From Odontesthes bonariensis (Eukaryota > Chordata > Actinopteri > Atheriniformes > Atherinopsidae), in the NCBI RefSeq assembly GCF_027942865.1, contig NC_134510.1, positions 15,962,743 through 16,026,742 of the forward strand: DNA of 64,000 nucleotides, read 5' to 3'. The notes beneath the pieces are model-generated. The model was not told where the DNA came from. It made no database searches and was given only the letters and a program-made list of their open reading frames with translations. This document shows positions 1-64,000 of the stretch, piece after piece. Position 1 is the first letter of the stretch; each line of letters begins with the position of its first letter. Position numbers and translations under genes: made by a program.

Positions 1-3000
1 TGACCTTCCAGAACAAAGAGCTGTTTATCTTATATGTTAGGAAACAAAACCATTTGTGTTTGCTTGAATTATCCCTGATTGGATCCAGATACACCAAATT
101 AGATGCTAGAAAATGTTTCTCATTCAAGGTAAAATAACACATTGGATAAAGTTTTATTTTTTTCCCTGCCGATCTCTGTGTTTGTTGATATCAATCTTGA
201 GGGTTATTAAATATACCTGTCAAAGAAAACAGAGAACCAAATAAGATAAGATAATTCATTATTGTTTCTATTACATTAATGTTGTCCTGAGGTAGTGAAC
301 CCTTAAAATTGGTAAAGTTAAATTAAATTTGTTGGCTTTGTGCTCAGTAAGGTGCATCAGTGAGTCAAGGTCGAGCACACTTTTAACAGACATTTTAATG
401 TCATCCATGTTCTGTGTAGGAGATGATTGACAGTCACTCCATCTCTAAGTTAGTATCCATTCCCCTTTTTCGAGATGTGGCTAAGGGGATTTAGGCCAAG
501 ACAGAACAACAACGGATGAGTTACTCTCCCTTCATGGGCCTGTGAAACAACATATTAAATAACATGTTAAATTCAATGCTGTGGATACATGTGAGCATAA
601 AGAATATTCAGTAACAAGAAAGATGAGAGGAACAAGGAAAGCCCCTGGAATTTTTGCCTCCAATGTGAAAGGAAGATGGGCAAAGGAGTTTCTGGTGTGA
701 CAAATGGAAGCAACGTCTACAACGTGTTTAAAATGTTACATTTCGGGTCAACTAGAAGGTCTCCAACTGTGTATCCTTGCCTCTTAGTATCAGAGTTTAG
801 AAACTGAAAAAAATATGTATGTACTGTTAGTTTTATGCAATAATTCTTGTCAATGATGTCTCTCTAAGTATTTTCCTAAAGATCTCAATCAGGTGAAAAT
901 TATGATTCTCTGCAATTTACATCTTCCGTCATTTGATGTGTGGATGATGTGTGACATGTCCGTCCAAAACCTTCCCATAAGTTCTCGGCTGCGTTTAGAT
1001 GTGACTATGGAGGCCATAGCATGCGAGTCACCTCATTTTCATTCTCATAAAACCATCCAGAAACCCCTTACAACATATGGATGGAGATGTTGTCCCAATA
1101 TTTCATCACGGGAGAAAGTTGGTCACAGCTGCCTTGTATTGATTTGCATAATGTTAAAATGCAGCTCAGTGTGTTTCAGAGCTGATGCATTATTTTAAGG
1201 GCAAACCTGCTATTGTTTAGCTTGCACTCAAAGCTTGACTTTATAAGCATGTGGGTTTTTTTTTTTATGAATACCATGCAGAAACCCACAGTAAAAACAG
1301 ATAATCGCTGATTCTGACACTGTAATATTGCAAACGTTCCACTGTGGTATTATGAGAACTTTATAATGTCAATTATTATTTAAAAAGAGCATGTCTGTTT
1401 GTAACTTTCCTTCTCTTGTTTCTTGGCTGTTTTGCATCTTTGTTGTGTTTTCTACACTCTTTTGTCCTTTTTGCTGGAATTCATTGTCTTTATAATCTTT
1501 TTTTGTTGTAGTCTAACATTCTGTGACTATCTTGTGACATATTGAAGGAGAGAAAAAGAGGCACATAGTTTGCCTGGAGCAACCTGAGTCAGTTCTCAGG
1601 GCCGCTGATGCCTGCAAGATGTGTACACAACGAGTCTCTATTTTAAAAAAGAAAACACCACCCTCCGTTACCCTAACAAGTCTGTTGTATATAAAACCTT
1701 GGGTTTAGCCATACAGTGAGTTAGAATACAATGTCAAAGAAACGCACACTGACATAATTTCTGAGAGAAAAAGAGTATTCTTTGAGGAAATGTTATAATC
1801 TGAATAAAATAAAATACAGTCCCTCAAACTGAGGGCTGTGCATGGTGTCAAATATCCTAATATTGCATCTTCATGACAAGAAACCCAACTTTCCACACAA
1901 TTCCTGTTGCGATTATTAAGCAAACTGATGTTGCCTGGCAATAGTTACATCTTATCTTGACTTATCAAAAGAGTTTGGACTGAGTTTTAAGATGAAACGG
2001 ATGAATGATGAAGACCATTTATTGTTAAAAGTCCCAGATTATCAGTGTTCCAAAACTTCCGAGATATACAATCCTGAATTAACCTATCCTTGATGATCAC
2101 AGCAGAGGGGCATAACTCCCACTGAGGAAGTGGTTTTCAGGCCTGCACACCGATGCTAATGCCTTTAAATCTCTACATGTGTCAGTAATTGTGGTTTAAC
2201 GGGGTGGCAGCCCAGTTGGCTCTGAGAGAGCTCTCTACAATGTTGCTAAGCTTTCGTCTCTTATTTGGTATGTCACCAAGTTTTCTAACTTGCCAGGAAG
2301 GAGATAGACTGATACTATTTGGTTGTTTTTGAGCCGAAGTAATAAACCGTACAGGTAATTGTAAAATAATAGTGCTCTTTTTCCGCAGAGGAAAAAAAGA
2401 CATGCATTTTCAGAGGAGGATCATTTATTTAACTAACTAACTCCTGCGACCACAGTCAAATTGTATTCAAGTACAAGCAAGGATACTTCCAGGCTGGGGA
2501 AGAATTGCATGTAATTTAATGTAAAGTGTTTAGGTGACTATATTGTATGGTCACAGATATGTCTATCTAAACTACTAAAGAACAAACAGCAATGAAATCA
2601 TGATGAGAGGGGCTAACTCACTTACTGAGTGCTAGAATCATGAACCTTTCACATAAGATCCAGTAACTGCTTGCTTGTAGTTCATTTTCAACTAGAACAC
2701 ACACACAGAGACTTTCTGTCAGGGAAGAGACAGTTTGCTCAGGACTCATTGATCGAGAGGCAGTTGTGTGAGAAGTCTAATACTGGGTATTAGAGCTGTC
2801 TCTACAAAAACACTCTTTACCCATTGTCTTTTGTGCCCTGTGCCAGAGACACCATGTTTTGTCCGGGTAAATGGCAAACAGAGCCAGTTTGCGGCTGAGC
2901 TGCTGGAAGTGTTGCTTGTGGCTTTTTTCCCGGTGGCATGAAATGCAGATAAGAGCAGGACAGGGAAAAAACAAAATATAATTACCAACATGACCTCTCA

Positions 3001-4769
3001 TAGTTGCATTGTCTTCCAGTAAAAATGGCTGGAATAGTGTTCGTCTTCATAATAAGTTTAGTAGCGAACCCTGCTGTTTTTGCAGTCATATTTGAGAGCA
3101 AGTGGGGAAAGGAATGACTGCCTACACAAACCTGTCTTTCCCAAAGGAGGACACCGCTCCGACTTGCTTTTCCACGGTTAACCAGAACTGTCAGGCTGTG
3201 CAGGGAACCTCAGCCTGCTAAAGGCAATCTTACTAAGCATCACTAAGTTCAATTGCAGTGTCTCTCAGATGAATGGTTGGATCTGTATCTCACTTTATAT
3301 CTAGTTTTGTTACAAAACCAACCTGTTTATGGTTCAAAATAGTGAAACAGCAGTCTGAAAAATTAAGACTGGGCTGTGATTCCTCATTTAACTCAAGTGT
3401 AGCTCAGTACCTGGCAGCTGCTTAAATCCTACGGTCTGCTCCTCTTGCATTGCCAGTTTGCCTTTGTGGTACTTAGCAGGCATAACCTGTTTATGCAACA
3501 TTCCACTTCAGAAATTATTCTTGGTAGATTAACAATCACTCCCCAAATCACCATGGATCAAAACAGAGGATCCAGGAGAGCTTCTTCATGCCTGTTCGCA
3601 GGTCAGTTGACTTTTTCTGAAATTCAAAGAATAACTGATTACCTTGAGAATTGTACACTGACCCATCACTCCTCTAAAGAGTCTCCACTGTCTGTGGGGA
3701 TTCACCCTCAGAGCTTGGGCATACTCTTGGACACGAGAGTCTTACGAATAAATCTTTTGAAACTACTTGCTTGCTCTTTCTCTGCTTAAGAATCTGTTCA
3801 CAGAACAGGACCGCATTTGTTACCTGGCATAACCTTTTGACTTTAATGACTGAAGAACAGAAATTTACATCCTGCTTTTGTTGCAATGATAGAATGAATT
3901 ATTCACCCATGTCCAACAGTTAAAAGGAAACACATGCAGACATTCGCTCATGTCTCCCTCTGTCACTATGAGGACTTTATGAGAAATTATTTTTACTTAA
4001 CAGGTGTTACAGAATCCGCCAGTTCAAAAGTCAGAGACCATGAAGTTGTGCATTTCTACATATCATGCATGCTGATCTATTTAGTCATGGAAATGGATAT
4101 TCATAAGCGTATATAGTCTATACAATACATATGTAAACAGATAACTTATAAACACGTGCATTTTCTAAACTGTTCAAGGCTAAGAAGGGGTCCTTTCTAC
4201 ACAAGACCTTGAACAAACCAAAGTACTTATAGACAGCAGAAAATTGAAAAAAGGTTGAGACCCTTATCCTAAAACCAAAAGTATGTATTGTATTGTACTG
4301 TGCCTGTGTTTTTATATGTTTCATATTCTTAAAGCAGGTGGCTAAAACTCATACATTCCTGCTGGCAGAGCATGGAAGGGACCTGTCTCAATGAATTTCC
4401 TGGTCAGCCTGAGGATGCTGTAGATATGGTTTCCCTGTAGAAAGCTGAGGCGGCCACACTCCAATTAAGCTGAGCTGCAGCTCGCCTGGATAGCTCTCTC
4501 AAGCAGATGGGACTGATAAACACGCACATGTGCGTATGCATTCGCTTGTGCGTTAAAAAAGTCTTAACCTGGACATTGCCACATTATTCTAACAATACTA
4601 AAAGAGCATACATCTATAGAAATCTTATAGAATCCATAAATTGTTCTGGTGGAATGCTGTGGTGCAATATATGATGACTAGGATGCAAATGAAAACCATA
4701 CAGTAAAATCTGTGTGCATATGTGTGTGCATAAATTACATATGTTGTGTGTATACATACACATGTGCAC
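1..4769. other. intergenic DNA, no gene recognised
   Basis: AT-rich non-coding sequence with stops in all frames and only short open frames (up to about 115 codons) that resemble no protein I know. I see no clear repeat copy, splice-flanked coding block or RNA gene. It is the far end of the gene desert upstream of rspo3, so distant enhancers are possible but cannot be seen by eye. Confidence 0.6.
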
Positions 4770-4773
4770 TTAA

Positions 4774-5189
4774 AGCTGCGGTCGGCAACTTTTTTTTAGT
4801 CATATTAGCTTGAACTGTCATGGGATTCTGGAAGTAGAATATTAAATAGGCTGTTTAGGAAAAATAACGAAATCTGTAGCTCCCTCTGAAGCCTGTAATC
4901 ATGCTTGCAAAAACCCAGCGCTCCCGGCTGTTTTTAACCAATCAAGTTAGGGTGGAGGAATCCTACCTGTCAATCACAGCTTGTGCACACGCTGCTGAGC
5001 GTGAGTCTGCTCCAGCTTGTGTGCGCTCACACTGGTGTGAACTCACGTGCACAACCTCGTCCACAGAGGGGGAGGGGTTTGGGGGGCGATTCGGAGCTTG
5101 TTAGAGGTTGGGGGAGGGACCTGAGAGTTGTATCAGTTCGAATTTTCCGACTTTAGACTCGCAATTTTGAAAACCTGCCGACTGCAGCT
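4774..5189. mobile_element. TTAA-flanked MITE (416 bp)
   Basis: A 416-bp element lies between two TTAA tetranucleotides (4770-4773 and 5190-5193). Its ends are inverted repeats: AGCTGCGGTCGGCA on the left, and AGCTGCAGTCGGCA when the right end is read on the opposite strand (13 of 14 match). No transposase frame is present, so it is non-autonomous. A TTAA target duplication is the hallmark of piggyBac-superfamily transposition, but the terminus does not begin with the usual CCC, so superfamily assignment is inference. A 17-bp remnant at 25826-25842 carries the same terminus. Confidence 0.7.
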
Positions 5190-5317
5190 TTAAGAAGCCA
5201 AGAATATAAACCAAACAAAGTCTGTCCATTTATTGAAACCAATAAAAATATTGTTTGTGTTCACACCAGTGTTGATCCAATATTGTTAGTGATACATAAA
5301 AATATAAAAAATATATA

Positions 5318-5593
5318 TATCCATTTTCTATGCCCGCTTAATCCAATTCAGGGTCCTGAGGGATCTGAAGTCTTTCCCAGCTGTCATTGGGTGAGAGGCG
5401 GGGTACACCCTGGACAGGTCGCCAGTCCATCACAGGACCACACAGAGACAAACGAGACAAACCATTCACACTCACATTCACTCCTAGGGTCAATTTAGAG
5501 ACACCATTTAACCTAACATGCATGTTTTTAGATGGTGAGAGCAAGCCTGAGTACCTGGAGAAAACCCACACATACATGGGGAGAACATGCATT
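5318..5593 (-). repeat. 5'-truncated SINE copy, same family as 27991-28366
   Basis: Read on the minus strand, this matches the body and 3' end of the full-length SINE at 27991-28366. Shared blocks include the tract around GGACTGGCGACCTGTCCAGG and the ATGCATGTTAGGTTAA block. The tRNA-like head is missing, so the copy is 5'-truncated. The 3' tail is short and abuts an AT dinucleotide run near 5310-5320. Confidence 0.7.
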
Positions 5594-7862
5594 TTGATTA
5601 AAATGGGTCTCGGTGCTCCACAACTGCTCATTCCAATCTTTTCTGTTCTTTTTGTAAAAACAGTAAATCAAAAGTGTATGTTGATACAACCACATTCCCA
5701 GTAAAACTGCTCTCTCTTCATACTTTTCTGTTTCTTCCGTTAGACAGCTAAACACCTCAAAAATTGTGATTGAAAAATCTGCCCATTATGGCTGTATGTC
5801 AACTCATGGTCACTTATAGCACTTTCATACCGTCGTTTGCTCTTACAAAATTCAGATTTTGTAACTGCAACGTCATCAGACAAAATCCCCTCTCACGTAA
5901 CTTAAAGACAACCACTGTGCAGTGAATTCAGGTATACTTGCATGTATAGCGATCCAACACAGAAAGTCAGAGGCAGCAGGATGTCTTGAACAGTTTTTTT
6001 TTTTCTTTTTTACACAGTTTACGTCATCACAGTGTCTGACATACTTGGATTAATAACTTAAGAACCAATAACCAATTAAATGGCCAATAGGAACTGGAAG
6101 CATAGTGTAAACCACCTAAGTGTTGGGACAATGACATCACAACAAAGCAGTGTTCAACACCATTTCTTTTTTTCTATTCTTTTTTTTTGTCACGCTTTAA
6201 TATTTTTGTTGACAGCAGTACAAAACCAGGTTCACGTCCAATGACAAACAATGGTGAGCACAAACACAATCTGGCCTCAATTCCTCTAAGTTCAACTAAG
6301 TGCTCTGTTTCAGCAAATAAAGAAGTAAATACTGTTGTTCTTTGGCACTCTTTTTCAAAGCACATCCGAATGTTGTTAAAGGTCTAAACAACTTAGAAAT
6401 ATGCTTCCATATTTTTTTCAAAACTCATAAATTCCTGAATTCTCATTTGGGGGTCCCATAAGATGTGGCTAAAGCATATTCTGGTTACTTTGTTGAAAGA
6501 TTTAAACAAGATGAAAGGTCTGTTGTCTGTTCTACTTGTGAAACTAAATCTTGTGATTCATGCGCTGATTTTTAACACAAGACCCTACAAGTTCAACATC
6601 CCATTAAGACAGAATTACCATGGGGAAAAAACTTCACCAGGATGATTTAACTTTAAGGAAATGAGCCGAACAGAGCAGTACATTATTCCTCTTGCAGGCT
6701 CAATCTACTCCGCGATTCATCAGCAGTCTAAGCTGTGCACCTCAGCTCAACATCAGTTTTTCAACAGAAGGTGACATTTGGTCTGGATTCTAAGACATAC
6801 AAACATCCTGATGGCCACTCCTGTGAAATCCAGTATCATTCAGAACTACATTTAAGGGAGGAGATGAGTGAAGACCCCAAACCTCTTAAATGCTGTTTAA
6901 TCACTTGAAGCAACAGCAGTAACCGTGCAATCCAGCACTTAAACTCCCCCTTGCTGTTGAACTCATCTTAATAATTGAGAATACAGTTGATGGATGTGTT
7001 TAATAGCTGAAGAGAACAAGACCACTTACACGGCCCATCAATCTCGTCCTGCTAGGGGTGAAAAAGAAGACAAAAACCTTCTCCATATCCAAGGGATTTA
7101 GCTGCACCTTTTTGGTGAGCCTTCACCAAATACATCAAGACAACACAAGGTCTTTTTTTCTTTTTGCGTGTGTTTGTGTTAGAGGAAGCCAAGAAACAAA
7201 ACACAGAGATTGAGAACAAGAAAGAGGAGAATCTGCATGGGGGAATGGAGAGTAGAAATGAACAAAAGTTTAAGAAGGCGAGAGTTTGCTTGGCAATTCC
7301 AGGACAAGGAGTGCAGTCAGTTTAAAAATCATATGATCCATTTCCTGTTTGTGGTGTTTTAGTGAAATAGTCACATGAAAAAAGTAAAACAAGATATGAA
7401 GGAGGGAGCAAGAAGGTAAAGAAAAAAAAAAGGAGGCACAATTCTTAAAACTGGTCCAGTTTTCCAGTCTTATCTAATGTCTGATCTTGCACTATACAGA
7501 CAAAACAAGAGAGTACCCCGAGTCCTGGCACCTGCTGTATTTTCATTTTGTTTGGAATACAAAGAGCACACTGTGTGTTTTCAAATGTGCTCATTAAAAA
7601 TAGTCGATTTAAGACGTGATTTAGAAAGAGCTACAATTCACATGCAGCTAACGGCCTTCTATGGTCAGGTATGACCAATGACTTAACTAGACTGATGTTA
7701 GCAAACTTATATTACCCTGTAACTGATATTTTTCAACACAAGTATAGGATTGACTTAAAAAAAAAGGCTCAACTCTGGCTTTAACCAATATAGTTTAATC
7801 ACCCAAATATCTGATCTTTATGTTCTTGTTGTAAAGAAATAAGATTTGTGTGTCAAAGTCAC
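5594..7862. other. intergenic DNA, no gene recognised
   Basis: AT-rich, with several T- and A-runs (near 5997, 6175, 7150 and 7420). Open frames are short and unlike known proteins. No repeat family is identified with confidence. Confidence 0.5.
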
Positions 7863-7866
7863 TTAA

Positions 7867-8557
7867 AGTGACCATCCGGGATTTTGGACACAGGACCTCA
7901 TTTCCAAGTCAGCAAGGGTGTAAGAAATGTGTCCAGGTGTTTTTTTTTACATTCCATGCAGTCCTTGTGAAATCTCGTGTTCCTGTTGCTAAGCTAGCGC
8001 AAGTGAACGGCTATGCTCTAGCCTGCCCCGAAAACACTCTAAACCTATTTATTTAACACTGAAAGCAACTCAATTATCATGGCAGGTTATCGATGCAAAT
8101 ATATGTGTTGATGGGGGCGTTTAGGAAGTTAACCAACCTTGCAATTGTGTTTGATCACCATCAATCTCTCTTGCGGCTCCCTGTTGATGACAGTGTGGTT
8201 ACATCACAACTGAAGACAGCGAGGTAAAATTCCGCTGACCCCGAGAAAATAGTCCCTCAACGTTCTAAAATCCAGGCAGTGCTAGGTCGGTTTTATTTCA
8301 AACCTCATTATATGAAGACAAACATTTACATTCGGAGCCTGGCATAGTTACGGTTTTGTTTTGAATGTTGTTTAAACTGGATAAGACTGTTTTTGGGACA
8401 GGCTAGAGCATAGCCGTTCACTTTCGCTAGCTTAGCAACAGGGATATGGGATTTCACAAGGACTGCATGGAATGCAAAAAAAACGTTCTGGACACATTTC
8501 TTACACCCTGGCTGACTCGGAAATGAGGTCCTGTGTCCAAAATCCCGGATGGTCACT
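7867..8557. mobile_element. foldback MITE with about 180-bp inverted arms, TTAA-flanked
   Basis: A 691-bp element lies between TTAA (7863-7866) and TTAA (8558-8561). The left arm (about 7867-8046) and right arm (about 8375-8557) are inverted copies of each other, roughly 90% identical by eye, beginning AGTGACCATCCGGGATTTTG. Because of this, both arms translate into nearly the same spurious peptide on opposite strands. The spacer (about 8047-8374) has no coding frame. A TTAA duplication plus long inverted arms suggests a non-autonomous DNA transposon, possibly piggyBac-mobilised; the family is inferred. Confidence 0.8.
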
Positions 8558-8561
8558 TTAA

Positions 8562-11319
8562 ACCTGCCAAATTAGAATTAAATATCTTCATGCAGTCCTG
8601 TACTCAGGAAACTAGAATCTCATTATTCCTCTAAGTCACTTCATTTATCAAAATAAACATACTGAAATGCTTCCCTTACTTGCAGTATAAATGAACTGCA
8701 TCCCAGTCTGGCTGGCCCTCAAATTCCACATCACTCTGCTCATAGCTCCCCTCCTCTTCTTTGCTCAGTTAAGAAAAAATATCCAAGAGTCAGCGGCGAC
8801 ATATTAGGAAAGTGATTCTCATCTTATTTCCTGGTTGTGCATGGTCATGTCAACATCTTAATGATACCTTTGGTTCAGAAATTGTGTTGAAACCAAGCAG
8901 GTTTTGGTAGATTGTGAACTAATGTTACATTTTCACACACTTGAGGTGGGAAGGCTGAAGCGGGAGGCTTTGGGGTAAGCTGGAGGAGAAAAAAGCAGGG
9001 AAAAACACCTGCTTGCAATTTTAAAGAAAAGAGAAAAAAAAAGTCTTTAATCTGGGTTTGGATGGCTGGCTGGCATAGGAGCACAGCATTGTTTTTCAGA
9101 TCAATCTGATATTAAGCCCACATAAATCCCAACATCTCTGGAGAACAGGGCCAAGTGTTGACATTTTTGATACATGGCCAGAGGACCTTGTGGGTATGGA
9201 TACCCTTAACCAGAGGAATGTGATAGATGTATTTTACAACTTTTGTGCTATTATAAATTCAACTTGTCCACATGTACATTCCAGGTAAAACTCTGAGTCA
9301 TACAACATCTGAGAAGACCAGCTGTCTCTGCCACAGTTCAGTTGTTCTAGTTGTTGTAGTTGACTTAATTGGATTTAAAATGAGATGGGTTATTTTGTCT
9401 TCTTTTAATGGGTTCTCACAATGAAAGAGTCACTTAATTGTCCTATTGAAACACTAAAGATTGTCTTAGTAAACTTTTTTTTCATCATTTTCTGGGGCAA
9501 ATATTAAAAAAACATCATTCTTATGGTGATCATATTTATATAATACATATGAATATAGTGGTTATAATGCATGTTTAAGCACTTAAAGCCTACAGCTGGT
9601 CATTACATCCTGACTTCCAAACATCATACATTCTCTTTGATAAAATCTGAAAACCACTTTTGATACCACAACCCTTTCAATGACTTTGAACAATTTTTCA
9701 CGTTTGAATGTGGAGACGGCAGTGTTCGTGTCACATGCATCTGTGTATGCACTGTCATGAATATGAGCACGTATCTGTTTATTCAAGTGTTTACAGCCAG
9801 TGGCACATATGAAATTTGAGTCAGTTGAAACCACAAATCATGCCCGAGTCATCTCTCTGTTGTTTCACTTTCAGGCCTTGTTATGAGGGATAATACCAAA
9901 GGAAAGACATTCATTTGTCTTGTTGTATGCTGCAGTGTAACATAGTGCATTACGCTATTAGCGGAAGCAAACTTTGCATTCATTTGATAGTCTAAAGAGC
10001 GAAAATATGTATCTGCCTCAGACAGAAAGAAGATTGATAAATCATGTAAGAAGGATCAATATATTGAGCTTTTTTTCTATAGATCATCTTGGCCCACTTC
10101 ATCCTTTACTTGGAAATAAGAATCACCAATTAACCTGTCGGGTATGTCTTTGCTCTGTGGGAGGAAGACAGCACACCTGGATAAAAAAAGTTTATGTTCT
10201 GCATGTTCAAGCCTAGAGCCATCTCTCCGTGTGCTCAATGCTGCAGCATCTTGGTATATATAATATATATGAGGTAATGTTTAACCATGACGGAACTTTA
10301 CAGAACATAGACAATGATCCAGATGATGACATTTAACCATGATATTCCGAAACTTTTGACCCAGCAGTCCCACTCCTCCACTGTTAGACAAACTTTTGAA
10401 TTCACAAATACATGCACACATGCAGAAACACTTTTTAACAGATATCTTACGCAAGTACACACACATATATCTCATATCCACCTGGAAGCAGATCCCTCAC
10501 CATCCAAGTGGTGAACTCTGTGCAAAAACTGTCACAGTGACTGCACTTAGTTTACATTTCTCTGGAGCTGGACCTCAACCTGCAGCAGGGCTTTTGCTTG
10601 CAGGAGCTCTCCAGGATAGTCCAACCTTTAACTGATAAGAACGATCTTCCAGAACAATGCATCCAATTGTGAACTTAAGTCTCTCCTGGGTGAATGAGGA
10701 ACCGTGTAGATGTGCAAACACAGAGCTTTGAGGAACTATGAAAACAAGCTTATGTTTATGTACCTATTATTTTTGGTGCATTAGTATCTTTCCACTAAAA
10801 CCTCTGAATGTCAGGTAACAGTACCTGTGAGATGACAGAGTAGGGTTTTATATAATTTTGCTACACAGATAAAATATCACAAAATAAACTTAAGGAAGCT
10901 GAGTAAAAAGTGGTGTTATATTACAAACCAATGTAATATTAGTCACCTAAGGTTAACATGCCAAACATGCCTTGGAGACATGGATTATTGTACCAAGACG
11001 CATTCTATTAGAGCCACTTGTAGGGAAATGTCAGGGACAGTGTCACGGTAAACGCCATCTCTGTCTCAAACGTCAAGGATCCAGTGCAGTGTGACCTGTT
11101 GGCGCAAAATTCAGCACCCTGGACAGCGAATTTGTAATTACACAACATATCATTTGAAAACAAAAAACAAATTCACAACTCACAGGATGGGCATAATCAA
11201 ATGTAAGGTCGATCTTGCCCACACACTGATGACAGCAAACAAGCAGTGTGCTGAAGACCAGTATCCACCATTCTGTTTCCTGCTGCACCCTCCATTTGCT
11301 CTTGTTTTCGGTGTATTAT
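8562..11319. other. intergenic DNA, no gene recognised
   Basis: No coding exon, RNA gene or recognisable repeat copy. A short TA-rich patch lies near 10254-10272. Open frames are at most about 120 codons and look random. Confidence 0.5.
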
Positions 11320-12465
11320 CATACAACCCCTGGACCAAAATGATGGAATCACCACTCTTCGAGGATGTTCATTCATTTGTTTTAGTCTTTTTTAATCAAA
11401 CAAATAAATATGCCTTTAAAAACTATACAGAAATTGCTGTGATTTTAACCCTCTGAGGCGTGATCATAGACCTCATAGTGAAAATGGGTTCAGACCCCAG
11501 AGGGTTAATAAAGTTGAGCAACAAGTATGGATTCACTATGGCATGAGGAAAAATTTTTTAAAAACTCATAGTTGACAGCTTGAAATCTTTGAGGTATTGA
11601 TGTAATTTTAGGACCAATATTCTTAATCAATTGGGTGCAAACTTTCTTGTATAGAAGTTGAAAGATCAACTTTACAGGACTGAGATTTGTCATGGATCGT
11701 TTAGTTTCTTTTTTTTTCCAACATAATTTTTTAGTTTTTTCAATTAAGACCTGGACCATATGCTGGTCATGTCACAGAGGTGATATGTATTTCCTGAGGG
11801 AAGGTTTGAACAGTCTTTGCTCTGTGGCAAGATGCATTATTACCCTGAAACGTGACCTCGACATCATCAAACCTCCTTTTGAGTGATGGAACAAGAAAAA
11901 TATCCAAAGATTTCATTTCCACCTTGTGCATTTATTGTAGAGGTAATAATACCTTCTCACCTGGTCATCATATTCATCACTGAATATGACTTTCATCCGC
12001 AGTCTGTGACTGTTTCTCTTTACCCCATTGCAACCTTGTTTAGGAGCTAGCGATGGTTAATATTTGACTTTTCTGGATGTAAATTGCTTTTCCTTCAGCC
12101 AGTTTCTCACAGTTCAGTCTCAAATATTGACTCCTGTTTCTCCATTTGTTTTTCATTTCTTTTGTTGTGTATTTTCTATTTTCGGGCATATCGCTTTGAA
12201 GTTTCTGTTCTAACGCTGATGTCTTCCTTGGTCACCCAGTGTGTTTTTCTTTTACATCCTTCCCATTTTGTTTGTACTTGCTCCAAATTTTAAACACGGC
12301 TGACTCTTGATTGGGTAAAATTTGAAAAAAACAACACTTTTGTTTGAATTTTTTGGCATGATTTTCAAAGATGTTCAGGTAATAAATTAATCTGTCTTTA
12401 TTTGTTTGCTTCCTAGATAAAACAAATGAACGAACCTCCTCCAAGTATGGCGGTTCCACATTTCA
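11320..12465 (-). mobile_element. decayed Tc1/mariner-like transposon
   Basis: The ends are inverted copies. The left end (about 11320-11425) contains CCTGG followed by ATGATGGAATCACCAC and the tract GGATGTTCATTCATTTGTTTT. The right end (about 12370-12465), read on the other strand, repeats the same pattern. Minus-strand fragments between them resemble a Tc1 transposase: a helix-turn-helix piece ending SKYKQNGKDVKEKHTG near 12232-12300, then a catalytic-region piece near 11820 containing the equivalent of NNASCHRAKTV, all frameshifted. It is a dead copy. A 56-bp MITE is nested inside at 11449-11504. Confidence 0.75.
11449..11504. mobile_element. 56-bp TTAA-flanked mini-MITE (piggyBac-like ends)
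   Basis: It is flanked by TTAA at 11445-11448 and 11505-11508. It begins CCCTCTGAGG and ends CCCCAGAGGG, giving a 10-bp terminal inverted repeat with one mismatch. Ends starting CCC together with TTAA target sites are typical of the piggyBac superfamily. It sits inside the Tc1-like relic, so it inserted later. Confidence 0.65.
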
Positions 12466-13469
12466 ACGCTAGAATAAAGAGCTACCACAAATATCTGTTT
12501 GTTAAGGTTATGTATGTTAGCATATTTCTTATCAGAATAGACCTAGTAGATTATGTCAGTGGTAAATGAAGGATAGTTCTTCAACCAGAATTTAATCTCA
12601 AACAACAATGTCAATCTTTTAAAAACCCACTGTGCATGGCATTATCTGCAATCTGAAGTGCTGCATATTGTGGAGTTCTTGCTACAACCTGACATGAGTT
12701 GCTGTACACGTGTCTCCACACATCTTGCCAAAGACAGAGATCTCTGAAGGTGTTATCAGTCAGACCACTTAAACACTTGGGCTTGGGAGCGGCTCGACTC
12801 CTCATCATTCTCTGTAAAATCGACGAGATAAAACTCAGCTTGCTTCCCTTTGTGTGACGACAGACACCAGTATATGAGTAAAGATGAAAGGATAGTCTTT
12901 CAGCACTGAACGGAAACAAACAGCCTAAAGAGCATGAGCACACCTCTTTGCCCCCCTTCTCTGCTGCACTATTCCCTGCTTTCCTACGTGCTCTAGCTCC
13001 ATCAGTCATAGGGGAGTCCTCCAAATCATCAGTCAACCATGCGCAGGGTTGATGCAGGGATGTTAGCTCTTACCTTGGAAGAATTTGTCATCTTAAGTAC
13101 AAGACTTCTTTGATCTGGTAAACACAAAGTTCCAACAAATTTGATTTTTTTTTAAATTATGATCATCAAATATCTAACAGCATCTTAATGATGCAGGCTC
13201 TACACAATAATAAGTCACCATCTGGATTTAACTAAGCAAACGGATAAGGTTCTGCCATTGGAGAAGAACCGCAGGGATAAGTATGTTTCAGCAGGCAACA
13301 AGTTATGTATCCCCAACTCATGTAAGGAGTAGCTTCTCATTTGCTCAACAACCATGTCAGGATGGTGCCACGTTGCTCAAATGCTTTATCTATTTGGAGG
13401 CTGAGGCTCTCGTTGCATGTTCTTACCTGTACAGCACTCTTTCTCTTTGCCCACTTTCCTGTCTCTTTT
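12466..13469. other. intergenic DNA between two Tc1-like relics
   Basis: A 141-codon open frame on the minus strand (12611-13036) has no recognised domain, no good start context and no neighbouring exons. I treat it as chance. Nothing else is recognised. Confidence 0.5.
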
Positions 13470-14411
13470 CACTGATACAAGCCATAAGAAAAGAAAACGT
13501 CAGAAGACATTTCCTGCAGTTGTGGAAAAGTTGGTACTGTTTCACAGTGGTCAGATTATTGGTCTGCATGAAGCGAACAAAGCCACTAAGAAGATTGCTG
13601 AAATTAATAGAATTGGGTTAAGAAATGTCCAACACATCATTAAAACTTGGAAGAATAGTGGTGAACCTTCATCTTCAAAGAAAAAATGTGGATGGAAGAA
13701 ATATGCTGAATGACTACAATCAGAGCTTTTGTGAGATCAAATCAAAGAAAACCAACAGAAGAACTCACAGAAATGTTTGATGCTTATACATGCACAATGC
13801 AAACAGAGCTCAAAGTACTGGGGCTTAACAGCCCCGTAAATTACTTTAAGGAAACCACTTCACAGTGAAGCTAATTGAAAAAAAAAGGCTTGGGAGCACA
13901 AAGAATGGACTCTTGAGTGATGTATAAAGGGGGTGTGTTCTGATGAGTCCAGATACACCCTGTTTCCAAGTGATGGATGATTCATGGTTAGAGGAACAGT
14001 GCATGACATGCCTAGTGCTTATCATACAAGCCTGTGGGGACGGCGTTATGATCAGGACATGCTTCAGTTGGTTAATGAACAGGTTTTTCCATACATAGTT
14101 CCATGCATTTTTTTCTTCATTGACGGCATGAGCATATTCAAAGATGACAATGTCAGAATTCATTGGGCTAATGTAGTAGAAAGAGTGGTTCAGGGAGCAT
14201 GAGACATCATTTTCACACATGGATTGGCCGACACAGAGTCGAACCTTAACCCCATTGAGAATTGTCGGGATGTGCTGGAGAAGAGTTTATGCAGTAGTCC
14301 AACTTTTCCGTCATCAAAATGAGATCTTGGCAAAAAAGTTAATGCAACTCTGGATGGAAATAAATGTTGTGACATTGAGTGCGTGACTTTTTTTTGGCCC
14401 AGGCAGTATAT
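13470..14411 (+). mobile_element. decayed Tc1/mariner-like transposon
   Basis: Plus-strand fragments follow the order of a Tc1 transposase. First comes an N-terminal DNA-binding region around 13517-13710 (residues such as ATKKIAEINRIGLRNVQHII). Then a catalytic middle part around 13900-14170 has pieces resembling the substrate-strand block and the DD region. Last is a C-terminal LNPIENCRDVLEKS around 14248-14290. Stops and frameshifts separate them. The right end reads TTTTTTTTGGCCCAGGCAGT, typical of such ends; no matching left end was found, so the 5' side is truncated or eroded. Confidence 0.7.
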
Positions 14412-17400
14412 GAGAACTGATAGTATAACAGAGTCAAGACTGAAAATCTCTATATTTTTTTTTAGAGAAGCGTAAACAAAGATTATGTCACACATTCAAC
14501 ATAACAGAAGTTATTGTAGGTAAATGGATATCATGATAGGTGTATGGTGATAATGTTTGTCACATTACTGAAACATAAACCTGTCCAGGAATATTTCTGG
14601 GACTTTCCTGGAACATGATTATAGCACATGGATAAAGATCATATAATCATGTTCCAGAAACTTTGGCTGTTGACAGTAGCTGATCCAGGATACAGCCAAC
14701 ATTCTCCCCTACTTACTCACCAAACTTACTCATCAAGATGGAAATAATGTCTGCTTGATTAAAAAATGTTTTTAACAAGTGGGTGGCTGAAGCTCGTATC
14801 GAAGATTAGTTGTCTTTGTATTGCAAGGTTGCTGTCTCAGTCTCCAACTTTCCCAATCTCACAGCGGGACAGAGAGTGAGCGAACAGGTAAAATCTTGTC
14901 TCTTTCGAGCTGAGTTGTTGCCGTCAGTTTCACAGCTTAAACGTGTGCTTCTGGACAGAAAAAGAAGGCTGTGCCCACTCTTGTAAGCCTGAGCGCAGCA
15001 TTCCCAGTGAAAGTGAACATGTGTGCCCGGTTGTTGTGTTTCCAATGATGCTGATCAGAGCTGAAGTTGATGAATGTCTGTAACTACTGCAGAGTTATTT
15101 GACATAGGACAAATAACAATGGAACACTTTCCTATTGTATTCAAAAGCCAGGTGTTAGCAGGTGTTTGGTTTTGCTTTTTTATCATTATTATTATTCTTT
15201 TTACCAAGCCAAAAGGGCTCAAGTATACAGCACGATGTCATGGCTATTAGTCAACAGTCAAAGTCATTGCTCAAGCTTCAACAAAACTGAACTCCCTGTG
15301 ATGAAAAAAAAAATGCTGAAGCAATTGCACTGATCACTGGGATTCTAACTGAATAAAGATATTTCACCTTGAACTTTTGCATCTTTAATTAATGGTGTGA
15401 CCAGGCCTTAAAGTAGAATGCAATCATTGCAGTTTTAGATTTGGAGCTCAAAACAGACCCTCTTCTCCCACCACTAAAAACTCTTGTCAACCTGTCTTTG
15501 TTCCCCATGACCTCAAAGACGTTCCCACAGCTTCCATACTGACTTCATTCAGTGACTTGTTGACTCACTCCTGTCATGAAGAGCCTATGTTTATGGGACA
15601 TAAAAAAAGGAAAAAAGATCAAAGTGTGACCATTACTCCAGAGAGTTTCTCTTAACTCTGTAATGCACTCACTTCATCTATAAAAAGCTTTGACTTCAAA
15701 TAGTTTCAGTCCTACCAGAGAAACGAAACACTGGAAAACAAAGCCCCACTTAAGGACTGTGTCAGTCTGTCCAATTCATGCAACAAAAGGCTTTTTTTTT
15801 GAGCAAATATATTTAGTTTTTTTTTTTTTTATGGTCACTGAAGTAGCAAACATTTCTTCACACACACACATACACACATACACACGCAGATATATATGAT
15901 TGTGTGTGTGTGTACATGTATTTTATATTGGGGAAAATAGTATTGCACAATCTTTAGTGAAAACCCATCAGAAATGAATGAAAATGGTTAATCTAAATCC
16001 TTTCAAATATCCTGACTGTTAGGGAAATTACTGCTTTTTTTCAGAATAAAATAATGAAAAAATAATAATAAAATAAAACTGCATCCTCTTTGATGAAGCT
16101 CCCTCTAGACAAGAACATGTAGACTTGTCTGTCGCTTGATTAACATCTACTTTCAATAATATCCTTCTGGTTCTTTGCATTCCCTTGATGAATTGCTTAT
16201 CTTCCCTCACATTTTCCATGTTGTCCATCTTTAGTATCAACAGCACGACCAAAGCAATCCCACATCATTGGAAAACAAACGTTGGAGCTGTTTTTGGTTG
16301 CACCCAAACACAGAGCTCAAGTGACTTCATTCTTCTGTTTTATCTCCCTTAGATTGATTGTCGTTTCTCTACAAGGCGAGAATCGTCCCATCAGCCAGCA
16401 TGGAGGATCACTCCTGGTGATGTGGTCTGCTTCCAAAATGTGGAACTGATTCAGGAAGCAAAGAGACATGGTGGTTGGCTGGTGGTGGCTTCACAGCTCA
16501 TGGGTCTTGTGTCTGCCAACAGTAATCTAAGTCAACCTCAGCATTCTCAAACCCAAACTAATGCTCAATACTAAAAATATTTTCATGGTCTGTTTTTTTA
16601 CCAGCATTCCCTCAGATATTGATAAAGTAAACTAGTAAACTCTGCTTTGAGGTTCAAAGGCTTTTAGAGTGATTTTATAATCGGCATGAAAATAATATTC
16701 CCTTTCAAGAATATTTCTCAAATGAAGGTTTACCATCATGCTGCAGTTACCAAATAGATTATAAAACTAACAACCACAAAAATTACAAAAGAAGCTATAT
16801 TCTAGTTTTTATTTAAGTGGTGTTTTTTATTAGGCTACTTATGAGTAGTTGATTTCTCACATTCAGCCGACAGTGGTTAGAGGAGAGCATGCTCGGTTTG
16901 AAGGATCAGGTTTCCTGATGGGCAAGCCAAAGCTGACAGCTAATCAGAGGGGAGCCATAAGATCAGCTCATTTTACTCCATCTAAAACAACTCAAACCAC
17001 AAACATTTTCACTGCAACTCAAACAAGCACTATAATGTGGATTTTCTGCACCACAACTGCATCAGATAGTTACACGGACTGGGTCAATGTTGCCACACAG
17101 TGTTGTATCCCTGACTGTGCACCAGATCGTGGCTCGTGTAGCCACACAGACGTTCTGCGGTTGAGAAAATGCAGTGACAACGTAAACATAGTGTAAACAT
17201 AGTGTAAAGTTCCACAATATACTTCTGGTTTGAACCACTAAAACAATGGGTTTGAGTTGTTTTTCATGGCATAAAAATGCTCTGCTCTCCTGGCCCTCTT
17301 CTGAGTAACTTTTAGCGTGGCTCAGCCAAAAGGATTAGTTTCTGGATCTCCAAAGGATAAGCCTTCTGACTGCTGCCTCTTGCAGGTAGGCAACTTCTCC

Positions 17401-19959
17401 ACTTGTAGTTACTAAACACAACCGCACTTCAGAAAAAGACAATATTCCTTCAAGTTGAAATTAGGTGATCATCAAATTGTACATATTTGTTAGCATTCAG
17501 AATCTTATCCCAGTTCTGTCTTGAATGTTGTGCAGCATTCACTTAACTTATTTAAGCAGTTGTTCACTCTGCTGTCAGAGAAGCTCTGCAAAGTTAGGTT
17601 CAGAGGGAAAACTAGTTAGAAAGTAGCATTATTGTTGATTCCACTCACTCGCTGTCGCGGTTCTGTTCAGAGGAGTGAACAGCACAATACAAGAGAAACT
17701 ATGGATTAAACAAGGTTCAACTGGTGTAACAGGTGGCTGGTACTCAGGTGGCTGGTAAAATACCAATGCCTTTATCTGTAGTGGAAGCATCCATATGTTT
17801 CCTTGCACTCGTGGATTAAAACTGTATTTGCATAATTTTGTGCAAATTAGAGGGTCTTAGTTGATTATGTCCAAACGATTCCCATATTAAGCTACTACTG
17901 CACAGCATCTTATCTGTCAGTTCAATCATAATCCCCCACGGCATTGTACAGTCCTTAAGCAACCTGGAATATGAACCAAAACTAACTTGATGACTCAGTT
18001 GAATCTATCATTTCTATCACTTTTAAATCCGAAAGCAGTCAATTTAGAACGCAGGCGTAGCTCACTCTTAGATACACTGAATCAGAGATTCTCGAGCTCA
18101 GCATGTGGCCCATACTGCTGATTCCATGCATGCCTTCTCTCCAGGACACCGCCTTTTCACATCACACAACTCTCTCCCTCTCTCAAACTAATTTAATGTT
18201 GTGTTGTGTTTTCCCTGCTCTCTTAGAGTTTGTCTAAATGGTTGACGTTGATGAATGCACGTAAAGGATATGCTGCAGGTAGGATATGGTTACAAGCTAA
18301 GCTGGAGGAGAGGGATAAGAGGGAGGAATAGAGGGAGGGATAGTTTATAGATGAGCGTAGGGGAGTGGTGGGGGTGTGCAGAGGGTCAGGATGTTTGTCT
18401 TCCAATGAGCCGTGACTCTGAGAGAAAGAAGAGCAGAGAGTGGCATGAGAGAGGAGAGGAGGGTGAGAAGAGATGAAGAGAGGGACATTAACAGAGGGTG
18501 CCAGAGCATCTTCATCGACCAGGCAGGGGGAGGAGACGAAGAATGAGCTAAATTGGTTTTTATTGCTTTCCATAGAGTTGATTATTTAATAATACTGTGT
18601 GTCCTCATGTAATTACCTTTTACTTATTTGACAGTCCAGCAGAATGTCTTTTTTGCATTCCTGTCGTGGAAGAAAACAGTGAGAGATGCAAGGACGGATA
18701 ATGAACAGTCAAAGTGCATTCCTGTATTGGAGCGTGTTCCTTTTTTTTTTTTTTTCGGTGGGACTGTGGAGCTTGTTTATTTGTTTTTTAGATAGCTCAT
18801 AAAATGTGTGGCTGTGTGTGTGCTATGCGTGCAAGAGTGGGGTGCATGTTTCTCTAAGGGCATGTGCAGGGCAAAGGGAGTGTGTTCGTGCGGGTGTGTA
18901 AACAGAGCACAGTGTGCAGACACACACAGACACACGGCCCCGTGCTGAGGTGTTTATAAGTCCTGAGAGTGGAGATTCCCTATGCACCCTGAGGGTAATC
19001 TCCTTCCAAACCAATTAAACTTACACGCACCCATACACACAGCAACACTGGCACACATACACAAGAAGGCTGACTAAAAAAGGCTCACAGGCGTTAACTT
19101 GATGAAGCAAGATATGTGGAAACAGACCACATTCACAATATTCTAAACCTGAGGAAAATAACTTAAAGAATTACCATGTTAAGTGAACTCAGCCAATTCC
19201 AAACAACTTAGGTGAAACTGAGCTGTAAATACTTAATGAGGGGTAAATATTTAGAAAATCATAGGTGTTCAATTAAGCAACACGTTATTTAACCGTTGCT
19301 TTATAAAATTGATTTTTCCGATTTCTGTGGCTTGTTCTGGAAAGTAAACATTCAGGTGGAGGGTCTCCCTTTTTCACAAAAACAAGTTATTAAAAATTGT
19401 AGTATGCCTACATTTTATATTACATGACACTGTCCCACATGCTCAAAATTTGTAAAATCACTACAATTTCATGGCTTCTGAATAAGTTACATACCAACGT
19501 TTTGATTACACAAAGCAATCACAAATGTGATGTTACACACTATAACATGTTAATAACCGAGTATAAAGCGGTAGGAGGGAATGAAAGGTGACGATACAAT
19601 AGAGATTGTCTAGAAAGAGAACTAAATTTGAATGCCATCAGAACAAAAATTGTGCATAAACGTTTTTCTACTTTTCTGTCAGTTGTGGTTTGTTAGGGTT
19701 AGACAGGCAAAATGACATTAGGTTTGGATATGAATGAAAATATGGCTGGGATTAGGGTTAGGTTACTGATGAAAAACACATGGTTAGGCTTACATACTAA
19801 ATTAATGGCGAAAGATTTACATCACAATATCGGGACACTTCCTGGACAAAACAACAAACAAAAGAAAATGGTACCACCTTACAATTTTAAGATATTTTAT
19901 ATGTCAAGTAACCCAATATTCTTAGTGAATTTCCTCATCATGATTACATCCTAACACTA
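14412..19959. other. intergenic DNA, low-complexity patches, no gene recognised
   Basis: Contains a 16-bp inverted repeat (14608-14657), a CA/TA/GT tract (about 15859-15920), a purine-rich stretch (about 18295-18545) that gives a false 116-codon frame on the opposite strand, and a T-run (about 18739-18755). No coding exon recognised. Confidence 0.5.
15859..15920. repeat. CA / TA / GT microsatellite
   Basis: A run of CA with ACAT interruptions, followed by TATATAT and then a GT run. The CA and GT runs are complementary and could pair as an imperfect hairpin. Confidence 0.8.
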
Positions 19960-20562
19960 CTCCGAGCCCCTCTTTAATGATACCTCTATACCACTCCCCA
20001 CCAAACTCATTAACAGACTGCAAATCATCCAGAATTCAGCCGCCCGGATCATCACCGGTACCAAATATTCAGACCACATCACCCCTGTTCTCATCCAACT
20101 TCACTGGCTCCCAGTACAATACCGCATTCACTACAAAAATATTCTCCTCACCTATAAAGCTCTCCACAACCTAGCCCCCACCTACCTCAGCGACCTCCTT
20201 CACCAACACACTCCCTCCCGCACCCTCCGCTCAACCTCTGCTGGACTGCTAACCATCCCCACGTCACGCCTCAAGACCATGGGTGACCGAGCCTTCAGCT
20301 GCTCAGCACCCAGGCTCTGGAACTCCCTCCCCCCACTCATAAGACAGTCAGACTCCATCACATCATTCAAATCCCAACTTAAAACTCACCTATTCAAACT
20401 GGCATACTCCCTATAACTGGACTCCGTGCACTTCTGTTTTATGTTGTCTCATGTTTTTATGCTTTTATTATTTTTCTTAATGCTCTCAAATTTTAATGTA
20501 AGGTGACCTTGGGTGACCTGAAAGGCGCCTCAAAATAAAATGTATTATTATTATTATTATTA
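19960..20562 (+). mobile_element. LINE 3' end (L2/CR1-like), 5'-truncated
   Basis: One plus-strand frame stays open from about 20033 to a TAA at 20414-20416 without needing an ATG. It encodes the C-terminal part of a LINE reverse-transcriptase polyprotein: an NSAAR-type block, then LHWLPVQYRIHYKNILLTYK, LAPTYLSDLL and LWNSLPPLIR. A roughly 145-bp 3' UTR follows, ending GAAAGGCGCCTCAAAATAAA and an (ATT)n tail at about 20542-20562. The undamaged frame suggests a fairly young insertion, severely 5'-truncated. The clade (L2/CR1/Rex1 group) is by resemblance only. Confidence 0.8.
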
Positions 20563-23500
20563 CCATATCACCCTATCCCCAAGGTGAGATCTGCCACCCT
20601 TTGCTAAAAGCTCCTTTTGGTCACTTAATCGCAGTATAATTCTTTCAGGCTCTACAACACATACCTTATGACCATTGTAGAGTGACAGGTAAATTGATAG
20701 CTTTTGAACATCTGTCAGCTCTGGCTCTGATGCTGTGCTGCTGGAATGATTCTTTCTGGTAATTTTGGTCTGTTATAGCACCTGCTGTAATTTATAACAA
20801 TGCTAGCTGTTTATAAGTGTGAGCATGGAAAAATGCCAGGAAAAAGTCCATCTAAACTAAAAAGGAAACATCTAGGATGTAGGGCAGAAGCAAAATGAAA
20901 AACAAAGAGGATGTTTAAACCAACTTTTCTCTTAATCAATTTTAGGAACCTGGCATCACTGGCAGATAAAACGGATGAGTCTGAAGCACTGGGGAGGACA
21001 CAGAAGCATTATGGGGAATGCATTATAGTTTTAGCAAGACATTGCTACAAGAACATACTCCAGACTCCAGCGCATACCTTCCCAGCTCTCAAACTCTAAG
21101 GGCAGACAGAGACTGCAGACTGACAATAGTAAGGTAGGAGGCATTGCTGTTCTTGTTAACAACAGACGATGTAATCATGGACATGCATCTCTGCACCCCA
21201 GATATCTGGCTGAGTTCACCTGTATCACCTGCCAATATCGCATGTCTCATTATCAGCTCACGTTGTTACAAACACACCAGTCCAATCCTTTAATTAGTTC
21301 CTCACAACACATCCAAATTAGCTGTACAGTTCCACCAATGGTTAATTACTTAAAGTGGGGGACTTTCAGTAATTCCACCCTGTGCTACTTCATCCTTCCA
21401 TCCCACTGTAACCGGGTATGGATGGATGGATGCAAAATGTACTACCAAATAATTCAGAAATGAATCCCCAAAATGTATAAAAACATGCTTTTAAAGAACT
21501 ATAACACACAGCATCCTTCAAGCCCAGAATGGAAGTTTGTATGCTTCAGCTATGGCTCATTGCAAGCTTACATATATTTTCAAGCCACAGTCTGTCTTTG
21601 CATCCATCATCAGCAACGAAAGCTTTCATATAATGTCAAGCATTCAATTGATCATCAGTTTGCTTATTTGAGAAGAGTGTTGAATTGCGACAAAGTTTTT
21701 GTTATGTCTGGTAACTTTGAAACTGAGAACTTTAGGATATGATATCCAAGAAAATGAGCTCCGGGGCCAAGATTGCTGAGAGAGGAAGACAGAATAGCGA
21801 GGGAGTTTGTTTGCATTTCCACATATTGTTTATATCATGCGTGCGCCACACAGTACAACCATGCTATCTTAGACACAGGATCTGAGAGGACTATTTGACA
21901 GCAAAGTGAAACCATTAGCCTGGACAAGATGTGAACCAAGACATGTCATTCATAAAATCTGATATAATTATTTCCTCTTAACAACAAACTTCTCTTCACC
22001 AGAATTGAAAACTTAAACTAAAAGGTAATTATCTAATCTATGTCATTCATTTAGTCTTGTTATTCCTCTTATATTTATGTTTGCAATAATTTTCTTTCAA
22101 GTGCAGTGGACACATTCCAGAGAAAGAACAGATAAACAGAAGGTTTTTTTTCACGTTGAAATATGAAACTTAGCAGGTAGTCTTAAATACTGACGCATGT
22201 TTTTTAACCAAAGGCCACATTTCATATACACATATAAGCATATTTGGGTCTAGCAGATGTTTGAGTTGCAAGGAAAGTGGATGCAAGGGCAATTGTGCAC
22301 ACTCTGTTCTGCAGTTCTTTAACTATGATGAAGTGGTGTAGAACAGGGACCTAAAGGAATCGTCATGAAAAATGAAAATGGGAATCATAAAACATAGGTT
22401 TTTTTTGTTGTTTTTTTTCTTTCAAGTATGGCTTGATATGTTTGATGTGGGATTGTATGAGGTATCTATGGTCAGTTTGAAGTTTGCTTAGCTTAGACAG
22501 TTGCTGCATATGGCTATAATCATTTAAACTGTATAATGCAGTTAGTACATAGGTCTGTACGTATAGCACCAGAATGTCAAATGGCAGCATTTGGTCGGTA
22601 TAGTTTTACCTTATTAAAATATTTCCATAATTATCATCATAATGTCATTAATTGTAAGAAGTACAACAAGTATAATCCAAGACAGTAGCTATTCTAATCA
22701 GGCACCAGGCTATTGCACTGTCAGACAGCCCTGCAGCACAAAGAGAGGAGACTGACAGCGACTGTTCAGACAGGACTGAGTAGCACTGCACAGCACGAGC
22801 TGTTCAGAACATCAGGAAGAAATTGAGAAATATCCAAGGTAAACAACTGCTTGATTATTCTGACGGCGACTATCTGAGCTGTGAACCTCGGAAATGTGTA
22901 GCTAACCTAACAGAACTGTGACAGGCCAAACATCTCCTCTCTGCCTGCATAGACTTAGACTGCAGTGTGTGTTAGTTTCTATTCAATGCTACATGTGACT
23001 CGACTGGTCAGAAACTTTCTCGGCTTTTTCATTTCATTCATGTAAATACATGAACCTCTTGCATTTGTCGGACTTTGAAGTGGGTATAGTCAGTAAAATC
23101 ATCAGGTCTAGAAGCTTAAACGGGATTATTTGTCAAAATCGTCGATGATGTGTTTCAAAGGGTCATTTGGTGTTTCTAAGATCGCAGCCCAGGATGTTTT
23201 CTCAATCTATTGCAAATCTATTTCCGTCATCTATAAACCCCCCAAAAATAAAAAATAAAATGGCATGTTTTCCCAAAAAGAAGGCTATGTTTTATTTTTC
23301 TTTATTTCCAACAGCAGCATCTGCTTCACACAACCTGGAAAAAAAGGTTTTATTAACAGAGCACAAAATATTTGAATACAAAGTGTTTAAAGGATCTGAT
23401 CTTAAATATGTAAAATGGAGAAGAGAACAGGAGGAGCAGAGAAGAGGAAGCATGCCACAGACAGGTGGGATGTCATAATAGCATGAGAAGAGTAGATAAG

Positions 23501-23645
23501 ACAATTCAAAAGCATCCATTACCACACAATAAGAAGAGAAACTCAGAGATCTGTTTGTCGATTTAAAAAGCAAAATACAAGGAAAATACAATTTATACGA
23601 CTGTCATAGGTCACATTTATTATAGTTATGCATTATTCAAGTTGG
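20563..23645. other. intergenic DNA, no gene recognised
   Basis: Short remnants only: a GGATGGATGGATG tail at about 21410-21431, perhaps the end of an eroded SINE copy. A block at about 22700-22845 ending in CCAAG before GTAAAC resembles a non-coding exon with a splice donor, but nothing supports it independently. Confidence 0.45.
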
Positions 23646-23779
23646 CCTTGTGATGGACTTCCGACCTGTCTAGGGTGTACCCTGCCTCTCACTCAGTGAC
23701 AGCTGGGATCCAATTCCCCACCCCCCGCGACCCTGAGTTGGATTAATCGGGTATAGAAAATGAATGGATGGATGGATTA
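23646..23779 (+). repeat. SINE 3' fragment, (GGAT)n tail
   Basis: Plus-strand match to the 3' third of the SINE at 27991-28366: GTGATGGACTTCCGACCTGTC, then CAGCTGGGATC and a GGATGGATGGAT tail. It is truncated at its 5' side. The orientation is opposite to the 5318-5593 and 27991-28366 copies. Confidence 0.7.
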
Positions 23780-24935
23780 TTCAAGCTTTCTAACTCCTAA
23801 CTGAATTCAAAAGTTGGCTGCACTGACAAACAGGTATGTGGAAACAAGGCGGAGCTGTTTATGTGCCCTGTTCCATACTAATAAAAAATTAAAAGAATTA
23901 TGAAATAAAATGATAAAATCAAAAGTAAAAATAAAGGCTTGGCGCTAATACAGGCCTGGTACTTTAAGCTGTTAAAGTAGGGAAAGACCTCTGCCTCTGT
24001 TGTGGTAAACTAGGAGACATAAACATAACATAAACCCAGCGTAAATAAATACATCTTGTATTTTCTGTTTGCAGTTGAAAGGGGGGTTACTGGTGCAGTG
24101 TTATTTTTCCAAAGAGAGTGCGTCATCTATTGTGAAAAGTACACTGAAACTCCAAAGAAACAGTTGCTGCCATAAGGTTTGTACTGTATGTATGAGCCAA
24201 TGTACAACAAGCTACATGCTGTCGTCTAATAAGCATAAAAAGCTAAATACAAAAGATTTTTTTCATGTCCACTATTATTGGCACTCTTTCCACGTGGAAA
24301 TAAGTTTGTTTGTTCTCTAATCGGATAATGCCATGATCTTTGAAAGCCAGCATACACCTCTGACTGGAAAAGGAGGGGAAAAATGTGCTGCACTTATTTT
24401 ATAAGACAATTTTCGTCGGTGTGTTTATGTGCCCACAGAGTTGTGTGTCCAGAACTCAATACTTTATATCATCATCACAACCGTATAATGGTGTTCATGC
24501 AACCCAATTGCTTTGCCAGCTTTGGCACATTTTACCTGTTAACTCCACAATCATTCAGTGTATTTGTTTACATTGTTGCCGATGGAAACATAACCAGGAC
24601 ATGTTGCTGTTATGACTCTAGACATATTTACTGCACCTAATATTGTACCAAGAGTGTGAACATTACCCCATGTGTTCTCATGTGGACAAATACACTTGTC
24701 TGCTTGGCTGTCAGCTGTTAAAGATCAAATTTATTGGCTAATATTCTTGTTCAGAATTATTATGATGGAGCTGTAAACGAAAAAACAGATGATGAAAACA
24801 TACAAATGAAAGCAGAAGTATAATGGAGAGAGCAGGTTAAGACAGACTGTCAGTCATGTCCAAACAGCTCCCTCTCTCTCTCCCTTCTTGTGAAACTTGT
24901 GTACACTCTCAAATCTCTCACACCAAAGTGACGAG
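23780..24935. other. intergenic DNA, no gene recognised
   Basis: AT-rich, no recognised exon, RNA gene or repeat copy. The open frames near 24069-24640 are short and cysteine-rich by chance. Confidence 0.5.
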
Positions 24936-25898
24936 CCTTTGAAAAAGTATTTATCCTATTTAGAATTTTTCATATTTTCTGACATTAAAAGCTGGCATTA
25001 AAAGAGATTTTTCTGGGAGATTGTATCTATCTATGGGTCAACATAACATGTCTACAACTTTGAGTCTGTGAAATATTTTGAATTATGGAACAAGCAAGAC
25101 ATAAGACAAATAAATAAATGGATATATAAGTAATAATACATTTAGTGCGTATAAGAATTCAAAGTTAATACTTTGTAGAGCTGTTTTTTTGCAGCAATTA
25201 CAGCTGCAAGTGTTTTGAGGTATGTTTCTAAAAGTTTAACACGTGAATCCACAGAACGTTTTGCTCATTCTTCGAGGCAGAACTACTCCAGCTTCTTTAC
25301 TAGGGCCAGTGTCTTTCTGAATGGTGGAATCGATTCTATTACAGATTAAACACCCTATGCCATTGCTTTAGTCCTGCCCAATCCCTGTATGAAAAACAAG
25401 CTCATAGCATGATGCTGCCACCACCTTGCTGCACTGTGGGGATGGACGTTGGGTTTATGCCAGACTTGGTGTTTTCCTTGTTGTGCAAATTGTTCAACTG
25501 TGAGCTCATTACAATTATCCCTCATAAGTTTAGAGAGCTCCTAGATGTTACTTGTGCTGCTTGCTTGGTGGCGTTGAAGACTGAGGCTTTTCTCAACATT
25601 TGTATATATAGGGAGGTCAATTAATGCTTAAATAAAGTCCACCTGTGTGTAATGTAACCATTTTTGTGATTTTTGAAGGTAACTGGGAGCACCAGATTGT
25701 AATTTAGAGATTCAAAATTAAATGGGTGAATACATATAGACACACTACTTCTCAATTTAGTTTTTTTTTTTAACATATTTCAATTTCACATCACCAGTTT
25801 GGACTGTTTAAAATTACAGCTTTAAAGTTGCCGACGACAGCTTTAATGAAACACTGGAAACATATAGTGGAGTGAGGTGAATACTTTTTCTAGACATT
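24936..25898 (-). mobile_element. decayed Tc1-like transposon
   Basis: The ends are inverted: GAAAAAGTATTTATCC at the left, and the complement of GGTGAATACTTTTTC at the right. The tract around 25407-25448 (AGCATGATGCTGCCACCACC, then CACTGTGGGGATGG) is highly characteristic of fish Tc1 elements read against the transposase strand. The tract AAATAAAGTCCACCTGTGTG near 25631-25650 is also typical of this group. No long transposase frame remains. A 17-bp TTAA-flanked fragment of the 4774-5189 MITE family lies inside the right end. Confidence 0.75.
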
Positions 25899-27798
25899 AT
25901 ACCTGCCTTTAAACATCACCCACAGTGAACACATAAAAAGCAAATTCTTGAAGGTTGAATGTCATTTCTCAATTTACAAGTGTGTATTCATTTATCTGCA
26001 GATAAAATGCTATTTCATCCATCCTCTACCCTTTTAGCCTCCTCTTGCTTTTCTTCTGCCTTTCCCTGTTTCTTTTCTCTCCCTGGTTATATCTTTAGTC
26101 ACGGTGACAAATTCACATTCATTCCAAATCACATTTACATTCATTTAGAGAAAGTGGAGTGATATAAACAAAAGGATATTAACACAGTAAAACTTATTTC
26201 AAGACATATAAATGTTCCACATGTTTTTTATGCTTAAAGATTCCCATATAGTCTGAAGTGCAGACCTTTCATGACAAGAGTATTTGACTACATCCAGCAT
26301 TTTTTATCTTTTCAGTACTCCACTTTTTCTCAGGGGAGCTGGGTAATTTGATTTACCCTGTCTTCTGTAAAATAGTGACTCTTCATGATGGGGATAATTC
26401 CACAAGCTAGCTGTAAAACTGTTTTGAGTGAAGAAAAAAGACTGAGACGATAAATTTTTCTTGGTGCAAAGCACATATGGTGAAAAAGTTGTTATCTCCC
26501 CAAACCAAATGGAGGCTGCATAGCATGAAGGTGGCTGGGAATTGAGTTGCTAGCTTCGTCTTGTAAAAAACAATTATAGCCTAATAACTTTGATTTAACA
26601 CCTTATAACAAAGCATGAATCAGCCAATTCAACGTAGGACAAAGCTGCAGGCTACTATTTGTTCAGCAATTTGTTTTCTTCCATTGACAGATTACTGCGC
26701 AATAAAACTCAATTCATTACAAGTCTGTTTTCAGTAAAGTAAAAGGATGGCAAAAGTTAAGTTAAGACTTGACAGAGCATGCAGGAGGGACTCAGAGACT
26801 ATCATCCCAAGGCGACTGAAGAGACTGCTGTTAACCACTGTTGATGAAGTTGGTGTACCACTGTAGGCCATGTGTGTTTCTTAAGCCACAATCCAAATTT
26901 GGTTCAGAAGAACCCACAGAGCACGCACATGCATACTCCCACACAAACACACACTCACGCACCACCTGTTGATAATTTGAATATTCCAGTAAGTTCTTCT
27001 GTGAGATGGCAATTAGTCATTTCCGAAGGAGATGGGTGATATCCACGTATCCCCTGGCCATTCAATTGCATTTCCCACAGTGAATTCCAAAATGTGTGAT
27101 TATAAACCACATATGTGCTAAAAAAATAGAACTGCCATTGGTACATTATTGTATTTACAATTACTATTGTACAGTATTTACAATAATGTAGGATGCATGG
27201 TATTTCCTGGTTTGAAGCACAGAGCCAATTAATTTCCACGATGAAGGACAGGAGAAGCTACTGCCAAAAAATGTATCCAAGTACAACAAACCTGTCCATA
27301 CTGCTCGCATCCAACAGCAGTCCCTCCGCACCCCCAAATCTGTGCTGCATTAGCTCTTCCCAACAGTCGATGTTGCATGTCTGTTTATGACTAGAGAGGA
27401 CTGTCCTCTGACCTGCGTGAGAGTTCCTCCGAGGACGACAAGGTCTGCTGATTAAAAAAGTACTGTGTGCCAAGGTGTCATAAACACTTAAATTGGACTT
27501 CAATCAACGTAATCAAAGTATTCATCATCCTGCCTCTGAGGCTGATACATCAGGACTCATGTCATTTTTGGGATTGTGCAGAAATCATTTTAGGCTCCAA
27601 CTGAGAGTTTGATACACATAGCCATGATATGGATCTGAAATCCCATAATTAGAAATCTGTATGAAGAATTATGTAGAAATGGTAACAAAAATCCCCACAA
27701 GAAAGAAACCAGCCTGTCCTTGAACTTGTATAGGCTGCTGTCACGACTGCAATGGGCTCAGTATAGTATGATTCTTCCCTGTCTGCACTTGTGTAAAT
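25899..27798. other. intergenic DNA, no gene recognised
   Basis: No coding exon or clear repeat. A partly palindromic AT-rich patch lies at about 27142-27192 (TACATTATTGTA occurs there, and its complement a few tens of bases later). The open frames are short. Confidence 0.5.
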
Positions 27799-29560
27799 AA
27801 TCAAATCAAATCAAATCAAATTTATTTGTATAGCACATTTCATGTACAAAACCATTCAAAGTGCTTTACATAAAATAAAAGCATTGCAGCAGGGAGTGGA
27901 AGAAGCATTAAAAATACATAAAAGAATATAAAGAGAAACAAATAAAATAATTTAAATGAATTTAAAAACAAGCAACAGTCCAGATAAATTCCATCCATCC
28001 ATTTTCTATACCGCTGAATCTGTCGGTCAGCTTGTGGGGGGGCTGGAGCCTATCCCAGCGGTCAATGGGTGAGAGGCAGGGTACACCCTGGACAGGCCGC
28101 CAGTCCATCACAGGGCCACACAGAGACAAACGAGACAAACAACCATACACACTCACACTCACTCCTAAGGACAATTTTAGAGACACCAATTAACCTAACA
28201 TGCATGTTTTTGGACAGTGGGAGGAAGCCAGAGTACCTGTAGAGAACCCACACATACACAGGGAGAACATGCAAACTCCACAAAGAAAGGCCCCAGCTGG
28301 GAGTTGAACCTGGAACCTTCTTGCTGTGAGGCAACGGTGCTAACCACCACACCACCGTGCAGCCGCTCCAGATAAATTAAAAATGAAAAAAATTAAAAGA
28401 TATCGTGCAGATAAATAAATGTTTTTAACCTGGATTTAAAAATGTCTCCATTAGGTGAAAGTTTAATCTGCACTGGCAGTTTGTTCCACTTGTTTGCAGC
28501 ATAACAGCTAAATGCTGCTTCTCCATGTTTAGTCTGGACTCTGGACTGGACCAGCTGACCTGAGTCCTTGGATCTAAGAGCTCTGCTGGGTTTATATTCT
28601 CTGAACATATCACAGATGTATTTTGGGCCTAAACCGTTCTGGGATTTGTAAACCATCAGCAGGCTTTTAAAATCTATTCTGTGACTGACTGGAAGCCAGT
28701 GTAAAGATTTTAAAACTGGTGTGATGTGTTCAGATTTCTTAGTCCGGGTTAAAACTCTAGCAGCAGCGTTCTGGATGAGCTGCAGATGTTTAATGCTCTT
28801 TTTGGGAAGTCCAGTTAAAAGAGCATTACAGTAATGGAGTCTACTGGAGATGAATGCATGGATGAGTTTCTCCTGGTCTTTTTGGGAGAGGAAACCTTTA
28901 ATTCTGTTGATGTTTCTGAGATGGTAAAAAGCTGCCTTGGTGCCAGCTTTGATATGGCTGCTGAAAGTCAGATCTGAGTCTATCAACACTCCGAGGGTAC
29001 GAACTTGGTCAGTGATTGTAAGGTCCCGAGTCTCAACATATTTACCAACGCTGACCCTCTTCTCTTTGCTACCAAACAGAATGATCTCAGTTTTGTCTTC
29101 ATTTAATTGTAGAAAATTCTCTCTCATCCAGGTGTTTACTTCCTCCAGACACTGACACAGTACGTCTGCTGGGCTGCAGTCGTCCGGTGACAGAGACACA
29201 TAAAGTTGTGTATCGTCTGCATAACTGTGATAATTGATGTTAAAGTTCTGCAATATCTGACCCAAAGGGAGCATATACAAGTTAAACAGAAGAGGTCCAA
29301 GAATTGACCCCTACGGGACTCCACAAGTCGTGGCCACTCGCTCAGATTCATAGCTGCCAATTGTAACAAAATAACTCCGGCCTTCTAAGTAGGACCTGAA
29401 CCAGTTAAGGACCGCTCCAGAAAGTCCAACCCAGTTTTCCAGCCTGTGCAACAGGATTCTGTGATCTACAGTATCAAACGCAGCGCTGAGATCCAACAGA
29501 ACCAGGACTGAAACATTACCAGAATCAGTAGTCAACCTGATGTAGTTTAACACTATACAA
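27799..29560 (-). mobile_element. L2/CR1-like LINE, 5'-truncated, with nested SINE
   Basis: On the minus strand this encodes the RT and C-terminal region of a non-LTR retrotransposon. The first part (about 29325-29560) has SVLVLLDLSAAFDTVDHRIL. A single in-frame TAG (29305-29307), where the family has the Q of GVPQGS, breaks the frame. It then runs open for 295 codons (28393-29280) through the YADD catalytic box, an NAAARVLTRT block and LHWLPVSHRIDFKSLLMVYK. The 3' UTR runs left to a (TTTGA)n tail at about 27799-27821, preceded by the tract TATTTGTATAGCACATTTCA seen on the plus strand. It lacks the endonuclease part. The 3' UTR is split by the SINE at 27991-28366. Confidence 0.85.
27991..28366 (-). 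mobile_element. full-length tRNA-derived SINE with 12-bp target-site duplication
   Basis: A 376-bp insertion lies between two copies of TCCAGATAAATT (27979-27990 and 28367-28378), so the target-site duplication is perfect over 12 bp. Read on the minus strand it opens GCGGCTGCACGG. It carries an A-box-like GTGGTGTGGTGGTTAGC and a B-box-like GGTTCAACTCC within the first 70 bp, which is a tRNA-like RNA polymerase III promoter. A 3' body follows, ending GGATAGGCTCCAGCCC and AATGGATGGATGG. A (GATG)n tail is what fish RTE/Rex3 LINEs carry, so RTE machinery may have mobilised it (inference). Confidence 0.85.
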
Positions 29561-31025
29561 ATACACAAGTGAATACAACAGTTATTTTTGATAAATGGAT
29601 TCACTCTCATCCTACTTGTTGACAAATGTTAATAATATTAATAATTCATCCAGCTATCCATCTATCTATCCAGGTCTTTTCAGCTTCTGATCTTTTTTTT
29701 TAACCTCGTTATAGATGCAGTCTTGTATGCTTCCAGAATTTACAGGTATTTACTTAAATTAATTCTGTGTAAGTGGCAGCAACACTATCCCAAAGCATGA
29801 TTGATCCATTATCGTGCTGTGCAGCTGCAAAGTTGTTCTATTTATAAAATCTTACAAAGATTGGCTTAGATTGTTTGTAAAGCTTTGAAAAGTCCATCAC
29901 CTTACCTGTCCTGACTTTGAAGAGGCCATAGCACCAAAAATAGCTCCAATCTCACTAAGCAACTTTCTTACGGTGCTTTGCTTTAGTTGCAAAAAATAAT
30001 GGTTCATCTGTTAAAGATATTCTGACCAAATATCTGCATGCCACTGTAGTTGCAATTTAGTGGCTGCGAGTGAATAAGAAAACTGTGAATTTAGTGAATT
30101 CAGCGTTAAGTTATCTTCAAAGATGAAATAGTCAATTTTTGTGTATATATATTTGATAGCAGATACAGGTTGGTGCATTGCACTTTCCATCATTAACCTT
30201 GCATAACAAAATAACTGCCCCGTGTCACAAGCTCACTGGCATAATTAGCCTACTGTGGCTTTTATATGAGGACTATTATCACTGGCTATAAACAGCCACT
30301 GTAGTTAGTCGCCCTTCTCTGTTGGTCAGATGCAGGATCAGTCATGTTTTACTGGCCTCATGTGTTTCACATGCTTCAAACACGTGTGCTGTCCAGCTCC
30401 ACACAAGTTCACTCTGGGTAAATACTATGAGTGTATTTCACATCCACTCAGGGATCAAATACAGGAGGACATAAAAGAGTTGAGCAACGATTTGAAACAG
30501 TGCCGAATTCTGGAAAACATTACAGTTTTACCTCATCATAGCTGTAATGATTCAAAATTTTGATGCTGACACATTATTTGCTTTCCTTCAGAATGATCCA
30601 ATTCTTTGTATATTTAGAGGTTTCATTTCACTTTCAAAATCGTGTAGCTCGTATTAATTTATCTTTGTTTTGTTACAGTAAAATAAATCTTCTTAGATGA
30701 TGCCATTACACAGTTTTTAACACCCCAAAATATAAAACCAAAGAAGCACTGTACAGTATGCCATTAAATACTGCTATTTATGATACATTAAAGTCATACA
30801 GTTTATTAGAGATTTTAATGTATTTATGAAATTGAGTAATTCAGCCTCTCTGATGTGTTATCATAATGTACTTTTATTGTACATAGGCTATTGTAATGTG
30901 CCATTCCTTAGGACACATCGGCAATAACCTTTGTACCAACAAAACCATGCTATTAAATCAATTCAAGTATAATACCAAAAAATGATAAGATTAGAAATGC
31001 ATTCAACAATGGTGACATTCAGAAA
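29561..31025. other. intergenic DNA, possible eroded Tc1-like fragment
   Basis: Around 29770-29810 the tract GGCAGCAACACTATCCCAAAGCATGATTGATCC resembles the anti-sense of fish Tc1 transposases, but I cannot define ends. A TCCA/TCTA-rich patch lies at 29650-29673. Nothing else recognised. Confidence 0.35.
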
Positions 31026-31067
31026 CACATTACCCTCCCTTTTATGTTTAAAAGGGAGGGTAATGTG
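31026..31067. repeat. perfect 19-bp hairpin with 4-nt loop
   Basis: The left arm at 31026-31044 (CACATTACCCTCCCTTTTA) is the exact reverse complement of the right arm at 31049-31067, with the loop TGTT between them. It is too short for a typical pre-miRNA and shows no terminator context, so its role is unknown. Confidence 0.85.
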
Positions 31068-34000
31068 CCGCTGCAGTTCAGTTGGTTTTACCCTGCGTGC
31101 AGCACACATGTAGTGTCCCAAGCTAAACACTCACATTCTGGTCATTAGCAAGAATAAGCTTTGGCTTTAATTATAAAAAACGCCAGCCCCTGAATCCAGC
31201 TGTTTTATGGGTCCTGCGTATTTTTATATGACTGGTTTTCTAACATGAAATGGATTGCTTGTGTGCATATGATCAACTAAGTTTTTTTAGCACCTGGCCC
31301 CTAAAAGGTGAGATTCTTTTTCTTTGGTTGGTTACTATAGTATGTGACCAACATCAACAATAACAATGTCAAATTACATAGAAAAACTCTGCATACTGCA
31401 ACATTTTTAACCACATTAGTATTGTGGCTTTAGGGATTCACAATGAACGAACTGAACCTGCTTTTAAATATATATAGGGAGGCAATAGGCAGGCAATTTA
31501 ATTCATGTGTGCCTGGTGCCAGTGTGTAATCTTTTCCGTCTTGCTATTTCTTTAAAGCTGCAATGCAGGATCTATACTCAAAGAAAGAAAATTAAATATT
31601 GTGATACCACACAGTCGAAAAACTCCCTCCAAAGACATACCTCGAAAACCTGTGCACAGGTAGCACTCCAGTCTGCTGGTAGAGTAGCGACCATTGTGTT
31701 AACACTGAGAACCGTGGTTAATACAGAATTTGAATGTAGCACAATGTAGCTACATATCTGTGCTAGTTGTAATGGTAGGAAATCTTTACAAATCAAAATA
31801 TTTTCTGTCCAGCAGAAACACAGCAACCATGGTGTCAGTTCTTGGCCCTGTGATTGGAATTGTGGGTGAAAAAAAACGACCCTTATGTTGATTCTGGTTT
31901 GACCTCTTTCTTTATCCAAACATTTCATTAGTTGTCATCTTTTCTGGTACAATATTCACCTTCTTGTTAGCTGCAGCTCTTTCTCTGCCATTACTGTACT
32001 ATCTGGTAGCTGCTCTCACTTTCTGTCCTGGAAGAGATCTGTAGACTTAGTTGACGTTATGAAAAGTGAATTGCAGTCTTTTTTTTTTTAGCGCATATTT
32101 ATTGCTAGCTGTTGGAGAGAACATCACTAAATCTCACAAAACGTGAAGCTACAGTGGATCAACATTGTATTTTTAATTATTTTGCTGTTACCTCTCTTAT
32201 TGCTCAGTAGTTTTTGCCATCCCTTATTAGTTTAGCTTTTTGTTATTTTACAATTACTTTTGTGTTTCCTGTTTCCCTATTGGGGAAACATGCTAATAAC
32301 TATGTCAACACCGTTACCGCTAGCATCTTGATGTTAGTGTTTATTACCGTTGTGTGGCCACTGACATGATTAAAGGCCCTCAGATTTGCTCAGATGTCTT
32401 GTGCATTCTCTTTGTATTAGGCTGAAACTGTCTGGATAACTGGTCTTGGCTCAGTGTGGAGCAGTTAGTTTCTGTGTACCCATTTATAAATACAATTTTG
32501 TCTTTGTAATTCCTTTACAACACGAACAAACTGAACGAACTCAAAACACCAAAAGTAGTAACAGGAGCCATGCTCCAAAAGTACACATTAGAGAAAAAAA
32601 CCATCACTTTAGTGACTTAATGTTTAGAACATCTGAGAAGATATTTGTTGACTGTTGAAACCGCACTATCTCAACAGTTCCTGAAATAAACAAGCCAACA
32701 TTAGCCACTGGTAACTCTGGCCGAACAGATGTGGCCAGCATTGAGCTTTACAGGAAAAAGGAAAGAGTTCTGATTTTCTTTTCCGTAGATGGAAAAAAAA
32801 AATGATCGTTATTTTTTCTTTATGAAAAGCAAAAATTTCCTGCAATTTTTCCTGCAAAGCGGTTCACTTGGGTTTTTCTGCTTTGGTGAGAAATGAAGGG
32901 GTAAATTGTACTCTCACACATGTTTTAATTCAAGCTCTTTCCATTATAACCCCTTGGTTTGAGAGGAAATCGTTCAGTAGAAAAATAAAGCTCAGGCCAT
33001 CTGCCTTCTTTCAGCTCTCTATAGTGAGTTATGTTGGAAGTTTCTCGGAGGCTGTTGCTGAATAATGTGCTCTGGAAAAAGTCAACATAGAGATTTACAG
33101 TATTTGAATGATAAACTAGATTGTCCAGAGAGATGCAGCTTTAGAAACGTTCCATAGTGATTACAGCGCTCTGTATCTCTCACACATATCCCCACCCACT
33201 CTCACACAGGCTCTCTTTGAGGGGGATGCCTGACACGGGTCCCTGCCGAGCTGAGTGATCACAGGACAAAAGTTGAGGGCAGAAGGTCCACCTGCTACAA
33301 AGAAGGAGCATAAAGGATTTTATCAGGGAGAAAAAGGAAAGACTCCCCATGCAGATTAATAAAATAACCCCAATGTTCCTCTATACACAAACCCTCCTAT
33401 TCCCTCACTAGAAATAGCACACACACACACACACATAGAATACCTATGGTCTCCCCCACTTGTTACCTGGCAACAACTGATGAGAAAAAAAGCCAGTGGT
33501 GCCCCGATGATTAAAATTTCCTGGGTAGCACTGTTTGAACCCCAGTATGCTGTCATTGTCTATTCTCAGCTTCATATAAAACCCAACACTGGGTAACAAG
33601 AGAGCAAAGAGAATATATAAACTTTCTCACTCTTGTCAACTTTTCCTCCAATTTTATTAGAATGCCACCCTCCCCACCCCTACCAACCCCCAGACCGCTC
33701 AGGATTTTCTTCAACCTCCCTCCCTTCCTTCTGTCATGGGTATCACTTTGGCTAATCACCAGACAGTCACGTTTTTCAAAGGGAAGTTAAAAAGAAGCGG
33801 AAATACATCAGTTGAGGTCGTGTTGATGGTCAGACGGCAGAGAGCCGTCCTTCTAACAGCCCTTCGCTCAGTTTGTTTAAAGTGTGACTGTCAAGGAGGA
33901 GAGTGGAGACACCATTTTTGATCGAATGTGTAATTAATGCCACACTCATGGTCGAATTAGTCAGGCCTGCTGTTGGGAAATCTTACTGAGGTCAATTCCA

Positions 34001-37000
34001 CATGAAGCACAAACCTTTCACTCCATCCACGAAGAGCAAGTGTTTCAACACAGTAACGACATAAGTTGTGCATGTTGTACATGAGTTTTCAGTCCTTATA
34101 CTTAGATAAGCTAACACCATGCTGCCTGCAGCTTTTAACTCAGCAGATCCATTAGAGGTATCAAACATTTCAACTAACTCCTGGAAAGGAAGCTAATGTA
34201 TTTGCATATGTTTTTTTAAGGGTGTTTTGCAATTTAATTTTATCAAAAGGAAATAAAGTTTAAAATGGATGAACAGTGATCATTTTCCCATCACACACAC
34301 GCAGACACACTCACATGTTCACATCTTCTCTTTTGACCTTCTCTATTCAAAACTCTGACCCGCTTTTCCTCTGTGTATACAGCTGACAGCTCTTGCTCAC
34401 AGTGATTATCTGTCCTTGACTACCTTCTCAATCCCTCATTCTATGAAGTGATCCCCTCGATCACCCCAGCATGCGCACACACACGTTTGCACATATACAT
34501 GTTTAAGAAAAGGTTCCTCCTCCTTCCGTCCCATAACTTACGCATTATCTGATCTATGTTTATTTTAGTTTAATCCTCCCTGTCCTTGTGTATGATAGTA
34601 TTTTAAATATCTTATTTACTAGCTGCTCCAGAGCCTGGATTTTTAAATGTGTGTGTGCTTTCTATTTTCATAACATTGTACCAGCTCTACTGTCCTGTAG
34701 CACTGTTTCACTCTGCTTGCCTCATGCTGAGAGAATGTGTGGGGATAGCTACCAGGATATTTGCAGCTTTAATAGATGCACTGTCAGAAAAACCTGCTTA
34801 TAATGCCACAGACTGCTATGTTTTGACAGACCCCAGTGAGGAACGTGCGCTATCAATTGCTGTCCAAGCTGAGCCCGGCCTAATTCATAAGCTGATGACA
34901 GCACAGTGGATCAACATTGTCACTGTCATCTGAGAATTTTATGAGTCATGAGCCCAGGATTGAACAGTCTGGAGATCAGAGGCGTGAGCTTTGCTGTGTC
35001 TTGATGTGTTCATTGCTCTGATGCAGTGGAGGATTAAGAGAATGGTTTTCTTGATAAGGTTAATAGATTTTTGCAATGTCACATATATCAAAGCAGATAT
35101 CTGCGTTACTGCGTGATAGACCTATTTGTAGCTGACGCTGAAGAGTGGTTAGCTTGTTACCTACAGCCTATTATTAACAAGGGGAGGAATAAAAACAAAG
35201 TTGTGGATAAAATAATCTCTGTGCTCGGCACCAACAGAAACTTAATGAATGACTGACAGCTGAACGTGTCATGGAACATGAAAGAGCAGGAGGTTGGGGA
35301 CCCAAAGGCTGGAACTATCAGGAAGAGAGGTGAGGACTGGCAAAAGAAGGTAAACAATACGTTTATTTAAACTAAAAGCACTGCGAGAGCAGGACAAACA
35401 TAAAACTAGACCTGATGAGAGCTGCCCAGAGTATCTACAGAGCAACAACTATCTGGCAATGAACACTGAAGCAAGAACAGAGGTGTGACCAGAATGGCAT
35501 GTGTGGACCGTGGGCAGTTAGCTCATCTGGGGGGGGGCAGAAAACAATACCTGAAAAAATTTGGTGGAAAACCACTACTACAACTTCAAGCATAATGATA
35601 ATAATAATAAAAATTAAAAAAAATAATAGTAATAATTCAATTCAGTAATGAAAATATGGTCACACTGGCATAAATCATGACCGTCAATTTTGTTAACAGT
35701 GTGGAATTTTTTTATGAAGCCTCGCATGACAGGCTGAGCGAACAGCGCGATCTCCACACAGGGAGCGCAGATTTGCACCTGTCTGTGTCCTACTATCAGT
35801 ATTTGACAACCTCTAGCAATGGAAATGCGCTTCAAATGCCCCGGAGTTCTCCTTTAAGGTTACGGAGAGGGGGAAACGCGATAGCAAAAAAATAAATAAA
35901 GCTATAAACTTTGCAGATATATGCTTTTTTAAAATCACCACCTGCATTTAACAAGACACAAACAGAGATAATGAATTGTGGCCTTTTTTCTGGCCAGTTT
36001 TCTTTGGATGGACAGGGCATTTCTCAGGGGGGCAGGACTTGTTCCTGGGGGGGCAGCAGGATGAAACACATTGAACACTTCCCTTAGACACTGGTGTCTT
36101 GATTGTTGCATGGAAAAGTAGTCCTGGTTTAAGCAACTGCATGAAATTGAACATTTCTTCAAAGATTACATCTACCACTCTATCTCAATAGCTGATTGAT
36201 GCATTTCAAATTTGAACAGGAAACCAGTCCTGAAAGTAACCCCATGCAATGCAGTTTTGTTCTTCATGAGCAAACAGGAGTTGAAATATACACTGAGGTA
36301 CAAACATTTCCACTGTACATGAAACAATCTGATGGCACTGTGCGTGTGTATTAATGCACTGTTTTTTGCACCAATTACTCGGGATTTGATCTTCAGGAGG
36401 AGATTAAGTCTTATTTTATTAATGTTGACACATAGACTTTAAAAGAACTGTAAGTGTTGGACATCTACATTTTCTTGCCTGGAGAACATGGGATAGTTTG
36501 GCTGTGATGACAAGCTTGCTCACTTTCAAGGTGATTCAGATGCTATTGCACCCAGACAAGCCAAACGCACAGTTTCCGATTATCTTCCCATTTAGAACTA
36601 CGCACCTTTAAGAGACTTCAACTCACCTTGTATCAGTAAAAAGAAAAGCTGGTAACACCTTGTCACAAGCATTACACCTGATATCGCATCCATGAAAAAA
36701 ACGTATGCAAGCTTAAGGTGGTCATTAGTTTGTAAAAAGAAAAGTGTAACAAGGCAGTTTTCAAGATTATTATTTTGATATGTGCACAAGTGCAGATTTG
36801 GCGGGCTTGTACATAAAAGTTGGGGGTCTTCCAGGATGAGAAGGTTGGGAACCACTGGTCTTGTGATGATGCAAATAGGCAACTCTACAGTAACTCCAAA
36901 GAGTTCCCCCTTAAATTTCAAAATGTCACTTTTGAGAGAAAGAACAAAAGAATTGTTGATTCTGGTATTTTTACAACAAGGACAACATGTAAAAGGCCCT

Positions 37001-38964
37001 AATCTCAAGACGGAAGGTACAGTGAAGACCCTCATAAGATTTTAAACAATTGACTCCCCAATTTTAAGCCTAAGTTCTGACTGTAAGAGTAGAGGGATGC
37101 TGTTGTAAGACTATGGGTAGAAACTCTCATACCTTATGCTCCCTGAGAGCAAGGCCTAAATTAGATGAAGGCTAAAATAGGAGGAGACATGTTTTTTTCT
37201 TTTTCATTAACAAAAAAACTTGTAGTGTGCATCCATCCTTGGTCGGCTGGGTTTATGCACCTGCCAGACTTCATTTACAGGTGTCGACTGATTCTCTCAC
37301 TGGATGGTCACAGGGACTGACCAAGTGACCTTAACCTTCCCCACCCCGGTGCCACATACACACTTCCACACACACCCAAACACAGACACGCTCCTACCCC
37401 CAGGGGTTGGCGGAGCTTGTTCAGACTGGGACACAAAGACGACCATTATTCCTCTATATCCCTTACACCAAACTGAGACTAAGGAGAGGGAGGAGGCAGG
37501 TTCCATCATTTTTCATAACCTTTCATCAAAATATTTTGAAATTTTTCCACATTCTTAGCAAAAACCTTGTCAACGATACACAAGTCTACATGCGATATAA
37601 CATTTCAAAGTGTGAAACAGTCCCTTAGAGGCCTCATGGTGCTGTTGTTTAAAGACAGCTCTATTTGAAATGACTTGGCATTTTAACTGTGTGTATTTAA
37701 GTCACATAATGCTTCACTTAATTTCCTTGGCAAAGTTTGGATTAAGGGGTCTGCCTTTGCGGAGGTGAAAGGGTTTAAAACAATGCATCAATCTCTGTTA
37801 TGTCTCACGGTCCTGGTCCTGAGTTAGTACAGGGCAAACATGGAAGTATTCCCATAAAGAAAAAAACCCACAGTGTGTTTGCATTGCTTTCCTCAGTACG
37901 GTGACTGATGGACGACCAGAAGCCACAGTGAGGAAAAGCGCTGAAGTCGTGCATACTGTTCCCCCTAAACATCAACACTCCAGTTAGACAAATGAGGCTT
38001 CAGCCCCCCTCTTCACTGCTCTGCTATGGGCTCCAGAGACTGCAGCTCACTAAACCTCAGGATAAATCATAAAGTTTCTTCATGCAAGAGAATTTATCAC
38101 CACAATGTCTCTACCTGTATGTTAATCTGCTTCAGCATACTGAGCAATGAGTGACAACCTTTATATTTTCCTGATGTGAAATACTTTCAGGGGTAATATG
38201 TCCCAAATATTATTCTTTTTAAACAGCATTGAATTTGGGCTCATCAGAGAAAGGTCAAGTGCTGAAGTTCACCATACAGTAACATACTGATAGCCCTGCT
38301 TCTCTGTCCTACACATTGTACCTCAACCTTTCATGGAACTAACTCCCTCTAGAGGTAATATCATGAGATGCTGCAGCTTCTGTTGTGGATTCTGCCCTGT
38401 ACAACAATCCATCCCTGCCATTAAAAATAAAAAAAAGACAAAACATTTTGCATGCGAAAGGATTTAACTTGTGTTGCACCACCATCATCTGAGGCATCCT
38501 TTAGGCTGCATAAAATGATACTCTGGTACACAAGTGCATCTCTAACTACATTTTGAAGAACGGTCTAGAACAAAACTGAAGATACTAAAAAGCTACACTG
38601 CAGACTTACACTAGGACTGCTGTGAGTTTAAAACGTCACCTCTGTCTGAAGAGCATAGATCTGCTGACCTCAAATTACATTTTGACTGATTCCTGCTGTC
38701 ACTGTGGAGCTCTTTGTCTGTTTCAGCACTGATGTAACTCCAGTACCAGATAGTGTTTGACCAAAGAAAAAACACCTGCAGGAACATTCTCAACTGTTAT
38801 GTTATTGCGTCCTTTTGGAGGGCAGGGAGACACATGGAAAATTAACTTGTGAAAAAAATGTAATTATATCCCTGATTTTAAAGTGCCATTAAAAGAACAA
38901 ATCCAAAGAGAAATCTCAAAGAAGCACGATACATGTATGAGCCTTTGCTGAAATAACTTCAGTA
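31068..38964. other. intergenic DNA immediately upstream of rspo3, no gene recognised
   Basis: Mostly AT-rich, with a CA tract (about 33418-33437), an ATA/TAA-rich patch (about 35593-35640) and a MITE-like terminus (GGAGTTCTCCTTTAA, about 35843-35857) whose partner end was not found. The tract GGTTGGGAACCACTGG (about 36844-36859) is common in fish repeats. A 145-codon frame on the minus strand (36598-37035) has no recognised domain. Long-range rspo3 regulatory elements may lie here, but this needs alignment to see. Confidence 0.45.
33418..33437. repeat. (CA)n microsatellite
   Basis: About ten uninterrupted CA units. Confidence 0.85.
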
Positions 38965-39007
38965 TGTCTCTCTGTCTCTGTCTCTGTCTCTGTCTCTGTC
39001 TCTGTCT

Positions 39008-39040
<33 letters not shown>

Positions 39041-39073
39041 GCTCTCTCTCTCTCTCGCTCTCTCTCTCTCTCT
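38965..39073. repeat. (CTCTGT)n / (CT)n tract upstream of rspo3
   Basis: About 109 bp of pure polypyrimidine-like repeat on the plus strand. It starts as a TCTCTG hexamer array and becomes (CT)n with three CTCG interruptions. It lies just upstream of the likely rspo3 start site and ends only about 20 bp before a TATA-like sequence. Such GA/CT mirror tracts can form non-B DNA; a promoter role here is inference. Confidence 0.85.
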
Positions 39074-39093
39074 GACGCGGGGGGCATGCCCTC

Positions 39094-39923
39094 TAAATAA
39101 ACTTTAGAGCTCATAGGGGGAGAGAGAGACAGGAGAGGGCTGAAGTCATCAGCGGGAGGGGAGTGAATGGGTCCTGCACGCAAAGCAGAAAAGCGCTGAA
39201 ACTGCGGAGATTCACTCTGGTTCAGCTGCGGCTCAGTTACAGCGAGCAGGAGGAGGTGCGCGTTTGACAGCAAGACCTTATAAACTGGTTTTGTAATTAT
39301 TACTGATGCTGATTCTGTGGTGGCTTTCACTTTCTTGTGTGCGTGCGCTTCAACTGATGCTGAGATGAAGTCGGGACACTCAAAGCGCCTGGTGTGTTAA
39401 ACGTATCCACACACCCCGGGACGCACGGCGCACCTCCGCTCAGAGAGACTGGGAGAGGGAGGGAGAGGTCAATTTGGAGTTCTACATATGGATCTATTAT
39501 CTGAGACTTTTTGTGAGTCACGCTAAATATTCGTTAATAATTATATTAATATTTCTGACACACTCTAGCTTACGTTTGATTGTGCTCCTGCGCGCAACAG
39601 ATGCCAGTCAAGCTTTTTTGTGCTTTTGGATGTTTTTTGAAGGGAATGTTCTCTACCGCCACAAGGATAACGGACCCCTGATTCAGTCTGTCTTTCTTGG
39701 CACTTATGTGGATCCTATCCAGGATGTTACAGTCTAAACGGCCCAGGCATCATTGGGCCACAGTACACTACCACCACCACATATCACCACATAGCTGGGC
39801 GTCCTGCTGTGTCTAGGAATTATCCACAATCAAGCCTCTGCTCCCGTCTGCGGGAAATTAACCGTGAAAAAGTGTTTTGGTGAATATTGACATTGGCTTT
39901 ACGAGTCTCATCTCTGGGCTACT
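39094..39923 (+). promoter_or_regulatory. rspo3: candidate rspo3 core promoter and 5' UTR
   Basis: A TATA-like TAAATAAAC at 39094-39102 follows the CT tract. The next 800 bp to the rspo3 ATG at 39924 contains CG-rich patches (for example 39410-39440) and no obvious splice junction pair. If transcription starts about 25-35 bp past the TATA-like site, the 5' UTR is about 800 nt and contains several upstream ATGs, including an 87-codon frame at 39474-39737. Placement of the start site is inferred. Confidence 0.35.
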
Positions 39924-42900
39924 ATGCAATTACAACTGATCTCCTTTGTTTTGATCATCTTGCACTGCATGGATTACACTGGTTGTCAGCCGCACAGCAG
40001 CCCCAGGCACCGGCAAAACAAACGTGAGTAGTGCAACATGCTGCTTCAAAGGAGATTTTTTTAATGTAGTTTTATCATGATTATATGAAACTGTTCATTT
40101 TATTTTTTTTTTTTAACTGAAGCTATGCTACTTTTCTGATTCACAAAATTATATGTTGCGTTAGTCTTCATTCTATTGCAAACAAAACTGAGGATACATT
40201 ATTGGTTATTTTCTAACTATCTTAATTAATGGCTGGCGATTGGTTCATTTTTTGGACTTGTAGGGTCGTCAAGCAATCTCTGAACAAACGCCCTGATTCA
40301 TTAATATATATAGGTTTTCTGAAGGTGACCAAACTAATTTCAGGAGTTTTTTTTTTAATTGTGCAAAAATAGTTTAGCATTTAGAGGCATTTTTGCAATA
40401 CTATAAAACCTTAGAACATCAATGCATCTAAATGTATTCTAAATACATCATCACCAATATCCACAGTGAGGTTACAAAATGTTGATTTATTCCAGTGCAG
40501 CGCTTAAACCTGTCACTTCATGGTTTCATCGCATGACCTACCGAGACAAACCGTAGACCTTTGTACTGTTATGTGCACTGCTCCTTTGAAGCTTAATTGG
40601 ATAAATTAATTGTCACCTGAAGCCCGCAGCTGCTGCTCCGCGCGCTGGGTCTTCTGCTTCTCGTCGCTCTCTAGCGGTGAGCGTTGAGGACTTCATGCGC
40701 ACTCTACACTGTCAGGGTATCAGAGCTGATCGGTGCTCAAGTGGATAATCACGCTTTAGTTCCCATATTTGGTGATGCAACGAGCCTGTTGGATTTATTT
40801 CCTTATACTGCAACAATTTATGGGGAAATGTTTCCTCTGATGTTGGATGGAATAGAGAGGGGTTCTGATGTGTGCCAGTCAGAATCTGAAATCATTTCCC
40901 ATCTCGATCTAGTAACTTCTCTAGCTGACAATAGGCTCCACTAAACGTAGGACATGTTCCATACTGAGTCTGCTGGTGTTTCATCTCTCATTTATCTCTC
41001 CGGGGTCCAACATTATGTCTCATCGCTTGGGCTGCGACCAGCTTTTTTTTTCCCATGACTCTATTTAAAAAGAATCAATAAAGTATATATTTTTTTTCTG
41101 TTCGGCCCACGCACACTTTATCACTGAGGGTCTCCAGATGTGCTCTGTGACTAACTCAGATAGAGAAGAGCAATGATAACTGGAATATTCCATGTATCAC
41201 TTGCCAGCATGGCTAAAAAACCGTCTGTGATCTACAATAATAGACCTTTAGAGTGATGTTTTATCCCTGCCACCTGGGACGGAAACTTTATGCAATGTCC
41301 CTCTCTCATCTCATCAGAGCTTAGATCTGCGCCGTGCATAGTTTTTGTTGTCCAATTCACCCCCTCCATTACTACTCTTTCGTCTGTGCTTGTACAGTAC
41401 AACACATTTATACATTAGCGTGACAGATCTATACATTGCATCACAAGTTTCCTCTAAACAACATTAAAGAGCCTCTTTACAGAAGATGAGCGATTTGATG
41501 GTCTACTTTGAGCAATCCTGGTTTCTTAAATTCCCCAAGATTACTTTGTAAGGAAAAAAAATCATATATATTCTAAATCTCTTAACGGGTATGCAGTAGG
41601 ATATACATGAAATATACTTTTTGCCTGAAAATGATCAAATCCTGCACTACTGAATAGATCATCAGGCAGGATGTGATTCAGCTCCACAGATAGGATGAGT
41701 ATTGAGGCAGTGCTTCATTTTTGCACGAGGAGCAATCTTCTGCCCTCCGCACTGACTCACTAACAATTAATTTATGTGTTTTTCTAAGTATCCAAACGTC
41801 CTCCTAGGATGTAAATATCTAACACTTTGCAAGATATCCCGGAGGATGGAGGGATTAGTTGGTGAAGGAGTGAAGGATTACAGACTTCAGAGGGAAAAAA
41901 GGGGGCAACAGTGAGAGGGGAGTCAATGACCATTCAGTTAATCGGCCAAAATTACCATGTAACAGACAGAGACCGAGTCCCGCACTTCCTGTCTGTGATG
42001 ATGCCTTAGAAAAATGAACGCCTGGCTGAGTATGTGCATCATGAAGGTATCAAATGAGTTGCAAAATAGAACTCAGAAGATGTAGATATCGAACAGTTTG
42101 TCCAAAATATTCTCCAATTCTGCTTCTATTTTGTTTAGTCAATCATTTTCCAGGAATCATTCATTTTCTGTTACTTTGCCGGAGTATTGTGCAAGATGCC
42201 GCTGACCATCTGAGGTTCCGCTGGTGCAAGTGCAAGGGCAGGGCCAAATTCCTGCATCTAATAGCGTCTGTGAATCAGGCCAGCTTGGCACGAACAGATA
42301 TGGGCAAATGGTCAACACTTGTGAAGAAAGTCAAGATATTTCAAACAAAGTTTCCATGATCAATGGTAAACTGGCAGCTAAATCCTAAACTGAGAAACAT
42401 GGCCAGTATACGCTTTTGGCATGTAGTGCTACGGCTAGAGAGGAAAGGCAATTCCTTGGGTCCCTACAGAGGTTCCTGGTATTTTACCAACCAAATGTGA
42501 CACATGCTCAAAATATCAACATGGTCAGCAAATGTGTAAAACATGAGATATCATACATATTGCTGACCACTGACTGTCACAGGTGACACTTCCCATGCAG
42601 TACTATTCGGATTTAACAAAAGATCGCACATCTAAGAGAGGTGTGCAGTATGCATGCAAAAATATGCTCTAACTGGAGCTAAAACCTTCACTGAACTTGT
42701 GAACGGCACGCAGCCTATCACTACATCTGGTGGTTTCTCAGGAATGACCCAAACTCTCTTTCTTGCTCCCCTTGGTGCTCTATCAGATACAGAGAAGGAT
42801 GCATTCATTATAAAAGTTTTTCCAAAACTTCTCAGGAGTATGCTAATAGCGCTGCTAATATCATTCAAAGTTTTCTGTAATCAACTCACAGATGCTATTA

Positions 42901-45900
42901 TTCTGACATAAAGTTGATGGAACTTGAGGGAACTTCAAATGTCTCAGACAAAAATATCAACAGCCAATTAAAATTATAAAAACCTTCAGAATCTTTGCAG
43001 TACAAAGTATGGTGAATAATCTCACAGATTCAAGTAAAAATGGGGATTTAATATACTGTATAAGCATGAAGGAAACATTGCCATATGCAGCAATGCAACA
43101 ATGCAGCGTACTTTAACTTTGTTCTTTAACATGACATTTCAGACTGTTTCCATAATTGCAATGAAAGACGTTCATGGAACGTACATCATGCATGTTAAAA
43201 TTCCTCCTCGACCTCCTAGCTCAAAACATTTTAAATGATTTTCAAAATGTTCTAACCTATTTGGTGTGTGGGACAAGTTCTGCCACATACAGTTGCAGTA
43301 TATTTTATATTCTATATTTTATTATGTATCACCTGAAGGAGTGATATGTGAGATGTAACACTTGTGCTGATGGTGATGCAGTTCACTGGAGACAAGGCAT
43401 GCAGAATGGTTCCATAGAACAAAGACAAAAGGTTTTCATCAACTGTAGTGAAGTTACAATCTGTAATATCTTATCCCTGATAATGTCTGTGTGTAACATG
43501 GACAAAAGTGGCAGACAAATCTTAGTTTGTGACATTAAAATTTAAATAAAAGTATTTTAAATATGTTCGGTTGGACTCATGACACTCGGCATATGGCAGC
43601 TTTATGATACAGCATTTTGTCTTGAGGTCTCAGCATGTGTAGATACATTGGATGGTCCTCTCTTCCTTTTGGCCTTTTTAGTCAGCAAAACAAGATGAAA
43701 CCTTGCAGAAATAGGACACAGATACATTTTTATTTTTTTCTAAGTATGTCCATCCGTAAGGATGGAAATAAACTCTAAAAAATTGGAAAAAGAAAGGTCT
43801 CCAACACTTAACTGGTTTACAGTGGCTGGTCAAATGCCAGGATGTATGAATTTAGTTATTATTTGACTTTCATGTAGTCATTTTGACATTTGAGTTGACA
43901 TAATGTACCTGACATGAAACACTTCCTCCTGCTCCTGTCAACAGAGATCTCTGGTGTGAGTTCAGGGTGCCAGCAGGGTGGCTGCCTGACCTGCTCTGAC
44001 TATAATGGCTGTCTGTCCTGCAAGCCGCGATTCTTCATGCATTTGGAGAGGATCGGGATGAGGCAGATCGGGGTGTGCATGACTTCCTGTCCGTCAGGTT
44101 TTTACGGCACTCGTACCCCAGAGAGAAGCACCTGTACAAGTGAGTTAGAATGAGCAACCAACTGGACTCTTTTTGGTGGAATGATTACAGTGTATTGATA
44201 ACAACATTCATTACGCTGAACATATCCCAATTTGAACTGACTCAATTAGAAAATCAATGTAAGTGTGATATTGGTTCCCTTTGTCGTTTGTTGCTGTTTA
44301 AGAGGTTGGCAATAACGAGTCAATGTAATTTAAATTACAGTCTTGTTGCAAAGGCACACAGACAAGTATGTGTTTAACTTAAGTATGTGTTTAACTTGTG
44401 TTTAATTACATGTGGCATTAGTACACCAATGTCTCTCTGGCTTTGACTAAAAATGTTTCCCCCTCATAAACACTTTTTTTGCAAGCAAACTTTAACAAAC
44501 TATAATGCAGCATTATGGATTAATATACTCAAAAATCTTCCTCTTATTGGTTATCCCGATGAGTGTCTTTTCATTTGGCAACATTCAATTAAATGAAGCA
44601 CTGCTCTAGGTAGAAATACTGATCACATGCCAGCAAGAGAAATATCAACCTGCCTACAGTTTCTTGATATGTATTTGCAGCCAGACGTGCGTACACTGAC
44701 ACATATACTGAAACCCTGTATGCTCAATTCACAGAACGCACATTGTAACTTGGCCGGTTTAAATTAACGGTGGTGGTGTGTCTGTGTTTCTCTGTCAGAG
44801 TGTAGGTCGGAGTGCGACTCTTGCTTCAACAGGAACTTCTGCACGCGCTGTCGGGCAGGATTCTACCTTTCTGTGGGCAAGTGCCAGCAGAACTGCCCTG
44901 AGGGCATGAGCCCCAGCGACACACAGAAGGAATGTGTCCCCAGTGAGTGCTCTCATTTCAAATTACCCACGGATGGGTATAAAACATGGCTTTTAACTCC
45001 TTTGATTATTCCAGCACACAGCATGTTAAACATCAGAGACGTGTCTGTGTTTGCAGGGTGCCCTGCTGATTGTGAATCGTGTGCAAACAGCGAGACATGT
45101 ACGCAGTGCCGTCCGGGCTTTTACCAGCTGAGCGGGAGGTGCTACCACATCTGTCCAGATGAATATGAGCCCAATGACAAACTCATGGAGTGCACACCAC
45201 AAGGTCAGTCAAGTGTGAGTGTGTGCTGAGGTGCACGTTTTGGGCCCATCTTACAGAATGGCAGGAAGCTTGAAAGAAGGAGTTTAACCCCATTTTGAGG
45301 CTTCAGAAAACGTTTCCCATCCTTACCACTCCCTCTCCATGTTTTCCCTGTCAGTGCACTGCGAGGTGGGTGAGTGGAGCGAGTGGAGCTCCTGCTCTAA
45401 GCTCGGCAGAACCTGTGGCTTCAAACGGGGTCAGGAGACCCGCACAAGGCAGGTCCTGCAGTATCCAACCCCTTTTGGCAGACCCTGCCCTGAGATCTCT
45501 GAGATCAAAGAATGTCTGGTCAAGAAGAGGAAATGTCCAGGTAAAGAAAACATACTGTTGCAAAGTCGCTATGTTTCTGTGTCCAAAGGATGTGTCAGAT
45601 CCTGACTGAAGGCCCCTCTGACCTTGCATATGAACCCTAAGTGTAGAAAAAGTCCGTAGTAATTGCTGCTGACCCGTCCCGCTCTCAGCCGACATAGTAT
45701 TTGTGACACATGGCACGACTTCAGCTCTCTATGAATTCCAGACCATGCTGCTTCAGCTTGTACAACCAGAGCGAGACGGTCTTCCGCTCAGGACTATGAC
45801 TGTTTACTCAGAGGACTGTCATTGTGGCTGGAGTGAGGATAGTGCGTGGGGAACACACATGTGTGATGTTGCAATGGATATGTTGTGTGTTTTCCCACCA

Positions 45901-48900
45901 GACCTCTTTGGATATTAAACAGTGAAACCACTTTCTGTGCTCTTTGTAAACAGGGAATTGCGTGATCATTTCCAATGAATAGAGTGAAAACTGCTTGCAG
46001 ACGGACTTGTCTCTTTATAAAATCTGATGCTGTGCTGCATTTACGATTGCCTTGAGTTTTGTGTGTGCGTGCGTGTGTTTGTGTGTGTGTGTGGTTAGTG
46101 AGGTGGTTGGAGGCTACGGCTGGTTGTTTTTTGGCCAGGGCTCTGTAGTGTTAAATGACAGATCGCAGACAGGGTAGGAGGCTGAGATCCAGCCCCCTGG
46201 GGCCTCACACTTACAGAACAAACACTGTGTGTGTATGGGTACGTAAATGTGTGTCAATGTGTGTCAATGTGTGTGTGTGATGCAGCAAAAAGCGGTTGAC
46301 TCTGGAGCAGAAACAGCCAGCTCAACATCAACATCCTCCCCTTGGGAGGCACGCGGTGACCAGAGGATCAGTTTTGGTTTATCCCCACAGCTGCCAATAC
46401 ACATACACATACACATACGCAAACTCTCACTCTTGAACACACACTAATGCATACACAGTTCCAGATACAGATCCACCCTCTCCATTTCAAACAAGTTAGA
46501 CAACTGCACAAATTCTCACTTGCACACATTCCGACATAGATACACTCATTCCAACTTTGTCTCGCTGGAATAACTACACAGCAGGTCATTTGTGAGGAGA
46601 GACAACGGGGGTTGACATGATTTGTAAGGCGAACTGTGAAATGTGCCCTCTGTCACCCTTTCACTCATCCTCTATCTGCATCTGTCCACTGATCTGTTCC
46701 CCATCCTCATACCCCACACACACACACACACACACAAACACAAGAACACACACTCCCTGCCACACCAAAGAAAACAGAGATCACCCTTTTAAGCTCCCTG
46801 TTGGCGTTTGCAGTCAGTCAGGTCGGGGCCAAGACTTTAGGAGAGATTCGACAGCTACTGATCTTACCAGTACCTGGTGAAATGGATATGAGGAAAAACA
46901 AAGAGGAAAGAAAGAAAGATGTTTGAGCAAACACATTGAACAGACCCTGCTTATCGACTTTATCCTTACATGTGATTACCCAGTTGCCCCATCTCCAAAG
47001 ATTCTCCAGTGAATGAGAGCTAATTATCTGCCTTGGCGCATCCTCTCCTCACTGTTTACGTTCTGCACACGCTAGGGGGTCAGTGGCCCGACCTCAGAGA
47101 ACCTCCAGTAATCCTCCAGCAGACCTCCGACACTGATACATCCTTCTCCTCATCCTCTTCCTTTCCTCCTCTTTTGCACTTTCTCCTTTTGGCTTCACCC
47201 CCACCACATCTGCACTGCATCTCATCTTCCTGTTGCTGTCTTTGTTACATTGTCTTCCACATAGTCCTTAGCTCACACACATACACATAAATGTTCATAT
47301 GTATACACATGTACATTTATATACATATGTGTGTGTGTATATATATATGTATTCATTCAACTCATCATGAAATTAAACTTTTCTAAATGAAATATAACTT
47401 CATTCTTAAATAAAACTTCAAAATAAGTGTCTAACATTACGACAGATATCAACGTTATACCTCCCTGCATGCATGTAACCTACTAGCACTTTGGATCGCC
47501 TTGTTGCTGAGAAGTGCTATATAAATAAATTTCACTTCACTTCACTTCACTACTAAAATATGTTCCATACTGAACGTTACAGTATTAATAGAAGGCCCTC
47601 TCTCAGAATCAGCGGTCACTTTTGAAATAATAATATAATAGATAATATTGTATTCAAAGCCATTCTATCTTTAAGAAAGGATAAGTGTGTTTTCGCCTGC
47701 CCATTGAATATCAAACTTTAGCCAGTTGGTGTATCTTTTTCATCAACCTGAACACTGGTAGCTGTGAACAAATGATCTGAAATGAAAATTTTAGTAAATC
47801 ATTTGCTATATCTGTAAACAAACATATACATTTAAAGCTGTCATTCCTGGAAGACAGTTTGAGTTGCTGGAAGCTACTCTTCACATGGCTCAATCCATAT
47901 ATTCGATGCACAAAGGTCATGCAATTGATCCTCTTGTTTTGCACTATAAACTGTAACCTAACTATGTATTTAAACTAACTATTTATTTAAGGATAACAAT
48001 CTGCAGTTCTACAGGACAACTCGTATGTGTTTTAAATTGCTGCAAAAGCTGTAAAACTGTAGCAAACATACATTACTTATAAGCCTGCTCTGCCGTCCAG
48101 CATTATCTGCAAATGTCAGATGTTCACACACATTCTCATTCACGTCCTTCCCTGTCAAGTTAATTCTGGCTAATGGGTTCTTTGATAGACCTGCTCTTCA
48201 TCCCTCTATCTCTGTGGCCGGGTGGACCGTATGCCCTCTGAAAATCTGAACCCCGGTTAACTCCCACACAGAGAGAGAAACACACACCTATTACACACAA
48301 AGATTATTACAGCTAAGCAACATACCACCAGTCAGTCAGACCAGAGTATGAGGGTGTTGTTCACACCCACAACCCCCCTCATGACATCCTGGCAGCCATG
48401 CGGCAGGCATTCCACTTGTGGGACAACCCATAGCCTTTAATCCTGGCCTGGCTCCCGCCAAAAGCTCTCCGGACGACAGAACGCCTGCCACAGAGGATGT
48501 ACCATAAAACACACAGTGGCCCTCTAACCTCACATACACAAACACACACACATGTAGACACTAATTTCCCCTTTACCCTCAACGGCCCTCTGGTCTCTCA
48601 TTTGATCTCCATCTGCCTGCTACTCTCACCTTGTTCCTTGTTCTTTTGTGAATCTAACATCCTCTATAGTTCTCTTTCCTTGGCTTTGGCCTGCACAGTG
48701 TGAGGTGTACTGTTCAGTAAAGCCCCCCTCTGTGCTCTCAGCACAGTTTAGGCCTCTTCTTTGTGACTGTGCTGTAACCGGCTTCTGTAAGTTACGTTTG
48801 AGTTTCAGACAGTTCATCAGGTCCAAGCCAGTGTTTATAATCGCTTTAACCATGCTGGGATTTCGAGTGAATTGCACGAGATGAAAAAGAGAATAAGAGA

Positions 48901-51900
48901 TTTCTGCACATATTTCCTCTCAATAACAAGAGATCATGTGAGACTTGTATTTGATACCTAAATTTGTTATTTGTATATGCACTAATTGTGTGAAGATTTC
49001 TTTTACCGTAGTTGCCATGGTAAATCTTATGTGGCACATCTAATCTTGAGTGTAGCATGACGTGGTTCAAAAGAGCAAGAACAGAATCACAAGACGTACC
49101 AGGAGTGACAGTGTGAGTGATGAGTGACTTCAGGTTGCCACGGCTCTCTCACTGTACACCTTTGGTGTAGTTTTGGGCTTTCTTTTATGAGCTGCAGAAG
49201 GTGCCCATAGATTTGGTGTTCGGTAAATGTTTCTCTTGCCTCCCAACTGCAGCAGCTAAATGAACTGTAACAACAGTAAAACAATCAAATCTTTTTTTGC
49301 TGAGAATTTGGTGGCTCTTATAAATATCACTTAGGACATTAAGAGCACATAGACTGATTTATTGGTTTATCATTTTTATCCGAATGTCTTCTAACTAGAT
49401 TCCAATACTACAAGTTTTTTGTTTTATTTATTAGTCTGATAAAAAAATAAAATAACTAATAAATGAATAAAAAATGTTTATTCTTGGTATTGCTTTTAAG
49501 ACGTCTTCATATCTATGGTCAGAAGTGCTCTGTTTTAGCTGTCTCTTTAAGACAACTCTATTGAGAGGCCTGGGCTGCTCTGATTGGACTAAAACCTCAC
49601 AAAGTAGAGACAAGGCAGGCATTGCACACACGTTTCGTGACTTAATGGAAGAAGAGTCTGAACAGCCAAGAGAGGTTATGCTTGAAATTTGTTTCCAGCA
49701 GCATTATCATTATCACAAGTTAATTATCTTAAAATCTTGAGATATAACGATGCTTGTCTTGTAGTGATAAATGGTTAATTTTGTCATTAACTCAAGACAA
49801 CAAGAATTGTTTAGTCATGAAAACAGGGTACAGTAATACATTTTGTTAGTTCAGCGCAGGGAAGTTTGTTTTCCCATCACCACAAACAGTGGGATCGCCT
49901 GAAAGGCAGCTACTGGCTGTAGTGAAGCGGAGTTGGTGAAATTCTTATCCATGCAACAGATGTCACTGTCAGTGGTCAAGGGCAAACATTTACGAAACTC
50001 AGTGCAGCAAACACAATTAAACATGCATGCGTGACTCAATGTCGTAGATCCTCCCCAACTGTCATGACAGGAACCCCTCATTTTCTAGCTCACCCTGCGC
50101 CAGCCTGTGATCTCAAGAAACCAAAGCTCATTTTCCCATCATAAAAGGTGACCACATGCCATGATCTCGAGAGATTGAAAAACTAAGAAAACATTTCTTG
50201 GAAAAAAAAACTTAAATCAACTTATTATCATGCAAAGTGAGCTTTGTTATCTCAAGATGTAATGTAGCCACTCTTGGCTTCTGTACCTTTCAGACAGTGG
50301 AGGAGGAAAAGAATAACTCCCTTTCATTTAGACTCTGGCCTTTGACACTTAGCGAACGGTTAGCATGAACAAAAAATTTATAAAGTGGAAACATCTTGAA
50401 AAAACTTGCCAGACAACGTTATGTGCTAAGTTTATTTCAATCACTGCACCCAGCAGCCAAGTAATAGAATAGAATAGAATAGAATACATTTTGTTTGGTG
50501 TATCAAACCATGGAAGATAGCCAAGCTAGCTGTTGTTTCCTGTCTTAACACTAACCTACAATAACAGCCTAATGGAAACAGTTCAACACTAATCAGATCT
50601 ATGGGCTTATAAGAGTAGTTTGCTCTTCTCATCTATCTGAAGAAAGTTATATCAACACAAAGTTCCACCTCCTAACATTACTGGAAGATCATAAGTTGTT
50701 CCATAAACCAACCTCACAGCAAGTCTGGAATTTTTTTAATTATTCATGACAAGTTGACATTTGGGAATGTGCTAAATGTCTATTGAAAATGTTCCAAAAC
50801 CTCTAAAGGTGTCTTATTTTGGGACCACTGTACACATGTCAACATACAGTTTACAAAAAGCCCATCAGAAACGGTTCCAAGTAACCAAAAGCAGGTTGGT
50901 TGGATAAACACTTTCCTAATCATCTCAGTACTGGCACGGATTGGGTTTCTCCTTTGGTTCAACCAAAGCACTGGGGCTACAGTATGACTAATCCACTGAA
51001 CTTGTAAATAGTTATGGTGTTAGGACAGAGAAAACAATGAGAGCGAAGGGGACTTCCTGTGTTTATAGAGGACAGGGGGCATACCCTGGATGAGTCAGTA
51101 GACCAGATTACTCCATCTATCCATCAGTCCATCCATCCATGAAACCAGCTCCCTTCCCTATCACTGATATGATTCTGTTTTGCTTAAATCATTCGCTGTC
51201 ATACAGAGAAGACATGAACACTGCAGCGTCCATACCATCCATCTCCTATTCTGTTTTATGTTCAGGATGTCTAGAAGTTTAAACACAGTAGGTAAGAAGA
51301 TATTTGTTTCACAAGCATAAAATGTGTAGGTCAGACTTGCTTCCTGGCCCAAGCAGAATTCTGCCTCAATTAACGCACACAGGGGGTGAAGTAAGGGTTG
51401 CGGGGAAACATAAAGCGGACATTAGAGAGACAGAGATCTCTCTTTTCCTCTCTCCCTATGTCTGTGCCTACTGCCTACTTCAGCAGTTTCACAATCCCCA
51501 ACCGGCCAGCCAACAGCCAAGCAGGCCGTACTGCTCCGTTCCACTCACACATGAGCGGCAGCAGTACAACAACAGGAAAGGGCCTCCTCTGCTTTCACTC
51601 GCAGGTCCTGTCTCCAACCTCCCTGAGGGTAGATCTTGTTATTATCATTAATAACTGTGGCTCGAGCAGAGATAAACCTTCAGCATTCCAAAACTCTCTG
51701 TTTTGTTTATGAGATGGTGTTGCAAGAACAGATAAATTGGGGGTTTATTTAAAGGCTTTCTATTTTGGACAAAGGTCTGCTCATCCCGGGCACAATGCCA
51801 TAGCAGCTACAAGTATGGCTTCGATCTGTGGTCATATACTGACATCTAGTGGTGAAATGTCATAATCGCTTCCTTTAGGGAAACTGCAGCCTGGGATATG

Positions 51901-52484
51901 TTCGCAATCATTTTCTACTTTTGTTGATGGTTTCTTGAACATTTTTTTCTTTCTTACACACAGGTTGTTGTATTAATTGGAGGATTAATCTGAACAAATT
52001 AAAAAATAAATAAAAATTGTCCTGCTATTAAAGCAATAATCTTGAAATTGAATGTGTTTGAGACTTCTATTTTGGACATTTTTTTTCAGTCATTGTATCA
52101 ATTTGTCAATTTTTCTTTTTCAATATCTGGCATTTTATCTTTAATCTGCACTGGTGTCCTTACATTCTTGCTAAGAAAATTTTCCTTGTCTGATACTTCG
52201 TCCTGAAAGTGGTGTAAAACCTCATCAACTCAACCAAATTACAAATCTTCACTTTTTCATCTCCTTTATTTCCAGGAGGGCGGAGAAACCCGGAGCGAAG
52301 CGGGAAAAGGAATCGCAACAGCCGCAAAGACAAGGACAGCCAAGGGGGGCGAAGGGAGAGGAAGAGGGATAGGCAGCAAGACAGGGACACAGGTGAACGT
52401 GAAGACTCTGATAACAGGAACAAAACAGAGCACAGGCACCGCAGAGGCCATGATGTCGCTCCAGGCGACAGCATTGTGCAGTAA
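39924..52484 (+). CDS. rspo3: R-spondin 3 (secreted Wnt agonist), six coding exons, three furin-like repeats
   Basis: Coding exons: 39924-40023, 43945-44139, 44799-44942, 45057-45203, 45355-45540, 52276-52484. All junctions are GT-AG and all introns are phase 1; the joined frame is 326 codons. Order: signal peptide (about 1-21, starting MQLQLISFVLI), furin-like repeat 1 (about 40-98), repeat 2 (99-146), an extra repeat 3 (147-195), thrombospondin type-1 domain (about 197-257, with WSEW), then a basic Arg/Lys-rich tail (259-326). R-spondins bind ZNRF3/RNF43 through repeat 1 and LGR4/5/6 through repeat 2, stabilising Frizzled/LRP6. The repeat-1 contacts equivalent to RSPO1 R66 and Q71 are R69 and Q74; the repeat-2 phenylalanines are F108 and F112. 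Identity to human RSPO3 is clear in all shared domains. The odd feature is repeat 3. Confidence 0.95.
40024..43944 (+). other. rspo3: rspo3 intron 1
   Basis: It starts GTGAGTAG and ends CCTGTCAACAG. About 3.9 kb, AT-rich. Open frames near 40684, 42054 and 42654 have no recognised similarity and lack splice support. First introns of developmental genes often hold enhancers, but none can be identified by eye. Confidence 0.85.
45057..45203 (+). CDS. rspo3: rspo3 exon 4: extra furin-like repeat
   Basis: A 147-nt exon, phase 1 at both ends, flanked by TTTGCAG and GTCAGT. It encodes eight cysteines (C148, C152, C155, C161, C164, C175, C179, C192). Their spacing is exactly that of repeat 2 in the preceding 144-nt exon (C100, C104, C107, C113, C116, C127, C131, C144). 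The LGR-contact phenylalanines of repeat 2 (F108, F112) are replaced by A156 and T160. This is best read as a tandem exon duplication of repeat 2 that has diverged. Mammalian RSPO3 passes straight from repeat 2 to the TSP1 domain. Confidence 0.9.
46714..46738. repeat. (CA)n microsatellite
   Basis: An uninterrupted CA run of about 12 units, followed by imperfect CA-rich sequence to about 46752. Confidence 0.8.
47484..47550 (+). repeat. retroposon 3' tail with (TTCAC)n
   Basis: The tract TAGCACTTTGG, then GAGAAGTGCTATATAAATAA followed by four TTCAC units, is the usual 3' end of L2-like LINEs or SINEs using their tail. Only the tail is present, so it is an extremely 5'-truncated insertion. Confidence 0.6.
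50463..50487. repeat. (ATAGA)n pentanucleotide microsatellite
   Basis: Four to five tandem ATAGA units followed by ATACATTTTG. This may be the tail of an eroded retroposon. Confidence 0.7.
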
Positions 52485-53292
52485 TGGAGAGTACAGAGAG
52501 CCTTCAGTAATGGAGAGACAAAGTCTAAAGGCTCCCCATCATCATCCTGTTGTCTTCCCATCCTTCCTGCTCCACAGCATTGTCACCCTCCCCACTGTTT
52601 GCCCCCCTTTGACCCCTCCTCACAGGGGTGTTGCTGCTAACCTGTATGATTTGAATAGACTGTTTATGCACCAGCGCAATGGGGCACATTCAGCCACAAG
52701 GCATGGGCTACTATTGACTTTAAAAAGTCCTTTTCTTCCTGCTCTGTAGTCTCAACTCCTCCATCTACTCAACTGAAAGTGTCTCCTCCGAAAACACAGG
52801 AGACACTGCTGTTGGGACTGAGGAACAGTGAGAGTTGTCTATGACTTTGTGGAAGACTGTCAGACAGACGGACAGAGAGTCACATGTGCTTGTTGATATG
52901 GTTATTTAATGGGGCTCTGGTACAACATTGTGCATCTTGGTTTTTGAATGTAGATTTTGCAGCATTATGTAGAACAATTGTTTATTTTTGTTGTACCCGT
53001 TTTTGGGTTGTTTTTTTTTTTTTTAGATCTCTTTATTTGGTCCAAAGTTTGTAAAGAAAAATAAAAAAAAAAGAAATAAAAGTGTTCCTTTGCTCTCTCC
53101 ATCTTCATAATCACTATAATTGACAATGAGTATGGTCCAAAAAAACTGTAAACAAGTTCTGTCTTGGACAAAAAAAAAAGTCCATTTTACACCAGATAAG
53201 TGCTGAAGCTACCACTGGGTTTTCCTTTTGTGTAAACGGATTCAATAAAGCCCCTTAACAAGGAACCAAAAAACACCTTTATGTCAAATAAA
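52485..53292 (+). terminator. rspo3: rspo3 3' UTR with polyadenylation signals
   Basis: After the TAA at 52482-52484 the sequence runs without coding potential to AATAAA at 53244-53249 and a second at 53287-53292. Either gives a 3' UTR of about 0.8 kb. The signal is read on the plus strand, converging on the minus-strand mdh2 gene whose own signal is at 54000-54005. Confidence 0.6.
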
Positions 53293-53995
53293 ATTATAAT
53301 GGGTTTGTAGCTGTGTCTGTTTATTCATTATGCAGCCTTCATCTGGTGCAAACTGTTTGAACACCTATAAAACCTTTTTATCAGGGCAAGTGCAAAGTGA
53401 ATTAAGCCATTAACTGTAGAGTCAAAGGTTGAAACTGTTGCGACGGCAGGAAATGAGACTAATCAACTCTTGTTTAACTGAATCTCTTAAGCTGCTTTGA
53501 CAACTGAGAAACCTAGCTCTGACTTATCAGCAGTATAGCACACACCCTCTTTTATTACTAATTTAATCAACGATTTGACTCTCTGCTCACTATATTAAGT
53601 GTGTACTTTAAATCTGACTTCCTTTTCAATTTGGAATCTGCAGTTCTTGATAACCTTTGTTGAGACAAGTCTCATTTCTATTTGAGTAAAAGGAACTATT
53701 AAGTATCACAGCATTCAAAACAAGAAATACATGTTGCCCAATTTTAAATGATTTCAAGTGAATCATTTTATCAAATCCATTTTAAAGTTGAGTTTTTTTT
53801 CCCTCTGTATGATCTATTCACTATTTTGGTGCATGTAAAGTAGAATAACTACATGTGCACGAAAGGACGAGCACATTCATCCAAGTTTTGATTAGCTCCC
53901 TGAATATGGGGGCTCTGCACATATGCCCCCCTTTCGGTATTCTAATAAAACTAATTATTTCGCTCAAGAAGAAACAGGGAACATTTTAAAGCTAG
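53293..53995. other. intergenic gap between convergent rspo3 and mdh2 3' ends
   Basis: About 0.7 kb without exons or recognisable repeats. I looked here for the poly(T) tract that a young minus-strand retrocopy would leave past its polyadenylation site and found only a short T-run near 53790. Confidence 0.5.
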
Positions 53996-53999
53996 ACTG

Positions 54000-54390
54000 T
54001 TTATTGAGAGAGTGAATATTTTGTTCATCAGTAACATCAACTGTATGTGCATCAGCAGGCAAGTTAGCATTTCCTCCTTTTTCACTCAGCAAAGAAATCT
54101 CCACAAACACAGACCATGAATGAAAATAGAAATTTGATTTTTGAAGTCCGACGTTTGCAAAAAAAACCATTTAAGTCACAGTAGAGTATGTCGACAATTC
54201 ATACATACAGTATTAAGCCATGTTTGAAAATATGGGTAATAGTAGAATGATGACACCACTACTAAATTTAAAAAAAAAAAAAAAAACAAGGAAACACTGA
54301 CAGATCTTAAGTTACCCTGATGCCTTTTAAGACAGAACAAATTATAAATTACAACTGCTGTTTGTCGTTGAAAAGTTGAATGGTTTCTGT
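54000..54390 (-). terminator. mdh2: mdh2 3' UTR with polyadenylation signal
   Basis: TTTATT at 54000-54005 is AATAAA on the minus strand, about 385 bp past the stop codon. An 18-bp A-run on the plus strand at about 54272-54289 lies within this 3' UTR as a T-run; its orientation is wrong for a retrocopy poly(A) tail. Confidence 0.55.
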
Positions 54391-55404
54391 TCACTTCATG
54401 TTAGCAGCAAAATCCTCGCCTTTCTTGATAGAACCCTTCAGCTCGCCGGCGGCATCGGCAACCAGCTTCTCCTCAAAGGCGGTCAGCTTGCCCAGCCCAA
54501 GGTTCTTCTCAATACCGTTCTTCCCCAGGAGGAGAGGCGTGGAGAAGTACTTGCACTCTGTCTCCTCAGACCTGACATAGGCGCACTCCACCACACCTTC
54601 CTTTCCATTCATGGCATCCAGGACGGAGAAGGTGAAGCGGGCACCGGCATAGGCCATGGACAGGGTAGCTGATCCTGCTCCTGCCTTAGCTTTAACCACT
54701 TCTGTGCCGGCATCCTGGATCCTGGCAGTCAGGGCAGACAGCTGGTCAGCAGGGAACTCAACTTTGGGTGTGCACTGGGAAATGAGGGGAATGATGGTCT
54801 TCCCAGCATGCCCACCAATGACTGGGACACTGACACGAGCAGGGTCAAGGCCTTTCAGCTCTGCCACAAAAGCGTTGGCTCTGACAATGTCCAAGGTTGT
54901 GACACCAAACACTTTGTTGGGGTTGTACACTCCGTGCTTCTTCATAACCTCTGATGTTATTGGGACGGTGGAGTTGACAGGGTTTGCGATGATGCAGATC
55001 ATAGCCTCAGGGCAGTTGCGGGCGCAGGCATCGGCCAAGGTGGCTACAATGGTAGCGTTGGTGTTGAACAGGTCGTCTCTGGTCATGCCGGGTTTCCTGG
55101 GAACACCAGCGGGAATAACCACGACGTCACAGCCCTGCAAAGCAGCATCAAGCTGGTCGGGGCCCATGTGGCCGGTCACCTGGGCTCTTGTCTCAATGTG
55201 GCTGAGATCTGCAGCAACCCCGGGTGTGTGGGCAATATCAAACAGGGAGAGTTGACTCACCAAGGGGCTATTCTTGAGCAGCAAGGATAGCGGCTGGCCT
55301 ATGCCGCCTGAAGCTCCAAGCACCGCCACCTTGGCGTTGTTCTGGGAGGAGGTGGACAGGCTCCGAACAAGAGCAAGGGTAGGTCTCACGGCACGGGAAA
55401 ACAT
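54391..55404 (-). CDS. mdh2: mitochondrial malate dehydrogenase, intronless
   Basis: A single uninterrupted 337-codon frame, the usual MDH2 length (human 338). It interconverts malate and oxaloacetate with NAD in the mitochondrial matrix (TCA cycle, malate-aspartate shuttle). An Arg/Ser-rich presequence (about 1-23) is followed by the Rossmann dinucleotide loop GASGGIGQ (30-37), active-site loop [11 protein letters not shown] (101-111, R103 and R109), NPVN (141-144), LDIVR with D172, and GGHAGKT with catalytic H199. All key residues are intact. Start context AAGATG is acceptable. Vertebrate MDH2 is a multi-exon gene (nine exons in human), so absence of introns points to retroposition. It sits between rspo3 and rnf146, which lack this neighbour in human. 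An acceptor-like CCCAAACAG ends at 55422 on the minus strand, so a small 5' UTR intron is possible. Whether this is the only mdh2 in the genome is unknown. Confidence 0.93.
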
Positions 55405-55620
55405 CTTCTGTCTGTTTCGGTCTGTTTGGGATTTAGAGAAAAAAAATAGAACTTATGAGCCCCTCTCCTCTGTGACACCAACGTCCTCTAGCCACGAGCG
55501 AACAGGAAGACTTCGGAACTGACGTGCGTAGAAAAAAAGGGTCATGTGGGTGGACGTCCCATTGCGTAAGCTCGTACTGTTACGTCGTCTCCTTTATCTC
55601 AGCTTCTCTTTCGAAGGAAA
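55405..55620. promoter_or_regulatory. putative shared (bidirectional) promoter of mdh2 and rnf146
   Basis: The mdh2 ATG (minus strand) and the presumed first exon of rnf146 (plus strand, ending 55722) are only about 200-300 bp apart and diverge. The interval is richer in CG dinucleotides than its surroundings. It holds CRE-like TGACGT (55520-55525) and TACGTC (55581-55586) and an ETS-like AGGAAG (55503-55508). No TATA box is obvious. Shared use is inference. Confidence 0.45.
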
Positions 55621-55722
55621 ACAAAGCCAGTTAACATTGGAAGTCGATATATTAACATTTGGGAATCTGTACCCTAACACAAGTTGCTACAGCAAACAAG
55701 AGTATTACAACCGAATTTAAAG
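55590..55722 (+). other. rnf146: rnf146 non-coding exon 1 (3' boundary supported)
   Basis: The right boundary is a donor, AAAG before GTACGG, at 55722/55723. The left boundary is a guess within the CG-rich promoter region. Mammalian RNF146 also has non-coding 5' exons upstream of a single coding exon. Confidence 0.4.
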
Positions 55723-56420
55723 GTACGGTAAATATGCAGTTGTTGTACTGTCTGTGCCGCGAGAAAATATTTTTATCCTGTTTATGTCGCTCTGCTAAAA
55801 TAAGCTAGCGCCCTCAAATGAACTCCGTCTATTTACTGGAGCCATTGTGCTATACACTTAGCCCAGTTAGCTTTAGCCTAATACAACAGGTTTCAATATT
55901 AACGATGATTTTATTTATGTAGAAGTGACTCAGTCATTTCTGTTTACACTTACGATGGTAACAGTAAATACCTTGCGTTTACCTAGCTGTTACGTAGTTA
56001 ATGTTAGCAAACAAGTTTTCTTACACATTATTAACACTTATGTATATGTCTTTGGGTGCTACTGATATTAATTTAGTAACAGTTTCAGTGTCTGTCATAA
56101 GCCCCGTCATAAGTATTACAGGGTTAAGCTAGCACAGCCTGACACAGTTCACTGATTGTAGTCTTTTAACAGAGCCTTTCTTTGTTCTACACGCAGCAGT
56201 CCTATACATTTGACCCATAACTAAGGGAATTAAAGTTAAGTTTTAACCTGATATATTTTAAGGACAGACTTTTAAAATGCATCACTTAACATTTTAAAAT
56301 GTTTCACAAAGGGCATGTTTTCAGAAATGGTTTGTGTAAGAAGTAGCTTGATATTTTACATCACGATTCGATTTAATTCCTGGCTGGTAAATACATTTTC
56401 TTGTCTTTTCCTTTTGACAG

Positions 56421-56482
56421 TGGAAGATTTAAAGGTCCATTGAAAGCTCTCCTAATGATTCATCTGCATTAAAGAGATTTGA
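56421..56482 (+). other. rnf146: rnf146 non-coding exon 2
   Basis: It is preceded by a pyrimidine-rich tract ending TTTTGACAG (acceptor at 56420) and followed by GTAAGT (56483). The 62-bp block contains one ATG (56456-56458), which opens only a short frame. It would join to the coding-exon acceptor TTTTTCATTCAG at 56882. Confidence 0.45.
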
Positions 56483-56894
56483 GTAAGTAAGAAACTGCAT
56501 GCCCATCTGCCTTGTGTGAGAGTAATACCTATAACAGTGTTCAACATTTGTGTTAACTTTAATCATAAACCTGTTTGCCAATTAGTGACAAAAAGTACCC
56601 AGAGTAATCACTACAGCAGAAATGCTGTGTCATTTATTTAAAATCATGTGTGTTGTTCTTAGAAATAACCACAAAGAGCATCATAGTTGCAATCAGATGC
56701 ACTAATATATATCACCAATCTAAAATTCCGAACATTAACAATGAGCGGAAAAAAATATTTGGAGAACAATTTAGTGTCCGGAAAGATTTCATGATTGTGA
56801 GAGCCTAATCCCTGACACGCTAAAAGGTAAAAAGCATGTCTGTAATAACCGTCTCAAAACAATTGTCCCCTTTTTCATTCAGCACTTCATAAGG

Positions 56895-58037
56895 ATGGCT
56901 AGTTGTGGAGAGGTCGACCACTCTGTTGGCTCGCTTCCATCCAGTAAGAAAGGCGGCAGCAGTGGTGGTGGAAGTGGGAACAGCGCAGAATCCTCATGCT
57001 CTGGCTCCAGCAGCTCATCCCCGGCCCTTCCTGTGCCAGAGTGTGCCATCTGTCTACAGAGCTGTGTGCACCCAGTACAACTGCCATGCCATCATGTCTT
57101 CTGTTTCCTGTGCGTGAAGGGGGCATCCTGGCAGAGCAAACGCTGTGCTCTCTGCAGACAGGAAGTGCCGGATGACTTCCTGGAAAGGCCTACACTTCTC
57201 TCTCCCGAGGAGCTGAAAGCCTCGGCGGGAGGTCGGGGTGGGGCAACGAGCGATCATGCCTGGTACTATGAGGGTCGTAATGGCTGGTGGCAATATGATG
57301 AGCGAACCAGCCGGGAGCTGGAGGACGCTTTCTCTAAGGGCAAGAAGACGGCTGAAATGCTTATTGCTGGCTTTTTGTATGTAGCTGACTTGGAGAACAT
57401 GGTGCAGTATCGGCGCAATGAGCATGGTCGTAGGCGTAAAATGAAGAGGGACGTTTTGAATATTCCCAAGAAGGGAGTGGCTGGACTGCGGCTGGACACT
57501 GAAGTGGGTAGTGGGGCCCTGGGAGCAACAAGTCGAGAAAACTCTGCTGATGGGGCCGATACCACAATAGCAAGTAATCAGCCACAGGTTACAGGTGTCC
57601 CCTCTACTGTTACAGCCACCACAGCTACTGCCCGGCCTTCCACTTCCCTCGGGGGTCAGCCTGACTCCAGCACTAGCCCCTCTCTGGTGGATGCTCTCTC
57701 CCTGCTGCAAATCAGCCCCAGGCCCGGGCTTTCTCCTGAGCGGTCTGAGCCCGGGGAAGGAGAGGAAGAAGATGAGGAGGAGACGTCACCTTCAAGGTCG
57801 TCTGACCCTCACACCTCTGTGGACGAGTCTGGCTCTGGAGACTGGAGCGATGATGAGGAAGAGGAGGGGGGAGATGGAGAGCGTGTGGAGCCTTGGGAGG
57901 AGCGACCACGGAGACGAAGACTGATACCAGAGGACAGAGCACCTCCTCTCGCAGAGTCAGGCTCTCCCCCTACCTCATCCAGTAGCACTGGAAGGTCCAG
58001 AATGCCTGATGGCCAGTGTACAGTAACTGAAGTGTGA
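56895..58037 (+). CDS. rnf146: E3 ubiquitin ligase RNF146 (Iduna)
   Basis: 380 codons in one exon, as in other vertebrates. After a Ser/Gly-rich leader it has a C3HC4 RING finger (C50, C53, C65, H67, C70, C73, C84, C87) and a WWE domain (about 118-192, including W123, Y125, W131, W132 and Y134) that binds iso-ADP-ribose units of poly(ADP-ribose). The rest is acidic and Ser-rich (about 280-350) and ends in CTVTEV. RNF146 ubiquitinates proteins PARylated by tankyrase, notably axin, and so promotes Wnt signalling; it also acts in DNA-damage responses. The start at 56895 lies 12 bp after a splice acceptor and gives a full-length protein. A basic stretch RRRKMKRD lies at about 179-186. Two non-coding upstream exons are likely. 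Confidence 0.96.
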
Positions 58038-59512
58038 AGTGATCATTAATACCATCATCACTAAATAGATGTTTCAGTTCGTTATGCTGTTCTTTAAGTC
58101 ACAGATCTGATGTGTGTACATTGTTTGGTACCAGAGAAACGAGGCATGACACAGTCGGTGACAAACGGTAACACATTTCATTTTTGTTTGCTGTTTTTTG
58201 TTTCACAATGATCTGGATGTGTCCAATTTCTCAGACTTTGATTCATTGATATACCCAGAGAGCAGACGTTTGTTCTGACACTCGAGCTGAGCGTTTTAAT
58301 ACTGAGAGACGAGGTAAACATTCAGATGGATATACAATTTTGTTCTGAGCCATAAAATCTCATAATTTAATATTTAGCTCATTATGTGAGGGACGTTTGA
58401 CAGACTTCTTGTGCCGTTCAGCTGCCATCAGCTCGGTCATTTAGAGTCTGTTCTTCTCTGTTCCAGAAAAGTGGAACTTAAAAGGTAAACTTGACTACCA
58501 ACCTGCTTCTGCCAAACTTTCCCGTTGTGTTTACATTTGTTATCCAGTAAATGGGCTTCTGGGAGTCCTGGTCAGATTTGTGACTTGCAGTGAAAGACAG
58601 CATAACGGGGAATCAACTCCTAAAAATGGAACTGAGTTATTATTATAAACTGCTCCATTGTAATCATCTACACTGTAACTCTCAGCTAACGGCACGCAGA
58701 AATGTGCTCATTCGAGCTCAAGTCATCTGACGACTCTTGCAGAAACTAGTTCCCTGCTTCCACCTTTCTCATATGATTTCCTTCAGATGTAACTGATCAT
58801 GAAGCCTTCAGAGTTCTCAAACTTACCTGTTAATACTTGGGAAGTAGGTTGTTTTTACAGTTAAAGATAGGATATGAAGAACTCCATGATGCTTTTAAAG
58901 CTTCGTGGGTGTTTGAATTTAATGCTTGATATTTAACAGCATTGTAACTTAACTTTGGGAGCTCACAAGATATGTGGCTTCCTGCCTATGTTGTCTTATT
59001 TCAAATAACCTGCAGTTTTCAGAAATTCCACATTTTATGCATTGAGAACCCCGTTTCAATTGAATGTGAGCTTTGAAAATACATCTAAGCTCTCTTCACT
59101 TTTCCCAGCTTTGAAGAATTGGCATTTTATTGTGATTATATCAGTGTTTTTTTTGTTTTTTTTAATCTGTTAAAACATCTGTAGCCTCATTAATGCTCTT
59201 GTTGTCCCTGACTAAAGTATTTTCAAGTCTTTCTAAAGTTCTGTGATTTGTGTGTGTTAAAGAGTTATTTAAACACTATGGGTTTGCAGGATGTTGAGAA
59301 TTGGATGTCTTTTAGGTTCAGTTTGAATAAATGTTTTTATTTTATTTGTGCATTTCCTATGGTTGTAAATCCTGTTATGTACAACGTCTGAGGGAGTAGA
59401 GGAACATGGCATGCCATGGCTAATGGCTGTCCTGCAGAAGTTTCAATTGATGTTATTTTTATATTTCTTACATCATCAACTCAGTTTTAGACTTTCCATT
59501 CTGAAGAATAAA
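58038..59512 (+). terminator. rnf146: rnf146 3' UTR with two polyadenylation signals
   Basis: A 3' UTR of about 1.3-1.5 kb with AATAAA at 59326-59331 and again at 59507-59512, the second followed by a GT-rich stretch. A 24-bp T-run follows at about 59538-59561. No other feature recognised within it. Confidence 0.65.
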
Positions 59513-59561
59513 GTGTGTGTAACTGTACTGGCTTCAACTTTTTTTTTTTTTTTTTTTTTTT

Positions 59562-60886
59562 TTGTTACAAGGTATGTAATTTAAGAATAAACTTCATCAT
59601 TTCATCATCCGAAAGAAACGCGTTTGTAATTGTGTCTCAATAACTGGATGTTTTATTCTCTCCTCATTCTACTGTGTAACCTGTATGTCACTTAGCTTTT
59701 CAACGGGCCGATTTTAGTCAGGATTCCACCCCGTTTCTCCACAAGTGTTCATGACTTGCATTTGTTCGCCTCGTAGGTGTTTGGTATTCCGACTACAGCA
59801 GATAATAATACTCCAGCTGGGACTATTGCCAGGAAGCCTGACCTCTGGAGGGGGGTAACAGAAGATAGAGGCCTTCAGGGGCCTGCCCTGTTCTTGGCAT
59901 TTCAATTTGTGCTCATCTTTGCTTTTCTAACGCCTCATCTGCTGTACGGATTAATATGCAATGCCAGAGATTGGAGCCAAAGCTTATAGATTCAGCTTAT
60001 TATTCAGTATTATTGAAACTGTTTAAGTTGGCTCAGTCGAGGTTAGTGATGCGGGCACACTGAAAATCGGGGGATGATCAAAGCTGCAGTGAGGAATCTG
60101 AAGGATCAGCTGCACTGACCTACAAATTCAGATAAGATGAAAGCAACATGTCTATATCCTGCATACAGATGCGGATACTTCACGCTTGTCCAGTTTCATC
60201 AGTGTTTGTTTGCTTCAGTTAGACGCAGCCTGGAATGATCTAATCAGCACCGTAATCACATTGTCAGATGACAAAGAGAAAAGAGTTAGTTATTTTTTTA
60301 CTGAGGTCATCTTATTAAGGCGATAAAACTAAACATAAGAACTTTAAGAAGATTAAGGTCTGCTGACGCTACCCCTGAAGATTAATATTTAAGGAAAACA
60401 TAATAGATTTCAGTTCCTGCGATATGAACCCAAAGGAGCAGGCTGCCGTTTATTTACTGTATCATCTTAACACGTTATCGTTTGCTTTACGTAACCTCGA
60501 AAAACAGCATTGGCATTTTAATTAGTGTCACTGTTACCGTGATTGCATTTCAGCTGTAACGGTAGTGATGAGGGATTTTAAGCCAGAGCTGCCACACGAT
60601 AACAACCGGAGGACTGCGTCACAACGACCTCATCAACTGTGACGCAGAATATCTGTATTCAAGGCAGGGAAGCAGGAGATGAATTCAAACGCTTCAAGTT
60701 CACATTTGACAAACAAAATCAGGCTCAAACTGTGAAAGTACAGAAAGTGGTGTCAGTCCACCAAAGTTCCCTTTAGTAATGTAAATCAAGAATCAGCCCC
60801 AGGGGTACTAAAACATTTCTCTGTGCGGCATCTTACAAACTGTTTTGACTGAGACAGGGCCTTTCAAAAATGTCCCTTTGACCATC
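59562..60886. other. gap between convergent rnf146 and echdc1, with probable echdc1 3' UTR
   Basis: TTTATT at 60449-60454 is AATAAA on the minus strand, about 435 bp past the echdc1 stop, and may be its polyadenylation signal. A 70-codon plus-strand frame at 59777-59989 has no recognised similarity. No repeats identified. Confidence 0.45.
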
Positions 60887-63049
60887 TCATTTGTGTTTGG
60901 GCTTGCTGGCCAGGGCCTGCAGGTTTGCTGCCCCCCCCCACACCGTCCCAAATACTTCCTTCTCTGTCCTCAGAGCCTCTGACAGAGGGAGCTCTCTTCC
61001 CGACTGCACTACTTTCTTCACAGCCTGGATCACTGGGGCAGGTCCTTTGGTATAGCGACTCAGCCAGTTTTCAGCCTGCTGCAGGGGAGTGCCTGCATCT
61101 TTAGCTTCCTGGTCGGACTCCAGGACTCCATCGGCCAGTCCAATGTGCAGGCCGAGTTCAGAGTCCACTTTCACAGCACCACCCAGCAGCTTCAGCGCAT
61201 TCTGGCTTCCAACAATGCGGACAAGTCGTGCAGCGCCCCCCCAGCCTGGAACCAGACCCATGTGTTTATGGACGAACTGGATCACGCTGCCTGAAGCCAT
61301 TAGCCTTTGAGAAAGGGATAGCAGTCGCATGCAAGATTATGAGCAAGATCAAATATTCCAACGTATGAAAAGGTCTCCATGTGTTTATTGACTCGTGTGA
61401 AAACATTACCTGAAATCACAGGCAGTAGTGAGCTCTGCGCCTCCTCCCAGTGCTTTCCCTTCCACCAGGGCAACAGAGATAAGCGGCAGCCTGCACTGAG
61501 AGAACCATTCCGTCAGCGTACTGCGGCGCACATTATCTAACAATATAACACCTGAACTCTTAAACTCATACAGGCAACAGCTGTTTCGGTAGTTTGCTAA
61601 AACACTTAGCAGAGAGGAAGAGGGGACAGAGGAAATCGAGAGCCCTCACCTGAGCAGCCTTGTAAGAGCACTCTGCATGAACATACACATTTTCATCCCG
61701 TCCTATAAGGCGAGAGAAGGCTCATTTAGACATCTCACGTAAGCCCACACAAAGCAGCCGTTGAGGCAGGCAGAAATATACAGGTGAACTACTCAGCCGT
61801 CATAAATATGAATGAGGCCTTTGTTATTGAGTAGATAACAAGTGATACGCTACAGAATATCTATGCTCTGCTACCTGTGGGTTAGATATTGCTCGGACAG
61901 CGTTCAGGTCAGATCCAGAGCAGAAGGTTTCAGCAGCACCCTGAATAATAAGGCCTTTGCCGTCTGTCCACTCCTCCAGCTGGGTGACCCTCTCCTCCAG
62001 ATCCACCATCATGCTGCCTGGCAGGAAGAGAACAATCTCATCTATGTTTGTTTACATTTGAATATGTGCAACTGGGGGTTTGTCTCTAAAATAGCACATT
62101 TGCACCAGTCAGTCTGATGCTTTACTGCATAACCATACCAGAGAAAGCGTTCATGCGAGATGGGTTGTTGATGGTCAACACAGCTATGCCAGAGTCCTGT
62201 TTCAGTAGATCGATGGAACCTCCAGGAAAGACCTGCAGCTTCTCTCTGATCTCCTCCTGGTTGAAGCCATGGATGGCGGAGTACACACAGCCACTGCTCC
62301 GCCTCTGCAACACCCTGGAGGGACACCATTTGTCTTCAAACCGTTCTTCCTTACACGATCAGACCACGAGATTCAAAGCTAAATGGCATCATTACAGACG
62401 AACGCGCACGTAGCTGCAATCAAGATGATGCAAAACTAGTGACTATGTCGAGGTTAAAATGTCAAAGTTATGAAGCAATAGTTATAAAAAGAACAACAAA
62501 ACACTGAGAGCAGCACTCATCAATAAGCAAAACCAAATCCCTCTCAAAATCTTTACTGGGATTTAAAGAATGTAGTGGCAGCTGACACAGTAAAGAGGAT
62601 TAGTGAGCCACATTCTCTAGATATCAAAAAACTAATATTAGTACCACTTAACATGTTGTTCTCAAGTCTCAAAAATGTGCCTCGTGACTCTATTCACCAG
62701 ACGAGAAAGTCTTGAATATGTGCAACTGGGGGTTTGTCTCTAAAATAGCACATTTGCACCAGTCAGTCTGATGCTTTACTGCATAACCATACCAGAGAAA
62801 GCGTTCATGCGAGATGGGTTGTTGATGGTCAACACAGCTATGCCAGAGTCCAAATAAAACTGATTGCAGCCGTATGTGTGGTTGCAATCTGAAGAGATGT
62901 ATGCATTAAAGCCTAATGGATTGTATGCATGCATTCATTTACTTGTTGCCTTTGTGGTGATGAACAGTGAATAGACTCCATTACCTGGCCCAGGCTCCAC
63001 AGCAGCTGCTGCCCCTCAGGAGCTGTTGCCTCAGAGCACAGAGGGTCAT
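60887..63049 (-). CDS. echdc1: ethylmalonyl-CoA decarboxylase (ECHDC1), six coding exons
   Basis: Minus-strand coding exons, 5' to 3': 63049-62985, 62314-62139, 62017-61875, 61702-61650, 61490-61410, 61304-60887. All junctions are GT-AG and the frames join to 311 codons (human about 307). This is a crotonase-fold enzyme that decarboxylates ethylmalonyl-CoA (and methylmalonyl-CoA), clearing side products of acyl-CoA carboxylases in the cytosol. Visible blocks: FPGGSIDL; NNPSRMNAFSG; the oxyanion-hole region with SGSDLNAV (114-121); EGKALGGGAELTTACDFR (156-173); VHKHMGLVPGWGGAARL; and the C-terminal GTVWGGAANLQALA. The start is the ATG just after acceptor TTTGCAG at 63051; an upstream non-coding exon is implied but not located. 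It converges on rnf146. A partial repeat of exon 62314-62139 lies in the first coding intron. Confidence 0.93.
62058..62197. repeat. 140-bp direct repeat, copy 1 (contains the 3' part of an echdc1 exon)
   Basis: Identical base for base by eye to 62712-62851. It covers the last 59 bp of the genuine exon (62139-62197), its splice donor (62133-62138) and about 80 bp of the following intron. The flanks differ immediately outside on both sides. Confidence 0.95.
62712..62851 (-). pseudogene. 140-bp direct repeat, copy 2: partial echdc1 exon in intron
   Basis: A perfect copy of 62058-62197, displaced by 654 bp. On the minus strand it lies between the first and second coding exons. It has the splice donor but no acceptor, because the exon's 5' part is missing: upstream sequence is AT-rich and unlike the genuine exon. 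It is probably not spliced in. It is either a very recent duplication or an assembly join of two haplotypes. Confidence 0.85.
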
Positions 63050-63050
63050 C

Positions 63051-64000
63051 CTGCAAACAGATGGAGTAAAAAAAAAAAAAGTAAAAAGAGATTTTTGCTT
63101 TGATTAATAACCCTGAGCACATAATTATATCCACGAGCATAGAGGGAACCAGAGTTTATTCATTTAAAGATTTATATTTTTTGTCAGCTTGTTAAGTTTC
63201 CATGTGGAGTGGGCTACCTGGTTAAAGTTAAGTTAGTCTTTATGTTCAAATTTAGTTTAGTTTAGTAATACACAAAGGTATAGTGCAAGGTACATGTGAG
63301 TATAGGGATTCGTTTATGAATGAGGCTTCTTCAGTAATATAGAAAATTACAGGAGGTCATTCCTGCCCAAGGCAACCAAAAACAGACAATGTTCATCCAG
63401 GCCTGGTACACTTGGCGTTATTGAAAAGAAGATTCACCTGTAACTTTCCTGACTTGGACTTCAAAAAAATAAATAAATAAATACCTGCGTGGCTTAAAAG
63501 AGAAGAAACTGGGGGGAAACTGGCAGAGGAGGAGTGGTGGTCCTTATTAAAACTACGACGGAAGCGGTCGTTTGAAACAAAGTATTCATAAACCAATTAT
63601 TTTTCTGCATCACAACGGATTAATATAAACAATGAGACAAGGATGACTGCAAGAACTTTTGTTTGGAAGTAAAACACAGAATATTTGGAGCCTGGATGTA
63701 ATAAATGCAGCATGTCCGGAGTGTCCCCGATTAGCTTTAATAAGCAAGCAGAGTGAAAAGTAATAGTTTTCACAAGACATTTAAGGATACCACTGAAATA
63801 ATTAGTGAACCTTTGGAAACAAATTGTGAGCACCAACCTTGTTTAATGACAGTCGTGTGGTGTTACACTGAAATCATCCCCACCAGAAACGAGACCCAGA
63901 GCGGAATAAGGCCTGCTGTGATGTCAATGGAAAGTCACAAACGTAGTTCCTAAATTCCACCACAGGGGGGCGTCAGTCAAAAAAAGATTTCGTATTTATT
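63051..64000. other. upstream of the echdc1 start: 5' intron or flank
   Basis: An acceptor with a T-rich tract sits at about 63051-63081 on the minus strand, so at least one non-coding echdc1 exon lies further to the right, here or beyond the window. Its donor is not identified. The remaining sequence has only short, unrecognised frames. Confidence 0.5.

Follow-up and report, generated by a model that had tools for sequence, protein, structure and literature searches.

The stretch of Odontesthes bonariensis DNA analysed here (the window, 64,000 nucleotides) carries rspo3 (plus strand), mdh2 (minus), rnf146 (plus) and echdc1 (minus), in that order. Human RSPO3, RNF146 and ECHDC1 presumably lie in the same order, without MDH2 among them. 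The features are as follows.

44780–45226, plus strand: rspo3 frame with two furin-like repeats (FU2, FU3), matched by PF15913 in two stretches.
54000–54005, minus strand: AATAAA polyadenylation signal, by consensus match alone.
54391–55404, minus strand: mdh2 coding sequence, a single exon of 337 amino acids with a presequence-like N-terminus (open reading frame, profiles and human MDH2 match).
55405–56000, no strand assigned: CpG-undepleted stretch reaching from the mdh2 start towards rnf146, a candidate bidirectional promoter (base composition).
56895–58037, plus strand: rnf146 coding sequence in a single open frame, oriented away from mdh2 (WWE domain at 64.0 bits, RING).
About 60890–62358, minus strand: echdc1-like exons (coding-score scan, named by eye).

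According to the list of open reading frames, the mdh2 frame runs on the minus strand from an ATG at 55404 to a TGA ending at 54391, and its translation comprises 337 codons with no internal stop. An earlier note on this DNA had described an intact intronless mdh2 of this length at 54391–55404; its coordinates were correct, and the strand was absent from it. The product matches human MDH2 (2dfd, 4wle) at 604 bits and aligns with 2dfd across query residues 17–337 free of gaps, and the open frame together with this ungapped match gives a coding structure without introns. Judged by sequence, the 337-codon frame is no chance frame, since 266 of 319 residues (83%) are identical to the human MDH2 chain. 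Profile scans place the product within the TIGR01772 family (the MDH_euk_gproteo equivalog; 473.8 bits, the cut-off being 273.05) and find both LDH/MDH domains, PF00056 and PF02866. Its N-terminus is rich in Arg and Ser and appears presequence-like. Five residues which we take to be the catalytic and substrate residues of MDH2 (R103, R109, D172, R175 and H199) are all kept, R175 being an addition to those already named in the earlier note. The predicted protein is mitochondrial malate dehydrogenase, MDH2.

On the sense strand, the AATAAA at 54005–54000 starts 385 bases beyond the mdh2 stop, at the distance noted previously. The TSP1-like and basic C-terminal exons of rspo3 were recognised by eye in the coding-score scan, and the rspo3 frame at 44780–45226 (plus) continues past FU2 into the further furin-like repeat FU3. 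A third FU repeat of rspo3 has been described in ray-finned fishes and not in tetrapods in the account given in PMC6073468, so its occurrence here lends independent support to a ray-finned host. The window also holds a LINE-like remnant, a 295-aa frame (28393–29280, minus strand) in which PF00078 recognises part of a reverse transcriptase (34.2 bits).

Upstream of mdh2, three successive bins of 200 bases (55401–56000) show observed-to-expected CpG ratios of 1.06, 1.02 and 0.86; the remaining 17 of the 20 bins of 53401–57400 stay at 0.00–0.79. The GC content of the same three bins is 0.47, 0.37 and 0.38, such that the stretch is AT-rich and no classical CpG island. Because mdh2 and rnf146 stand back to back, a shared divergent promoter is the simplest reading, and the two genes probably share such a region. 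In the 1.5 kb preceding the mdh2 ATG, a position-weight scan for splice sites using assumed frequencies picked out ten acceptors above the window's 90th percentile and two donors above its 93rd, all with modest scores; mdh2 may have an intron in its 5' UTR.

Vertebrate MDH2 is presumably a multi-exon gene by ancestry, and the earlier note had proposed a search of the same genome for an intron-bearing copy. We searched the Odontesthes bonariensis assembly (945,434,557 bases in 187 contigs). A protein search of the whole 945.4-Mb genome with the window MDH2, in which just the best candidates are scored, returned the window locus alone at E ≤ 0.001 and, with three candidates scored, still the window locus alone at E ≤ 10; a DNA search of the genome with the mdh2 coding sequence likewise returned this locus alone. 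TIGR01772 gave six matches across the genome (E ≤ 10), one of which, the window locus at 473.7 bits, passed the cut-off, the other five scoring 19.3–24.2 bits. Read by eye, these five weak loci are three LDH genes (two on contig C12, one on C13) and two MDH1 genes (C4 and C2), with their exons in separate frames. PF02866 gave ten matches (E ≤ 1). The window mdh2 was one of them, unbroken over positions 1–173 of 174; C4 and C2 each contributed two pieces, the pair of C12 loci three and C13 one, and the last match, on C16, stayed below the cut-off and contained three stops. With the two profiles combined, all five of the LDH/MDH1 genes fall into at least two separate pieces, and none of the five is of the mitochondrial type. 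No multi-exon mdh2 was found in this assembly by the protein, DNA, TIGR01772 or PF02866 searches.

Four sets of multi-exon genes served as controls. Citrate synthase was found in four pieces at one locus, POR in five pieces on contig C14, TMEM120 exon by exon at three loci (weak coiled-coil-like matches elsewhere were disregarded), and the 14-3-3 genes mostly exon by exon. Since these controls were recovered piecewise, they indicate that an intron-bearing mdh2, if present in the assembly, should have been detected; its exons should score far above 19–24 bits, given that single exons of LDH and MDH1, which are much further removed from the profile, were detected at that level. The genome thus has one detectable gene for a mitochondrial-type malate dehydrogenase, which is intronless and lies between rspo3 and rnf146.

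The neighbourhood in which an ancestral mdh2 might be expected probably lies elsewhere. We take human MDH2 to be located near POR, TMEM120A, STYXL1, HSPB1 and YWHAG. In the fish, FAD_binding_1 pieces at about C14:22055010–22059300 (profile search) carry POR motifs by eye, and a TMEM120 gene lies at C14:22069934–22072531, which places the two together at C14:22055010–22072531, both on the minus strand; C7, C25 and C27 also carry FAD_binding_1 loci. Other TMEM120 genes occur at C21:29.13 Mb and at a locus on C27. Of the 14-3-3 loci, those at C14:12.18 Mb and at C21:15.93 Mb each have an almost full-length exon, and we take both to be YWHAG-like. This distribution suggests that C14 and C21 correspond, as duplicates, to the human MDH2 region and that the window's contig, C6, does not. 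The pairing of TMEM120 and YWHAG-like genes on C14 and C21 fits a whole-genome duplication. No mdh2 was found by tblastn near POR–TMEM120 in the 70 kb read on C14 (C14:22035001–22105000), and over 200 kb round the three TMEM120 loci (70 kb on C14, 70 kb on C27, 60 kb on C21) nothing convincing emerged as an mdh2 relic. The best matches, at E = 0.063 on C14 (31.7% identity over 63 aa), 1.6 on C27 and 3.3 on C21, were taken as chance.

We are confident that this mdh2 is a case of retrogene replacement, in which an orphan retrogene has taken the place of its parent. The earlier note had read the gene as a retroposed copy and speculated that it might have replaced the parental gene; the intronless frame, the positive controls and the failure to find an intron-bearing mdh2 in the assembly favour both parts of that reading. 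The parent might instead persist, absent from the assembly or overlooked in our searches, and the window gene would then be an extra functional retrogene. The scoring of best candidates alone in the protein search leaves some room for this, as does the chance that an assembly gap hides the parent, but an assembly of just 187 contigs for 945 Mb argues against a missing gene, and the exon-by-exon recovery of the multi-exon controls, together with the detection of distant LDH/MDH1 single exons at 19–24 bits, argues against a missed one. We regard this alternative as very unlikely.

Direct traces of the insertion were sought in the window. No poly(A) remnant was found in the flanks of mdh2, and the six families of short direct repeats round the gene are imperfect, none bracketing the gene or its transcript as a target-site duplication would. 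Two A-runs were considered and rejected as remnants of a tail: that at 54270–54286 on the plus strand falls within the presumed 3' UTR and reads as T in the sense direction, where a retrocopy tail would read as A, and the eight-A run on the sense strand at 53800–53793 lies about 200 bases beyond the AATAAA, too far for a tail. The insertion is thus one without a direct signature, in agreement with the earlier note, which had found no poly(T) trace or target duplication. Such marks of retroposition fade with age, and they are supporting rather than defining. The same note had concluded that the copy is old, a view that rests on the missing scars and the missing parent.

The missing scars also bear on a second alternative, in which mdh2 reached this site as DNA, or had always occupied it, and recombination with its own cDNA stripped out every intron in situ. 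Complete loss by way of a cDNA would yield the same coding structure and leave no retroposition scar. It would, however, need a separate relocation, as human RSPO3–RNF146–ECHDC1 are not known to include MDH2, while a single retroposition accounts at once for the new location and the absence of every intron; we consider in-place loss very unlikely. A bacterial source, whether contamination or the horizontal acquisition of a naturally intronless mdh, we reject, even though gamma-proteobacterial mdh also belongs to the TIGR01772 family, as the protein is nearer to human (266 of 319 residues identical) than to E. coli (183 of 310), has a presequence-like N-terminus, and is encoded in a vertebrate neighbourhood on a contig that is 38 Mb or longer.

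Relative-rate tests on the proteins set the fish against human or pig and took plant or E. coli MDH as outgroup. Changes confined to the fish and changes confined to the mammal numbered 8:10, 9:10, 9:10 and 9:9 in the four comparisons (p 0.8–1.0), each of which involves 18–19 changes and spans the whole lineage since the fish–mammal split, before and after the insertion. At the 136 positions where human, pig, plant and E. coli all agree, the fish departs twice (Y to F, A to S); at the 172 other, variable positions it departs from human 47 times (Fisher p 2.4e-11). In a simple simulation of neutral change, the frame was still open in 42 of 400 runs at 0.1 changes per site and in 0 of 400 at 0.3. 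On these sequence comparisons, the MDH2 protein lineage is strongly constrained and evolves at the mammalian rate, an indication of purifying selection that applies to the whole lineage rather than to the time after insertion alone. The mammalian-like rate also speaks for the earlier view of the gene as functional and under selection.

MDH2 converts malate and NAD+ to oxaloacetate and NADH, and acts in the TCA cycle and the malate–aspartate shuttle. Under retrogene replacement, a spliced mdh2 mRNA would have been reverse-transcribed and inserted upstream of rnf146 in the opposite orientation, where the rnf146 promoter region, acting in its opposite direction, could have driven transcription of the copy. 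With a complete coding sequence and presequence, the copy would have supplied the same matrix enzyme; the intron-bearing parent would then have become redundant and been lost. Whether the replacement is ancient and common to a large group of ray-finned fishes, with the rnf146 promoter shared, is to our minds evenly balanced.

Retrogene replacement has been described in other systems. In the account given in PMC5803294, amphioxus SYCP1 is a replacement with a single coding exon in a new place, its multi-exon parent having been lost, and a divergent promoter shared with CHIC has been proposed, with no CpG island found. The fish mdh2 resembles it in being a single-exon copy with no parent found, divergent from its neighbour and with a promoter that the two may have in common. 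The two cases differ in function, since mdh2 encodes a central TCA-cycle enzyme and SYCP1 acts in meiosis; SYCP1 has also gained a multi-exon 5' UTR de novo. The 'orphan' retrogenes of human, e.g. CHMP1B, of which the review PMC5408686 gives 25 cases, likewise are retrocopies that functionally replace a lost progenitor, in another lineage and in other genes. Closer to the host, intronless rhodopsin and Opn4m2 of teleosts are ray-finned retrogenes kept at conserved synteny, as described in PMC10339062; the intron-bearing parent persists in those cases, whereas no mdh2 parent was found. The earlier note had likened mdh2 to the intronless rho of ray-finned fishes, and the likeness is a loose one, since teleosts, by the same account, retain intron-bearing rhodopsin for the pineal, its loss being described in Acipenseriformes (PMC10339062).

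Among the open-licence PMC matches listed (titles, abstract starts and term counts), there was no report of an intronless MDH2 in fish, and neither 'mdh' nor 'malate' occurs in the main text of PMC8207432 or PMC4641402. Retrogene replacement is a known phenomenon of which the mdh2 case may be unreported, though public fish annotations may already show a single-exon mdh2.

The gene for a single-copy housekeeping enzyme has apparently been changed wholly, in its place, its introns and probably its promoter, with no shift visible in the rate of its protein, and mdh2 offers a natural test of the need for the introns and for the original promoter. The insertion is also a rare landmark which could mark fish relationships. 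In practice, annotators and primer designers should expect a single-exon mdh2 in Odontesthes bonariensis, where, because the gene has one exon, intron-spanning primers cannot separate genomic DNA from cDNA. If the replacement is indeed ancient and widely shared, a core TCA-cycle enzyme of a major vertebrate group would long have been made from a retrogene, the coding part of which would lie outside splicing control and be tied to rnf146 by a common promoter.
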